Source: a virus. From it: a DNA stretch of 43,759 bases. Shown here piece by piece: positions 1 through 43,759 of the stretch (its first letter is position 1; the number at the start of each line of letters is the position of its first letter). The notes beneath the pieces were generated by a model. It was not told where the DNA came from and ran no database searches. It saw nothing but the letters and a program-made list of their open reading frames with translations. Made by a program: the position numbers and the translations under genes. The stretch lies in IMG/VR virus record IMGVR_UViG_3300036828_000483, positions 1 through 43,759 of that record, one strand, 5' to 3'.

Positions 1-1
1 A

Positions 2-175
2 GTCGTGCTACTCACGACATCCGAAGTCGCACAACGATTCAAAGTCGACTCGTCCGCCGTGCGCCGCTGGGTGTCCGAACAGCGCCTCAAACCCGCCATC
101 ACCACCCCCGGCGGCCACTACCGATTCAACGAAGCCGACGTCGACGCCTTCGCATCTCACCGGGAGGCATCGTGA
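2..175 (+). CDS. Excise/MerR-like helix-turn-helix DNA-binding protein (5' end at window edge)
   Basis: The frame is open from base 2 and ends at TGA 173-175. It reads TSEVAQRFKVDSSAVRRW, followed by GGHYRF and a final EADVDAF. This is the typical order of a small winged HTH of the MerR/excisionase (HTH_17) type: recognition helix, wing with GGHYRF, then a short helix. Such proteins bind DNA at promoters or attachment sites, often as recombination directionality factors or early regulators. A GTG at 5 could be the true start, giving a complete protein of about 56 residues, but the upstream sequence is not available. The next gene overlaps its stop by GTGA, so it heads the rightward early operon. 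Confidence 0.75.
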   Translation, partial: VVLLTTSEVAQRFKVDSSAVRRWVSEQRLKPAITTPGGHYRFNEADVDAFASHREAS

Positions 176-315
176 CCACCTTCCTGATCGGGCTCATCAC
201 CGGCACCGCCCTCACCCGACTCATCACCGCACCACCACGCCGCCGCCGACCCCGCGACCTCTACGGACCCCTGGCCAAATGGGGACACCCCATGAATAGG
301 CAGGGACCACCATGA
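172..315 (+). CDS. Small hypothetical protein with one hydrophobic N-terminal segment
   Basis: A 47-residue frame starts at GTG 172, overlapping the previous stop as GTGA, and ends at 315, where it overlaps the next ATG. The first 20 residues (TTFLIGLITGTALTRLIT) are hydrophobic, then comes an Arg/Pro-rich stretch and a PLAKWGHP tail. It could be a small single-pass membrane peptide. I do not recognise a family. The tight overlaps on both sides are the best support that it is translated. Confidence 0.55.
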   Translation: MTTFLIGLITGTALTRLITAPPRRRRPRDLYGPLAKWGHPMNRQGPP

Positions 316-407
316 CCCAGCCCCATAACGACGACCCCGACGACGACGTCATCTTCGACCTCGAAATCGAATACGCATTCCCCGACAACGACAAGGACCA
401 GCCATGA
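312..407 (+). CDS. Tiny acidic hypothetical protein
   Basis: A 31-residue frame runs from ATG 312 to TGA 405-407. It is strongly acidic (DDDPDDDVIFDLEIEY type sequence). It overlaps both neighbours by 4 bases (ATGA), and AGGGA sits about 5 bases before the start. No domain is recognisable. It is supported only by operon packing and codon use like its neighbours (mostly C-ending codons). Confidence 0.5.
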   Translation: MTQPHNDDPDDDVIFDLEIEYAFPDNDKDQP

Positions 408-706
408 CCCTACGACGCGACAAAATCACCGACCTCGCCCTCATCCCCGAACGCGCCGAACACCAACACTTCGAAGAAGAACTCACCATCCTCGCCATCG
501 CCCGCACCAGAATCTTCCGCCAAGCCATCCACACCGACGCCCACCTCGACGACATGCCCAACATCGAAATCGACGCCTGGGCCGAAACGCTCGGCCCCGA
601 CGAACTCGACGACATCCTCGCCGAACTCGACCAAGCCGCCCAAGGCCAAGACCCCGTCACCGCCGAACTCGCCAAATGGCGCCAAGAACTCGAAGCCAGC
701 CGGTGA
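404..706 (+). CDS. Hypothetical acidic helical protein
   Basis: This 100-residue protein starts at ATG 404 (ATGA overlap upstream) and stops at 704-706 (TGATG overlap downstream). It is predicted mostly helical and acidic, with stretches such as HFEEELTILAIARTRIF and ELDDILAELDQAAQ. No known family is recognised. Its place between an excise-like HTH and recombination genes suggests an early gene of unknown role. Confidence 0.7.
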   Translation: MTLRRDKITDLALIPERAEHQHFEEELTILAIARTRIFRQAIHTDAHLDDMPNIEIDAWAETLGPDELDDILAELDQAAQGQDPVTAELAKWRQELEASR

Positions 707-1023
707 TGGGCCGACACCACAAAACCGAACACCCCGACGACGACGTGCCCGCCGACACGAACGGACGCTACGACATCATCACCGACCAGAGCGGCTGGCA
801 CCCCGACCCGAAAACCTTATTCCGCGGGCTAGACGCCACCACCGAACTCCCCACCATCGCAGAACCACTGGCCGCCGACCGCAACCCCGAACCACCCGAC
901 GGGCCGAAAACCTACAGCCGCGAAACCCTCATCTTCACCAGCATCATCACCGCCATCCTCACCGCCGGCACCGCATTCATCACCTTCTACCTCATCGCCG
1001 CCCAAGCCGGACTCTGCCAATAA
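706..1023 (+). CDS. Hypothetical protein with C-terminal membrane anchor
   Basis: The start at ATG 706 overlaps the previous stop as TGATG. An upstream in-frame ATG at 676 would extend further into the neighbour and is less likely. The 105-residue protein has a polar, Asp/Pro-rich N-terminal 75 residues and one membrane helix near residues 78-100 (IFTSIITAILTAGTAFITFY). It therefore looks like a tail-anchored or single-pass protein. Function is unknown. Confidence 0.65.
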   Translation: MGRHHKTEHPDDDVPADTNGRYDIITDQSGWHPDPKTLFRGLDATTELPTIAEPLAADRNPEPPDGPKTYSRETLIFTSIITAILTAGTAFITFYLIAAQAGLCQ

Positions 1024-1025
1024 CC

Positions 1026-1190
1026 ATGAACATCAAACGCCTGTGCCCAATATGCCGAAGACCCGTCATGCCAACCAAACTCGGCAACGTCGGCGGCCAC
1101 CTCGACAAAGCCGGCCACCCGTGCCCCGCAAGCTACAACCTCGCCTACACCCACACCCTCGACCCACCACAAAAAAGGCCCCAACCATGA
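1026..1190 (+). CDS. Small Cys-rich (zinc-ribbon-like) protein
   Basis: This 54-residue frame starts at ATG 1026, two bases after the previous stop, and overlaps the next ATG as ATGA at 1187. It holds a CPIC pair near residues 7-10 and a His/Cys pair (GHPCP) near residue 31, plausible ligands for one zinc ion. Such mini zinc proteins are common in early regions of actinophages, usually with unknown function. Confidence 0.65.
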   Translation: MNIKRLCPICRRPVMPTKLGNVGGHLDKAGHPCPASYNLAYTHTLDPPQKRPQP

Positions 1191-1303
1191 CCCACCACGA
1201 GCACGAGCCCCGACGCTGCCCCTACTGCCGACGCGGCCTCTTCCACGACGAAAACATCTGTGACAACTGCGCACAACCCGACACCGAGGAAACCACCGAA
1301 TGA
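1187..1303 (+). CDS. Small two-CxxC zinc-ribbon protein
   Basis: This 38-residue protein starts at ATG 1187 (ATGA overlap) and ends at 1303, again overlapping the next start (ATGA at 1300). It has two CxxC knuckles, CPYC and CDNC, 17 residues apart, a textbook zinc-ribbon arrangement. It may bind nucleic acid or a protein partner. It is the second such mini protein in a row. No family assignment is possible at this length. Confidence 0.65.
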   Translation: MTHHEHEPRRCPYCRRGLFHDENICDNCAQPDTEETTE

Positions 1304-2127
1304 CCAGCATGCCGATCATCGAACAGATCCTCCGCGGCGGACGCATCACCAACGCCCAAGACCCGGACATGGCCAAAGGGATCCACGACGGCGTCAAACA
1401 ATCCGTGTTCTTCAACATCCAAGTCGCAGAAGACATCGCCGAAGCACAACTCCAACGAACCAAAGTCCTGGTCGACAAAAACACCGGCCGGCTGCAACCG
1501 CCCTACCCCGAGATGTTCATGGAATGGTCCTACCTCGGCAGCCCGTTCGGCTGCTTCCTCAATGAAGACCGCGACAACACGTTGCCAATCTCGTTCATTG
1601 ATGGCGCCAAAGCCAACCTCATCGCCACATTCATCCTCCCAACACGCGACAAGAAACACCTCATCGCCTGCCCCCATCACAGAATCATCTCCCTCGACAA
1701 GGCCAGCCAATTCCAAGAATGGGGCATCGTCGGCGACGCCAACGACGAAGACATCACCATGACCAACTACCTACTCACCACCGTCGTCACCGCCCTCGCG
1801 CTCATCAACTGCCGAAACGTCACCACCCAACCCACTGGCCGAATCGGCATCGGCCGCAACGGAACACAGAAACGACGCAACGAAACAACCCCTGAGATCC
1901 GCTACCAAACCATCATCCTACCCGGCGGCGGCACCCAATCCGACGACAAAGGCGGCCACCGCGCCACCGCCCTACACCGCGTCCGCGGCCACTTCAAAAC
2001 CTTCACTACCGACAAACCCCTACTCGGCAAACACACCGGAACCTACTGGTGGGGCTGGCAAGTCCGCGGAAACTCCGACCACGGCACCATCATCAGCGAC
2101 TACCAACTCAACGAGGTACCAGCATGA
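1300..2127 (+). CDS. Conserved-looking phage protein of unknown function, 275 aa
   Basis: It starts at ATG 1300 and ends at 2127, overlapping the exonuclease gene. The body has no motif I recognise. The C-terminal 45 residues (HRVRGHFKTF, then GKHTGTYWWGWQVRG) resemble a segment often seen at the end of actinobacterial phage and host hypothetical proteins, with HRVRGHF followed by a Trp-rich element. This resemblance comes from memory and was not tested. It lies directly upstream of the exonuclease/RecT pair, so it may belong to the recombination module. Confidence 0.7.
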   Translation: MTSMPIIEQILRGGRITNAQDPDMAKGIHDGVKQSVFFNIQVAEDIAEAQLQRTKVLVDKNTGRLQPPYPEMFMEWSYLGSPFGCFLNEDRDNTLPISFIDGAKANLIATFILPTRDKKHLIACPHHRIISLDKASQFQEWGIVGDANDEDITMTNYLLTTVVTALALINCRNVTTQPTGRIGIGRNGTQKRRNETTPEIRYQTIILPGGGTQSDDKGGHRATALHRVRGHFKTFTTDKPLLGKHTGTYWWGWQVRGNSDHGTIISDYQLNEVPA

Positions 2128-2939
2128 CCAAATTCATTCCACCCATCAAAAGAGTTCAGCGCAAAAATTATCATATTTACCAGGACGGTGAAGGCCGTCA
2201 AATGCCGGGTGCCACCACCATTCTCGGCGCAGGCATCCCCAAACCAAACTTCGTAACCTGGGCCGCGAATGCCACCGCAGAAGCCGCCGTCAACCGCTGG
2301 GACGAACTCAGCGACCTTCCTGTAGCTGCTCGCCTCAAGATCTTGCAAGGAGCCCGCTACGAAACCACCAACGCCGCCAAAAACAAAGGCACACAGGTAC
2401 ATGCCTACGCCGAAAAACTCGTTCGAGGCGAAGAGATCCAAGGCGTCCCTGACCTACTGCGCCCCTACACCGAAAACTACGTCCGCTTCATCGACGAATG
2501 GCAACTGGACCCGATCCTCGTAGAAGTCGTGGTCGTGAGCTACACCCACGGTTACGCTGGAACATTGGATCTTGTCGCCGAAATCACCACCCCCGCAGGC
2601 GAACGTGAAACATGGCTCTTCGACGTGAAGACAGGAGAAAAAGGCGTTTACGCCGAGACTGCCCTACAACTAGCCGCATACCGCTACAGCGAATTTTATG
2701 TCGACAACGACGGCAACGAACAACCGATGATCCCCGTAGAAGCCTGCGGCGCAATACATGTCACCGCCGACGACGCTGTCCTGATTCCCACCGTCAGTGG
2801 CCCAGAACAACACAGAATGTTCCGCATCGCCCAAAAAGTTTACGAATACGACAAGGAAAGCGACGGTCTGATCCTGCCCGCGCTGCTGCACCCCAATCAC
2901 AGCACCGCCCGCATCGTCTGGAAGGACCGAGACCAGTGA
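2124..2939 (+). CDS. RecB/Cas4-like exonuclease, PD-(D/E)XK family
   Basis: The start is ATG 2124 (ATGA overlap); a longer frame from 2049 lies inside the upstream gene and is rejected. The 271-residue protein shows the PD-(D/E)XK nuclease core: D149 in GTLDLV, D167-V-K169 in FDVKTG, then the QLAAYR motif near residue 183 typical of RecB-like and Cas4-like nucleases. These degrade double-stranded ends to make 3' tails. The next gene encodes a RecT-like annealing protein, so the two probably form an exonuclease/recombinase pair like Exo/Beta or RecE/RecT. Confidence 0.85.
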   Translation: MTKFIPPIKRVQRKNYHIYQDGEGRQMPGATTILGAGIPKPNFVTWAANATAEAAVNRWDELSDLPVAARLKILQGARYETTNAAKNKGTQVHAYAEKLVRGEEIQGVPDLLRPYTENYVRFIDEWQLDPILVEVVVVSYTHGYAGTLDLVAEITTPAGERETWLFDVKTGEKGVYAETALQLAAYRYSEFYVDNDGNEQPMIPVEACGAIHVTADDAVLIPTVSGPEQHRMFRIAQKVYEYDKESDGLILPALLHPNHSTARIVWKDRDQ

Positions 2940-4090
2940 CTGACCTCGCCCGCACCGGCCAATACAACACCTGGGTTGACGAAACCAGCCCCACCCCAGC
3001 GTTTCTCACCCAGCGCGACCCGACCCAACGCCTCCGCGACTGGGTCGACCTCTTCCGCGAAGTCGTCAAAGCCGCCGAATTCCTAAGCAAAACCCCGTTC
3101 GTACCAAGGGAGATGACGGGGAAGGCCGCCGACGTCGCCGCCTGCATCATGAAAGGCCACGAACTCGGCATGGACCCACTCGACGCCCTCGCCAACATCT
3201 TCGTCATCAACGGCCGCGTCGGAATGTACGCAGAATTCATGCGCCGCCGCATCATCCAAGCCGGCCACACCTTCCGTATCGTCGAGTCCACCGATAACCG
3301 CTGCGTCGTCGAAGGCACCCGCAAAGACGGCGGTGAACCACAACGGGCCAGCTTCACCAACGAACAAGCCCGCCGCGCCGGCATCGACCTCGGCCGCTAC
3401 CCCGCAGACAAACTCGTAGCCCGCGCCACCAGCCGACTCTGCCGCCAAGTATTCCCCGACGTCCTCTCCGGCACCCTCATCGCCGAAGACCTCATCGACG
3501 GACTCATCCCCACCGACGAACCCGTAGCGCCCGCAGAAACCCAACCCACCCCCGAACGCCCGGCACTCAAACGCGCCCGCAAACCACGCACACCCAAAGC
3601 CACCAACACCCAAGCACCCACCACAACAGCTGTCGATGACACGGACGACCTCCTCGACGACACCACCCCACAAACCCCCGCTGCCGGACAATCCACGGCG
3701 CCGCCCGACGCGCCGCCGGCAGCGGGCCAAACCCTCGACGCCAAAACAGAAACCGACATATTCGCCATCGCCGACGCCCTCGCCGACCCACCCATCGACA
3801 CACCACCCGAACTCCCCGCCCGACCCCAACAAAACAGGATGATGCACGCCCTATTCAGAGAACTCGCCATCGACAACCGCGACGACCGCCTCACCATCAC
3901 GTCACATATCCTCGGCTACCCCATCACCACCAGCACCGGCATCACCATCCACGAAGCCTCCCGCATCATCGACCAACTCCAAACCTGGCGCTGGCGCGAT
4001 GTAGACGCCGCCAGCACCATCCGCGACATCTTCTACGAAGCCACCATCGCCGAAGCCGAAAACCAAGACGACCTGCAAACAGAGGAGTAG
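2936..4090 (+). CDS. RecT-like single-strand annealing recombinase
   Basis: Starts at GTG 2936, overlapping the exonuclease stop (GTGA), and encodes 384 residues. The N-terminal 190 residues show RecT-family features: [35 protein letters not shown], where GMDPLDAL and the NGRVGMYAE strand are diagnostic, followed by [21 protein letters not shown]. Residues about 200-290 are a Pro/Thr/Ala-rich linker. The last 90 residues form a separate helical domain of unknown role. It should coat and anneal single-stranded DNA made by the neighbouring nuclease. Confidence 0.85.
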
Positions 4091-4092
4091 CA

Positions 4093-4956
4093 GTGACCAA
4101 TCCCGCACAGGGCGTCCTATTCGACATCGAAGAATACGTGCTCATCGACAAGCGCATAGACGGCTGCGAGTCCACGGCGATACAAGAACGTTGGGAATTC
4201 GGCCGCATGATGAACAGTGAACGCGTCGACGAACCAGATAAACGGGGCCGCCCCCGCGAAGGCAATCAGTTACCCAAGGGGTTCCTCGATGAACTTGAAG
4301 CAGCGACCGGCAAGAGCCGTTGGGAACTCCAAATGCGGGCTCGCTTTGCTGAACGCTATCCAACGGAAGCCAAAATGCGTGACGCTGTCACACACTTTGG
4401 TTCCTGGCGTGAGATCACACACAATCTGGCCGAAGACGGCGATGACAGCGACGGCGCGCACGTCGGCAACAACAGCGGCGACAATGAATGGTACACACCA
4501 CCCGAATACATCGAAGCCGCGCACGCCGTCATGGGCGGCATCGATCTCGACCCCGCATCCCACCCCGACGCCAACGACATCATCGGCGCCGCAACCATTT
4601 ACACTGCCAAAGACAATGGACTAACCCAACCCTGGCACGGCCGCGTATGGATGAACCCCCCCTACGCCCAACCACTCATCGACCAATTCTGCACAAAACT
4701 CGTCGACGAATACTCCAACCAATCAGTCACCGCCGCCTGCGTCCTCGTCAACAACGCCACCGAAACCAACTGGTTCCAAACCATCGCACGAACCGCCGCC
4801 ACAATCTGCTTCCCCCAAAGCCGCATCAGATTCTGGCACCCCAACAAATCCTCAGCAACACCACTGCAAGGCCAAGCGATTCTCTATCTCGGCCAAGACA
4901 CAACCAGATTCCGCGACAACTTCGCAACCTTCGGATTCGTCCTCAACAGCGAATAA
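4093..4956 (+). CDS. Phage N6-adenine DNA methyltransferase (Dam-like)
   Basis: Starts at GTG 4093 after GAGGAG and encodes 287 residues. The C-terminal half matches the phage Dam family: [18 protein letters not shown], then GIDLDPAS (cofactor-binding part), then VWMNPPY at residues 185-191, whose NPPY is the catalytic motif of N6-adenine methyltransferases. The N-terminal 110 residues ([13 protein letters not shown] and a helical segment) look like a separate DNA-binding or specificity part. It may protect phage DNA from host restriction or regulate gene expression. No cognate restriction enzyme is seen. Confidence 0.88.
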
Positions 4957-4958
4957 CA

Positions 4959-5390
4959 ATGGCGGACATTCGAGACTGGGGAAAATTCCTACGAGGTCGC
5001 TGGGACTGGACCAGCGGAGGATACGAAACCGGGTTTCCACGCGGCTGCCAATTCACAGACCTAGATGCCGCCATCGAATTCGACGGTCGCGCCCTCGATA
5101 TCGAAACTAAACACCACGACGGCGAAGAGGGCGAATTTCCACAAATATCCTGGGGACAATTACGCTTCCTCCGCAATGAAGTCCAATTAGGTAAAACGGC
5201 GATCATCCTTTTCGGCTGTGGCCCCTGCAACGACCCGCAGGGCGTCTGGGTACTAGCACCGGGCATGGTCGACCGCAAAGAAGACTGGCGCGGACGACCA
5301 AAAGACGAACGGCGCAAACTACTCAAATACGAAATTGACAAAGCGATGGGATTAGCCTCCCCAGCTGATGGCCCGGGATTGGTGCGATGA
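4959..5390 (+). CDS. Hypothetical protein, possible PD-(D/E)XK nuclease
   Basis: Starts at ATG 4959, two bases after the methyltransferase stop, and encodes 143 residues. The segment DLDAAIEFDGRALDIETKH has D...E-x-K spacing compatible with a PD-(D/E)XK nuclease core. GEFPQISWGQLRFLRNE and WVLAPG follow. I do not recognise a named family and the catalytic reading is inference. Its location in the recombination and replication block fits a small nuclease or replication accessory factor. Confidence 0.65.
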   Translation: MADIRDWGKFLRGRWDWTSGGYETGFPRGCQFTDLDAAIEFDGRALDIETKHHDGEEGEFPQISWGQLRFLRNEVQLGKTAIILFGCGPCNDPQGVWVLAPGMVDRKEDWRGRPKDERRKLLKYEIDKAMGLASPADGPGLVR

Positions 5391-5394
5391 CGTA

Positions 5395-6039
5395 ATGGTG
5401 TGGTTCCTTGTGGATGACAATCTGACCTTCCACGGCAAGACCGTGGAAGCCGGTAACGCCGCCATGGGACTCTGGGTGAGAGCCGGATCCTGGTCCGCCG
5501 CGACCCTCAGTGACGGGTTCATTCCAGTCGATGTCGCACGCAGACTCGCTCGAAAACGCGACGCCGATCGGCTGGTTTCTGGCGGACTTTGGGCGGAAGT
5601 TCGGCAGGATTCTGGCGGACTTTCGGCGGACTTTCGGCGGACTTCTGGCGGCCCGACCCGCCAGTTAATCGGGTATCAGTTCCATGAATGGGAGCAAACG
5701 CAACAGAGCAAAAGCGAGGTTGAACAGCGTCGGAAGTGGGAACGCGAACGCAAGGCTGAGCAACGCAGGCGACGATGTCCCACTGGGACAAAGGACGATG
5801 TCCCGGTGGGAGTCCCCGGGCGTACGCGCGCGTTACCCAAGCCAAGCCAACCAGTAGTTACTACTGGTGGCTTGGCTCACCAACGCAACGCGACCCGACG
5901 CGACCCCCCTCCGGGCCGCGTCGTCGAAATCGAAGAATCCCCGCCACCCACCGAAAACCGCACCGAATACATCAACGCCGCCCAAAACGGAATGCCACAA
6001 ATCCGCGCCGCACTCACCAGAAAACCCCAACCCCTATGA
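5395..6039 (+). CDS. Replication-initiator-like phage protein with internal 11-bp repeat array
   Basis: I prefer ATG 5395, because related proteins begin with a WF-x-VDD element (here MVWFLVDDNLTFHGKT). ATG 5368 is an alternative that would overlap the upstream gene by 23 bases. The order WFLVDD, GNAAMGLWVRAGSWSA, TLSDGFIP, then GYQFHEWEQ and a basic helix (RRKWERERKAEQRRRR) matches a family common in actinophages near replication genes. It is thought to be a winged-helix replication initiator or loader. The gene contains seven 11-bp direct repeats (5581-5651) encoding GGLWAEVRQDS/GGLSADFRRTS. The C-terminal third is low-complexity. Confidence 0.75.
   Translation: MVWFLVDDNLTFHGKTVEAGNAAMGLWVRAGSWSAATLSDGFIPVDVARRLARKRDADRLVSGGLWAEVRQDSGGLSADFRRTSGGPTRQLIGYQFHEWEQTQQSKSEVEQRRKWERERKAEQRRRRCPTGTKDDVPVGVPGRTRALPKPSQPVVTTGGLAHQRNATRRDPPPGRVVEIEESPPPTENRTEYINAAQNGMPQIRAALTRKPQPL
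5581..5651 (+). repeat. Seven-unit 11-bp direct repeat array inside the initiator-like gene
   Basis: The core GGCGG (once GGCAG) recurs at 5581, 5592, 5603, 5614, 5625, 5636 and 5647, exactly 11 bases apart. Units 1, 4, 5 and 6 read GGCGGACTT plus two bases; units 2 and 3 are diverged. The peptide repeats every 11 residues because three units (33 bp) restore the frame. Repeats at helical-turn spacing within an initiator gene look like iterons, as in lambda, where the origin lies inside gene O. Confidence 0.85.
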
Positions 6040-6470
6040 CCCGCACCCGGAAATCCGCCAAAACACTCGGCGCCACCTTCGAACGCCAACTCGCCGACTA
6101 CCTCAATGCCGAATTGGATGACCGAATAGACCGACGCATCCGCTACGGCATCAAAGACCGCGGCGACGTCAGCGGCGTCCGCACCGTTCACGGCCGACGC
6201 CTCGTCCTCGAAGCCAAAAACGTCACCCACGAAACCTGCACCAAATGCAAACGCATCAGCGGCCTCAAACTGTCCGAATGGTTGGCCGAAGCCGATATCG
6301 AAGCGGGAAACGACGACGCATTGCTCGGCGTCGTCGTTCATAAACGGCGCGGCACGACGGATCCCGGCCGCCAATTCGTCACAATGACCGTCGACGACCT
6401 ATGCGCATTAATCGACGGCCAACGACACGGACATCGCGCCGACATCCTCGACGACGGGAAAACCGCATGA
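6036..6470 (+). CDS. Holliday-junction-resolvase-like PD-(D/E)XK nuclease
   Basis: The start ATG 6036 overlaps the upstream stop (ATGA), and the product is 144 residues. The pattern GATFERQLADYLNAEL, DRRIRYGIKDRGDVSGV, RRLVLEAKN fits small actinophage resolvase-like nucleases: an acidic residue in the first helix, GD in the loop, then E-x-K (EAKN) near residue 67. A CTKC pair follows. It would cut branched DNA during recombination or before packaging. The neighbours (RecT, exonuclease, initiator) fit. The exact subfamily is uncertain. Confidence 0.75.
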   Translation: MTRTRKSAKTLGATFERQLADYLNAELDDRIDRRIRYGIKDRGDVSGVRTVHGRRLVLEAKNVTHETCTKCKRISGLKLSEWLAEADIEAGNDDALLGVVVHKRRGTTDPGRQFVTMTVDDLCALIDGQRHGHRADILDDGKTA

Positions 6471-6610
6471 CCAACCCAGCCACCGCATTCGAAATCCGCT
6501 GGACCCCCACCGACCACTACGACGCCGCCATCCAAGCCCTCGCCAACCACGACCCCCACACCGCCATCGCCCACGCCTGCCTCGGCATCCTGCGCGCCCT
6601 GACCCCATGA
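6467..6610 (+). CDS. Small hypothetical protein
   Basis: A 47-residue frame from ATG 6467 to 6610, with ATGA overlaps on both sides. It is helical in appearance (DHYDAAIQALANH, TAIAHACLGILRAL). There is no recognisable motif, and function is unknown. It is supported by operon packing and codon use like its neighbours. Confidence 0.55.
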   Translation: MTNPATAFEIRWTPTDHYDAAIQALANHDPHTAIAHACLGILRALTP

Positions 6611-6786
6611 CCAACCGCGGCATCGAAATCGAACAGCTCCCCGACCACACCTGGATCTGGATCCACCAAACCGTCCGCGGCGGCTTCTACCGCGCCCCCC
6701 ACGGCTACACCACCAAAACCGCCGCCCGCAAAGCCGGCCAAGAGTGGCTCACCCGGCGCGCCAACCCCCGCAACCGCGGCCGATGA
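6607..6786 (+). CDS. Small hypothetical basic protein
   Basis: A 59-residue frame from ATG 6607 to TGA 6784-6786, overlapping both neighbours by 4 bases. The sequence has a Trp-rich strand (HTWIWIHQTVRGGFYRAP) followed by a basic helix (KTAARKAGQEWLTRRA). This pattern of a short sheet plus a basic helix can be seen in small DNA-binding or inhibitor proteins (AP2-like or Arc-like), but no family is certain. Confidence 0.55.
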   Translation: MTNRGIEIEQLPDHTWIWIHQTVRGGFYRAPHGYTTKTAARKAGQEWLTRRANPRNRGR

Positions 6787-6989
6787 ACCACAATCAACCA
6801 ATGCACATCGGCAAGCCTGCCGCCGGGGCCCAGATGAGCTGCGCCATCTGCCTCAACCTGCACGGCCAACACACCCCGGCAGTCACCCTGATCCACGGCT
6901 ACGCCGTCTGCCAACACCACACCGACCTAGTCAGCCAACCCGAATTCGACATTTTCACGCTGCACGGAAAAGGAATCCGCCCGCTATGA
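6783..6989 (+). CDS. Small zinc-ribbon-like protein
   Basis: The start is ATG 6783 (ATGA overlap); an earlier in-frame ATG at 6744 lies well inside the previous gene. The 68-residue protein has MSCAICL and later AVCQHH, a C-x2-C...C-x2-H set that could hold zinc. It ends overlapping the next ATG at 6986. Function is unknown; similar mini proteins are frequent in actinophage early regions. Confidence 0.6.
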   Translation: MNHNQPMHIGKPAAGAQMSCAICLNLHGQHTPAVTLIHGYAVCQHHTDLVSQPEFDIFTLHGKGIRPL

Positions 6990-7315
6990 CCAGCCCACCC
7001 GAACTCCTATCCCTACCCAACGGCTGGCATCTCATCACCCACGGCCAAGCACAAATCAGCCTCGACCCCACCGGACTATTAATGTTCCCCCGACACTGCA
7101 CACCCGAAGAAACCCCCGACTATTGCGCCGCCATGACCAAAGCCGCCGAAATCGGCACCCAAATACGCGCCGATTTCGCAGAAAAAGCCGCCACCCACAC
7201 CGATAAAGGCTTACCCACCCAACGCGTCATCGTCACCGAAGGCCCACCACCGCCCGGCGCCATCCCACTCGCCCAATCACCACGCGCCGCCATCGGCCGC
7301 CAAAAACGCCGCTAA
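6986..7315 (+). CDS. Hypothetical protein, 109 aa
   Basis: Starts at ATG 6986 (ATGA overlap) and ends at TAA 7313-7315. It has an N-terminal strand-rich half (LPNGWHLITHGQAQISLDP), a helical centre (YCAAMTKAAEIGTQI) and a Pro-rich C-terminus. It is the last of the tightly overlapping early block; the next gene has its own ribosome binding site. No family is recognised. Confidence 0.6.
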   Translation: MTSPPELLSLPNGWHLITHGQAQISLDPTGLLMFPRHCTPEETPDYCAAMTKAAEIGTQIRADFAEKAATHTDKGLPTQRVIVTEGPPPPGAIPLAQSPRAAIGRQKRR

Positions 7316-7331
7316 AACCGGAGGCAACCCC

Positions 7332-8138
7332 ATGACCTACCCCGCCGTCTTCCCCGTCACCGCCGACTGGTGGTCCGCCGGCGACCCCGCCCTCACCGCC
7401 ACCACCAGCACCCCAGAATGGCTCCCCATCAGCGGCCTAGCCACCTTCACCCCACGCCTCCCCAAAGGCTTCACCGCCTACACCGCGAACTTCCCCGTCG
7501 CCGGCAACGTCAACTGCGTCCAAACCATCACCCTCCTCGGAACCCCCGACGGCGGCACCTGGACCCTCGCCTACGGCGGCTACACCACCACAGCGATGCC
7601 CTTTAACGTAACCCCAGCGGTCCTCCAAGCCACTTTCGTGGCTCTCCCGTCGGTCGGTACCGGGAACGCCACCGTCGCGTCTCCTGGAGGCCCTCAGACC
7701 TACGCAATCACGTTCGTAGGAACCCTCGCCAACAAACCCATCGCCCTGATCACCGCCGACGGGCACCTCCTCACCAGCTCCGTCGGCAACACCGTCAACG
7801 CCACCGTCGACATGACCACACCCGGCACCACCAGCAGAAACGCCAACACCGGCGTCATCATCCCCACCCGCCAAGGCCGCATCTGGGCCGGCCAACTCTC
7901 CAGCATCGACGTCGCCGACTCCATCGGCGTCGACCTCATCTCCAACGACCCAAACTTGAACCTCATCGAACAAAGCATTTCCTCCCTGATTTACGACATC
8001 AATTTCACCCAAGTGCAATACAACTCGACCCTGGGAACCCTCACCAATTTCGCATTCACCGCACCCCCAGACACCACCCCAATCAACCTCACCAACCCCA
8101 CTTTCCCGCGCCTCCCATACCAGCCACCCAGCTCATGA
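7332..8138 (+). CDS. Virion-like (minor tail type) protein in the early region
   Basis: Starts at ATG 7332 with a strong ribosome binding site (GGAGG at 7320-7324). The 268 residues are rich in Thr, Pro and beta-strand patterns. The middle (QTITLLGTPDGGTWTLAYGG, then TYAITFVGTLANKPI) resembles a beta-sandwich module seen repeatedly in actinophage minor tail and other virion proteins. Its place between DNA-metabolism genes and an HNH gene is unusual for a tail protein. Codon choice changes at about 7590-7740 (more T- and A-ending codons), hinting at a transferred module. Role is inferred, not proven. Confidence 0.7.
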   Translation: MTYPAVFPVTADWWSAGDPALTATTSTPEWLPISGLATFTPRLPKGFTAYTANFPVAGNVNCVQTITLLGTPDGGTWTLAYGGYTTTAMPFNVTPAVLQATFVALPSVGTGNATVASPGGPQTYAITFVGTLANKPIALITADGHLLTSSVGNTVNATVDMTTPGTTSRNANTGVIIPTRQGRIWAGQLSSIDVADSIGVDLISNDPNLNLIEQSISSLIYDINFTQVQYNSTLGTLTNFAFTAPPDTTPINLTNPTFPRLPYQPPSS

Positions 8139-8518
8139 ACAACGTTTACGACGACACCCCAGAAACCGCCCCCAAAATCCACACCACACTCGGCAGCCAA
8201 ATCGCCGCCATCCGCGCCCTCAGGAACAGTTATCAATTCCGCGAAGCACGCGAACAATATTTGGCCCGTGCCAAAAAACGCCGCAACAAAGACGGCACTG
8301 TGGGTGCACCTTGCTGGCTCTGCGGCCAGCCCATCGACTACCGACTGAAGTTCCCACACCCACGCTCCTGGGTACTGGACCACGCCGTGCCGGTCAAACA
8401 AGAACCAGCGCTAATGCTGAATTCGGGTAACTTCCGCTCCGCGCACTGTGAATGCAACAACCACCGTGGCAGCGACGCACCACGCATCGAACTCGGCGAA
8501 CCAAGCGAAATCTGGTGA
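8135..8518 (+). CDS. HNH endonuclease
   Basis: The start ATG 8135 overlaps the previous stop (ATGA); 127 residues. The C-terminal half carries the HNH core: CWLCGQPID, WVLDHAVPV (catalytic DH), then SAHCECNNHRG, with the N-H pair and the second zinc Cys pair. Small HNH proteins next to terminase genes are needed for packaging in several cos phages. Here TerS lies 2.2 kb downstream, past a repeat-rich region and a leftward cluster. A packaging role is therefore plausible but not certain; a homing enzyme is the alternative. Confidence 0.85.
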   Translation: MNNVYDDTPETAPKIHTTLGSQIAAIRALRNSYQFREAREQYLARAKKRRNKDGTVGAPCWLCGQPIDYRLKFPHPRSWVLDHAVPVKQEPALMLNSGNFRSAHCECNNHRGSDAPRIELGEPSEIW

Positions 8519-8525
8519 GACAACA

Positions 8526-8609
8526 ATGAATACGTTCGAGATCATCTTGGTGATTGAGGTTGGATTGATCGCGCTGGCGCAACTGGTGCCATGGGCGCGG
8601 CGACCATGA
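8526..8609 (+). CDS. Very small putative membrane peptide
   Basis: A 27-residue frame from ATG 8526 to TGA 8607-8609 reads MNTFEIILVIEVGLIALAQL and ends WARRP, a hydrophobic helix with a basic end. GGTGAGA lies just before it. It follows the HNH gene by 7 bases. It is too short to assign and could be a chance frame. Confidence 0.35.
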   Translation: MNTFEIILVIEVGLIALAQLVPWARRP

Positions 8610-8628
8610 CCGTTGGAACCATCCCGGC

Positions 8629-8708
8629 GGGTACCTACCCTCCCGCTGACCATGGTTTGCGGGGTACCTACCCTCCGCGGCACCCTCCTTTGCGGGTACC
8701 CACCCTCC
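8629..8708 (+). repeat. Three GGGTACC-YACCCTCC boxes at 32-33 bp spacing
   Basis: Copies begin at 8629, 8662 and 8694. Each reads GGGTACC(T/C)ACCCTCC, and the last two are preceded by TTTGC. The spacing of 33 and 32 bp places the boxes on the same DNA face (three helical turns). The core GGTACC is itself palindromic, so this looks like a protein-binding array. Confidence 0.8.
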
Positions 8709-8716
8709 GCCGGCAT

Positions 8717-9108
8717 GTTTGCTGAGGGTCACCATCCGTGCATGGTCACCATCTGTGCAGGTCACCGCGCTATCGCCCAGCAAACAATGCAACCCTCCAG
8801 CAAACAAGGTGACCATCCCAGCAAAGGGGGTATGGGGTTGCAAAGTCTGTGGGTTCCCTACGATCCTCCGGGAGCCTCCTCATCTTTTTACCCCCTTTAC
8901 AGAAACGTAGTCCGTTTAAAACGCCTCTGACCTGCATGTTTGTAGCGAAACTGGTGGATAGTCCGTTTATCAAGATCAAAACACGTCTAAACCAGCTATG
9001 GCGGACGCCCCTCTCGCACCAGCCAGCAAAGCTACAGCAAACATGACAACCAGCCAGCAAACTAGCAGTTAAGCCCTTTGACCTGCCGTTTTGTCGTAAA
9101 GTTTGCTG
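8717..9108. repeat. Dispersed CAGCAAAC octamer family
   Basis: CAGCAAAC occurs at 8778, 8798, 9035 and 9055. The variant CAGCAAAG occurs at 8819 and 9024. The inverted form GTTTGCTG occurs at 8717 and 9101. Inverted copies flank direct copies, allowing large hairpins. The same octamer forms the stem of the hairpin after the capsid gene (16739-16785). Confidence 0.75.
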
Positions 9109-9109
9109 G
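9054..9109. terminator. Candidate hairpin between convergent operons
   Basis: CCAGCAAACT (9054-9063) and AGTTTGCTGG (9100-9109) are perfect 10-bp inverted arms around a 36-base loop. The element sits directly after the stop of the leftward gene at 9111. There is no clear T run, so if it terminates it does so without a classic U tail; it could equally be a binding site. Confidence 0.4.
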
Positions 9110-9110
9110 G

Positions 9111-9410
9111 TTAGCTGCCGCTGGCGGTGGCGGTCAGCTGTCCGCGGCCGATGAAGTCGGCGGGAATGCCGGCTTGGCCGATGAAGGCGGCGGCCATAAG
9201 GGTTCCGAGGCCGTTGAACTGCGGGTGTAGGCCGGTGATCTGCGCGGATAGGGTGCCGGTGCCAGCAAATTTCGGGGTGATGTTGGTGATGGCGGTTCTG
9301 AGTTGGCCGGTGCCGCTGAATTGGGGGTTGATGCGCCAGAAGGTGATGGGTGCGGCGGTGATGGTGTAGCTGGTGGTTTCTGGCAAATATTGGTCGAAGG
9401 TGAGGGTCAT
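9111..9410 (-). CDS. Small virion-like protein with G-x-G-x-L repeats
   Basis: The leftward ATG at 9410 overlaps the stop of the HTH gene (ATGA); 99 residues. After an N-terminal MTLTFDQYLPETTSYTI, it carries repeated FSGTGQL, FAGTGTLSA, FNGLGTLMA and FIGRGQLTA units about 17-23 residues apart. The same unit is repeated 13 times in the tail protein at 35353-36870 and ends the proteins at 21106 and 37923. It is therefore probably a virion component or a fragment of one, although it sits outside the tail operon on the opposite strand. Confidence 0.7.
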   Translation of the reverse strand: MTLTFDQYLPETTSYTITAAPITFWRINPQFSGTGQLRTAITNITPKFAGTGTLSAQITGLHPQFNGLGTLMAAAFIGQAGIPADFIGRGQLTATASGS

Positions 9411-9589
9411 GGGCGGGGGTCTTTGCCGGGTCGGCCGTCTTGGATGCGGTGGAGGGCGTAGAGGACGCCGGCGGGGGTCATGCCCAATTTGCCGGCGATG
9501 GCGCGGTAGGTGTATCCGTGTTTGCGCAGGTCAAGGATGGTTTTGTCGCGTTGGTCTGCGGTTTGTTTGGTGTCGTCGTAGTACGGCAT
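9407..9589 (-). CDS. Small helix-turn-helix protein
   Basis: A 60-residue leftward frame from ATG 9589. The sequence RDKTILDLRKHGYTYRAIAGKLGMTPAGVLYAL is a clear homeodomain-like HTH, as in resolvase tails and small terminase or sigma-like proteins. The recognition helix is TPAGVLYALHRI. It overlaps the gene at 9111-9410 by ATGA. It could regulate the leftward cluster or bind packaging sites near the repeats at 8.6-9.1 kb. Its exact role is unknown. Confidence 0.75.
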   Translation of the reverse strand: MPYYDDTKQTADQRDKTILDLRKHGYTYRAIAGKLGMTPAGVLYALHRIQDGRPGKDPRP

Positions 9590-9630
9590 GTCTTCATGGT
9601 CGCACCGGGTGGCGGGTTTACGGTGGTTTT

Positions 9631-9888
9631 ATGGCCGCCGGGCGGTGGTCGTGTGTGCGTTGCGGTCATCGTGATGATCAGCATGGCCCGGATGGGTGTT
9701 GCCGGGTGCGGATTGCGTATGGGTGGGATGAGCGGGGGCAGGTGTTTACCGGGTTGGCGCCGTGTCGGTGTCCGGACTATAAGGGGCCGCCGGGGTTGCC
9801 ACCGTCAGTATCGGGTTGTCCGCATGAGTTTGTGCGGGATGTGTGTCGGTGTGTGCATTGTGGGATGGTTCGGGTCGTTGGGCGATGA
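9631..9888 (+). CDS. Cys-rich zinc protein encoded antisense to the glycosyltransferase 3' end
   Basis: An 85-residue rightward frame from ATG 9631 to TGA 9886-9888. It has a regular set of zinc-type motifs: WSCVRCGHRDDQHG, CRCPDYKG, SGCPHEF and VCRCVHCGMV. This many paired Cys/His residues is not expected from a shadow frame, and the codons resemble those of the rightward terminase gene. It fills a 156-bp gap in the leftward operon and overlaps the last 143 bp of the glycosyltransferase on the other strand. The ribosome binding site is weak, so the start is uncertain. Confidence 0.6.
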   Translation: MAAGRWSCVRCGHRDDQHGPDGCCRVRIAYGWDERGQVFTGLAPCRCPDYKGPPGLPPSVSGCPHEFVRDVCRCVHCGMVRVVGR

Positions 9889-10573
9889 GTTCGCGCATGA
9901 GCCAGGCGCGGCCGTCGCCGCAGTGGTAGTAGCCGAGTAGGTGTTTGTTGCGGTTGATGTCGCGGTCCCAGCCGGGGGTGTCGGCTTTGGCGTTGATGTA
10001 GCGGTGGGCGTTGGTGTTGTGTTCGAAGGCGTAGAGGTGTCCGGGTAGGCGTCTGACGTGGGATAGGGTGCGGGCGATCATGGTGAAGGCGACGTCTTCG
10101 TGTCCCCAGCCGATGAATTCGGGGGGTTGGCCGCCGAGGCGCCACCATTCTTTTTGGGTGGTGATGATGCAGCCGCCGACGCCGGCGATGCCGTCGCCGT
10201 CCCAGGTGTTGACGTAGGGGACGTGGGCTAGCTGTTCGATGGGGGTGTTGAGGTAGGTGTTGGTGAGGATGCGGTATTTGGTGAATGGCCACCAGACGCC
10301 GGCTGGGTCGGCAACTGCGGTGAGGATGTTTTGTGGGTCGATGAGGGTGTCGGCGTCGGCGACGATGACAACGTCGGTTGTCGCTTGGGTGACGGCGTTG
10401 TTGCGGGCCTGAGCCAGGGAGAAGATTTCGGTGTCGCTGTCGGCGGTGATGATGGGCCAGCCGAAGCCGGGCCAGAAGTCCATGACGCGGTTGAAGGCGG
10501 GGATTCGGGATGGGCTGGGCCGCCAGGGGATGCAGACGGTGGCGGGGACGTTATTGGGCCATTTGAGGGTCAT
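9746..10573 (-). CDS. Glycosyltransferase (GT-A fold, family-2/7-like)
   Basis: A leftward gene of 275 residues starting at ATG 10573. It shows ATVCIPWRPSPSRIPAFNRV, SLAQARNNAV, a DADT metal-binding motif (VIVADADTLID) near residue 75, then IAGVGGCIITTQKEWWRLGG and FIGWGHEDVAFTMIAR, the galactosyltransferase-type acceptor motif (GWGxED). It should transfer a sugar from a nucleotide donor. In mycobacteriophages, glycosyltransferases of this class can decorate capsid or tail proteins. The final 45 residues are low-complexity and coincide with the antisense zinc gene, so the functional domain probably ends near residue 228. Confidence 0.88.
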   Translation of the reverse strand: MTLKWPNNVPATVCIPWRPSPSRIPAFNRVMDFWPGFGWPIITADSDTEIFSLAQARNNAVTQATTDVVIVADADTLIDPQNILTAVADPAGVWWPFTKYRILTNTYLNTPIEQLAHVPYVNTWDGDGIAGVGGCIITTQKEWWRLGGQPPEFIGWGHEDVAFTMIARTLSHVRRLPGHLYAFEHNTNAHRYINAKADTPGWDRDINRNKHLLGYYHCGDGRAWLMRELIAQRPEPSHNAHTDTHPAQTHADNPILTVATPAAPYSPDTDTAPTR

Positions 10574-10681
10574 ATCGGGTCATTTTGGGGCCTTTAAGGG
10601 GCAAATCGGGGCATTTCCGGGTGTTTTCGGGGCGATGATAGTGACCGTGTCAAGCACTTTGCGGGTTGGCGTGTCGGTTGT

Positions 10682-10710
10682 GCATTGCTTGGTGGTTGTG
10701 CGCGCATAAT
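10682..10710 (+). promoter_or_regulatory. Candidate leaderless promoter upstream of TerS
   Basis: The block GCATTGCT (10682-10689), 5 bases, then GTTGTGCG (10695-10702), then CATAAT (10705-10710) ends 7 bases before the TerS ATG. A transcript would begin at or next to the start codon. The same two octamers at the same spacing precede the gene at 19137. The -35 spacing is short for a standard sigma-A promoter, so an activator or another sigma factor may be involved. The site lies in a 144-bp gap between divergent genes. Confidence 0.5.
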
Positions 10711-10717
10711 TCCTGGC

Positions 10718-10984
10718 ATGACTCGACGTAAACCGCGCCCGGCTGATCCTGCTCAGTTGTATCCGGACCGGTTGGAGGCGTTGATCGCGGCGGTGTGGTC
10801 GGATGCGATGGCGGGGGAGCGCCAAGCGGTGGAAGTCTGTCGGCGGGTGTTGGCTCAGCAGGCGAAGTTTTATGGTCTGGATGCTGAGGCTGGGGCGGTG
10901 CCGCCGATCACGGATCAGCAGCTGGCGGCTGATGATGATGAGCTGGCCAGCTATCGGGCCCGGTTTGCGCGTAAAGACGCCTGA
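10718..10984 (+). CDS. Terminase small subunit
   Basis: The start at ATG 10718 is the first ATG after the promoter-like block; an in-frame upstream extension to 10685 is rejected because it overlaps the promoter. The 88-residue protein (LYPDRLEALIAAVWSDAMAGERQAVEVCRRVLAQQAKFYGLD) matches the short helical small-terminase type placed just before TerL in actinophages. The C-terminal acidic tail ends with ASYRARFARKDA. It overlaps TerL by one base (TGATG). It would recognise the packaging site and regulate TerL. No separate HTH is evident. Confidence 0.78.
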   Translation: MTRRKPRPADPAQLYPDRLEALIAAVWSDAMAGERQAVEVCRRVLAQQAKFYGLDAEAGAVPPITDQQLAADDDELASYRARFARKDA

Positions 10985-12576
10985 TGACTGTTGCGGTGGA
11001 GCGGGTGCGGGCGTTGGGGGCGACGACGCCCCGGATTTTCACCCCGGCGAACCCGGAGCATTGCGGCGCGGATGGGATGCCGTCGCGGGAGTGGTCGTGG
11101 GGTTATGACTGCGCCGATTTTTTGGAGAAGTGGGTGGGTTGGAAGTTGTTGCCGTGGCAGCGCTGGCTCTACATTCACGCGTTGGAGAAGGGTTCGGATG
11201 GTGCCGGGTTTCGGTGGCAGACGATTGTGGTGTTGGTGGCCCGTCAGCAAGGCAAGACACAGTGGCTCAAGGGGTTGGGGTTGTGGCGGCTGTTCGCGAA
11301 TGAGCACGGCATAGTCAGTCGGGAGTGTCCGGGGGCGCGGATGGCGGTGCTGGCCGCCCAGAATCTGGACTATGCCGAATCCACGCTGAAAGAGGTGGTG
11401 GATGAGATTCGGAATAATCCGCGGTTGCGCCCGGAGTTGATTAATCATCGGGTCACCAATGGTAAGCATCGGGTGGATTTGACGAATCGGCGGTATTGGC
11501 GGGCGGCGGCGGCGACCCGGCGCGGCGGCCGGTCGCTGGCGGTGGACATCGTCATGTTGGATGAGTTGCGGGAGCACACGTCGTGGGATGCGTGGGAGGC
11601 TTTGGTGGCCACCACGACGGTCCGGCCGCATTCGCAGGTGGTGTGTACCAGCAATGCCGGGGATGAGCGTTCCGAGGTGTTGCGGACGTTGCGGGATGGG
11701 GCGATCCGGCGGATCACGACGGGGGAAACCGCGGACAGCCGGATCGGGTTGTATGAGTGGTCGGTGCCGATGGAGGTGGATCCGGCTGATGAGCAGTATT
11801 GGTATTTGGCGAATCCGGCGATGGGGCAGCTGAATTCGTTTACGTTGGATGATTTGCGCGGCTATTTGGAGGCGCAGCAGTTCCGGAATTTGAGCGGGTT
11901 TCAAACTGAGCATTTGTGCCAGTGGGTGGCGGCGATGGAGCCGGGAATCATCCCGGCCGAGCATTGGCAGGAAACAATGGATTTCGGCAGCCGCCGCGCC
12001 CCGGACGCCCCCGTCTATGTGGGGGTGGATGTGAATTATGGGCGGACCCGCGCGTATGTGGGGGTGGCGGCGCCCCGTACTGATGGGTCTATCCATGTGG
12101 AGGTGATAGCGGGGGCGGGCGGCACGGATTGGTTGATTGATTGGTTGGTGGCGCGTAAGGGCCGGTTTGCTGGTATTGCGGTGCAGAAGACGGGGGCGCC
12201 GGCGTCGGGGATGGTGCCGGATATGTTGGCGGCGGGGTTGCCGATCACGGTGTTGCCGACAGGTTTGGAGTTGCAGTCGGCGTGTGGGCTTTTGTATGAC
12301 GGGATTTGTGAGCATCGGGTGTTTCACCGGCCGGCGCCAGTATTGGATCGGGCGGCCGCGTCGGGTATTGCGCGGACGGCGGGGGATGCGTGGGTGTTTG
12401 ATCGGCGGAATTCGCCGGTGGATGTGGCGCCGTTGATTTCGGTGGCGGCGGCGTTGTGGTTGCAGTCCTACATTGTTGACACGTTGAATCCGGTGTGTCA
12501 TGTGTGGCCGGAGGAGGAGGTTATAGAACAGTGGAGGCGGCAAGCCGAGGGAACGGTTGATCTTGATGCGCGATGA
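10984..12576 (+). CDS. terL: Terminase large subunit
   Basis: A 530-residue protein starting at ATG 10984. The Walker A element is VARQQGKTQ (from about residue 85); Walker B is VDIVMLDE (residues 187-194), with the catalytic Glu after Asp. VCTSNAG follows as the coupling motif. The C-terminal half holds the RNase H-like nuclease core, beginning YVGVDVNYGRTRAYVG and continuing with further acidic residues. It is the ATP-driven motor that cuts and packages phage DNA into the prohead through the portal encoded at 12814. Confidence 0.95.
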   Translation: MTVAVERVRALGATTPRIFTPANPEHCGADGMPSREWSWGYDCADFLEKWVGWKLLPWQRWLYIHALEKGSDGAGFRWQTIVVLVARQQGKTQWLKGLGLWRLFANEHGIVSRECPGARMAVLAAQNLDYAESTLKEVVDEIRNNPRLRPELINHRVTNGKHRVDLTNRRYWRAAAATRRGGRSLAVDIVMLDELREHTSWDAWEALVATTTVRPHSQVVCTSNAGDERSEVLRTLRDGAIRRITTGETADSRIGLYEWSVPMEVDPADEQYWYLANPAMGQLNSFTLDDLRGYLEAQQFRNLSGFQTEHLCQWVAAMEPGIIPAEHWQETMDFGSRRAPDAPVYVGVDVNYGRTRAYVGVAAPRTDGSIHVEVIAGAGGTDWLIDWLVARKGRFAGIAVQKTGAPASGMVPDMLAAGLPITVLPTGLELQSACGLLYDGICEHRVFHRPAPVLDRAAASGIARTAGDAWVFDRRNSPVDVAPLISVAAALWLQSYIVDTLNPVCHVWPEEEVIEQWRRQAEGTVDLDAR

Positions 12577-12817
12577 ATCGGTGACATCGATCGGGGAACG
12601 TCCGGTCAAGCCGATGAAGTCTGCGCCGGCGCCGGCGGCAACCCCCCAGCACGCCCCGGCGCCGGCTGCAATCCGCGAGTGGGTCTCCACCGTGCTGGAG
12701 TTGGCCGGGATCAGCGTGCTGGTCGCCGGCTGCTACCTGATCGCCCCGTATCTGGGTTTGATTGTGGCCGGGCTGTGTCTGATCCTGCTGGGTGCGGCCA
12801 TCGGGATCCGGCGATGA
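12566..12817 (+). CDS. Small membrane protein between TerL and portal
   Basis: I take ATG 12566 (83 residues); TTG 12557, closer to GAGGGA at 12547-12552, is also possible. The gene overlaps the TerL end by 11 bases and the portal start by 4. A Pro/Ala-rich N-terminal third is followed by two closely spaced hydrophobic segments (LELAGISVLVAGCYLIAPYLGLIVAGLCLILLGAAIG), so it is an inner-membrane hairpin or single long helix. Similar small membrane proteins occur at this place in other siphoviruses. Function is unknown. Confidence 0.7.
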   Translation: MRDESVTSIGERPVKPMKSAPAPAATPQHAPAPAAIREWVSTVLELAGISVLVAGCYLIAPYLGLIVAGLCLILLGAAIGIRR

Positions 12818-14112
12818 GCATCCTGGCCCGCCTCCTCGACCGCGGCGCCCCTGAGCAACGCGCCCTGATGTCCTCCGCGTTCGTCCCACCCCCCCAAGTC
12901 GGGGTGATCGACGACTTCGTCGGCGTCCACCGGGCCATGAGCCACATGACTGTCTACGCCTGCGTCCGCCTGCTGGCGGACACGATCGCGTCTTTGCCGT
13001 GGAAGGCGTATCGGCGGGATAAAAACGGGGTGCCGGTCGAGCTGTCGCCGCAGCCCGCGATCATCCGCGAACCGTTTCCCGGATTCGATTTGTTTCAGTG
13101 GAAGTGGATGATCATCGCGAATATGGCGTTGCGCGGCAACTCGTATCATCTGGTCACCGGCCGCGACAACCAGGGCTACCCGACCGGGCTGATGCCGCTA
13201 CACCCCGACATCGTCTTCCTGGAACGCCGGCCCGACATTCTGCTGTGGTTCGATCCGATCTACCGGGTGATGGGGCAGCCGATCCCCAAATCCGACCTCT
13301 GCCACATCCGGCGTTACACCATGCCCGGCGAACCCTGGGGATTAAGTCCGGTGCGTCAGGCGGCGGTCGCGATCGGAATGGGATTAGCTGCTGAGGAATA
13401 CGGCTACCGCTATTTTAAAGAGAGCGCTAATCCCACGGGTATGTTGATGACCGAGCAGAATTTGGATCCTGATGCCGTCCAATTGCAGCAGCAGAACTGG
13501 ATCGCCTCCCACGGTGGCCGCCGTTTGCCCGCCGTGCTTACTGGCGGATTCAAATGGCAGCCGCTGTCCATCTCCCCGGATGAATCCCAGTTTCTGCAAA
13601 CCCGGCATTTCCAGCGCACCGAAATCTGCATGATGTTCGGGGTGCCGCCCGTTTTGATCGGGGACACCGAGAAAACCACCGCCTGGGGCACCGGCATCGA
13701 ACAATTAACCCAGGGCGCGGTCACCTACACATTCCGACCCTGGACCGAATGCATCGAATCGGTCATCTCCGGGTTGCTGCCCCGCGGCCAGTTCGTCCGG
13801 TTCGACTATGACGCCCTGTTGCGGGGCGACATCGACACCCGGTACAAGGCGTACCAGGTCGCGATCAACACCGGCTGGATGAACCGCAACGAGGCCCGCG
13901 GCAAGGAAGAGCTCGAACCTAAGCCCAGCCTCGACACGTTCCTGCAACCGGTCAACATGGCCCCCACCGGATTCGACCCCAACAAGACCGCCGCGCTTAA
14001 GGCGACCGGCACCCCCGGCGAGAAACCCGCATCACTGCCCTCGGAGCCGGGCAGCGGCGGCGCACCCCAAACCCCACCGTCACCGAACGGGAAAGTAGGA
14101 GCGGCGAAATGA
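12814..14112 (+). CDS. Portal protein (HK97 family)
   Basis: The start is ATG 12814 (ATGA overlap); the longer open frame from 12679 runs through the upstream gene and is rejected. The 432-residue protein shows the HK97-type portal signature: VYACVRLLADTIASLPWKAYRR, FDLFQWKWMIIANMALRGNSYH, CHIRRYTMPGEPWGLSPV and FGVPPVLIGDTEKTTAWGTGIEQ. The tail after residue 390 is Pro/Gly-rich. It forms the dodecameric DNA channel at one capsid vertex, bound by TerL during packaging. Confidence 0.95.
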   Translation: MSILARLLDRGAPEQRALMSSAFVPPPQVGVIDDFVGVHRAMSHMTVYACVRLLADTIASLPWKAYRRDKNGVPVELSPQPAIIREPFPGFDLFQWKWMIIANMALRGNSYHLVTGRDNQGYPTGLMPLHPDIVFLERRPDILLWFDPIYRVMGQPIPKSDLCHIRRYTMPGEPWGLSPVRQAAVAIGMGLAAEEYGYRYFKESANPTGMLMTEQNLDPDAVQLQQQNWIASHGGRRLPAVLTGGFKWQPLSISPDESQFLQTRHFQRTEICMMFGVPPVLIGDTEKTTAWGTGIEQLTQGAVTYTFRPWTECIESVISGLLPRGQFVRFDYDALLRGDIDTRYKAYQVAINTGWMNRNEARGKEELEPKPSLDTFLQPVNMAPTGFDPNKTAALKATGTPGEKPASLPSEPGSGGAPQTPPSPNGKVGAAK

Positions 14113-15110
14113 CCAGTCACGCGAACCGGGCGAAAATCCTTGACGTCCGCGAAACCCGGACCTGCGCCCGCTTCGAAGTCCGCGAAAACCCGGCGAGCAG
14201 CACCGTCGTGCTGGAAGGCTACGCCGCCACCTACGATCCCTACGACGTGTACGGCGGCGAGAGCCGGGGCGGCTGGCGGGAACAGATCCAGCCGACCGCG
14301 TTCGACACCACACTAGCCACCAGCCCGGATGTGCAGCTGCTGGTGAACCATGAAGGCTGCCCGCTGGCCCGCACCAAGAGCGGCACCCTCCAGTTGTCGC
14401 GGGATCGGCACGGTTTGCGGGTCCGCGCGTTGTTGGACCGCAACGATCCCGACGTGCAAGCACTGTTGCCGAAAATGGCGCGCGGGGACATGGACGAAAT
14501 GAGTTTCGGGTTCCGCGTCAAAGACCAGATCTGGGACGCCAACTACACCCAGCGCACCATCACCGAAGTCTCCCTTCAGAAGGGGGATGTGTCGGTGGTG
14601 AATTACGGCGCGAACCCGGGCACTCATGCCATGATCGGGGACGCCGTCGAAGCCCTGGCATCGCTGTCCAGTGATGAGCTGGTGGAATTGCGGAAACTGG
14701 ACCCCAGCCGGCTGGCGGCCGCCGCCACCAACATCTGTTCGGTGCCCGCGGTACAGGCGACCCGCGCCGGGATCCCGCCACCGCCGGACCAGTCCCCCGA
14801 AATCGATGACCGCGACATCGACGACGACGTCGAAGGCCCCGGCACCGAAGCATTCGCCGGCAACGACATGATCGAAGTGGGCCCGATCGCCGCCGCCCTA
14901 TCCCGCACCATCACCGACGCCTACAAACTCGCCCTCGACAACGGTGAGTCCACCGTCACCCTCTTGGCGAAGGCCGCTGAACTATTGGAGCGGGCGCGCA
15001 CCGGTGAAACCGACATCGCGCTGCGCCTGCGCACGGTCCGCGACGGCGGCCGGCTACCGTCCCAGGTCCGCATCGAAGACGCCTACGCCGAACTCCGCGG
15101 CGTGTCCTAA
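14109..15110 (+). CDS. Prohead protease (HK97/S78 family)
   Basis: Starts at ATG 14109 (ATGA overlap); 333 residues. Residues about 30-180 are the serine protease domain: VVLEGYAATYDPYD, QLLVNHEG with the catalytic His81, then DEMSFGFRV with the nucleophile Ser132. The C-terminal 150 residues are acidic and helical and may serve as a scaffolding-type extension or delivery tail. It cleaves the N-terminal scaffolding part of the capsid protein during maturation, which matches the long coiled N-terminus of the following capsid gene. Confidence 0.92.
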   Translation: MTSHANRAKILDVRETRTCARFEVRENPASSTVVLEGYAATYDPYDVYGGESRGGWREQIQPTAFDTTLATSPDVQLLVNHEGCPLARTKSGTLQLSRDRHGLRVRALLDRNDPDVQALLPKMARGDMDEMSFGFRVKDQIWDANYTQRTITEVSLQKGDVSVVNYGANPGTHAMIGDAVEALASLSSDELVELRKLDPSRLAAAATNICSVPAVQATRAGIPPPPDQSPEIDDRDIDDDVEGPGTEAFAGNDMIEVGPIAAALSRTITDAYKLALDNGESTVTLLAKAAELLERARTGETDIALRLRTVRDGGRLPSQVRIEDAYAELRGVS

Positions 15111-15270
15111 CCCAACCCTAATCCAAGCTGGGGTTATTATCCCCGGTTAAGGTCGCGAATCCGGCACGGACGGCGGCCGCCCGGCACGGGCAGCACGTCC
15201 CCAACCACATAAACCGCCCGGCACGGGCAATCACCCAGGCGGCAACACGCCGCCATTCAAGGAACCCAAA
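15111..15270 (+). promoter_or_regulatory. Structured, repeat-bearing leader of the capsid gene
   Basis: This 160-bp gap has three copies of CCGGCACGG (15161, 15181, 15218). It also has a GGGG/CCCC hairpin around TTATTAT at 15130-15144 and a perfect hairpin GGCGGC-AACAC-GCCGCC at 15238-15254, just before the ribosome binding site AAGGAA (15259-15264). These may set mRNA stability or translation of the highly expressed capsid gene. No coding frame is apparent. Confidence 0.5.
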
Positions 15271-16698
15271 ATGACCGCACCCGCCGCTGCCAGCGACACC
15301 GGATCGTCGATGGAAGAATTTCTGAAACGACTCATCGACCAACGGGCCACCCTCACCGAAAAACGCGGCAACCTCCAACACAAAGCCGAAGCCGTGTTGA
15401 TGGTGGCCCGCGAACAAGACCACGAAACCCTCTCCCAAGACGAGGACGTCGAAGTCCGCGGCTACGTCGACGAAATGAAGAAGCTCGGTGAAGACGTCGA
15501 AGGACTCGACATCCGCATCCAACAAATCGGCGAAGAGATCCGCCGCACCCAAGACATCAACAAAAATTTGGCGAAAGTCCGGTACAGCGAAAAATCACTG
15601 ATCTCGGTCAAAGAGCAGCAGACCTACGTCAAAGGCGACAGCCGCCGGTCCTACATGCGCGACCTGATCATGACCACGGTCAACATGGATACCGATGGGG
15701 AGTGCCGCCGTAGGTTGATGAACCACGCGCAGGATGTGGCGACTCTCCCGGAGTATCAGGAGTACCGCGACCTGACTCGTGTGGATGGCGCGGGGGGCTA
15801 CGCTGTGCCACCTGCATGGTTGGTTAATCAGTATGTGGAGTTCGCGCGTGCTGGCCGTGCGTTCGCGAATGTTGTTCAGCGCCAACCACTTCCAGGCGGC
15901 ACGGACTCGATCAACATCCCGAAGCTGTTGACTGGTACTGCGGTGGCGGTGCAGACCGCCGACAACGCGGCGGTCCTGCAGACGGATCTCACAGATACGT
16001 TCATCAACGCGCCTGTGAGAACCATCAGTGGTCAGCAGGGGATCGCGATCCAGCTGATCGATCAATCGCCGATCGCCTTCGATGACGTGGTGTTTAGGGA
16101 TCTGGTGGCCGCCCACGCTGCTGCCATCGACATCCAAGTCATCGCGGGCAGTGGGGCATCCGGGCAGGTGCTGGGGGTGACGAACACCCCGAATATCACC
16201 AGTATCGCCGCGACCGCGGTAACCGCTGCTGGTGCCTACAGTGCTATCGCTAACGGTATTCAGACCGTGCATACGACCAGGTTCCTGCCGCCGGAGGTGG
16301 TGGTGATGCATCCCCGGCGTTGGGGTTGGTTGCTGGCGCAGGCGGATACGACGGGCCGTCCGTTGTTCTTGCCGGAGGCGAACAACCCGTATAACGCAAG
16401 TGGCATTTTGACGGATGTTGATAGTCAGCAGGTCGTCGGACGCATGCAGGGACTTCCAGTCGTAACGGACCCCAATATCAGCACTACCAGTGGGGCGGGC
16501 ACTGAGGATGACATCTTCGTCATGCGCGCGTCAGACCTGATCCTCTGGGAGGGGGGTATAAGGGCCAGAGTGTTGCCAGAGACGAAGGCAGCAAACTTGA
16601 CAGTCCTGCTACAGATATACAACTACCTGGCCTTTTCGGCCGCAAGGTACCCGCAGAGCGTAGTTGTAATCACCGGGTTGACGGCTCCGACCTTCTGA
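15271..16698 (+). CDS. Major capsid protein (HK97 fold) with N-terminal scaffolding domain
   Basis: A 475-residue protein from ATG 15271. Residues about 10-110 are charged and helical (EEFLKRLIDQRATLTEKRGN, DEMKKLGEDVEGLDIRIQ), the delta/scaffold part removed by the protease. The HK97 core follows, with GGYAVPPAWLVNQY, FANVVQRQPLPGGTDSINIP, AIDIQVIAGSGASGQVLGV, VVMHPRRWGWLL and QGLPVVTDPNI. Codon use changes twice: the scaffold part favours C-ending codons, while the last 80 codons use ATA, AGG, AGA and GTA, which are rare elsewhere here. This suggests mosaic exchange next to the downstream endonuclease gene. Confidence 0.93.
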   Translation: MTAPAAASDTGSSMEEFLKRLIDQRATLTEKRGNLQHKAEAVLMVAREQDHETLSQDEDVEVRGYVDEMKKLGEDVEGLDIRIQQIGEEIRRTQDINKNLAKVRYSEKSLISVKEQQTYVKGDSRRSYMRDLIMTTVNMDTDGECRRRLMNHAQDVATLPEYQEYRDLTRVDGAGGYAVPPAWLVNQYVEFARAGRAFANVVQRQPLPGGTDSINIPKLLTGTAVAVQTADNAAVLQTDLTDTFINAPVRTISGQQGIAIQLIDQSPIAFDDVVFRDLVAAHAAAIDIQVIAGSGASGQVLGVTNTPNITSIAATAVTAAGAYSAIANGIQTVHTTRFLPPEVVVMHPRRWGWLLAQADTTGRPLFLPEANNPYNASGILTDVDSQQVVGRMQGLPVVTDPNISTTSGAGTEDDIFVMRASDLILWEGGIRARVLPETKAANLTVLLQIYNYLAFSAARYPQSVVVITGLTAPTF

Positions 16699-16738
16699 CC
16701 TGCTGAAACGCCAAGCTACAACTGCATAGCTTCAGAAT

Positions 16739-16785
16739 CAGCAAACTCCCCGCGTTGAGTGATCCTTACCGCTGGGAGTTTGCTG
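16739..16785. terminator. Perfect 12-bp hairpin after the capsid gene
   Basis: CAGCAAACTCCC (16739-16750) and GGGAGTTTGCTG (16774-16785) are perfect inverted arms around a 23-base loop. It sits 40 bases after the capsid stop, a usual site for partial termination. There is no downstream T run. The stem contains the CAGCAAAC octamer found repeatedly at 8.7-9.1 kb. Confidence 0.55.
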
Positions 16786-16824
16786 TTGTCGGAACTTGCG
16801 TGACCTGAATGGATGCGGTAGAGA

Positions 16825-16916
16825 TACGGTATATCGTGCTTGGCACGACATATCCGTAGAGAGACCCCCGCACCTGAGGGGACAGGCCGGGGGCATGGCC
16901 GACTGGTTAGGAGTCG
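16825..16916 (+). promoter_or_regulatory. Structured 5' leader of the HNH gene
   Basis: Three successive hairpins can be drawn. The first, 16825-16858, has 14 pairs with one mismatch, one bulge and a TTG loop. The second is CCCCC at 16865-16869 with GGGGG at 16889-16893, enclosing CCTG/CAGG. The third is CGACT (16900-16904) with AGTCG (16912-16916), which overlaps the AGGAG ribosome binding site at 16909-16913. The last could hide the binding site. This may be translational control of the endonuclease. Confidence 0.5.
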
Positions 16917-16918
16917 AC

Positions 16919-17731
16919 ATGTCTGATGATATGCCACTATTCCCGTTCAGCGGCCTCACACACCACGAGCCTATTTATGGATCAGATGGCGAAGAGATTT
17001 CGCCGTATGATCCTCGCTGTGATGAGGAAGGGGTATTTAGGTGCGGCGCCAAAGTACCTCGTCAACTTGGCGATTTTATGGCGTGCCGAAAGTTAAAACT
17101 GGGAAGTTGTTTCCGTAATAAGGCTCCGACTGAGTTGAAACTTAGTCGGCGTCGTCTGGTTTTCTTTTATTGCTATCCTTGCGAAGTTAAATATAAGCAG
17201 GAGTTGCGACGGCGTGATCCCGAAGGTGCTAAGGCAAAGGACCGGGAAAAATATCAGAACAATCGCGAACATTATCGTGAATATAACAAGCGAATTTATC
17301 GCGAGACGAATAAGCGCATTAAAAATCGTAACCGCAACTTTAACATGACCGATGGCCAATACGATGAATTATTTAGCTTGCAGGACGGGCTGTGCGCGAT
17401 CTGCAGTTTACCAGAAAAGACCAGCATAGATTTAGCAGTTGATCATGACCATGACTGTTGCGAACGTTGTGATAACGATCGTAGATCATGTGGGAAATCC
17501 GTTAGGAGTCTGCTCTGTTGTAGGTGCAACATGGGTAGATTCCGTGAAGACGCAATCTTGATATTGAAAAACAACATCTACAAGTTGTGGTGGCGTCGTC
17601 GGCATGGGAAGGCGTCTGGGGCGGACGTGGTCTTATTGAAGGGTCTTCAGGAGACGTTGTCGGTTTCTGGGGAGGATGGGTGGTGGCTTGATGCGATGTA
17701 CGCCAACTACAGCGTGCCGTCATCTGTGTGA
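16919..17731 (+). CDS. Free-standing HNH homing-type endonuclease, endonuclease VII-like
   Basis: The start is ATG 16919, placed by AGGAG at 16909-16913. The 270-residue protein has a zinc-type front (CGAKV, FYCYPCEVKYKQ) and a long basic helix (DREKYQNNREHYREYNKRIYRETNKRIKN). It then has the endonuclease VII/HNH core: LQDGLCAICSLPE, LAVDHDHDCC, VRSLLCCRCNMGRF. Base composition is clearly more AT-rich than its neighbours. Such genes are selfish elements that cut near their insertion site. It follows the capsid gene and has no obvious virion role. Confidence 0.85.
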   Translation: MSDDMPLFPFSGLTHHEPIYGSDGEEISPYDPRCDEEGVFRCGAKVPRQLGDFMACRKLKLGSCFRNKAPTELKLSRRRLVFFYCYPCEVKYKQELRRRDPEGAKAKDREKYQNNREHYREYNKRIYRETNKRIKNRNRNFNMTDGQYDELFSLQDGLCAICSLPEKTSIDLAVDHDHDCCERCDNDRRSCGKSVRSLLCCRCNMGRFREDAILILKNNIYKLWWRRRHGKASGADVVLLKGLQETLSVSGEDGWWLDAMYANYSVPSSV

Positions 17732-17779
17732 GGTGTGGGGGGGTTAGTCTGCTGTCATCGTTCGAGGAAGGACATGATC

Positions 17780-18013
17780 ATGGGTGAGCAGAATCCGCAT
17801 GACGCGCCTAAGACGTTTGTGCATGACATTGCGGTGGGGTCGTTCTCCCCGGTGACGCCGGGGTTTACGCCGCCGCCGGCGCGGGAGGGTGATCCGCATA
17901 ACACGCCGTTCGACGATATCGGGGACAGTATTGTGCCGGTGTCGGGGCCGGTGGCGCCGAATATTGTGGGTGGTGCGTTGCGGGCGGGCCCGATTTCGGG
18001 GTCGCGGCAGTAG
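17780..18013 (+). CDS. Small hypothetical protein, 77 aa
   Basis: ATG 17780 is preferred because GAGGAAGG (17764-17771) lies 8 bases upstream; ATG 17774 is too close to it. The sequence is Pro/Gly-rich and strand-like (GSFSPVTPGFTPPPAREGDP, VPVSGPVAPNIVGGALR). It could be a head accessory or decoration peptide given its place after capsid, but no family is recognised. Confidence 0.65.
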   Translation: MGEQNPHDAPKTFVHDIAVGSFSPVTPGFTPPPAREGDPHNTPFDDIGDSIVPVSGPVAPNIVGGALRAGPISGSRQ

Positions 18014-18015
18014 TT

Positions 18016-18171
18016 ATGCCGTGGCGGGTGGTTAAGGAACTGTTCGAGGCCAGAAACCAACGTTGGCGCGAAGCGCCTTGTCCGCTCTGGCTGATGACTG
18101 GCACACCGTGCGAAGAATGCCCTTGCGAAACGCCCTGTGATGAACGCAACTTCAAAATCCAACCCCTGTGA
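18016..18171 (+). CDS. Small Cys-rich protein
   Basis: A 51-residue frame from ATG 18016 to TGA 18169-18171 with six Cys (EAPCPLWLM, PCEECPCETPCDER). The clustered cysteines suggest a zinc knuckle. It starts two bases after the previous stop. The same reading frame remains open and coding-like after its stop up to 18348 (see next entry). Function is unknown. Confidence 0.6.
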   Translation: MPWRVVKELFEARNQRWREAPCPLWLMTGTPCEECPCETPCDERNFKIQPL

Positions 18172-18348
18172 GTCCGTCACTGTTCCCGCTGCCCGTCGTT
18201 GAAGCCGTTCGGGGTGGTCGGCGGGTCTAGCGGGAATCGGCTGGCCGGGTGTCATCCGTCGGCGGAGGCGGCGAAGGCGCAGCTGGCGGCGTTGTATGTG
18301 CATGAGGAGAATGAGGCGGTGTTTAATACGCCGCCGACGTGCGGATGA
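18172..18348 (+). pseudogene. In-frame continuation without a normal start codon (possible remnant or readthrough product)
   Basis: Directly after TGA 18169-18171 the same frame stays open for 58 codons. It reads VRHCSRCPS, GGSSGNRLAGCHPSAEAAKA, ALYVHEENEAVFNTPP, then stop at 18346-18348. The CxxC, GC and helical pattern look like a real small zinc protein, but no ATG or GTG lies in frame before the CxxC. It may be the 3' half of a gene whose start was lost, a readthrough product of the upstream gene, or a gene with a non-standard start. Confidence 0.45.
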
Positions 18349-18349
18349 T

Positions 18350-19063
18350 TTAGCTGGCTAGGCCGAGTAGGCACAGGTCGCCGTGTTCGCCTGCGGCGGG
18401 GATGACTTCGAACTCGTGCGTCCCGGCGGTGTCGGTGATCGTGAGCATGAGTTGGTCGCCGTTGAGGTGGGAGGCGAATTCTAGCCCTTCGGGGTTGTCG
18501 CGGGCGAGGTCGGTGAAGTCTTCGATGCGGCCTCTCACGAGGACGATGAGGTCACTCATGTTGTGTAGAGTGCCTTGCCCCGCATGTGGACCTTTTTGGT
18601 AGGTGATTTCGGTGGCGACGGCTTCGCCTATCCGGATGTCGCCGTTGATGCGGTGGATGACTCTTGGGGTGAGGGTGACGAGTCCGCTGGTTTCGGGGGG
18701 TGTTTCGCTCCAGGGGGCGGCCGGCGGGTCCCCGGCGGGTGTGCTGGCGGCTGCGCCGAGTAGATAGAATTCGCCGTCATTGTCGATGTCGACGGCGGGT
18801 TCTACCCGGTAGGTCCAGCCCCGGGTGTGGTCGGCGATCAGGAACAGCAGTTCACTGCCGACGACCCCGCTGGTTGCTTCGATGCCGTCGTAGTCGATGA
18901 GGGCTTGGCAGTAGTCTTCGACGGCTTGGCTGGTGAGTAGGACGGTGTCGGAGAGCCCGGACAGTTCGCCGGCGGTGTTGGTCGGGACGGTGACTGGGCC
19001 TATGCCGGTGGTCAGGTCGCCTTCGGGGCTGACGAAGATTTGGCGGACATCGTTGAAAGACAT
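18350..19063 (-). CDS. Reversed moron-like protein with an internal domain duplication
   Basis: The leftward start is ATG 19063 (MSFNDVRQIFVSPEG), chosen because a promoter-like pair ends 7 bases upstream; the frame is open further upstream but without support. The 237 residues contain two related halves. LSDTVLLTSQAVEDYCQ...GEFYLLGAA aligns with MSDLIVLVRGRIEDFTD...GDLCLLGLA. No known family is recognised. A single reversed gene inside the late operon with its own promoter is the hallmark of a moron expressed in the lysogen. It is convergent with, and 1 base from, the upstream gene end. Confidence 0.7.
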   Translation of the reverse strand: MSFNDVRQIFVSPEGDLTTGIGPVTVPTNTAGELSGLSDTVLLTSQAVEDYCQALIDYDGIEATSGVVGSELLFLIADHTRGWTYRVEPAVDIDNDGEFYLLGAAASTPAGDPPAAPWSETPPETSGLVTLTPRVIHRINGDIRIGEAVATEITYQKGPHAGQGTLHNMSDLIVLVRGRIEDFTDLARDNPEGLEFASHLNGDQLMLTITDTAGTHEFEVIPAAGEHGDLCLLGLAS

Positions 19064-19070
19064 AGGGGTA

Positions 19071-19099
19071 AGGGTAAACCGGTGTTGGTGGCGTGTTGA
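19071..19099 (-). promoter_or_regulatory. Candidate leftward leaderless promoter for the moron
   Basis: On the minus strand, TCAACA (complement of 19094-19099), a 17-base spacer and TACCCT (complement of 19071-19076) precede ATG 19063 by 7 bases. The -10 fits the TANNNT rule of mycobacterial sigma-A promoters. Transcription would start at the start codon. It abuts the rightward element beginning at 19100. Confidence 0.5.
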
Positions 19100-19129
19100 G
19101 CATTGCTCCGGCGTTGTGCGGTTTATTCT
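19100..19129 (+). promoter_or_regulatory. Candidate rightward leaderless promoter
   Basis: GCATTGCT (19100-19107), 5 bases, GTTGTGCG (19113-19120), then TATTCT (19124-19129) ends 7 bases before ATG 19137. The octamers and their spacing are identical to those upstream of TerS (10682-10702). This repeated arrangement supports a shared phage promoter or activator site restarting late transcription after the reversed moron. Confidence 0.5.
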
Positions 19130-19136
19130 GCTGGGT

Positions 19137-19316
19137 ATGGCTGATAAAGATTCTGTTGGCGAGTTGGGTGTGATCAAGGTGCCGCCGGGTGCGTTGACGA
19201 CGCCGTGTACGTTGTTGGCGTTGCATAACTGGTTGGCGGGTGCTCATGCGGTGGCGCCTGGGGTTGGGGCGGCGGCGAATGTGACGTCGACGGCGACTTC
19301 GATCGGGGTGACTTGA
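19137..19316 (+). CDS. Small hypothetical head-region protein, 59 aa
   Basis: The start at ATG 19137 follows the promoter-like block; an open extension upstream crosses the divergent promoter region and is rejected. The sequence (DSVGELGVIKVPPGALTTPC, AHAVAPGVGAAANVTSTATS) is Ala/Thr/Val-rich. It overlaps the next gene by one base (TGATG). No family is known; its position suggests a small head or connector accessory protein. Confidence 0.6.
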   Translation: MADKDSVGELGVIKVPPGALTTPCTLLALHNWLAGAHAVAPGVGAAANVTSTATSIGVT

Positions 19317-19678
19317 TGGTTGAGGTGCGGACGAAGTTCCCGCCGGAGGAGTATACGGATGATGAGTGGGCGGCGGTGGTGGGCCGGTTTGTGATGTCGC
19401 CCGAGGTGGCGCCGCCGCCGGTGGAGTCGGGGTTGTTTGGGCGTGTGGCGGCGGCGCCGCATGGGGTGGTGTATGTGCGGTCGGAGACGTTGACATCAAC
19501 CCCGGAAGTCGAGGAAGAGGAGGAAGCCGAAGAGGTTGAGGAAGAGGAGGAGGAGGTTGATTTGGAGGCCTGGACGGTGCCCGAGCTGAAAGACGCCCTG
19601 GAGCAGGCCGGGGTCGACTATCCGGCGAATGCGCGTAAGGCTGAGTTGATCGAGTTGTTGGAGGCCGCGGAGCAGTGA
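19316..19678 (+). CDS. Head-region protein with C-terminal HeH/LEM-like (SAP-type) motif
   Basis: Starts at ATG 19316 in TGATG; 120 residues. The N-terminal half includes KFPPEEYTDDEWAAVV. A run of Glu residues (about 62-80) forms a flexible acidic linker. The final 38 residues, DLEAWTVPELKDALEQAG then ARKAELIELLEAAEQ, match the helix-extension-helix fold of HeH/LEM and Rho-N-like domains, which bind nucleic acid or protein. Such fusions are common just before the head-tail connector genes of actinophages. It ends with a GTGA overlap to the next gene. Confidence 0.7.
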   Translation: MVEVRTKFPPEEYTDDEWAAVVGRFVMSPEVAPPPVESGLFGRVAAAPHGVVYVRSETLTSTPEVEEEEEAEEVEEEEEEVDLEAWTVPELKDALEQAGVDYPANARKAELIELLEAAEQ

Positions 19679-20334
19679 CCAGCCCCGCTCCGCCGTCGCC
19701 GCCGCCGTCGCCGGCGGTGAGTGCTTATCCGCCGCTGTGTGATCCGAACGATCCGGATTGGGCGGCGTTTCAGGCGCAGGATCTGAACTATTTCTTGTCG
19801 GTGGCGGGTGCGAGGATTCAAAGGTATTGCGGGTGGCGGATCTACCCGAACGACACCAACACCGTGTCCAAGTTGCGGGTGCAAACTAATGGGCGGATCA
19901 TGCTGCCGTCGATGTATGTGACTGACGTGTCGAATGTGACGATCCTGACCGGGGTGGACACCGAGGTGGTGTTAGACGCCGATCAGTATCAATGGTTCCA
20001 GCAGGGGTATATCCAGCCGATCGGGATGGGCACCGGGTGGTGGGGGGGCACCTATTCGGGCTATTACTACGGCCCGGACACGCCCGCGTATGTGCCGTGG
20101 TTGAACTTCGGATATGCGACGGTGACGTTCACGCACGGCTATCCGAGTGTGCCGGCGGATGTGAAGCAGGTGGCGTATGAGTTGGCGGAGGTCGCGTCGG
20201 AGATGACCGCCGGGAATGTGTCCGGTATTACGACGCCGGGGTTTGATTTGAAGTTGACCCGCAACGCTGGCCTGAATTTGAATCCTGAGCAGATGGACCG
20301 GTTGGCGCCGTACCGGCGGCCGGTCGTGGCATGA
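19675..20334 (+). CDS. Head-tail connector (adaptor-like) protein
   Basis: Starts at GTG 19675 (GTGA overlap); 219 residues. The core FLSVAGARIQRYCGWRIYPN, then LRVQTNGRIMLPSMYVTDVSNV and VKQVAYELAEVASEM, matches the helical adaptor family (HK97 gp6 / SPP1 gp15 type) that binds under the portal ring. A Pro-rich N-terminus and a Tyr/Gly-rich insertion (about residues 118-142) are extra. The order after protease and capsid supports the call. Confidence 0.8.
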   Translation: MTSPAPPSPPPSPAVSAYPPLCDPNDPDWAAFQAQDLNYFLSVAGARIQRYCGWRIYPNDTNTVSKLRVQTNGRIMLPSMYVTDVSNVTILTGVDTEVVLDADQYQWFQQGYIQPIGMGTGWWGGTYSGYYYGPDTPAYVPWLNFGYATVTFTHGYPSVPADVKQVAYELAEVASEMTAGNVSGITTPGFDLKLTRNAGLNLNPEQMDRLAPYRRPVVA

Positions 20335-20729
20335 AGATTCCGGCGCCGTGGCCGGTGCTGCACATCTCCCGCACGGTGGATGCGACGTCGGAGGATGGGC
20401 ATGGGAATCATCCGATCATCGATGGCGCCCCGATCGTGCGGTACGCATATTCCTATCATCAGGAAGGGCGGGTCGGTTCGTCCAGTGAGGTGATCAGCCC
20501 GGAGTTTCTGGACCGGATCGAGACCACGTTGGTGATGGCGGTGCCGGATCCGCAGGACTATCACGCGTCGGATGGGGTGATCCTGGGCGGCACCGTTGAT
20601 GAGGACGGCAACTATGACGGCGGCACCCAATACTGGGTGAACGGTGATCCGACCAGTGATTTTCAGGGCCCGTTCAAGAAGCTTTATCAGTGGACTGGGG
20701 GGACCGTGAAGTTGAGGCGAATCACGTGA
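20331..20729 (+). CDS. Head-tail stopper-like protein
   Basis: Starts at ATG 20331 (ATGA overlap); 132 residues. No strict motif is visible, but it is strand-rich (PAPWPVLHISRTVDATSEDG, GGTVDEDGNYDGGTQYWVNG). It occupies the second connector position, the usual place of the stopper that closes the channel. The call rests mainly on gene order. It overlaps the next gene by GTGA. Confidence 0.65.
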   Translation: MKIPAPWPVLHISRTVDATSEDGHGNHPIIDGAPIVRYAYSYHQEGRVGSSSEVISPEFLDRIETTLVMAVPDPQDYHASDGVILGGTVDEDGNYDGGTQYWVNGDPTSDFQGPFKKLYQWTGGTVKLRRIT

Positions 20730-21109
20730 CCTCGGTGGAGCCGGCCGCCGGGCAGGGCACCGCGGAGCCGAGCGGGGAGGACGCTGGGGTGGGGGCGGTG
20801 AATTTCCGGGGCGGGAATTCGTTCACGATCAATAAGGAAAACTTTTCGGCGATGTGTAAACAGTTGTTGCACGATCCGGCGGTGGTGGCCGTGTTGGCTG
20901 CGCAGGCGCAGGAGATGTGTGATGAGGCTAATCAGTTGGCGGTGACGAAGAATGCGGTGTATGCGGTGACGGTGGTGTCGGATTGGCCGGATTCGTCGCG
21001 GGCGCGGGCGAATGTGTGGTCGTCGAATTTTGCGGCGATGATCGATGATGCGCATAATTCGACGTTGTTGAAGGTGTTGGCGCGGGCCGGCGGGAGGGCT
21101 GCGCAGTGA
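20726..21109 (+). CDS. Neck / tail-completion protein (HK97 gp10-like position)
   Basis: The start is GTG 20726, overlapping the previous stop (GTGA); an upstream in-frame start at 20690 is rejected. The 127-residue protein has an acidic N-terminal 30 residues, then FTINKENFSAMCKQLLHDPAVVAVLAAQAQEM and VVSDWPDSSRARANVWSSN. This fits the HK97 gp10-like family at the third connector position. It probably joins tail to head. Confidence 0.7.
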   Translation: MTSVEPAAGQGTAEPSGEDAGVGAVNFRGGNSFTINKENFSAMCKQLLHDPAVVAVLAAQAQEMCDEANQLAVTKNAVYAVTVVSDWPDSSRARANVWSSNFAAMIDDAHNSTLLKVLARAGGRAAQ

Positions 21110-21612
21110 GCATGCCGGCGTGGGGTTACGGGCTGCTGCCGCCGCCGACGGAGGCGTTGGCGGTCGCCTATTGGGCGCCGTTGATGGCCCCTTTGCCGGT
21201 CACCACTAGGTTGCCTAAACCGGAGTTACACGCCGATAGTGTGGCGCCGATGTTGCGGGTGGAGGCTGCCGGCGGGTTCCTGCGCCAGGATGAATTCCTG
21301 TACGACGTCAGCATCATCCTGCACAGCTACGCCCCGCAAAGCGACGAAGCCGACGCCGAAATCAATTTGCAGTACGCGCTGGGCTGGGGCGCGCAGGCCT
21401 ATGGGACGACGGTCACGGTGAAGGGTGTCGACTGGTTCATTCTGCATTCGTGGATCACTGGGGCGGCGTTGAAGCAGAATGATCCGCTGGTGAATATGCC
21501 GCGGTATCGGGCGATGGTGACCTGGCGGATCCCGGGTAAACCGATCGCCGCACCGAACCTTGTGTCTGCGCGGCTGGCCGGGGCGGGTGTGTTGTCGGCG
21601 ACCGCGACCTGA
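21106..21612 (+). CDS. Tail terminator-like protein with a C-terminal G-x-G-x-L-S-A tag
   Basis: Starts at GTG 21106 (GTGA overlap); 168 residues. The position between neck and major tail genes, and the pattern PPPTEALAVAYWAPLM, FLYDVSIILHSYA, GVDWFILHSW, fit the tail terminator family that caps the tail tube. Its last residues, ARLAGAGVLSATAT, are one unit of the repeat found in the tail protein at 35353. This is an odd addition that may be a domain graft. Confidence 0.75.
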   Translation: MSMPAWGYGLLPPPTEALAVAYWAPLMAPLPVTTRLPKPELHADSVAPMLRVEAAGGFLRQDEFLYDVSIILHSYAPQSDEADAEINLQYALGWGAQAYGTTVTVKGVDWFILHSWITGAALKQNDPLVNMPRYRAMVTWRIPGKPIAAPNLVSARLAGAGVLSATAT

Positions 21613-21682
21613 TAGGGCGTGTCATAGCATGTGGGTTGGGTCTGGGTGTGTGAAGCTAACTGTTGGCATCTAGGAGGAGCCC

Positions 21683-22282
21683 ATGACCACCGCCGCCCCG
21701 CCCGTCATCACTGCTGAAGTCGCCGAAATCGCTGCACCCTCACCGAAGGTGACCGGGGGTGTGCGCTGGGCGCCGCTGGGAACCGTGCTGCCCACCGATC
21801 CGATCATGGCGTTGGATCCGGCGTTCGTCACGCTGGGCCGGGTGGAACAAAACGGGGTGGAACGCACCGAGGACCGCCCGGAAGGGAAACAATACGATTG
21901 GGGCGGGAACCTGATCGCGATCTTGCAGGAACATTACGGGCTGCAACTGAAATTCAAACTGCTGCAGATGATGGATTCCGCGGTGCAGTCCGCGGCGCAC
22001 GGCTCCACGAATGTGACGGTGATCCCGCCGACCGCCACCACCGGCACCATCATCAACGCGAACATCAACGGGAAACTGTTGGACACCGGCATCTTCGTGT
22101 TCGACGCCTACTACATCAAAATGTCGGCGCGGCTGATATTGCCGTATGCGCGTACCACCACGGTGGCCGGGCCGAAGTGGTCGCATAAAGAGCTGGCGAC
22201 GTTTGATATGACGGTGGAGGCGTTGCCGGACAACAACAACAATTTTGCTTACGAGTACTGGACTGACGGCGTGTTTACGTGA
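21683..22282 (+). CDS. Major tail protein
   Basis: Starts at ATG 21683 with a strong ribosome binding site (AGGAGGAG, 21672-21679), as expected for an abundant protein; 199 residues. The sequence VRWAPLGTVLPTDPIMALDPAFVTLGRVEQNGVERTEDRP and KELATFDMTVEALPDNN is typical of actinophage major tail tube proteins. The 70-bp gap before it is the only sizeable one in the connector block and may hold a promoter. It overlaps the next gene by GTGA. Confidence 0.88.
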   Translation: MTTAAPPVITAEVAEIAAPSPKVTGGVRWAPLGTVLPTDPIMALDPAFVTLGRVEQNGVERTEDRPEGKQYDWGGNLIAILQEHYGLQLKFKLLQMMDSAVQSAAHGSTNVTVIPPTATTGTIINANINGKLLDTGIFVFDAYYIKMSARLILPYARTTTVAGPKWSHKELATFDMTVEALPDNNNNFAYEYWTDGVFT

Positions 22283-22722
22283 CCGCTGTGGCGAAGCGGG
22301 CGTCGACCCCGCGGAAGACCGCGCCGCCCGAACCGGCGGCTAATGGGCAAACAGACAGGCCGCCGGTTCGGGCGCCGGAGCGGGTGCGCGACCCTACTAG
22401 TTCCGACCCCAGTCCCGGGGTCGCGCACCCCTACGGCGACCGCGAAACATTCACGTGGAAACCCCGTAGTGGGGGGGATCCGATCGTGTTGCCGCACATC
22501 AACACCGTCACCCCGACTCAGGAATTTTTCTGCAAAATTTATGACCTCAACGAAATGTTCCAATCGTTTGAGTGGATGATTTTGGCTGGGGTCCCTAAAG
22601 ATGTGCGGGTGCGGGTCGCCGTGCTGGGCGATACGGATGCGGCGGATCAGGCGGATCTGTTTAGGGCGTGGTTCGCCCCGATCACCCGGCCTGCGGGCGG
22701 GGAGCCGCCGGGGGAATTCTGA
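22279..22722 (+). CDS. Tail assembly chaperone, upstream (G-like) frame
   Basis: Starts at GTG 22279 (GTGA overlap); 147 residues. A Pro/Ala-rich N-terminus precedes a domain (FTWKPRSGGDPIVLPHINTV, CKIYDLNEMFQSFEWMIL, ADLFRAWFAPI) typical of the first tail assembly chaperone between major tail and tape measure. Near its end GGGGGAA (22710-22716) lies in X-XXY-YYZ phase, directly before the TGA that overlaps the next ATG, so a -1 frameshift product is possible. These proteins bind the tape measure during tail assembly. Confidence 0.85.
   Translation: MTAVAKRASTPRKTAPPEPAANGQTDRPPVRAPERVRDPTSSDPSPGVAHPYGDRETFTWKPRSGGDPIVLPHINTVTPTQEFFCKIYDLNEMFQSFEWMILAGVPKDVRVRVAVLGDTDAADQADLFRAWFAPITRPAGGEPPGEF
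22710..22716 (+). promoter_or_regulatory. Candidate -1 frameshift site
   Basis: The heptamer G-GGG-GAA is in phase with the upstream chaperone frame, 3 bases before its stop codon. The downstream chaperone lies in the -1 frame, which is open through this point. The A-site GAA would re-pair poorly on GGA, so slippage would be inefficient; simple ATGA coupling is the alternative. Confidence 0.35.
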
Positions 22723-23111
22723 TGCTCACCGCGGCGGTGGGCAGATTCTGGCATGCTCTGGTCCGCGATGTTCTCGCCTTGGGGTATCGGACAGCCGACA
22801 TGTTCACCACCCTGTCGTGCTCGGAGATGGTGTCGATTGTGGTGGCCGCCCCACCCGATTCGTCGCTGCGCTATTTCCTGGATAACGGCTGGTCGCGGGA
22901 GGCGCATTTGCTGGCGAACATGGCTGAGCAACAGTCCGGGGTGGCGAAACTGGATGGCCCGTATGAGCGGCCAGGGCTCGGCGAGCGGTCACCCGGGGAC
23001 AATATTTTCCCGGCTGATGTGATGACCTGGGAGGAGATGGACCGCCTGGACGCGTTGCGGGAGTCCGGGCAGGTCAAAAAGGGTAAAACGCATGTGAAGG
23101 TGTGGTCATGA
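22722..23111 (+). CDS. Tail assembly chaperone, downstream (T-like) frame
   Basis: ATG 22722 overlaps the previous stop (TGATG); 129 residues. HALVRDVLALGYRTADMF, EMVSIVVAAPPDSSLRYF and WSREAHLLANMAEQ match the second chaperone domain of actinophages, which is usually made as a fusion by -1 frameshift. Here it could be made separately, as a fusion, or both. It ends overlapping the tape measure start (ATGA at 23108). Confidence 0.85.
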   Translation: MLTAAVGRFWHALVRDVLALGYRTADMFTTLSCSEMVSIVVAAPPDSSLRYFLDNGWSREAHLLANMAEQQSGVAKLDGPYERPGLGERSPGDNIFPADVMTWEEMDRLDALRESGQVKKGKTHVKVWS

Positions 23112-25216
23112 CCGCCCCGGCCGGTGGTGGTGGGGGTGAGCTTGGCACCGTCTTCATCAATGTCGCCCCCTCCATTCAAGGGATCAGCGACAAGTTCATT
23201 GCTGCCGGCCGGCAAGCCGCCAAAGATCTCACGATCGGCTTGCAGCAGGGTATGAAGGAGTCGCCGACCCCTTCGGATGGCAGCATCCTGGGAGAGGCCA
23301 TCGCCGGGAAACCGGTATCCAGCGCGACCCGCGCGGCCGCCCAGAAAGCCGGGAAAGAAATCGGGACCGGCCTGACCACCGGCGTCGCCGAGGGCATGAA
23401 GACCGCGCCCACCCCCACCGGCGGCGGGGTCCTGTCCGACGTCATCGCCGGGAAACCGGTGTCGGCGGCCACCCGCACGGCCGCCGAGAACCTGGGCAAA
23501 GACGTCGGCGCCAACCTGTCCAAGGGCATCGGCGACGCCACCAAAGACGTCGGGAAACGCTTCAGCAGCGCCCTGGCCGGCGCGCTGACGTCGGGGGACA
23601 TCAGCGGGGCGATGGACGGGTTCAGCACCAAGATCGGCGGGATCGCCGATGTCGCGAAAAACGTGGGCGTCGACATCACCGCCTGGGTGCCGTCGCTGTC
23701 GGGCGCCGAGACCGGCGCCGACGAATTCAGCAGCACCGTCAAGGGCGCCGCCGACAACGTCACCGGCATCACGTCGATGTTCGAGGGGATGCCCGGCAAG
23801 ATCGGTAAAGCCGCCGGCGCCGTCGGCGAGTTCGCCCTGGTGCTGCAGGCCGCCCTCGACATCTCGATTCAGATTCTGGACAAGCTGGACAAGGTTTCGT
23901 TCATCCATGACCGGTTCATGAACCCCGACGGCACCCCCAAATCCGACTGGGACAAGTTGGCTGACCAGTATCTTCCGGACTGGTTGAACCCGAATTTGTT
24001 GGACCCTAATTACCGTAAAACTCCGCCGCCGGCCCCTTTCATGGGCACTGGTGGCGGCCCGTCCGGGATCAACGAACCGATTCCGTACCCATCGAATTTT
24101 CAGGGTCCGATTCCGCCGGGGGCGTCCAGGACGGGGCCGCCGATCCTGCCGACGCCGGCCAACATTTACCAACAGTGGTACGGCGGCGGCGGCGACGAAT
24201 CCGGGCCGGCCGAACCGCGGGCGCCCCGCGAACCAGCCATGCCCCGCAGCTTCCGAGCGCCCAGAGCACCCGGTGTCGGGACTCCCAGCAGCCGGCAGGG
24301 CCTGGCCGCGTCCGGTTCCCGCGTCGCGAACCTGTACGCGCTGGCCGACGCCCTGCAAGGCACCCCGTACTCCACCAGCCTGCGCGACGACTGCAGCGGG
24401 ATGGTCGCCCAGCTGGCGGCGGTCGCGGTGGGTCTGCCGCCGCCGTCGGCCGGTGAACGGTTCTCCACCGTCACCGAGCAGGACTGGCTGCTGTCGCACG
24501 GCTTCCGGATGGGGATGGGCCCGCCCGGATCGTTGCGGATCGGCTGGACCCCGCTACCGGGCATGGAGGGGCACACCGCCGCGACGCTGCCCGGCGGGGA
24601 GCACGCCGAATCTGGTGGTTCCGGCGGCGGGTTCCGGGTGGGTGGCGGCGCGGCGGGCGCGGAGGATCCGCAGTTCTCGATGCACGCCTACCTGCCGATG
24701 CGCGGCGGCGCCGGCCCGGGGGGCCCGCTGGGTACCCGAGGGGATCCGCTGTACACCACCGACGCAGCCCCCGCCGGCGCCGGCGGTGCGGGCGGTGTGC
24801 CCGGCGCGCAAGAGTTCGGCGGCGACCTGATCTCCGGGATGTTCCAAGAACTCGGGCTTCCCGACGTGTTCGGGAAACCGTTCACCCAATGGGGACTCTG
24901 GAAGACCGGGATGGGGGCCCTGAAATTCGGGCTCGGTCTGGCTCAAGCGATGGGCGGCGCCGGCGCCGGCGGCAGCCCAGGTGCCGGCCCGTCCGCCCCC
25001 GCCGGGCTGGCCGGAATGCTGACCGCCCAACAACCCGGGCAGGGTGGCCCGAACGGCGCCGGCAAAGGCGCCTTCGGCGACCTGTACATCTCCAACGACT
25101 TCCGCGGCGGCGTCGGCCAAGTCGAAAAGAGCGCAATGCAAAACATCACCGACGGGATGGCGGCCGCCAGCGGCAACACCGCCATGACCGGCGGCGCCCA
25201 AGGCAACGCCCCATGA
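23108..25216 (+). CDS. Tape measure protein with internal NlpC/P60-like peptidase domain
   Basis: I choose ATG 23108 (ATGA overlap); GTG 23102 is two codons earlier. At 702 residues it is short for a tape measure and predicts a tail of roughly 100 nm. Residues 1-260 are Ala/Gly-rich helices with repeated AIAGKPVSSATRAA and VIAGKPVSAATRTA segments. A Pro-rich linker follows. Residues about 400-510 look like a cysteine peptidase: DDCSGMVAQLAAVAVG (catalytic Cys) and GHTAATLPGGEH (His). Such domains help the tail tip through peptidoglycan. The C-terminus is Gly-rich with a short helical end. Confidence 0.88.
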   Translation: MTAPAGGGGGELGTVFINVAPSIQGISDKFIAAGRQAAKDLTIGLQQGMKESPTPSDGSILGEAIAGKPVSSATRAAAQKAGKEIGTGLTTGVAEGMKTAPTPTGGGVLSDVIAGKPVSAATRTAAENLGKDVGANLSKGIGDATKDVGKRFSSALAGALTSGDISGAMDGFSTKIGGIADVAKNVGVDITAWVPSLSGAETGADEFSSTVKGAADNVTGITSMFEGMPGKIGKAAGAVGEFALVLQAALDISIQILDKLDKVSFIHDRFMNPDGTPKSDWDKLADQYLPDWLNPNLLDPNYRKTPPPAPFMGTGGGPSGINEPIPYPSNFQGPIPPGASRTGPPILPTPANIYQQWYGGGGDESGPAEPRAPREPAMPRSFRAPRAPGVGTPSSRQGLAASGSRVANLYALADALQGTPYSTSLRDDCSGMVAQLAAVAVGLPPPSAGERFSTVTEQDWLLSHGFRMGMGPPGSLRIGWTPLPGMEGHTAATLPGGEHAESGGSGGGFRVGGGAAGAEDPQFSMHAYLPMRGGAGPGGPLGTRGDPLYTTDAAPAGAGGAGGVPGAQEFGGDLISGMFQELGLPDVFGKPFTQWGLWKTGMGALKFGLGLAQAMGGAGAGGSPGAGPSAPAGLAGMLTAQQPGQGGPNGAGKGAFGDLYISNDFRGGVGQVEKSAMQNITDGMAAASGNTAMTGGAQGNAP

Positions 25217-26337
25217 CCGCCGTCACCCCCTACACCGTCACCGGACCCGAATTCCGATTCCCGCCCGGCAACACCGCCACCTCCATGGGACGCCCCCCAT
25301 TCCTGGACACCGCACTCCCATTCAACCGACTTCCCCCCGCCCTGCAGGGCATGGAAACCCACCTGCTCTACATCGACCCCCAATCCAACATCTTCGACCT
25401 CGCCGGCCCCATGCGCGGCCGGCAAGGCATCCGCCTCGCCTCCCAAATCATCGGCGACCAATCCTGGCCCTTCGAACAAGTCCTCATCAACTCCCCGTAC
25501 ATGATGGGCGCCAGTATTCAGCGGCAAAACATCTCCGAACGCCACTTCAATTTGAACATCATTATCGGCAACCACGCCCCACCGATGACCGAATACCAAT
25601 ACCGGATGGCCGAACAACACTGGTGGGCCGGCCAAGACGAAACCAACGACGGCTGGCTCGGCGTCTACACAAGATTCTCCGGCTGGCGGTGGATCCCGGT
25701 GCGCCCGGAGAAAACCGTCGCCACCCCCCAAAAAATTGATCCCACCGCGTTCGGGAACAACTGCTCCAGCTGGGACATCACCTGGATCGCAAGCCGCCCC
25801 TACTTCACCAAAATCGCGCTGTCGCTGCCGTTCACCGCCACCACCGCCGGGCCGGCGAAACCCCCACCAGGCAGTCTGCTGAACATCGCGATCGACGAAC
25901 TGATAGGCCAAAAATATTATTGGGGGACACTGCCGATCGCGAACCGCGGCGACCTCCCCTCCTATGTCACCTATTTCGTCTCCAGTCCCGGGCAGGCGAT
26001 CGTGCAAGACAACGCGTCCACCCGGCTGGTCGCGCTACCCAACACCACCACCTCCGTGGGCACTTACATGTGTGACACCGAGCCCGGCAACCGCACCCTG
26101 ACCGCCGCCAACGACCCCCAAGACAATCTGCTGTTTGATCTGATCCGGCAATCCCAAATCCTGGATTTCTTCCTGTCCGGCATCGCCAACGAAGGCCTGC
26201 CGCTGCAACTGCAGTTCAACAACCGGTTTATTTTCCTGATCCCGCCGAAGACGGTGTGCCAGTTCACCGTCGGGCATTCCGAACCCAACGGGGTGATCGT
26301 CGCCCAGGTGTCGCAGCGGTTCAAAAGGAGCCGCTGA
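25213..26337 (+). CDS. Minor tail protein (distal tail / Dit-like)
   Basis: Starts at ATG 25213 (ATGA overlap); 374 residues. Its position directly after the tape measure and the pattern GRPPFLDTALPFNRLPPALQGMETHLLYIDP, IQRQNISERHFNLNIIIGNHAPPM, WDITWIASRPYF are typical of the first minor tail protein in actinophages, corresponding to the distal tail protein that starts the baseplate. Mainly beta structure is expected. Codons strongly favour C-ending forms. Confidence 0.82.
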   Translation: MTAVTPYTVTGPEFRFPPGNTATSMGRPPFLDTALPFNRLPPALQGMETHLLYIDPQSNIFDLAGPMRGRQGIRLASQIIGDQSWPFEQVLINSPYMMGASIQRQNISERHFNLNIIIGNHAPPMTEYQYRMAEQHWWAGQDETNDGWLGVYTRFSGWRWIPVRPEKTVATPQKIDPTAFGNNCSSWDITWIASRPYFTKIALSLPFTATTAGPAKPPPGSLLNIAIDELIGQKYYWGTLPIANRGDLPSYVTYFVSSPGQAIVQDNASTRLVALPNTTTSVGTYMCDTEPGNRTLTAANDPQDNLLFDLIRQSQILDFFLSGIANEGLPLQLQFNNRFIFLIPPKTVCQFTVGHSEPNGVIVAQVSQRFKRSR

Positions 26338-28286
26338 TGAGTCAAGCATTGTCGGCGCTGTTCGGCGGCCCCAGCAACTTCGACATCGGGTTGCAGTTCG
26401 ATCAGTGGATCGACAAAATCCTGCCGGTCGCCGGCATGCTCGACGTCCCCGACCTCCTCACCCAGCCCGCCCAAGCCGCCACCTACCTCAACGGGGTGCG
26501 GCACACCACCATCGAAGGTGCCAAACAACGCCCCCTGATCCGCATCGCCGACGGCAACCTGAACGTGATGAACACCCTGGAAGGAGAAATCGAAGGCGCG
26601 GTCGAGGAGCTGATGGAGGACACCGGGAAGGCCACCATCAAAATCCTGTACGACAACTGGCTGGTCGACTGGATGACGCATCAGACCATGCCGATCTCCG
26701 ATCTGAATCTGCTGATCGATTTCAATCCGACCAACCCGAACTGGCGGACCCGGTGGGGTGGGAAGATCACCGAAATCCATGTCAAAAAAGATGACAAGGG
26801 TGTGCATTCGATCGAGATCAGTGCTCTGCATTTCCGGGAGCACGCTAAACGGCTGCTGGTGGCGGCGAATCCGGTGTTCCCACCTGAAGTACAGATACCG
26901 AAAATGTGGGTGCTACCGGGACCGGTGCGCAGCATCCTCGCCCTCACCGCGTTCATCAACCTGGGCCGGTTGTTTATGCCGATCTGGTCGACGATCACCA
27001 ACGTGTTCAACCCGGCCGGCTGGATCAACCCATTGAACGCTGATGCGCTGGCGAATTTCCTGCCCACCGCATGGCCGATCCAGGTCGCGTTTGTGGATCC
27101 GGTGTTTGATCAGTCCCGCTGGTCGGCGCTGGGCGCTAGGTGGACCGACTGGCAGTCCGCGTTCAAAGACTTGCTGACCGACGCCGGCTGCATCATGCGG
27201 TGTTACACCTATCTGACCACGGACGCGGATTCCCCGAACATTGAGCTGGCGAATTTGTTGAATCTGGTGCCGAATCTGATCTCGCTGCTGACTGGTGTCA
27301 ACCTATCCGGGCTGGAGGGGGGCATCGACAAACTCGCGTCCCCGTTGCGGAACTGCTGCGTGTTCAGCTTTGAGCAGAAGGACGGGATCACCGGGCCGAC
27401 CGGTACCGCCGCCGACGGTCTACTGTCCACGATTGCAGTCACGTTGGATGATTTGATCACCCCGGTGACTGTGGATCTGAAGACGGGCAATGCTTATGAT
27501 GCCGGCCAGATTTTGAACGGGGAACCCGTCTACGACGCCGCCGGGGTCGGGGAAACCTACCTGTTGCAACAATTGTTGGATGTCGCCCCGGCGCCACCGA
27601 AAACGATTTGGTGGGATGGGCAGTGGACGGGGATGATCAACACCGATTTGACGTGGCATAAGGGGTCGGCGAAGACGGTGATGACCGGGTCGAAATCCCC
27701 GGCGATTGTGAATGAGGCCATCTCGTTTGGGATCCGGTACGCGTTGTCGCAATTGCAGATCGTCATCGTTGGCGGTCTGGGTTTGAGTACCGGCGCGGCC
27801 CCGATCGGCGCCGGCCTGGACAGCCTGTATATGGGTCAGCTTGATGACGTGTTTTTGGCGTATGAACGATTCACCGACCCGATCCGCGCCCTCAATGCTG
27901 GTGACCAATCGTGGCAGGAGCATTTTGAAAAGGGCAGTGGGACGGCGTATACGCTGGCCGGGATCCTGACATTAAGGGATGGGAATTGGAAAACCCGCGC
28001 GTTCGCCGCGTTTAAAGCTGAAACGTTGAATGGACGCCCGTGGATCGCTGACCTGGATTATCAACTGGGGGATCGGGTCGGGTTCGAGCAGGAAGGTGTC
28101 ATCTATGTCGACAACGTGTACGCGATCCGGCGGGAGTGGTCGTGGACGGAACCGCTGCGGGTGCGGGTGAAGATCGGGGAGGACAAACAGCGCGGGGACC
28201 CGTTCAACGCGGCGTTCAAGACGATCGCCGCGGTCTACAACTTCGTCGGGGAGCTGGCCGGCGAGGGCACCGTGTTCGCCGGTTGA
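26337..28286 (+). CDS. Minor tail protein (baseplate / Tal-like)
   Basis: Starts at ATG 26337 in TGATGA after AAAAGGAG; an earlier in-frame start at 26256 lies inside the upstream gene. The 649-residue protein has FDIGLQFDQWIDKILPVAG, KATIKILYDNWLVDWMTHQ, WGGKITEIHVKKDDKGVHSIE and, near the end, LDYQLGDRVGFEQEGVIYVD. This is the pattern of the second actinophage minor tail protein, related to the Tal/gp27-like hub. It should form the tail tip hub below the Dit-like ring. Confidence 0.82.
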   Translation: MSQALSALFGGPSNFDIGLQFDQWIDKILPVAGMLDVPDLLTQPAQAATYLNGVRHTTIEGAKQRPLIRIADGNLNVMNTLEGEIEGAVEELMEDTGKATIKILYDNWLVDWMTHQTMPISDLNLLIDFNPTNPNWRTRWGGKITEIHVKKDDKGVHSIEISALHFREHAKRLLVAANPVFPPEVQIPKMWVLPGPVRSILALTAFINLGRLFMPIWSTITNVFNPAGWINPLNADALANFLPTAWPIQVAFVDPVFDQSRWSALGARWTDWQSAFKDLLTDAGCIMRCYTYLTTDADSPNIELANLLNLVPNLISLLTGVNLSGLEGGIDKLASPLRNCCVFSFEQKDGITGPTGTAADGLLSTIAVTLDDLITPVTVDLKTGNAYDAGQILNGEPVYDAAGVGETYLLQQLLDVAPAPPKTIWWDGQWTGMINTDLTWHKGSAKTVMTGSKSPAIVNEAISFGIRYALSQLQIVIVGGLGLSTGAAPIGAGLDSLYMGQLDDVFLAYERFTDPIRALNAGDQSWQEHFEKGSGTAYTLAGILTLRDGNWKTRAFAAFKAETLNGRPWIADLDYQLGDRVGFEQEGVIYVDNVYAIRREWSWTEPLRVRVKIGEDKQRGDPFNAAFKTIAAVYNFVGELAGEGTVFAG

Positions 28287-28287
28287 C

Positions 28288-28872
28288 GTGGACACCGTTG
28301 AAGGGTCGGGCCGCCCGAACCGTCGTGAAGCGTTAGGGAATCGGAAACGGTTCCGGGCCGGGGATCCGATCCCGGCGTTACAGTTCGGGCAGCACGGCGA
28401 GCTGACGCCGCGGACGATCGCGCAAGCTGGGCTCACCGGGGAAGCCAAGAAACGCGCCTATGAGATGTTGCAGGTGCAGGCCGCCTATCTGCAAATCTTG
28501 GAGTGTTTGTCTTATCCGGTGGATCCCGAGGGCACCGTGCATGATCTGTCGGCTATCGCCCCCACCAAACTGGCGATCGCGTGGACGCTGGCCTTGTGCG
28601 GATTCCGGCAAAGCGGCAAGGCGTACATCAAGAAACGCAGCTTTGATGCCCCGGGCTGCTATAGGGATGCGCACACCTGGGTGGATGTCCGGGCCCCCGA
28701 CACCGCCGAAGATCAGCTAAAGCCCACCGACCGCGCTGACGATCCGAACCTGCCGCCCGATGTCGCACGGTTGGCCGCTTTGCGCGACGGCGCGCCACCC
28801 CAACAAGGCGTCGATCCTTGGCACACTGCACCCAACATCATTTTCGAGGACGTCCCGCGGGAGCAGCCATGA
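28288..28872 (+). CDS. Minor-tail-associated protein of unknown role
   Basis: Starts at GTG 28288, one base after the previous stop; 194 residues. It has a helical central region (AKKRAYEMLQVQAAYLQILECLSY) and PTKLAIAWTLALCGFRQSGKAYIKKR, then a Pro/Asp-rich tail. I do not recognise a structural family, but it sits between two tail genes with overlapping ends, so a tail accessory role is likely. Confidence 0.65.
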   Translation: MDTVEGSGRPNRREALGNRKRFRAGDPIPALQFGQHGELTPRTIAQAGLTGEAKKRAYEMLQVQAAYLQILECLSYPVDPEGTVHDLSAIAPTKLAIAWTLALCGFRQSGKAYIKKRSFDAPGCYRDAHTWVDVRAPDTAEDQLKPTDRADDPNLPPDVARLAALRDGAPPQQGVDPWHTAPNIIFEDVPREQP

Positions 28873-29999
28873 CCCAACCCTCCATCGGGGACCTGGTCTA
28901 TCTGGCCTCGTATCTGATTCGGGTGCGGCTGTCGGCGGCCGCCACCCCACCCGACACCCCCAACCAATACAGCGCCAACCTGAAAGTGATGGGCGACCAA
29001 GGCGCCATGGTGTTAGACGCGTTGGCCGGCCCGGCCGGGCCGGCGGGTCAGCAGACCTTCGCGTTCCGCCAACAAGACGACGCCAACATCAATTCCAGCG
29101 CCGACCTGCCCACCAACCTGCAGGATCTGCCCGAAGACATCGGCAAATATTATCTGATCGACACCCTGGACTCCGAAGGTGTCATCACCATGGAAACCGC
29201 GTGGGTATGGTACGGCACCGCGTGGCGCACCTTCATGCTCGGCACCTTCGGCCCACCCGGCCCGGTCCCGGCCATCGAAGTCGAAGAAAACCTGATCCCG
29301 CCCGGCCAAGACGCCTACATCGACACCACCGCCACCACCATCGAACCGTCCTGGAACTTCTATCTGCCCGAACCCGCCGGCCCCACCGGCCCGATCGGCC
29401 CGTTGTACAACTTCCCCGACGTGGACACCTCCACCGCGCCCAAAACCTATGACCTGTTGGCCTTCAACGGCTTATACAACTCCGCCGGCATGCCGATCTG
29501 GGCGCCGTTCGCGCTGAACCAGCTCCTACCCGGCCCCTATTCGATGCCGCAATCAGCGTTCACCCCCTACACCGGTGACACCCAGCAGGCTTTGATCGGC
29601 TCCTACACAGTGCCCGCGCAACTATTCGAATGGACACCGATCGTGTGGGGGCACATCGGCGCCACCGGCATCAACCTATCGAGCGATCCGCTGCTGATCG
29701 GCGCGCAGGTGCTGATGGGGGATCCGGTCACCGGCACCCAGATCGCCCGCGGGATGGGCTCGGTGCTGGGCAAGGTCGCGATCTTCCCGCACTACTCCAC
29801 CACCGCCAACAAAGCGACCACCATCACCCCCACCAACCAGTACGCGATGGTGCCCGCCAACCAGTCCGCAACGATCCACGTCAACCTGTGGAACGACGGC
29901 GCCCAAGGCCTGTACAACTTCAGTCCCGGCGGATCCCAACTATTCGTGATGGCCGCCCCGGTCAACATCGCCGCCCAATTCGCGGCAGGAGGAGGCTAA
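28869..29999 (+). CDS. Minor tail protein with collagen-like segments (paralog A)
   Basis: Starts at ATG 28869 (ATGA overlap); 376 residues. Order: a strand-rich N-terminal domain (SIGDLVYLASYLIRVRL, VMGDQGAMVLDALAGPAGPAGQQ), short collagen-like Gly-Pro runs (GPAGPAG, GPPGPVP, GPTGPIGP), and a C-terminal beta domain from about residue 210 (AQLFEWTPIVWGHIGATGI, HYSTTANKATTITPTNQ, FSPGGSQLFVMAAPV). The next gene encodes a clear paralog over the full length. It is probably a trimeric tail-tip or fibre protein contacting the cell surface. Confidence 0.82.
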   Translation: MTQPSIGDLVYLASYLIRVRLSAAATPPDTPNQYSANLKVMGDQGAMVLDALAGPAGPAGQQTFAFRQQDDANINSSADLPTNLQDLPEDIGKYYLIDTLDSEGVITMETAWVWYGTAWRTFMLGTFGPPGPVPAIEVEENLIPPGQDAYIDTTATTIEPSWNFYLPEPAGPTGPIGPLYNFPDVDTSTAPKTYDLLAFNGLYNSAGMPIWAPFALNQLLPGPYSMPQSAFTPYTGDTQQALIGSYTVPAQLFEWTPIVWGHIGATGINLSSDPLLIGAQVLMGDPVTGTQIARGMGSVLGKVAIFPHYSTTANKATTITPTNQYAMVPANQSATIHVNLWNDGAQGLYNFSPGGSQLFVMAAPVNIAAQFAAGGG

Positions 30000-30002
30000 C
30001 CC

Positions 30003-31130
30003 ATGACCGTCGCCGTCGGTGACACCGTTTTCCTCTCCGAATATTTGATCAATTCCAGAGTTTATGGCGTTGTTGTCCCCCCCAACACACCACCCGAATT
30101 TTGGGCAACATTCGAAATCCAATCCGATCAGGGCACCCTGATGATGGCCGCCGTCCTGGGACCCGAAGGCCCGGCCGGAGTCGACGCATTCGCGATGCTC
30201 CTGCAAACCGACCCCTACGATTCCCCGGATGAGCTGCCGAACACGCTGACCAACACCGTCGCCGACATCGGGAAATATTGGGCGTTCGACGATGTCGACG
30301 CCACCGGCGCCATCATCGGATCCTCGCTGTGGGTCTGGTACGGCACCAGCTACCGGCGCCTCATGCTGGGCTCGCCGGGCCCGCCGGGCCCCGTCCCGAT
30401 CATCACCCCATCCGTATCGCTGGTACCGGCCGGCACCAACAGCAGCATCGTGGTCGGCGGCACCAACCTCTACCCGGACTGGCACCTATATCTGGAATCA
30501 GTACCCGGCCCCGTCGGCCCCGCCGCCGCCATCTCGTTGTGCCCCGACGTGGACCTACAAACCACCGTCCCCACCCCCGGGGACCTGCTCGGCTACACCG
30601 GGCGCACCACCATCATCGGCTCCACCACCTACCCGCTATGGGTGCCCGTCAGCGTGTCGCAGCTGGTGCCCGGCCCATTCAGCATGTCCGAAAACGCGTT
30701 CACCTCCTTTAGCGGGATCTCGCAGCGGACCGCGATCGGCTCATTCGCGATCCCACCCCAACCGTTCCCCTGGACCCCGGTCTGCTGGGGACACATCGGC
30801 GCATTCGGCATCGAACTGTCCACCAGCCCGCTGCTGATCGGCTGCGAAATCCTGTTAGGCGACGCCACCGCCGGCCAGCAAATCAGCCGCGGCTTCGGCA
30901 ACGCCATCGGCGAAGTGAACATCTTCCCGCACTACTCCACCCCCACCACCCCGTCGGGGGCGTTGAGCCCAACCAACGGTGTCGCCGTCGTCCCCGCCAA
31001 CCACAGCTCACCAGCCCAGGGCACCATCTACATCAACCTCTACAATGACGGCGAAATCGGGCTCTACAAGTTCTCCCCCACCGACGCGCAGATCATGGTC
31101 CTGGTCATGCCCGTCAACCCCGGAGGCTAG
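30003..31130 (+). CDS. Minor tail protein with collagen-like segments (paralog B)
   Basis: Starts at ATG 30003 after AGGAGG; 375 residues. It aligns with the preceding protein over its whole length: VGDTVFLSEYLINSRV / IGDLVYLASYLIRVRL, DIGKYWAFDDVDATGAIIG / DIGKYYLIDTLDSEGVITM, WVWYGTSYRRLMLG / WVWYGTAWRTFMLG, and WTPVCWGHIGAFGIEL / WTPIVWGHIGATGINL. The collagen-like GPEGPAG and GPPGPVP runs are kept. Bases 30020-30120 are more AT-rich, hinting at a recombination joint. The pair may form a heteromeric tip or give alternative receptor binding. Confidence 0.82.
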   Translation: MTVAVGDTVFLSEYLINSRVYGVVVPPNTPPEFWATFEIQSDQGTLMMAAVLGPEGPAGVDAFAMLLQTDPYDSPDELPNTLTNTVADIGKYWAFDDVDATGAIIGSSLWVWYGTSYRRLMLGSPGPPGPVPIITPSVSLVPAGTNSSIVVGGTNLYPDWHLYLESVPGPVGPAAAISLCPDVDLQTTVPTPGDLLGYTGRTTIIGSTTYPLWVPVSVSQLVPGPFSMSENAFTSFSGISQRTAIGSFAIPPQPFPWTPVCWGHIGAFGIELSTSPLLIGCEILLGDATAGQQISRGFGNAIGEVNIFPHYSTPTTPSGALSPTNGVAVVPANHSSPAQGTIYINLYNDGEIGLYKFSPTDAQIMVLVMPVNPGG

Positions 31131-31136
31131 CAAACC

Positions 31137-34100
31137 ATGCCCGGGGCGATAGACCTGTTCGCCGGTTCCAACTCCATCGGCGGCTCCAACCTTTTCACCG
31201 TCAACAAAAACCCGCTGAATCAAATCGACCAGGGCATCGAAGACGTCCTCGGCCAGCACGGACAAAACGTGGGCCAGTCGATCTGGGACGCCATCCAAAC
31301 CCTGATCGACTCCATCCTGGGCATCAATCCCAACGGCCCGCTGCACGGCTTGATGACCGACATCACCAACATGCTGGAAAACCTGTGGACATTCCTGGGT
31401 GAACTCAACCCGCTAGACCCCAACTTCGACCCGATCGCCGCGATCATCACCTTCATCGAAGACATGCTGAAACCGTCCAATTTGTTGGCGGTGCTGGTCA
31501 AAGACGCCACCCAATCCGGCGGAGTCACCGGCCTGATCCCATTAGAGAATCTGGCGTTGGATCTGATCGAAGGGGCCATCGGCGGAGTCCAAAATCTGAT
31601 TGATGCGATCATGGCCGCATTCGGATTTGGCCCCGGCACCGCCAGCTACACCGAAGTCAACAAACTGTTCTCCGACCTCTACGCCTTCTTGGGGAATCCG
31701 TCGGGCTGGGCTACCGACCTGTTCGACGCCGCCGAATCGATCGTCAACTTCATTACCACGATGCTGCATCCGACGAATCTGCTCGCACCGTTGGAGCAAC
31801 TGCTGGCGGGTGTGTTCACCATCCCCCCGATCAACATCGGCGGCCTGGACGCCTCCAAAATCGTTTCCGGCCAGTTCGCGTACAACATGATTTTGGGGTT
31901 GGAGACGGCGGTGTCGGCGTTGCCGTCGTGGCTGATCCCGTTCATCCCGGTGTCGGCGATCGGGGCGGGCAGCCCGAATCTGATCCCGAACCCCAACTAT
32001 GCGGGCGCGACCTCGGTCAACGACCCGTCGGGGCGGTTCACCTGGGATGCGGCCGTGGATCACACCGGGGATGGCAGCGGCTCGGCGATGGTGCACGGGA
32101 CCGGGGTGTCCACGTCGCTGGTGTCGCAGGCCACCATCCCGGTCGCGGCGGGACAGCAGGCGGCGCTGTCGCACTGGCTGCAATGGGCAGGAATAAGCGC
32201 CAGCCCCGCCGAGGCGTTCATCCTATCCTTGTTGACGTACAGCGGCACCAAGCTGTTGACGCAAAACGATGTCGCCTCGATCAGCGGCCCGGGCGCGTCG
32301 GCGGGCTGGACACAACTGTCCGGGTCCTACACCATCCCGGCCGGGGTGGATGGGGTGCGGGTACTGCTGACGGTCACCTCAGGGGTGAACGGCGGCACGA
32401 TTCATTGGGATGACGCTTCCCTGACCGAAACCAACACCCTGGATCAGGGTTTGGTCACCGGGTTGGTGGGTGATTTGTCGAATCTGCTGTCCCAGATCAG
32501 CGCCCGCGCGTTGATCACCGACTTCGACAATCTGTTGAACACACTGGGGTTGGGTAATCCGACGCTGACGGCGATCACCACCCGGCTGGCGAATCTGACC
32601 GGCGCGGGTGGTTTCGACGCGGCGCAATTATTCAATCTGCCCAACATCCCGCAACTGCTGGCGACCTCGGTGGCCGGGATCGGTGGCCTACCCAATATTG
32701 GGGCGTCGCTGCAGAAAACCTGGGACAGCATCGCCGCCGCCGGCACCGGGCTCGGCTCCATCCCGGCGATCATCGCCCGGCTAGGTGCAATCGGCAGCAC
32801 CGGACTTTTGGACGCCTCCCAGTTGTCCAACATCGTCAACATCCCGCAGTTGCTGTCGACGAGTATCGCCGGGATCGGCGGGCTGCCCAATATCGGGGCT
32901 TCGCTGCAACAAACCTGGGACAACGTCGCGGGCGCCGCTTTGGGCGGGGGCACCCTCGCGAAAATCAACACCCGGCTCACGGGGTTGGCCGGTAACGGCG
33001 CGTTCAACGCCGCGCTCCTGTCCAACATCGCCAACATCCCGCAACTGTTGGCGGCGTCGGTCGCCGGAATCGGGGGGCTACCCAACATCGGCGCGTCCCT
33101 GCAACAAACCTGGGACGCCGTCGCGAACATGACCGCCGGGACGGGCACCCTGGCCGCCGTCATCACCCGGCTGGCCGGACTCGCGGCTAACGGCCTATTC
33201 GACGCCTCCCAACTCACCAACATCACCAATATCCCTCAACTGTTGGCGGCCAGCGTCGCCGGGATCGGCGGCGCCACCAACATCGGCGCCTCCGTCCAAT
33301 CGTTGATCGACCAGGCGTTCCAAGCCTCCTTCGGCGGAACCTCCACCGGCAACCCGCTGACCTCGTTTCTGACGGCGCTCACCCAGTTCCCGCACCAAAA
33401 CGTGGTCGGCGTCCTCGGCCCCGGCCAAATCGGGCAATCCCTGAACTCCACCGTCGACAGCATCTACCAAGGCTGGACGGCCAGCGGCCTGACCGGCGTC
33501 AGCCTGGGCCAATTGAGCAACGCCGCCACCCAGATCGCCAACAACATCCTGCACGCCCTGAACATCGGCACCACCAACTCGGGTTTCATCGCCAACCGGG
33601 CGACCAGCAAACCATCATTCATGTCGATCGACCCCACCGCCGACAGTGTGTTCAACCTGGCCAACATCACCGGAACCACAGCGACCACGGTGCCGGTGAC
33701 CTCATCCACCAGCGTCATCGGGATGATCGGCACCCCCGACGCCGGCATCAAACAATCCGTCGCCTGGCTGGGCTACGGCACCACCAACATCACCGCCATG
33801 AATCTGAACCTGTATCAGGTCAACACCTCGACCGGCGCGCTGACATTCATGTATCAGTCGCCCAACATCGTCAGCACAGTCGGGTCCGGCGCCGCACCAT
33901 CCTGGAACTACTACCAGCTGCCCGCCAGCGCCTATCTCAGCACCGTGCAAGGCAACTGGTACGCCGTCGAAATGGTGGTCACCGGCACCGGCACCTACAA
34001 CATCGTCGGCGTCACCAATAGCTGGATGCCGCCACACCCCACCGCGTTCCCCAGCAAGCTCGGCGCGTCCCGCGCCACCGGCCTAGCAACACCCACCTTT

Positions 34101-35345
34101 CTGGCGGCCGGGACAGCGCAGAACGGCTATCTGGGCACTACCAGCGCCTCGGTCACCATCCCTATCACCATCCCGGCGGCCGCCACCTGTCTGGTTGTTG
34201 AGGTGGAATCCTCCAACGCCGCCGCCGGCATCCCCGCCCTCACGGTCAGCATGGCCGGCGGGGCGATCACCCTAAACCCGGTACCCGGCGCCAGCGTCTC
34301 GGTGGGCGGCGAGGGCATCGTCGCCATCTATGGGCTAATGAATCCGCCGACCGGCCCGCAATCGGTCGTCGTCACGGCGACAGGAGCCGCCTTCACCGGT
34401 GTCACCGCGAACGCGGTCGCCTACAGCGGGGTCGCCGGATTCGGCACCCCGGGCACTGCCGCCGGCACCACCACCCCGATGTCTCACACGATCACCACCG
34501 GAGCCGCGGGCACCCGGATCGCCCAAATATTCGGGGTATGCCAGGCAGCCGGAAACACCATCTCGGCGTATAACCAGACCCAGCAATGGATCTATAACGG
34601 TGGTCAAAATCAGGCGCTCGGCGGGGATGCTCCGGGCGCGGCCAGCGTGTTGTTCTCCGCCACCATCGCCTCAACAAGCCAGTGGGGTTCGGTGGCCGTC
34701 CCGCTGCTTCCCGGACCGACACCACCCGGCAATATTCCCAGCCCCACCTACTCCACCAATGTGCCGTGGTTCGCCCTGTCGGGGGCGGCCGGCGCCACCC
34801 AATACCCGGCCGGCACCACACCCTTCGCCACATCCGGCAGCTACACAGTGCCCGCCTGGATGAAAGCCGGAAACAAATTCGATATCGCCGTCCTCGGCGG
34901 CGCCGGCGCCGGCGGCTGCGACCTTTTCGGTGTTATCGGCAACGGCGGCGGCGCCGGCATGTGGGCCACCCGGGCAACCCTGGTCTACGGCACCGACATC
35001 CCGACCTCCACCACCAGTTTCACCGTCACCATCGGGACCGGCGGAACCGGCACCCCCACCAGCGGCAACCCCGGCAACCCGTCCAGCATCACCATCGCCG
35101 GCTACGGCACCATCACCGCGGCGGCCGGTGCGGGCGGGACGGGCGGCGGCGGCGGCAGCGTCACCGGCGCATCACCGGGCAATCAAACCATCAACGGCAC
35201 ACCGTACTACGGCGGTGCGACACAAACTGTCGCCAGTCAACCGGGTAACGCGCCAGGTGGCGGCGGGGCTGGGGGCACATTGTTTTCCGGTGGCGGCGGC
35301 GCGGCGGGGGCGCCCGGCGAAGCGTGGATCACGGCCTACCAATGA
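31137..35345 (+). CDS. Giant minor tail protein (1402 aa) with four 65-residue repeats and Gly-rich end
   Basis: Starts at ATG 31137; the largest gene here. Order: helical/hydrophobic N-terminus (1-280); a carbohydrate-binding-like jelly-roll domain (about 280-435: FTWDAAVDHTGDGSGSAMVH, LSGSYTIPAGVDGVRVLL, WDDASLTE); four tandem 65-residue repeats (477-736) with NIPQLLATSVAGIGGLPNIG; a beta domain (about 820-980); a second beta sandwich (about 980-1200) related to the C-terminal domain of the next protein; and a Gly-rich C-terminal domain (about 1235-1402), a type common on tail fibres. It is likely the main side or central fibre for host recognition. Confidence 0.82.
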   Translation: MPGAIDLFAGSNSIGGSNLFTVNKNPLNQIDQGIEDVLGQHGQNVGQSIWDAIQTLIDSILGINPNGPLHGLMTDITNMLENLWTFLGELNPLDPNFDPIAAIITFIEDMLKPSNLLAVLVKDATQSGGVTGLIPLENLALDLIEGAIGGVQNLIDAIMAAFGFGPGTASYTEVNKLFSDLYAFLGNPSGWATDLFDAAESIVNFITTMLHPTNLLAPLEQLLAGVFTIPPINIGGLDASKIVSGQFAYNMILGLETAVSALPSWLIPFIPVSAIGAGSPNLIPNPNYAGATSVNDPSGRFTWDAAVDHTGDGSGSAMVHGTGVSTSLVSQATIPVAAGQQAALSHWLQWAGISASPAEAFILSLLTYSGTKLLTQNDVASISGPGASAGWTQLSGSYTIPAGVDGVRVLLTVTSGVNGGTIHWDDASLTETNTLDQGLVTGLVGDLSNLLSQISARALITDFDNLLNTLGLGNPTLTAITTRLANLTGAGGFDAAQLFNLPNIPQLLATSVAGIGGLPNIGASLQKTWDSIAAAGTGLGSIPAIIARLGAIGSTGLLDASQLSNIVNIPQLLSTSIAGIGGLPNIGASLQQTWDNVAGAALGGGTLAKINTRLTGLAGNGAFNAALLSNIANIPQLLAASVAGIGGLPNIGASLQQTWDAVANMTAGTGTLAAVITRLAGLAANGLFDASQLTNITNIPQLLAASVAGIGGATNIGASVQSLIDQAFQASFGGTSTGNPLTSFLTALTQFPHQNVVGVLGPGQIGQSLNSTVDSIYQGWTASGLTGVSLGQLSNAATQIANNILHALNIGTTNSGFIANRATSKPSFMSIDPTADSVFNLANITGTTATTVPVTSSTSVIGMIGTPDAGIKQSVAWLGYGTTNITAMNLNLYQVNTSTGALTFMYQSPNIVSTVGSGAAPSWNYYQLPASAYLSTVQGNWYAVEMVVTGTGTYNIVGVTNSWMPPHPTAFPSKLGASRATGLATPTFLAAGTAQNGYLGTTSASVTIPITIPAAATCLVVEVESSNAAAGIPALTVSMAGGAITLNPVPGASVSVGGEGIVAIYGLMNPPTGPQSVVVTATGAAFTGVTANAVAYSGVAGFGTPGTAAGTTTPMSHTITTGAAGTRIAQIFGVCQAAGNTISAYNQTQQWIYNGGQNQALGGDAPGAASVLFSATIASTSQWGSVAVPLLPGPTPPGNIPSPTYSTNVPWFALSGAAGATQYPAGTTPFATSGSYTVPAWMKAGNKFDIAVLGGAGAGGCDLFGVIGNGGGAGMWATRATLVYGTDIPTSTTSFTVTIGTGGTGTPTSGNPGNPSSITIAGYGTITAAAGAGGTGGGGGSVTGASPGNQTINGTPYYGGATQTVASQPGNAPGGGGAGGTLFSGGGGAAGAPGEAWITAYQ
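32565..33344 (+). repeat. Four tandem 195-bp (65-residue) coding repeats
   Basis: The NIPQLL motif recurs at residues 503, 568, 633 and 698, exactly 65 apart. Each unit is a helical half with an (A/L)-T/R-RL pattern followed by NIPQLL-x-SVAGIGGLPNIGAS and a short helix (TWD). The fourth copy is diverged after GATNIG. No gaps are needed between units. Confidence 0.9.
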
Positions 35346-35352
35346 GCCGCCG

Positions 35353-36870
35353 GTGACTGCGCCGCTGATCCTGTCCCAGCCGGTCCCCGGCTGGATCGGG
35401 TATGAGGGGGCGACGGCCGCCAGCATCAATTTCGCCGCTGTCGGCGCGTTGACGATCACCATCAACGGGCAAGGCGTCGCGATCAACCCGACCGGCGCCG
35501 GGACGCTGGCCGCGGGCATCACCCAAATCTATTCGAGCATCCCGACACCGTCGGGTTCGGGAACACTGGCCGCATCCGGGATCGCCCAATATCTCGCCGG
35601 CGCCGTAGCCTCGGGGATCGGGGCCCTGTCCGGGACCGTGAAACAGAACTACCCGATCGCCACCACGCTGGCCGGGTCTGGATCCCTATCAGCCACGGTG
35701 ACCGGCCAATACCAGGCACCCGCAGCCCTATCCGGAACCGGCACCCTGTCAGTGACCGTGTCGCAGCTTTATCTGCAACCGGTCGTGTTGTCGGGTGACG
35801 GGGTGCTGGGCGGCGGCGTCAACGGAGCATCCACCATCCCCGCCGACCTGACCGGCACCGGCACCCTGACCGTGACGTCAATCCAGATCTACCCCAGCGC
35901 CACGGCCGCGCTGTCCGGTGCCGGTAGCCTGTCGGCGACGGCGACCGGGCTATCCGGAGGAGCCGCCATCCTCGCCGGGACCGGAGCACTGTCGGCGGTC
36001 GCCACCCCGCAAGCCGCCCTCACCCCAGGATTCGCCGGTGCCGGTACCCTGACCGGACCCGCGGTGCAGCAATTCCCCGCCGCCGCCGCCCTGGCCGGGG
36101 CCGGGACACTATCGGCCACCACCCTGCTGATCGGCGCCGCAACCCCCACCCTGGCGGGATCCGGCACCCTATCGGCGACCGCGAAACAACAATTCCCCGC
36201 CACCCCCACCCTGACCGGGGCCGGGACACTATCGGCCACCGCCGCCGCCGTCCCCAAGGTCCCCACCTACGACGCAACAGGCGCCGGCGCCAGCATAGGC
36301 GGCTCAAGCGCAACAAGTTTCACCTGGACCCACACCGCCGCCGCCGGCAGCACCGTAATCGCGGCTCTTATGTACAACACCGGCCCCGTCTCCATCAAAT
36401 ACGGGTCATCATCAATGACACAAATAGGAACCAACAGCACAGACTCCAACGGCAACATAATCGCTTTGTATAGGCTTACTGGCGCACCGGGCGGCGCGCA
36501 GACAGTAACCGTGACATGCCCCGCTTTTATGATAGGAGCAGGCAACACCGTATCGGTTACCAGCGTCACCTCAGTGGGGACGCCGACAAGCGTCAATGAT
36601 GGCGGGACAGCAGCCACGTCACTGTCACAAGCTGTGACATGCGCCGCTAATCAGCTGATCATCCAAGCCTTCGAAGACCTCGGTGCTGCGGGCGCCGACA
36701 CTGGAATCATTGCCACCGGCGGCGGTACTAGGCGCAGCCTGATCACTCTCACCGCATTCTCCCCAAACGCCGCAATATTGTCGGTCAGTACCGCCACCGC
36801 GACAACCACATTCACCGCAACGCTAGCCGCAGCCCAATTCTGGGCCGGTATCGCCATCGTCCTCAGTTAA
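35353..36870 (+). CDS. Tail protein with thirteen G-x-G-x-L repeats and a beta-sandwich end
   Basis: The start is GTG 35353, 8 bases after the previous stop; the longer frame from 34930 runs inside the upstream gene. The 505-residue protein has about thirteen copies of a 20-25 residue unit ending in GAGTLSA (variants GSGTLSA, GTGTLSV, GAGSLSA) over residues 40-300. A beta-sandwich domain follows (TSFTWTHTAAAGSTVIAALM, GAQTVTVTCPAF, FWAGIAIVLS) that resembles residues 980-1200 of the protein before it. The repeats probably form an extended beta fibre. Codon use after about 36290 shifts towards A/T, suggesting a joined module. Confidence 0.78.
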   Translation: MTAPLILSQPVPGWIGYEGATAASINFAAVGALTITINGQGVAINPTGAGTLAAGITQIYSSIPTPSGSGTLAASGIAQYLAGAVASGIGALSGTVKQNYPIATTLAGSGSLSATVTGQYQAPAALSGTGTLSVTVSQLYLQPVVLSGDGVLGGGVNGASTIPADLTGTGTLTVTSIQIYPSATAALSGAGSLSATATGLSGGAAILAGTGALSAVATPQAALTPGFAGAGTLTGPAVQQFPAAAALAGAGTLSATTLLIGAATPTLAGSGTLSATAKQQFPATPTLTGAGTLSATAAAVPKVPTYDATGAGASIGGSSATSFTWTHTAAAGSTVIAALMYNTGPVSIKYGSSSMTQIGTNSTDSNGNIIALYRLTGAPGGAQTVTVTCPAFMIGAGNTVSVTSVTSVGTPTSVNDGGTAATSLSQAVTCAANQLIIQAFEDLGAAGADTGIIATGGGTRRSLITLTAFSPNAAILSVSTATATTTFTATLAAAQFWAGIAIVLS

Positions 36871-36903
36871 AACCCCATCAACAGAAAGAAAAACACCGAT
36901 TGG

Positions 36904-36978
36904 GTGATCGTGGAAAACAGCGCGATTGTCAGCGCCTGTAAAGCCGCGGATTTCGATCTGCTCTACCAGATCGTGTAG
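36904..36978 (+). other. Short coding-like remnant after the repeat tail protein
   Basis: After TAA 36868-36870 the same frame continues open to TAG 36976-36978, reading DWVIVENSAIVSACKAADFD near the end. GTG 36904 could start a 24-residue peptide. The amino acid pattern looks like a protein end rather than random sequence. It may be the old C-terminus of a tail protein cut off by the upstream stop. The bases between 36871 and 36900 are unusually A-rich. Confidence 0.35.
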
Positions 36979-37033
36979 ATCCCTTGCGTGTCGTAGTTGG
37001 CTGCCGACGGTTCAGCATTGCACACTAACCCCT

Positions 37034-37384
37034 ATGGCCATCGCAGTCGCAACCACCCGCCAAGCCCTCGCCAACACCTACGCCTCCACCGGCACCTGGA
37101 TCGGCGCCGCCACCGGCGACCCCGGCACCACCAGCACCCCCTCCAACGAAGCCACCGGCGGCAGCCCCGCCTACGCCAGGCAACAAACCACCTGGACCGC
37201 CGGCTCCGGCGGGGTATCCAACGGATCCGCAGTCACCCTGAACGTGGCCGCCGCCACCTACACCTACATCCTGCTCGCCTCCGCGCAGACCGGGGCCACC
37301 ATGATCGACAAAGCCGCGATCAGCAGCGTGGTCATGTCCGCTCAAGGCCAGCTGGTCGTCACACCGACTTTCAATGAAACTTGA
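37034..37384 (+). CDS. Small minor tail protein
   Basis: The start is ATG 37034 (MAIAVATTRQALANTYASTG). No ribosome binding site is seen, but a promoter-like CACACT ends 7 bases upstream with TTGGCT 18 bases before it, so it may be leaderless. The 116 residues (WIGAATGDPGTTSTPSNEATGGSPAYARQ, AATYTYILLASAQTGATMIDK) match a small tail protein family frequent near the ends of actinophage tail operons. A beta-sandwich subunit of the tip is likely. Confidence 0.75.
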   Translation: MAIAVATTRQALANTYASTGTWIGAATGDPGTTSTPSNEATGGSPAYARQQTTWTAGSGGVSNGSAVTLNVAAATYTYILLASAQTGATMIDKAAISSVVMSAQGQLVVTPTFNET

Positions 37385-37387
37385 TTC

Positions 37388-37741
37388 ATGACTGGTGGTG
37401 GTGAGGGGGCGCTGGGATTCGTGGTGTGGCCGACCCACGCCGGCGCCGTCAACGCGGCAGGTGAGGAACCCATGTTCGACCTCGACTACGCCCGCGGCCA
37501 AATCAGCTGGGCCGTCAACGAGCAAGACCGCCTCGTCGGATCGGTGCGAATCAAAGTGCCGGCCGGGGCAGCCGACTGGACCCACATCATCTACACCCAC
37601 AACCCGTCGCAGGCCGGCTATCTCACCGCGCAGAAACTCGCGCACCCGTTGCGGCTGCCCGCCGGCGGCACCATCGACCTGATCGACATCACCGACCAGG
37701 ACGTCGCGATCGGCGCCCCCGACAAGATCCTGCACGACTAA
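37388..37741 (+). CDS. Small tail-region hypothetical protein
   Basis: The longest frame starts at ATG 37388 (117 residues), 3 bases after the previous gene. However, ATG 37472 has the better ribosome binding site (GAGG at 37463-37466) and would give 89 residues beginning MFDLDYARGQIS. The rest (LVGSVRIKVPAGAADWTHIIYTH, IDLIDITDQDVAIG) is strand-rich. It overlaps the next ATG by one base. It is a probable tail or tip accessory protein; no family is recognised. Confidence 0.6.
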   Translation: MTGGGEGALGFVVWPTHAGAVNAAGEEPMFDLDYARGQISWAVNEQDRLVGSVRIKVPAGAADWTHIIYTHNPSQAGYLTAQKLAHPLRLPAGGTIDLIDITDQDVAIGAPDKILHD

Positions 37742-37926
37742 TGCACACCCCCAGCCCCGACGACTACCCGCCTGGCGCCATCAAACAAGACCCCGCCACC
37801 CTGGCGGTCGCGGTACGCACCAGCATCGCGGCCGTCGACAACGGGAAAGACTGGGGCGTCATGACCTTGCACCGCGGCGGCTACTACACCGGCTGGGACG
37901 AAGTCTCCCATTGGGCCGACCGATGA
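37741..37926 (+). CDS. Small hypothetical protein, paralog of the next gene
   Basis: Starts at ATG 37741, overlapping the previous stop by one base (TAATG); 61 residues. Residues 9-58 (GAIKQDPATLAVAVRTSIAA, DWGVMTLHRGGYYTGWDEVSHW) align with the following protein (GWIKQDIYATNASAIRTNIE, DWMVATIDHGGHYASWDDVADW). It ends in an ATGA overlap. Function is unknown; it may be a tail accessory. Confidence 0.7.
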   Translation: MHTPSPDDYPPGAIKQDPATLAVAVRTSIAAVDNGKDWGVMTLHRGGYYTGWDEVSHWADR

Positions 37927-38306
37927 CCGCACCGACCGGCAGCGTCACCCCGCCGCAGTACACGGTCGGCTGGATCAAACAGGATATCTACGCCACCAAT
38001 GCGTCCGCGATCCGCACCAACATCGAAACCTCCAACAACTTTAAAGACTGGATGGTGGCCACCATCGACCACGGCGGCCACTACGCCAGCTGGGATGATG
38101 TCGCGGACTGGCCCGACGTGTCCACCACCCGCGCCCTGACCGGCGGGGAGGGCACCCTGTCGGCGATCATTGTCAGTGTGGAAGAGCCCACCAACCCGGT
38201 GTTCGCCGGCGACGGCGTCCTATCGGCCACCACCACCGCCGCGCTGACCACACAAACCAGCCCGGCACCAGCCAAGAAAACCAGGATAAGGAAACCCGCA
38301 CCGTGA
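37923..38306 (+). CDS. Paralog of the preceding gene fused to G-x-G-x-L-S-A repeats
   Basis: Starts at ATG 37923 (ATGA overlap); 127 residues. Residues 13-62 repeat the preceding small protein. The C-terminal half adds two repeat units, ALTGGEGTLSAIIV and VFAGDGVLSATTT, then a Thr/Pro/Lys tail (PAPAKKTRIRKPAP). The same repeat unit occurs in the big repeat tail protein, supporting a virion role. It overlaps the next gene by GTGA. Confidence 0.72.
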   Translation: MTAPTGSVTPPQYTVGWIKQDIYATNASAIRTNIETSNNFKDWMVATIDHGGHYASWDDVADWPDVSTTRALTGGEGTLSAIIVSVEEPTNPVFAGDGVLSATTTAALTTQTSPAPAKKTRIRKPAP

Positions 38307-38518
38307 CCACTCCCACCGCGACGGAGATCAGCAGCAACGGCAACCCCACCGACACCAAGTTGGGGATCCTCGAAGACAAACTGGAGACGGTGATCTGGCT
38401 GCACGCCGAGCTGCGGGGCCAGTTCCTTTCGATGGCCAAAGCCGTTTCAGCATTGCTGGCCCAGCAGATGCAGCCACAAATGCAGCAAGCCATCCTCGAC
38501 CGGCTCACCAGCCCATGA
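38303..38518 (+). CDS. Small helical hypothetical protein
   Basis: Starts at GTG 38303 (GTGA overlap); 71 residues. A long amphipathic helix (LGILEDKLETVIWLHAELRG, SALLAQQMQPQMQQAILDRL) suggests a coiled coil. It sits between tail genes and lysin A with 4-base overlaps on both sides. Function is unknown; a structural accessory or lysis regulator is possible. Confidence 0.6.
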   Translation: MTTPTATEISSNGNPTDTKLGILEDKLETVIWLHAELRGQFLSMAKAVSALLAQQMQPQMQQAILDRLTSP

Positions 38519-39486
38519 CCGAACGCGTCCTGGACTACGATCACAACCTCGTCGGACAGGAAAACGGCTGGCAATGCGGCCCCGCATCCGCGCAGGTGGC
38601 GCTGTCCTGCCGCGGCATCTTCGTTGAGGAGTCGGTGCTGGCCGCCGAGTGCGGCACCGACCAAGACGGCACCGACTACGTCGGCCTGATCGAGAACTGC
38701 CTCGACCCAAGATTGCCCGAGGCGAACTACACCAGCGTGGACGCCCCGCACGATCCGCCGACCGCCGACGAGAAAGGGCAGCTGTGGGACGGCGTCCTGC
38801 GTTCGGTTAACGCCGGGTATGCGGTGGTGATGAACTGGGTGGTCCCGGCCAGTAACCGCCCGGTCGGGGTCAAGGGCAGCCAATCCCCGAATTACGGCAG
38901 CTACACCACCTTCCACTACGTGACCTGTGTCGGCTACGACGACGAGTATCCGGGCGGCGCGGTGTGCATCGCGGACAGCGGTTTCCAGCCGCCGCAGTAC
39001 TGGATCACCTTCGACCAGTGCGCCACCCTGATCCCACCCAAAGCGTTGTGCTACGCCGATCTACCCGGCGCCAGCACCCCCCCAACCGCCCCTGATTACC
39101 CCGTCCTGAGCTACGAACAGTTATGCGGCCCAGTTGATCCGGGCAGCGGCTACGGGACGGGCTGGGCGCAGCTGGGCACCAATGCGGCGGGCCAGAATCT
39201 GTACGTGGTGGACGCGCTGTCCGACATCCTGCACCTGCTGGAGCACGGTAAGTCGGGTGGGCATCCGCGGTCGGCGGTCGCCACCGCCGCCGACCCCCCC
39301 GACTACATGCAACTCGGCTATGAGCAGCTCGCCGGCCCGGTCAAAGACGACGGGTACGGGCACGGCTGGCCGCAGCTGGGCGGCCGCACGATCACCGACG
39401 CGGTCGCGCACATCAAGAACACGCTCGCCGGGGAGCCGCCCCCTTTCCACCCGGCGGCGGCCCGACAGGACGGGTTGCGCTGCTGA
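38515..39486 (+). CDS. Lysin A: C39-type endopeptidase with two C-terminal repeats
   Basis: Starts at ATG 38515 (ATGA overlap); 323 residues. The N-terminal 180 residues are a papain-like C39 peptidase: NGWQCGPASAQVAL with Cys21, TFHYVTCVGYD with His134, CIADSG with Asp154. The C-terminal part holds two related motifs, SYEQLCGPVDPGSGYGTGW and GYEQLAGPVKDDGYGHGW, about 65 residues apart, likely the cell-wall-binding part. No amidase or muramidase domain is visible, so it may cut peptide bonds only. It degrades peptidoglycan once the holin has opened the membrane. Confidence 0.85.
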   Translation: MTERVLDYDHNLVGQENGWQCGPASAQVALSCRGIFVEESVLAAECGTDQDGTDYVGLIENCLDPRLPEANYTSVDAPHDPPTADEKGQLWDGVLRSVNAGYAVVMNWVVPASNRPVGVKGSQSPNYGSYTTFHYVTCVGYDDEYPGGAVCIADSGFQPPQYWITFDQCATLIPPKALCYADLPGASTPPTAPDYPVLSYEQLCGPVDPGSGYGTGWAQLGTNAAGQNLYVVDALSDILHLLEHGKSGGHPRSAVATAADPPDYMQLGYEQLAGPVKDDGYGHGWPQLGGRTITDAVAHIKNTLAGEPPPFHPAAARQDGLRC

Positions 39487-40382
39487 CGTTCGCCGGCACC
39501 TGGGCCCCCCCCGGCATCGGCTACCCCTCCGACGTCGCACACGCCTGCACCGACATCGCCGACGAAATCCCCGTCCAAGCACCCTGGTCCTTCGGCCCGA
39601 TCCCCCCCGGCGACTTCCGCGCACCGAGCTATCAGGAAAGCGTGACCATCGGGGTGGACTGGGCCGTCCAATGGAGCCTGGACAACCCCGACCGACCCGT
39701 CATCGCCGGCGGCTACAGCCAAGGCGGCGAGGCGGCATCACGCTACCGGATGGAATTCGAGCCCGGCGGCCGACTAGCCCACCTACGCCCCAACTTCGTC
39801 GCCGGCTACATCTTCGGCAACCCATCCCGGCACCTAGAAAAAACGTTCCACGACGGCCCACCCACCGACGGCGAAGGCATCGCCCAATTCCGGCTACCAC
39901 TCTTCGGCGACGAATGGTGCGAACTCATCGACACCTACGATATGTACGGCGGGGTGCCCGCAACCCTCACCGGCGAGATCATGCGTGATGTTTACACCCT
40001 GGCCACCGAGATGGAAATGCATAGTGGGGCAGCCGCATTCGCCCAAACCCTGGTCGCCAACTGCCTCGAAGTGCTCGGCAATTTGGACGGCGACGCCTAC
40101 GACGATGTGAAACGCGGCATGTACCGGCACGGCATCGACATCGAGGAAGCGCAGCTGCTGCCCGAGGCCCGAATCAACCCGCTGACCGACCGGCTGCTCT
40201 CGGTGAAGGGCATCGCCGCCACCATCCAGGCCTGCGTGCTGGGTATCCAGTTCATGTGCTGGCAGCCGCCTACTGCGCCACATATTGAGTACCACGTGCG
40301 TGAAGTGTTCCCCGGCCAGACCTACGTGCAACTGGCTATCCAGCACGTACATCACTGGGCCGGTGCGAGGAAGGTCGGATGA
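39483..40382 (+). CDS. Lysin B (mycolylarabinogalactan esterase), probable CTG start
   Basis: Conserved LysB sequence (TFAGTWAPPGIGYPSDVAHAC) begins right after the lysin A stop, but no ATG, GTG or TTG lies in frame there. CTG 39483 overlaps that stop as CTGA, mimicking the usual ATGA. GTG 39642 is the first ordinary start and would remove this conserved end. The 299-residue protein has the serine-esterase elbow GGYSQGG (Ser79), DTYDMY for the Asp region and a C-terminal HVHHW with the likely catalytic His. It releases the outer mycolate layer, so the host is mycolic-acid bearing. Confidence 0.88.
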   Translation: MTFAGTWAPPGIGYPSDVAHACTDIADEIPVQAPWSFGPIPPGDFRAPSYQESVTIGVDWAVQWSLDNPDRPVIAGGYSQGGEAASRYRMEFEPGGRLAHLRPNFVAGYIFGNPSRHLEKTFHDGPPTDGEGIAQFRLPLFGDEWCELIDTYDMYGGVPATLTGEIMRDVYTLATEMEMHSGAAAFAQTLVANCLEVLGNLDGDAYDDVKRGMYRHGIDIEEAQLLPEARINPLTDRLLSVKGIAATIQACVLGIQFMCWQPPTAPHIEYHVREVFPGQTYVQLAIQHVHHWAGARKVG

Positions 40383-40630
40383 TGACGGAATTGAACAGAT
40401 GGCAGGTCGTGTTCGCGAAGTATTGGAAGGCCGCGATCGCTGCTGTGGGGGCGCTGCTCATCCTGGCGAATACTCTTGTCGGACTGAACTTTTGGAGCGA
40501 ACGAACCCTGGATTGGATCTCCACCGGCATCGCCGGCCTGACCGCCGCCGCCGTGTTCTTCAAGGCCAACCAGAAACGCGCCGAACAGATCACCGGCATC
40601 GACATCGACCAGGACGCTGTGGAGGGATAA
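40379..40630 (+). CDS. Putative holin, two membrane helices
   Basis: Starts at ATG 40379 (ATGA overlap; ATG 40382 adjacent); 83 residues. Two hydrophobic segments, AAIAAVGALLILANTLVGLNF and WISTGIAGLTAAAVFF, are joined by a short polar turn, followed by a charged C-terminal tail (KANQKRAEQITGIDIDQD). Size, topology and location next to both lysins fit a class II holin, which makes the pores that let lysin A reach the wall. Confidence 0.75.
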   Translation: MMTELNRWQVVFAKYWKAAIAAVGALLILANTLVGLNFWSERTLDWISTGIAGLTAAAVFFKANQKRAEQITGIDIDQDAVEG

Positions 40631-40633
40631 AAC

Positions 40634-41170
40634 GTGTGGTGGTTCGTCATCGGCATCGGGGCGGTGTCGGTGGGCTACCTACTGTGTTCTTCCCCTGACG
40701 CCGGTGCCGACCCGATCCCTGTCCCGGTCCCGCTCCCGGTCCCCGGCGGCGGCATCATCGCTGGCGCCGTCGGCGGCGGAGGCGGTGGTGGCGGTCCGGG
40801 TGGTGTCGGCATCGCCGCCCCCGGCCTAGCCCCCCAAGCAGCCACCATCTTCCTGTGCCCCGGTGTCGGCGGGGCCGCCGCAGCACTGGGTGCCGGCGGC
40901 GGCTACTGCGACTTCAGCTTCAGCCAAGAAGGCCACATTCACTGCGAGTGGGGCGGCCTGGCGCCGGTTGTTGATGTGTGGAACTGCTGGCGGGTGTGGC
41001 GCGGCCAACCCGATCACCCCGCGCACCCCGACCCGGACATTGTGCCCGACGGCTGGGGGGTGCCGTGGGCTTTGAACGGGCCGACACCGCAAGATCAGTG
41101 GCCCCCACCCGGCCTGGCACCCGCGCCGCCGCCACAATCATCACCGGCCGAACCAGCGCCGCCACCATAG
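40634..41170 (+). CDS. Secreted Cys-rich, Gly/Pro-rich protein of mycobacterial style
   Basis: Starts at GTG 40634; 178 residues. The N-terminus (WWFVIGIGAVSVGYLLCSSPDAGADP) is a short signal-like helix, possibly with an AGA-DP cleavage. A Gly-rich stretch follows, then GGYCDFSFSQEGHIHCEWGG, VWNCWRVWRGQPDHP and DIVPDGWGVPWAL, and a Pro-rich tail. I recall similar short secreted proteins in mycobacterial genomes (memory, not checked). Placed right after the holin, it may be a late envelope-acting factor or a gene acquired from the host. Confidence 0.65.
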   Translation: MWWFVIGIGAVSVGYLLCSSPDAGADPIPVPVPLPVPGGGIIAGAVGGGGGGGGPGGVGIAAPGLAPQAATIFLCPGVGGAAAALGAGGGYCDFSFSQEGHIHCEWGGLAPVVDVWNCWRVWRGQPDHPAHPDPDIVPDGWGVPWALNGPTPQDQWPPPGLAPAPPPQSSPAEPAPPP

Positions 41171-41173
41171 CTA

Positions 41174-41533
41174 TCAGCGCGTTTTACGGATACCCGTAGC
41201 TATGAACCGGACATGGTCTGCCCAGTTGCGCGCTTGGGGCTCGTACGTTTCTGGCATCGGCGGCAGCATGGTGTGGGGCGGTAGTTCGCTCCATTCGCAT
41301 CCGTTCCAGTAGCGCTGGATATGGGTATTTGTAGGGTCTGGGTACCAGCCCGCGATCGGGGCTATCGGGGCTTGGGGGCGAGTGCGTAGGAATAGGATGA
41401 TGATGATGCCGATGACGCCGAGTAGTGCGCCGAGTATGGTGCCTTCTCTCCATCCCCGGTTTTTGGAGTTGGTGATGGCTCCGCCGATGACGGCGCAGAT
41501 CACCGATGCAAAGAGCAGTGTTTCTAGATTCAT
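41174..41533 (-). CDS. Membrane protein with DUF2510-like C-terminal motif
   Basis: The leftward start is ATG 41533, chosen because it overlaps the stop of the small gene upstream (ATGA) and follows GGGAGAA; ATG 41542 lies inside that gene. The 119 residues have two hydrophobic segments (LLFASVICAVIGGAIT and GTILGALLGVIGIIIILFL), then GWYPDPTNTHIQRYWNGCEW. This matches the DUF2510 signature of actinobacterial membrane proteins. Reversed relative to the lysis genes, it may be expressed in the lysogen, for example for superinfection exclusion (inference). It converges on the lysis operon end. Confidence 0.72.
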   Translation of the reverse strand: MNLETLLFASVICAVIGGAITNSKNRGWREGTILGALLGVIGIIIILFLRTRPQAPIAPIAGWYPDPTNTHIQRYWNGCEWSELPPHTMLPPMPETYEPQARNWADHVRFIATGIRKTR

Positions 41534-41637
41534 TTCTCCCATTCCAGTGTTTCGATGCGGTCCCAGAGGATCATGATGTGTTGTTGCAGTGCCTGACAGG
41601 CGGCGCAGTCGCCGCCTTGCAATGATCTCTGCACCAT
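41530..41637 (-). CDS. Small 35-residue protein, first gene of the leftward operon
   Basis: The leftward ATG 41637 lies 6 bases after a good -10 element, so it may be leaderless. It reads MVQRSLQGGDCAACQALQQH then a helix (IMILWDRIETLEWEK) and stops at 41530, overlapping the DUF2510 gene start (ATGA). A CAAC pair suggests metal or disulfide. The overlap and promoter support it being real despite its length. Confidence 0.6.
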   Translation of the reverse strand: MVQRSLQGGDCAACQALQQHIMILWDRIETLEWEK

Positions 41638-41643
41638 CCCCAG

Positions 41644-41672
41644 AATATAGACGCCTGCAAAGATCTATGCAA
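41644..41672 (-). promoter_or_regulatory. Leftward sigma-A-type promoter
   Basis: On the minus strand TTGCAT (complement of 41667-41672), a 17-base spacer and TATATT (complement of 41644-41649) form the best sigma-A-type promoter in the window. The ATG of the small gene is 6 bases downstream, so the transcript would be leaderless. It lies between divergent genes and could also influence the rightward HTH gene. Confidence 0.65.
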
Positions 41673-41683
41673 CAGTAAGAGGC

Positions 41684-41857
41684 GTGGAAGACCTCATCGG
41701 ATCAGCCGAAGCCGCCACCATCCTGCACGTCGACCAAGCCACCATCACCCGCTGGGTCACCAACGGCACCCTCACCCCCGCCACCAAACTCCCCGGCCTC
41801 TCCGGCGCCTACCTCTTCCACCGCACCGACATCGAAACACTCGCAACCCATGATTGA
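41684..41857 (+). CDS. Excise-like helix-turn-helix protein
   Basis: Starts at GTG 41684 and stops at 41855-41857; 57 residues. LIGSAEAATILHVDQATITRW is an HTH of the excisionase/MerR (HTH_17) type, then SGAYLFHRTDIETLA forms the wing and last helix. Next to the integrase it is a good candidate recombination directionality factor, although a second similar protein is encoded at the window start. It overlaps the next gene by 8 bases. Confidence 0.75.
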   Translation: MEDLIGSAEAATILHVDQATITRWVTNGTLTPATKLPGLSGAYLFHRTDIETLATHD

Positions 41858-42014
41858 ACACGAATTGCTGGCCGAAGACGCCGAATCTGTGGCGCGCGAA
41901 TTAGACCGGGCGCACCCCGACCGCATCTGCGCCTGGTGCCACCATCCGCGCAACAGCGACGAATGCCAGTTCGCCGCGAAGCACACGCCCTATGTTGAGA
42001 GGTTCGCGCCGTGA
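41850..42014 (+). CDS. Small Cys/His-rich protein
   Basis: A 54-residue frame from ATG 41850 to 42014, overlapping the HTH gene end. A helical N-terminus (ELLAEDAESVARELDRA) precedes a zinc-type set CAWCHH, then C and H in DECQFAAKH. It converges with the integrase gene 3 bases downstream. Function is unknown. Confidence 0.6.
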   Translation: MIEHELLAEDAESVARELDRAHPDRICAWCHHPRNSDECQFAAKHTPYVERFAP

Positions 42015-42017
42015 TGA

Positions 42018-42863
42018 TTATCGGCGTGCCGCGGCGTCGCACACCGCCCGTAAATCAGCCGCCGCCACCGCCGTATACCGCTGCGTCGTCGCCACGCTGG
42101 CATGGCCAAGCATCTCCTGAATAGCGCGCAGATTCCCCGTCCCCGCATAGCCCCGCGTCGCAAACCGGTGCCGCAACTGATGCATCGACCACCCCGGCGG
42201 CATCACCGCACTGACCAGGTGCCCGACCCGATCCGCGGAGATGTGGCCGTCGATCTTGCCCGGGAACACGAAGCCGCCCCACGGCGCGGTCCGCCGGATC
42301 CGGCCCGCGAGCTCGGCGGTGACCGGGATGACCCGCTGCCGCGCACCCTTACCATGCACGATCAGCGACGGGCCATCGATGCCGGCGAGCAGGTCGTCAC
42401 GATGCAGACACGCCACCTCGGCGCGACGCAACCCGGCCTGCCCGGCCAGCCGCACCATCAACGCCACCCGGACATCGGTGATCGCCGCCAGCGCGGCCCA
42501 GACGTCGTCGGTCACCGGGCGCGGCGCCGCGACCGCCGGGCGCACCACCGGCAACCCCGCGGCCGGATCGGCGTCCACCACACCGGTCACCAACGCCCAC
42601 CGATAAAACGAACCCAGACTGGCCCGCAGCCCGCGCCGATGCTCCAACGACACCGCCCGCCCGACAATCCGCACCAGCTCCGCGGTGGCCACCTTATCCG
42701 GATCGGACACCCCCAACTCGCGGGCCACCGACCGGACATGCGACCGCCGCGTCTTCCGCGTCGCCGCCGACGTCCCGGCGGCCGCCAACCACACCAGCCA
42801 GTCCTCGATCAGTTCATCCCAGCGGCCGGGCAGACGGTAGGACAACACGTGAATATCGGGCAT
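42018..42863 (-). CDS. int: Tyrosine integrase
   Basis: Leftward from ATG 42863; 281 residues. The N-terminal core-binding domain (about 10-105) is followed by the catalytic domain with all expected residues: R146 in GLRRAEV, K172 in HGKGARQR, H228-x-x-R231 in MHQLRHRF, H254 in LGHAS and the nucleophile Y263 in TQRYT. The protein is short, lacking a long arm-binding N-terminal domain, so it may belong to a simpler XerC-like group. It integrates and excises the prophage at attP/attB; a tRNA-like segment near 43650 is a candidate attP. Confidence 0.93.
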   Translation of the reverse strand: MPDIHVLSYRLPGRWDELIEDWLVWLAAAGTSAATRKTRRSHVRSVARELGVSDPDKVATAELVRIVGRAVSLEHRRGLRASLGSFYRWALVTGVVDADPAAGLPVVRPAVAAPRPVTDDVWAALAAITDVRVALMVRLAGQAGLRRAEVACLHRDDLLAGIDGPSLIVHGKGARQRVIPVTAELAGRIRRTAPWGGFVFPGKIDGHISADRVGHLVSAVMPPGWSMHQLRHRFATRGYAGTGNLRAIQEMLGHASVATTQRYTAVAAADLRAVCDAAARR

Positions 42864-42878
42864 ACGTATTCCGACTAT

Positions 42879-42923
42879 TCAGGTGAACGCACCCCGGTAC
42901 AACCGGTATGTGACCAGCTTCAT
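42879..42923 (-). CDS. Possible 14-residue leader peptide upstream of integrase
   Basis: A leftward ATG at 42923 with a strong ribosome binding site (AAGGA, 6 bases upstream) opens a 14-codon frame, MKLVTYRLYRGAFT, ending 15 bases before the integrase ATG. Translation could couple to or regulate integrase. It may be a chance frame. Confidence 0.35.
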   Translation of the reverse strand: MKLVTYRLYRGAFT

Positions 42924-42956
42924 AGGTTTCCTTAATATCCGGCCGCGGACCGCTAA

Positions 42957-43151
42957 TCAGCGGTTAGCATTCCCGTTCGTGACCGTTCCCGCCGCCCACG
43001 TACGCTGCGGAGGGTTCCTTTCCATCCACCAAGTGTGCTGCGGTGGGCCGAAGCAATCACAGTAGTGATAAGACCGCCGACACTCGGGGCATTGATACGT
43101 CGGCGTCATCAGCCGACGAAACCACCCGTAACGCCACAGCAGTCGCTTCAT
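42957..43151 (-). CDS. Small basic zinc-ribbon-like protein
   Basis: Leftward from ATG 43151, preceded by TGAAAGGAATAGCGGC (ribosome binding site AAGGA); 64 residues. A basic aromatic start (KRLLWRYGWFRRL) precedes QCPECRRSYHYCDCFG, a zinc-ribbon pair set, and a Trp-rich end. The stop codon lies inside a palindromic repeat. Function is unknown; early leftward lysogeny-side gene. Confidence 0.65.
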   Translation of the reverse strand: MKRLLWRYGWFRRLMTPTYQCPECRRSYHYCDCFGPPQHTWWMERNPPQRTWAAGTVTNGNANR

Positions 43152-43184
43152 GCCGCTATTCCTTTCAAACCGCTAATCGGCAGA

Positions 43185-43376
43185 TTAGCGGTGCGCATTA
43201 AGCCCGAGTTTGAGGCGTGCCCACTCGGCCAGGAGAGGGTCCGCCTCCGGTGAATCCAGCGGGACGAAATAGCCGCTCTTAGTAATGATGGCCCCCTCAT
43301 CCCCGACGCTGATGCTCACCGGGCAGCAGCCCAAGACTGGGTCAACGTAGTTAAAGTTGTAATGTGTAGTGCTCAT
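43185..43376 (-). CDS. Small hypothetical protein, 63 aa
   Basis: Leftward from ATG 43376 with the same leader sequence as its downstream neighbour (TGAAAGGATAGCGGC). It reads HYNFNYVDPVLGCCPVSISVGDEGAIITKSGYFVPLDSPEAD then a helix (LLAEWARLKLGL). It has a small alpha/beta appearance with a CC pair. It ends NAHR-stop, with the stop entering the repeat element. No family is recognised. Confidence 0.65.
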   Translation of the reverse strand: MSTTHYNFNYVDPVLGCCPVSISVGDEGAIITKSGYFVPLDSPEADPLLAEWARLKLGLNAHR

Positions 43377-43462
43377 GCCGCTATCCTTTCAGAACCGGGC
43401 AGATCAGCGGTGTAGTGGTTACGCGGGGTCAGGCCGCGCGGGTCGGCAGATCAGCGGTTCAC

Positions 43463-43615
43463 TTACCACGTCGCCCCTTCAGCCTCGGCGATACACTGGC
43501 CACACTGGTCGGCAGTGAGTTTGCCATCTGCATCAGGTTCGCTCCCGATACTGACCACTCGGTCATTGCTGTAATCACCGTGTCGACGACACCAAAATTC
43601 ACTCATGGCTTTCAT
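43463..43615 (-). CDS. Small zinc-ribbon-like protein, 50 aa
   Basis: Leftward from ATG 43615, overlapping the stop of the next upstream gene (ATGA), to TAA 43463-43465. It reads EFWCRRHGDYSNDRVVSIG then TADQCGQCIAEAEGATW, with a C...H and a CxxC pair typical of a mini zinc ribbon. Function is unknown. Confidence 0.6.
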   Translation of the reverse strand: MKAMSEFWCRRHGDYSNDRVVSIGSEPDADGKLTADQCGQCIAEAEGATW

Positions 43616-43759
43616 GCTGCCTCATCCTCAAGCCGCTGACCGAAGGGTTGGTGGTTCGAGTCCACCCGGGGGAGCGGCGGCTCGATCCCCAATGACAGCC
43701 ACACCAGATCGCAGCCAGTACGTGTCGCGATGCGGCGGCACACCGACTCGTAATCCCGC
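43612..43759 (-). CDS. Partial gene at the window's right edge
   Basis: The leftward frame is open from the window edge to TGA at 43612-43614 (48 residues visible), overlapping the next ATG (ATGA). It reads DYESVCRRIATRTGCDLVWL then GIEPPLPRVDSNHQPFG and an acidic end. The VDSNHQP part is the antisense of the tRNA-like T-arm at 43650-43666, so the attachment core may lie inside this gene. The start is outside the window; product unknown. Confidence 0.5.
   Translation of the reverse strand, partial: RDYESVCRRIATRTGCDLVWLSLGIEPPLPRVDSNHQPFGQRLEDEAA
43650..43674 (+). other. tRNA T-arm-like segment, candidate attP core
   Basis: GGTGG (43650-43654), loop TTCGAGT and CCACC (43662-43666) form a perfect T-arm with the GTTCGAGTCC consensus, followed by a 7-base acceptor-like CGGGGGA. 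No matching 5' half of a tRNA exists upstream, so it is not a whole tRNA gene. Phage attP cores often copy the 3' end of a host tRNA gene. The integrase is 800 bp away. Confidence 0.5.

Follow-up and report, generated by a model that had tools for sequence, protein, structure and literature searches.

The window analyzed here, a stretch of 43,759 nucleotides corresponding to positions 1 to 43,759 of IMG/VR virus record IMGVR_UViG_3300036828_000483, represents a virus with terminase, portal, protease, capsid and tail genes. It also contains a replication-initiator gene, termed rep in what follows, in this context:

2049-2939: gene for an exonuclease
2612-4090: gene for a RecT-like protein
4093-4956: gene for a Dam methylase
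5398-6039, + strand: rep, a replication-initiator gene of family phrog_2447, encoding 213 amino acids from a GTG start at 5398 (assigned by hmmscan, homologue starts and an AlphaFold2 model)
5775-6470: gene for a PDDEXK/RusA-like protein

A preliminary description of this DNA had taken rep for a replication-initiator homologue, and the profile search bears this out: residues 1-160 of the product, comprising the N-terminal domain, match phrog_2447 ('replication initiation protein') with an hmmscan E value of 4.5e-38. The N termini of the homologues begin with M-x-W-F-x-V-D-D. Homologues were present in 143 phage records, chiefly from phages of Gordonia, Mycobacterium, Streptomyces and Propionibacterium, and some are annotated as 'RepA-like replication initiator' or 'replication initiation protein'; going by annotation, the gene product would initiate replication of the phage. 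Scans of viral and genome contigs with the single protein found no rep relative, and the relatives in viral contigs were retrieved with an alignment query. An AlphaFold2 model built with 65 sequences features a confident N-terminal winged helix (pLDDT 92-98 over residues 1-70) with wing strands at residues 65-70 and 90-95, a long helix at 105-126, a region of low confidence extending to residue 187 and then a C-terminal helix. Foldseek matched the predicted winged helix to actinophage HTH proteins and, weakly, to PDB entries, and no credible match by sequence or fold was found among solved structures.

Within the codons of this winged helix lies a tandem repeat with a period of one helical turn:

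5570-5651, + strand: 11-bp array, with units at 5570 (weak), 5581, 5592, 5603, 5614, 5625 and 5636, a partial unit at 5647 and a 33-bp higher-order period
5645-5664, + strand: perfect 7-bp inverted repeat CTGGCGG-CCCGAC-CCGCCAG (arms 5645-5651 and 5658-5664, by direct reading), which closes the array
5590-5682, + strand: codons for wing strand 1 (residues 65-70), the array-encoded wing loop (71-89) and wing strand 2 (90-95), from the AlphaFold2 secondary structure

Direct reading of the window places GGCGG at 5581, 5592, 5614, 5625, 5636 and 5647 and GGCAG at 5603—the seven repeats spaced by 11 bp that had been reported initially—and adds a weak unit, GGCTGGTTTCT, at 5570. Tandem Repeats Finder, run on the window, returned a period of 11 for 5576-5644 and a higher-scoring period of 33 for 5568-5651. 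The period-11 score of the array is 31, against a top score of 14 among 20 shuffled whole windows and 5.8 ± 2.5 in synonymous-codon shuffles of rep, with 0 of 2000 such shuffles reaching the observed value. Because the unit is translated in all three reading frames, the array is a DNA repeat and no by-product of a peptide repeat; the neighbouring units at 5614 and 5625 are identical despite being out of frame. Units 0-2 coincide with the codons of a conserved family motif, (D/R)LVxxGLWxEV (RLVSGGLWAEV in the window), which suggests that conserved coding sequence may have been duplicated to form the array, with some of the growth in steps of 33 bp that leave the frame unchanged. No Rfam match was found at 5300-6100. 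A mobile element or shared motif as the source of the 11-bp unit was considered and rejected, as a degenerate pattern occurred in 8 viral contigs against 5 for the reversed control, and the 46 genome stretches that matched came from unrelated taxa, with none of the matching loci encoding a rep relative.

In the model, the array is predicted to encode, within the N-terminal winged helix, the last part of wing strand 1 together with the wing loop, with a pLDDT of 65-74 for the loop; the insert carrying it preserves the reading frame. Wing-loop length varies in the family, with a median of 4 residues across the 66 homologous genes in which it could be measured, and a loop longer than 17 residues was found among them in only one homologue (L055), whose insert likewise has an 11-bp period. 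Persistence of an 11-bp array at this place in related phages is not supported: L055 is the only one of the 66 measurable genes with a comparable wing array, and the usual place for repeats in the family is the linker downstream.

Repeats of several other types occur in the window. Three short families are stacked at 8620-8830, after an HNH gene—a GCGGGTACCTACCCTCC type with 33-bp spacing, a GGTCACCATCYGTGCA type and a CCAGCAAACAA type. Repeats of 10-11 bp, of the GGGNCATTTNNG type, occupy 10545-10640 upstream of the terminase gene at 10984, and a 195-bp tandem repeat spans 32641-33293 in the gene for a 1402-residue minor tail protein.

To place the array in a family context, we assembled 78 non-redundant rep genes from the window, IMG/VR contigs and 14 phage records after removal of near-copies. 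Repeats with a period that is not a multiple of 3 exceeded all synonymous shuffles in 56 of the 78, as opposed to 4 of 160 neighbouring control genes, and in 44 of the 78 rep genes the highest significant out-of-frame score belonged to the 5-bp period. These 5-bp arrays (CCCGA, CCAAC, TCCCT, CCACT and others, the unit varying between lineages) are found at about codons 125-155. A four-G-tract motif on the opposite strand was present in 58/78 rep genes where synonymous shuffles predict 26.7, the corresponding figures for the controls being 9 and 9.7. Repeats 5' of the 5-bp array are spaced by 11-12 bp, with autocorrelation peaks at 11, 12, 22, 23 and 24 bp, and are built on the core words GTWAC, GTSAC, GTCCC, TTCG, TGGCAA or GAAGCA. 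At least three copies of one core word occurred in 59 of 78 linkers vs 21 of 629 control stretches, a contrast that is partly post hoc because the word list was compiled after inspecting the linkers; neither the shuffle test nor the prophage set described below is post hoc. The core type tracks the winged-helix tree, with 33 changes vs 49.4 in shuffled assignments (0/200). A hairpin after the 5-bp array was significant in 21 of 56 family genes, and we hence dropped the notion of a universal element and speak of many members; other relatives, several of them near the window, have a CTAGTGGTTACGTAGGGGGG-like stretch after the 5-bp array in place of the hairpin.

The word ATGGCAA recurs in two or three frames of one gene in L004, L039, L051, L081, L083 and L096 and is nearly confined to that gene. 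Its copies encode MANAMAN in the helix-turn-helix and are read in other frames in the linker—one DNA word yielding different peptides. In L037, a GTACCC tandem with a period of 6 encodes PVPVPVPV at about codons 132-154, replacing the linker 5-bp array. Further 11-bp arrays were found in L064, L084, L091, L164 and L166. A check on prophages, which constitute a set not used before, recovered a homologue in 21 of 395 genomes from a single actinobacterial class; out-of-frame repeats unreached by any synonymous shuffle were present in 11 of the 19 distinct prophage genes tested, and these included arrays of 11 or 22 bp in L157, L162, L163, L164 and L166. We also observed that the frame of the prophage homologues L162, L163, L164 and L166 runs into a Cys/His HNH-like stretch, and that their 11- or 22-bp arrays, of GATCC type, are located far downstream of the winged helix.

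The linker of the window contains the counterparts of these family elements:

5776-5958, + strand: codons for a low-confidence, probably disordered linker (about residues 127-187; pLDDT 54-63 in the blocks covering 131-190), the usual repeat site of the family
5776-5816, + strand: linker iteron-like sites GTCCC 5777, GGGAC 5785, GTCCC 5800 and GTCCC 5812, with the palindrome TGTCCCACTGGGACA at 5776-5790
5837-5852, + strand: degenerate 5-bp array CCAAG CCAAG CCAAC C, encoding PKPSQP (synonymous-shuffle p 0.013)
5845-5872, + strand: hairpin after the 5-bp array, with the core ACCAGTAGT-T-ACTACTGGT at 5850-5868

The four GTCCC/GGGAC sites, weak copies of the TGTCCC-type sites of the clade, compare with 1.55 expected from synonymous shuffles (p 0.034); in the linkers of L018-L023, the clade of the window, no words are more strongly enriched than GGACA/GGGAC. 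The hairpin has a DNA folding energy of -10.9 kcal/mol (z -3.4; synonymous-shuffle p 0.021). The linker thus carries weak forms of all three clade elements between 5777 and 5872, each of them weak when taken alone (p 0.01-0.03). The 11-bp array lacks the linker core of the clade, and the nearest relatives show no special enrichment of its words in their linkers (the best, AGTCC, ranks 23rd of 224). By eye, CGGACT in L019 had made it plausible that the relatives' linker iterons share a core with the wing array; this found no support, with all array words ranking 23rd or lower of the 224. Because other words outrank the array unit in these linkers, binding of the array by the product of its own gene is considered putative. 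The window is, in sum, a weak canonical module accompanied by a strong unusual one.

Initiator genes with an origin in their own coding sequence are known from other phages. In the O gene of phage lambda (ori-lambda), and in the Stx phages P27 and 933W, iterons lie within the initiator gene, and their number varies between phages and alters the length of the protein; Stx phages with 6 iterons have 13 extra residues in O (PMC7466680). The rep gene resembles these systems in having iteron-like repeats inside an initiator gene, and differs from lambda in the spacing of the repeats (11-12 bp in the window and the family), in the placement of the array in wing codons, in the protein family, and in having a C-rich 5-bp array and a hairpin instead of an AT-rich unwinding stretch. 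The replisome organizer of SPP1 binds direct repeats within its own gene (gene 38, oriL; PMC6316719); SPP1 has a second origin and, in contrast to the window, where none was seen, an AT-rich unwinding element. Among the lactococcal P335 phages, the replisome organizers ORF13 of TP901-1 and Rep2009 of Tuc2009 bind direct-repeat-rich regions in their own genes, which serve as ori (PMC8965321); the hosts differ from those of the rep family, and the likeness drawn here is one of layout. Among actinophages, an origin within or beside repA was inferred for the extrachromosomal mycobacterial prophages Miko, Rachaly and Jeeves, with lambda as the model and no repeated motifs reported (PMC7157519). Their RepA proteins comprise 320-350 residues with a predicted HTH at 95-132, whereas the window protein has an N-terminal winged helix.

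Two features of a lambda-type origin were compared with the window and its family. Helically spaced repeats that the protein does not explain are present in the window and across the family, as the synonymous shuffles indicate. An AT-rich unwinding stretch beside the iterons was not found, with AT content at or below 50% per 40 bp across rep, next to the array and the linker alike, and we do not class the element as a lambda-type origin for this reason; judged by analogy, it may still work like one. The original parallel with lambda O therefore survives for the helical-turn repeats, which are family-wide, and fails for the 11-bp array itself, which is not conserved at its place.

On these grounds, and given the phrog_2447 match of a gene that neighbours those for an exonuclease, a RecT-like protein, a Dam methylase and a RusA-like protein, our preferred reading—for which we see the chances as evenly balanced—is that this actinophage initiator gene carries a replication origin in its own coding sequence, which would work much as in lambda O, SPP1 gene 38 or TP901-1 ORF13, with the 11-bp array as an accessory, lineage-specific iteron-like block. 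In the proposed mechanism, the winged helix of the initiator would bind short iterons one helical turn apart, mostly in the DNA encoding the disordered linker. Binding would open or mark the DNA beside the C-rich 5-bp array (G-rich on the opposite strand) and, in many members, the hairpin as well, and the helicase would be loaded there. In the window phage, the linker copy is degenerate, and a strong extra 11-bp array would have grown from the RLVSGGLWAEV codons into the wing loop. This wing array, whose units the initiator or a host protein may bind, would most likely provide that embedded origin with a further helically phased binding block.

The main rival to an embedded origin that includes the array holds that the 11-bp units arose by tandem duplication, are tolerated by the wing loop and do nothing at the DNA level, so that an intragenic origin, if there is one, would consist of the linker module only. 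We take this explanation seriously, yet find it rather doubtful overall. It would account for the first units falling on conserved RLVSGGLWAEV codons, for the in-frame 33-bp period outscoring that of 11 bp, for array words unlike the linker core of the clade, and for an insert at a site where length varies in the family; tandem 11-bp GGCGGA arrays in unrelated DNA are, moreover, about as frequent as the reversed control (the 8 vs 5 viral contigs given above). It sits poorly with the out-of-frame identity of the units at 5614 and 5625 and a score far above the synonymous shuffles, and with the 11-bp period shared by the two longest measurable wing inserts, those of the window and L055, and by linker arrays of the family. 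Selection on the protein, with the array encoding an extended, Arg-containing wing that alters DNA recognition, fits the position of the array on the modeled wing loop. We deem it very improbable, given a loop pLDDT of just 65-74 and given that peptide repeats alone do not produce the out-of-frame DNA identity that none of the 2000 synonymous shuffles matched.

Operators for autoregulation, or sites for some DNA transaction other than an origin, could also explain the repeats in both the family and the window, for helically phased repeats within the gene of a DNA-binding protein fit repression or looping too. Against this stands the layout, with iterons and a structured element in an initiator gene as in the experimentally established origins of lambda, SPP1 and TP901-1 (PMC7466680, PMC6316719, PMC8965321), and we rate such a role as improbable. 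On/off variation of the gene by gain or loss of single units, which the preliminary description had raised, has in its favour that 11 is not divisible by 3: adding or losing a unit brings a stop codon less than about 35 bases past the array, the other two frames ending at about 5666 and 5685. Such a stop would destroy a probably essential initiator, halting phage replication, and should be lethal; the insert is in frame, its top-scoring period is 33 bp, and no variants were seen in the single record. A phase-variable switch is thus scarcely credible.

Extended from the window to its relatives, the embedded-origin reading describes a large actinophage initiator family with a modular origin in its own coding sequence, composed of helical-turn iterons, a G-quadruplex-prone 5-bp array and often a hairpin, in which the words change by lineage and the layout stays. 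The iteron blocks in winged-helix codons (in the ATGGCAA group, L055 and the window) would then turn the codons of the DNA-binding domain into extra binding sites. We advance this generalization tentatively, at slightly less than an even chance. Our limited literature search, in which absence is no proof, found no mapped origin for the phrog_2447 family, nor, within its scope, mapped origins for most actinophages. A repeat layout recognisable in one annotated initiator family would allow the origins of many phages and prophages to be predicted in testable form. Embedded origins of this kind would yield minimal replicons for actinobacterial vectors, and they would represent single stretches of DNA that code for both a protein and, in several reading frames, binding sites.
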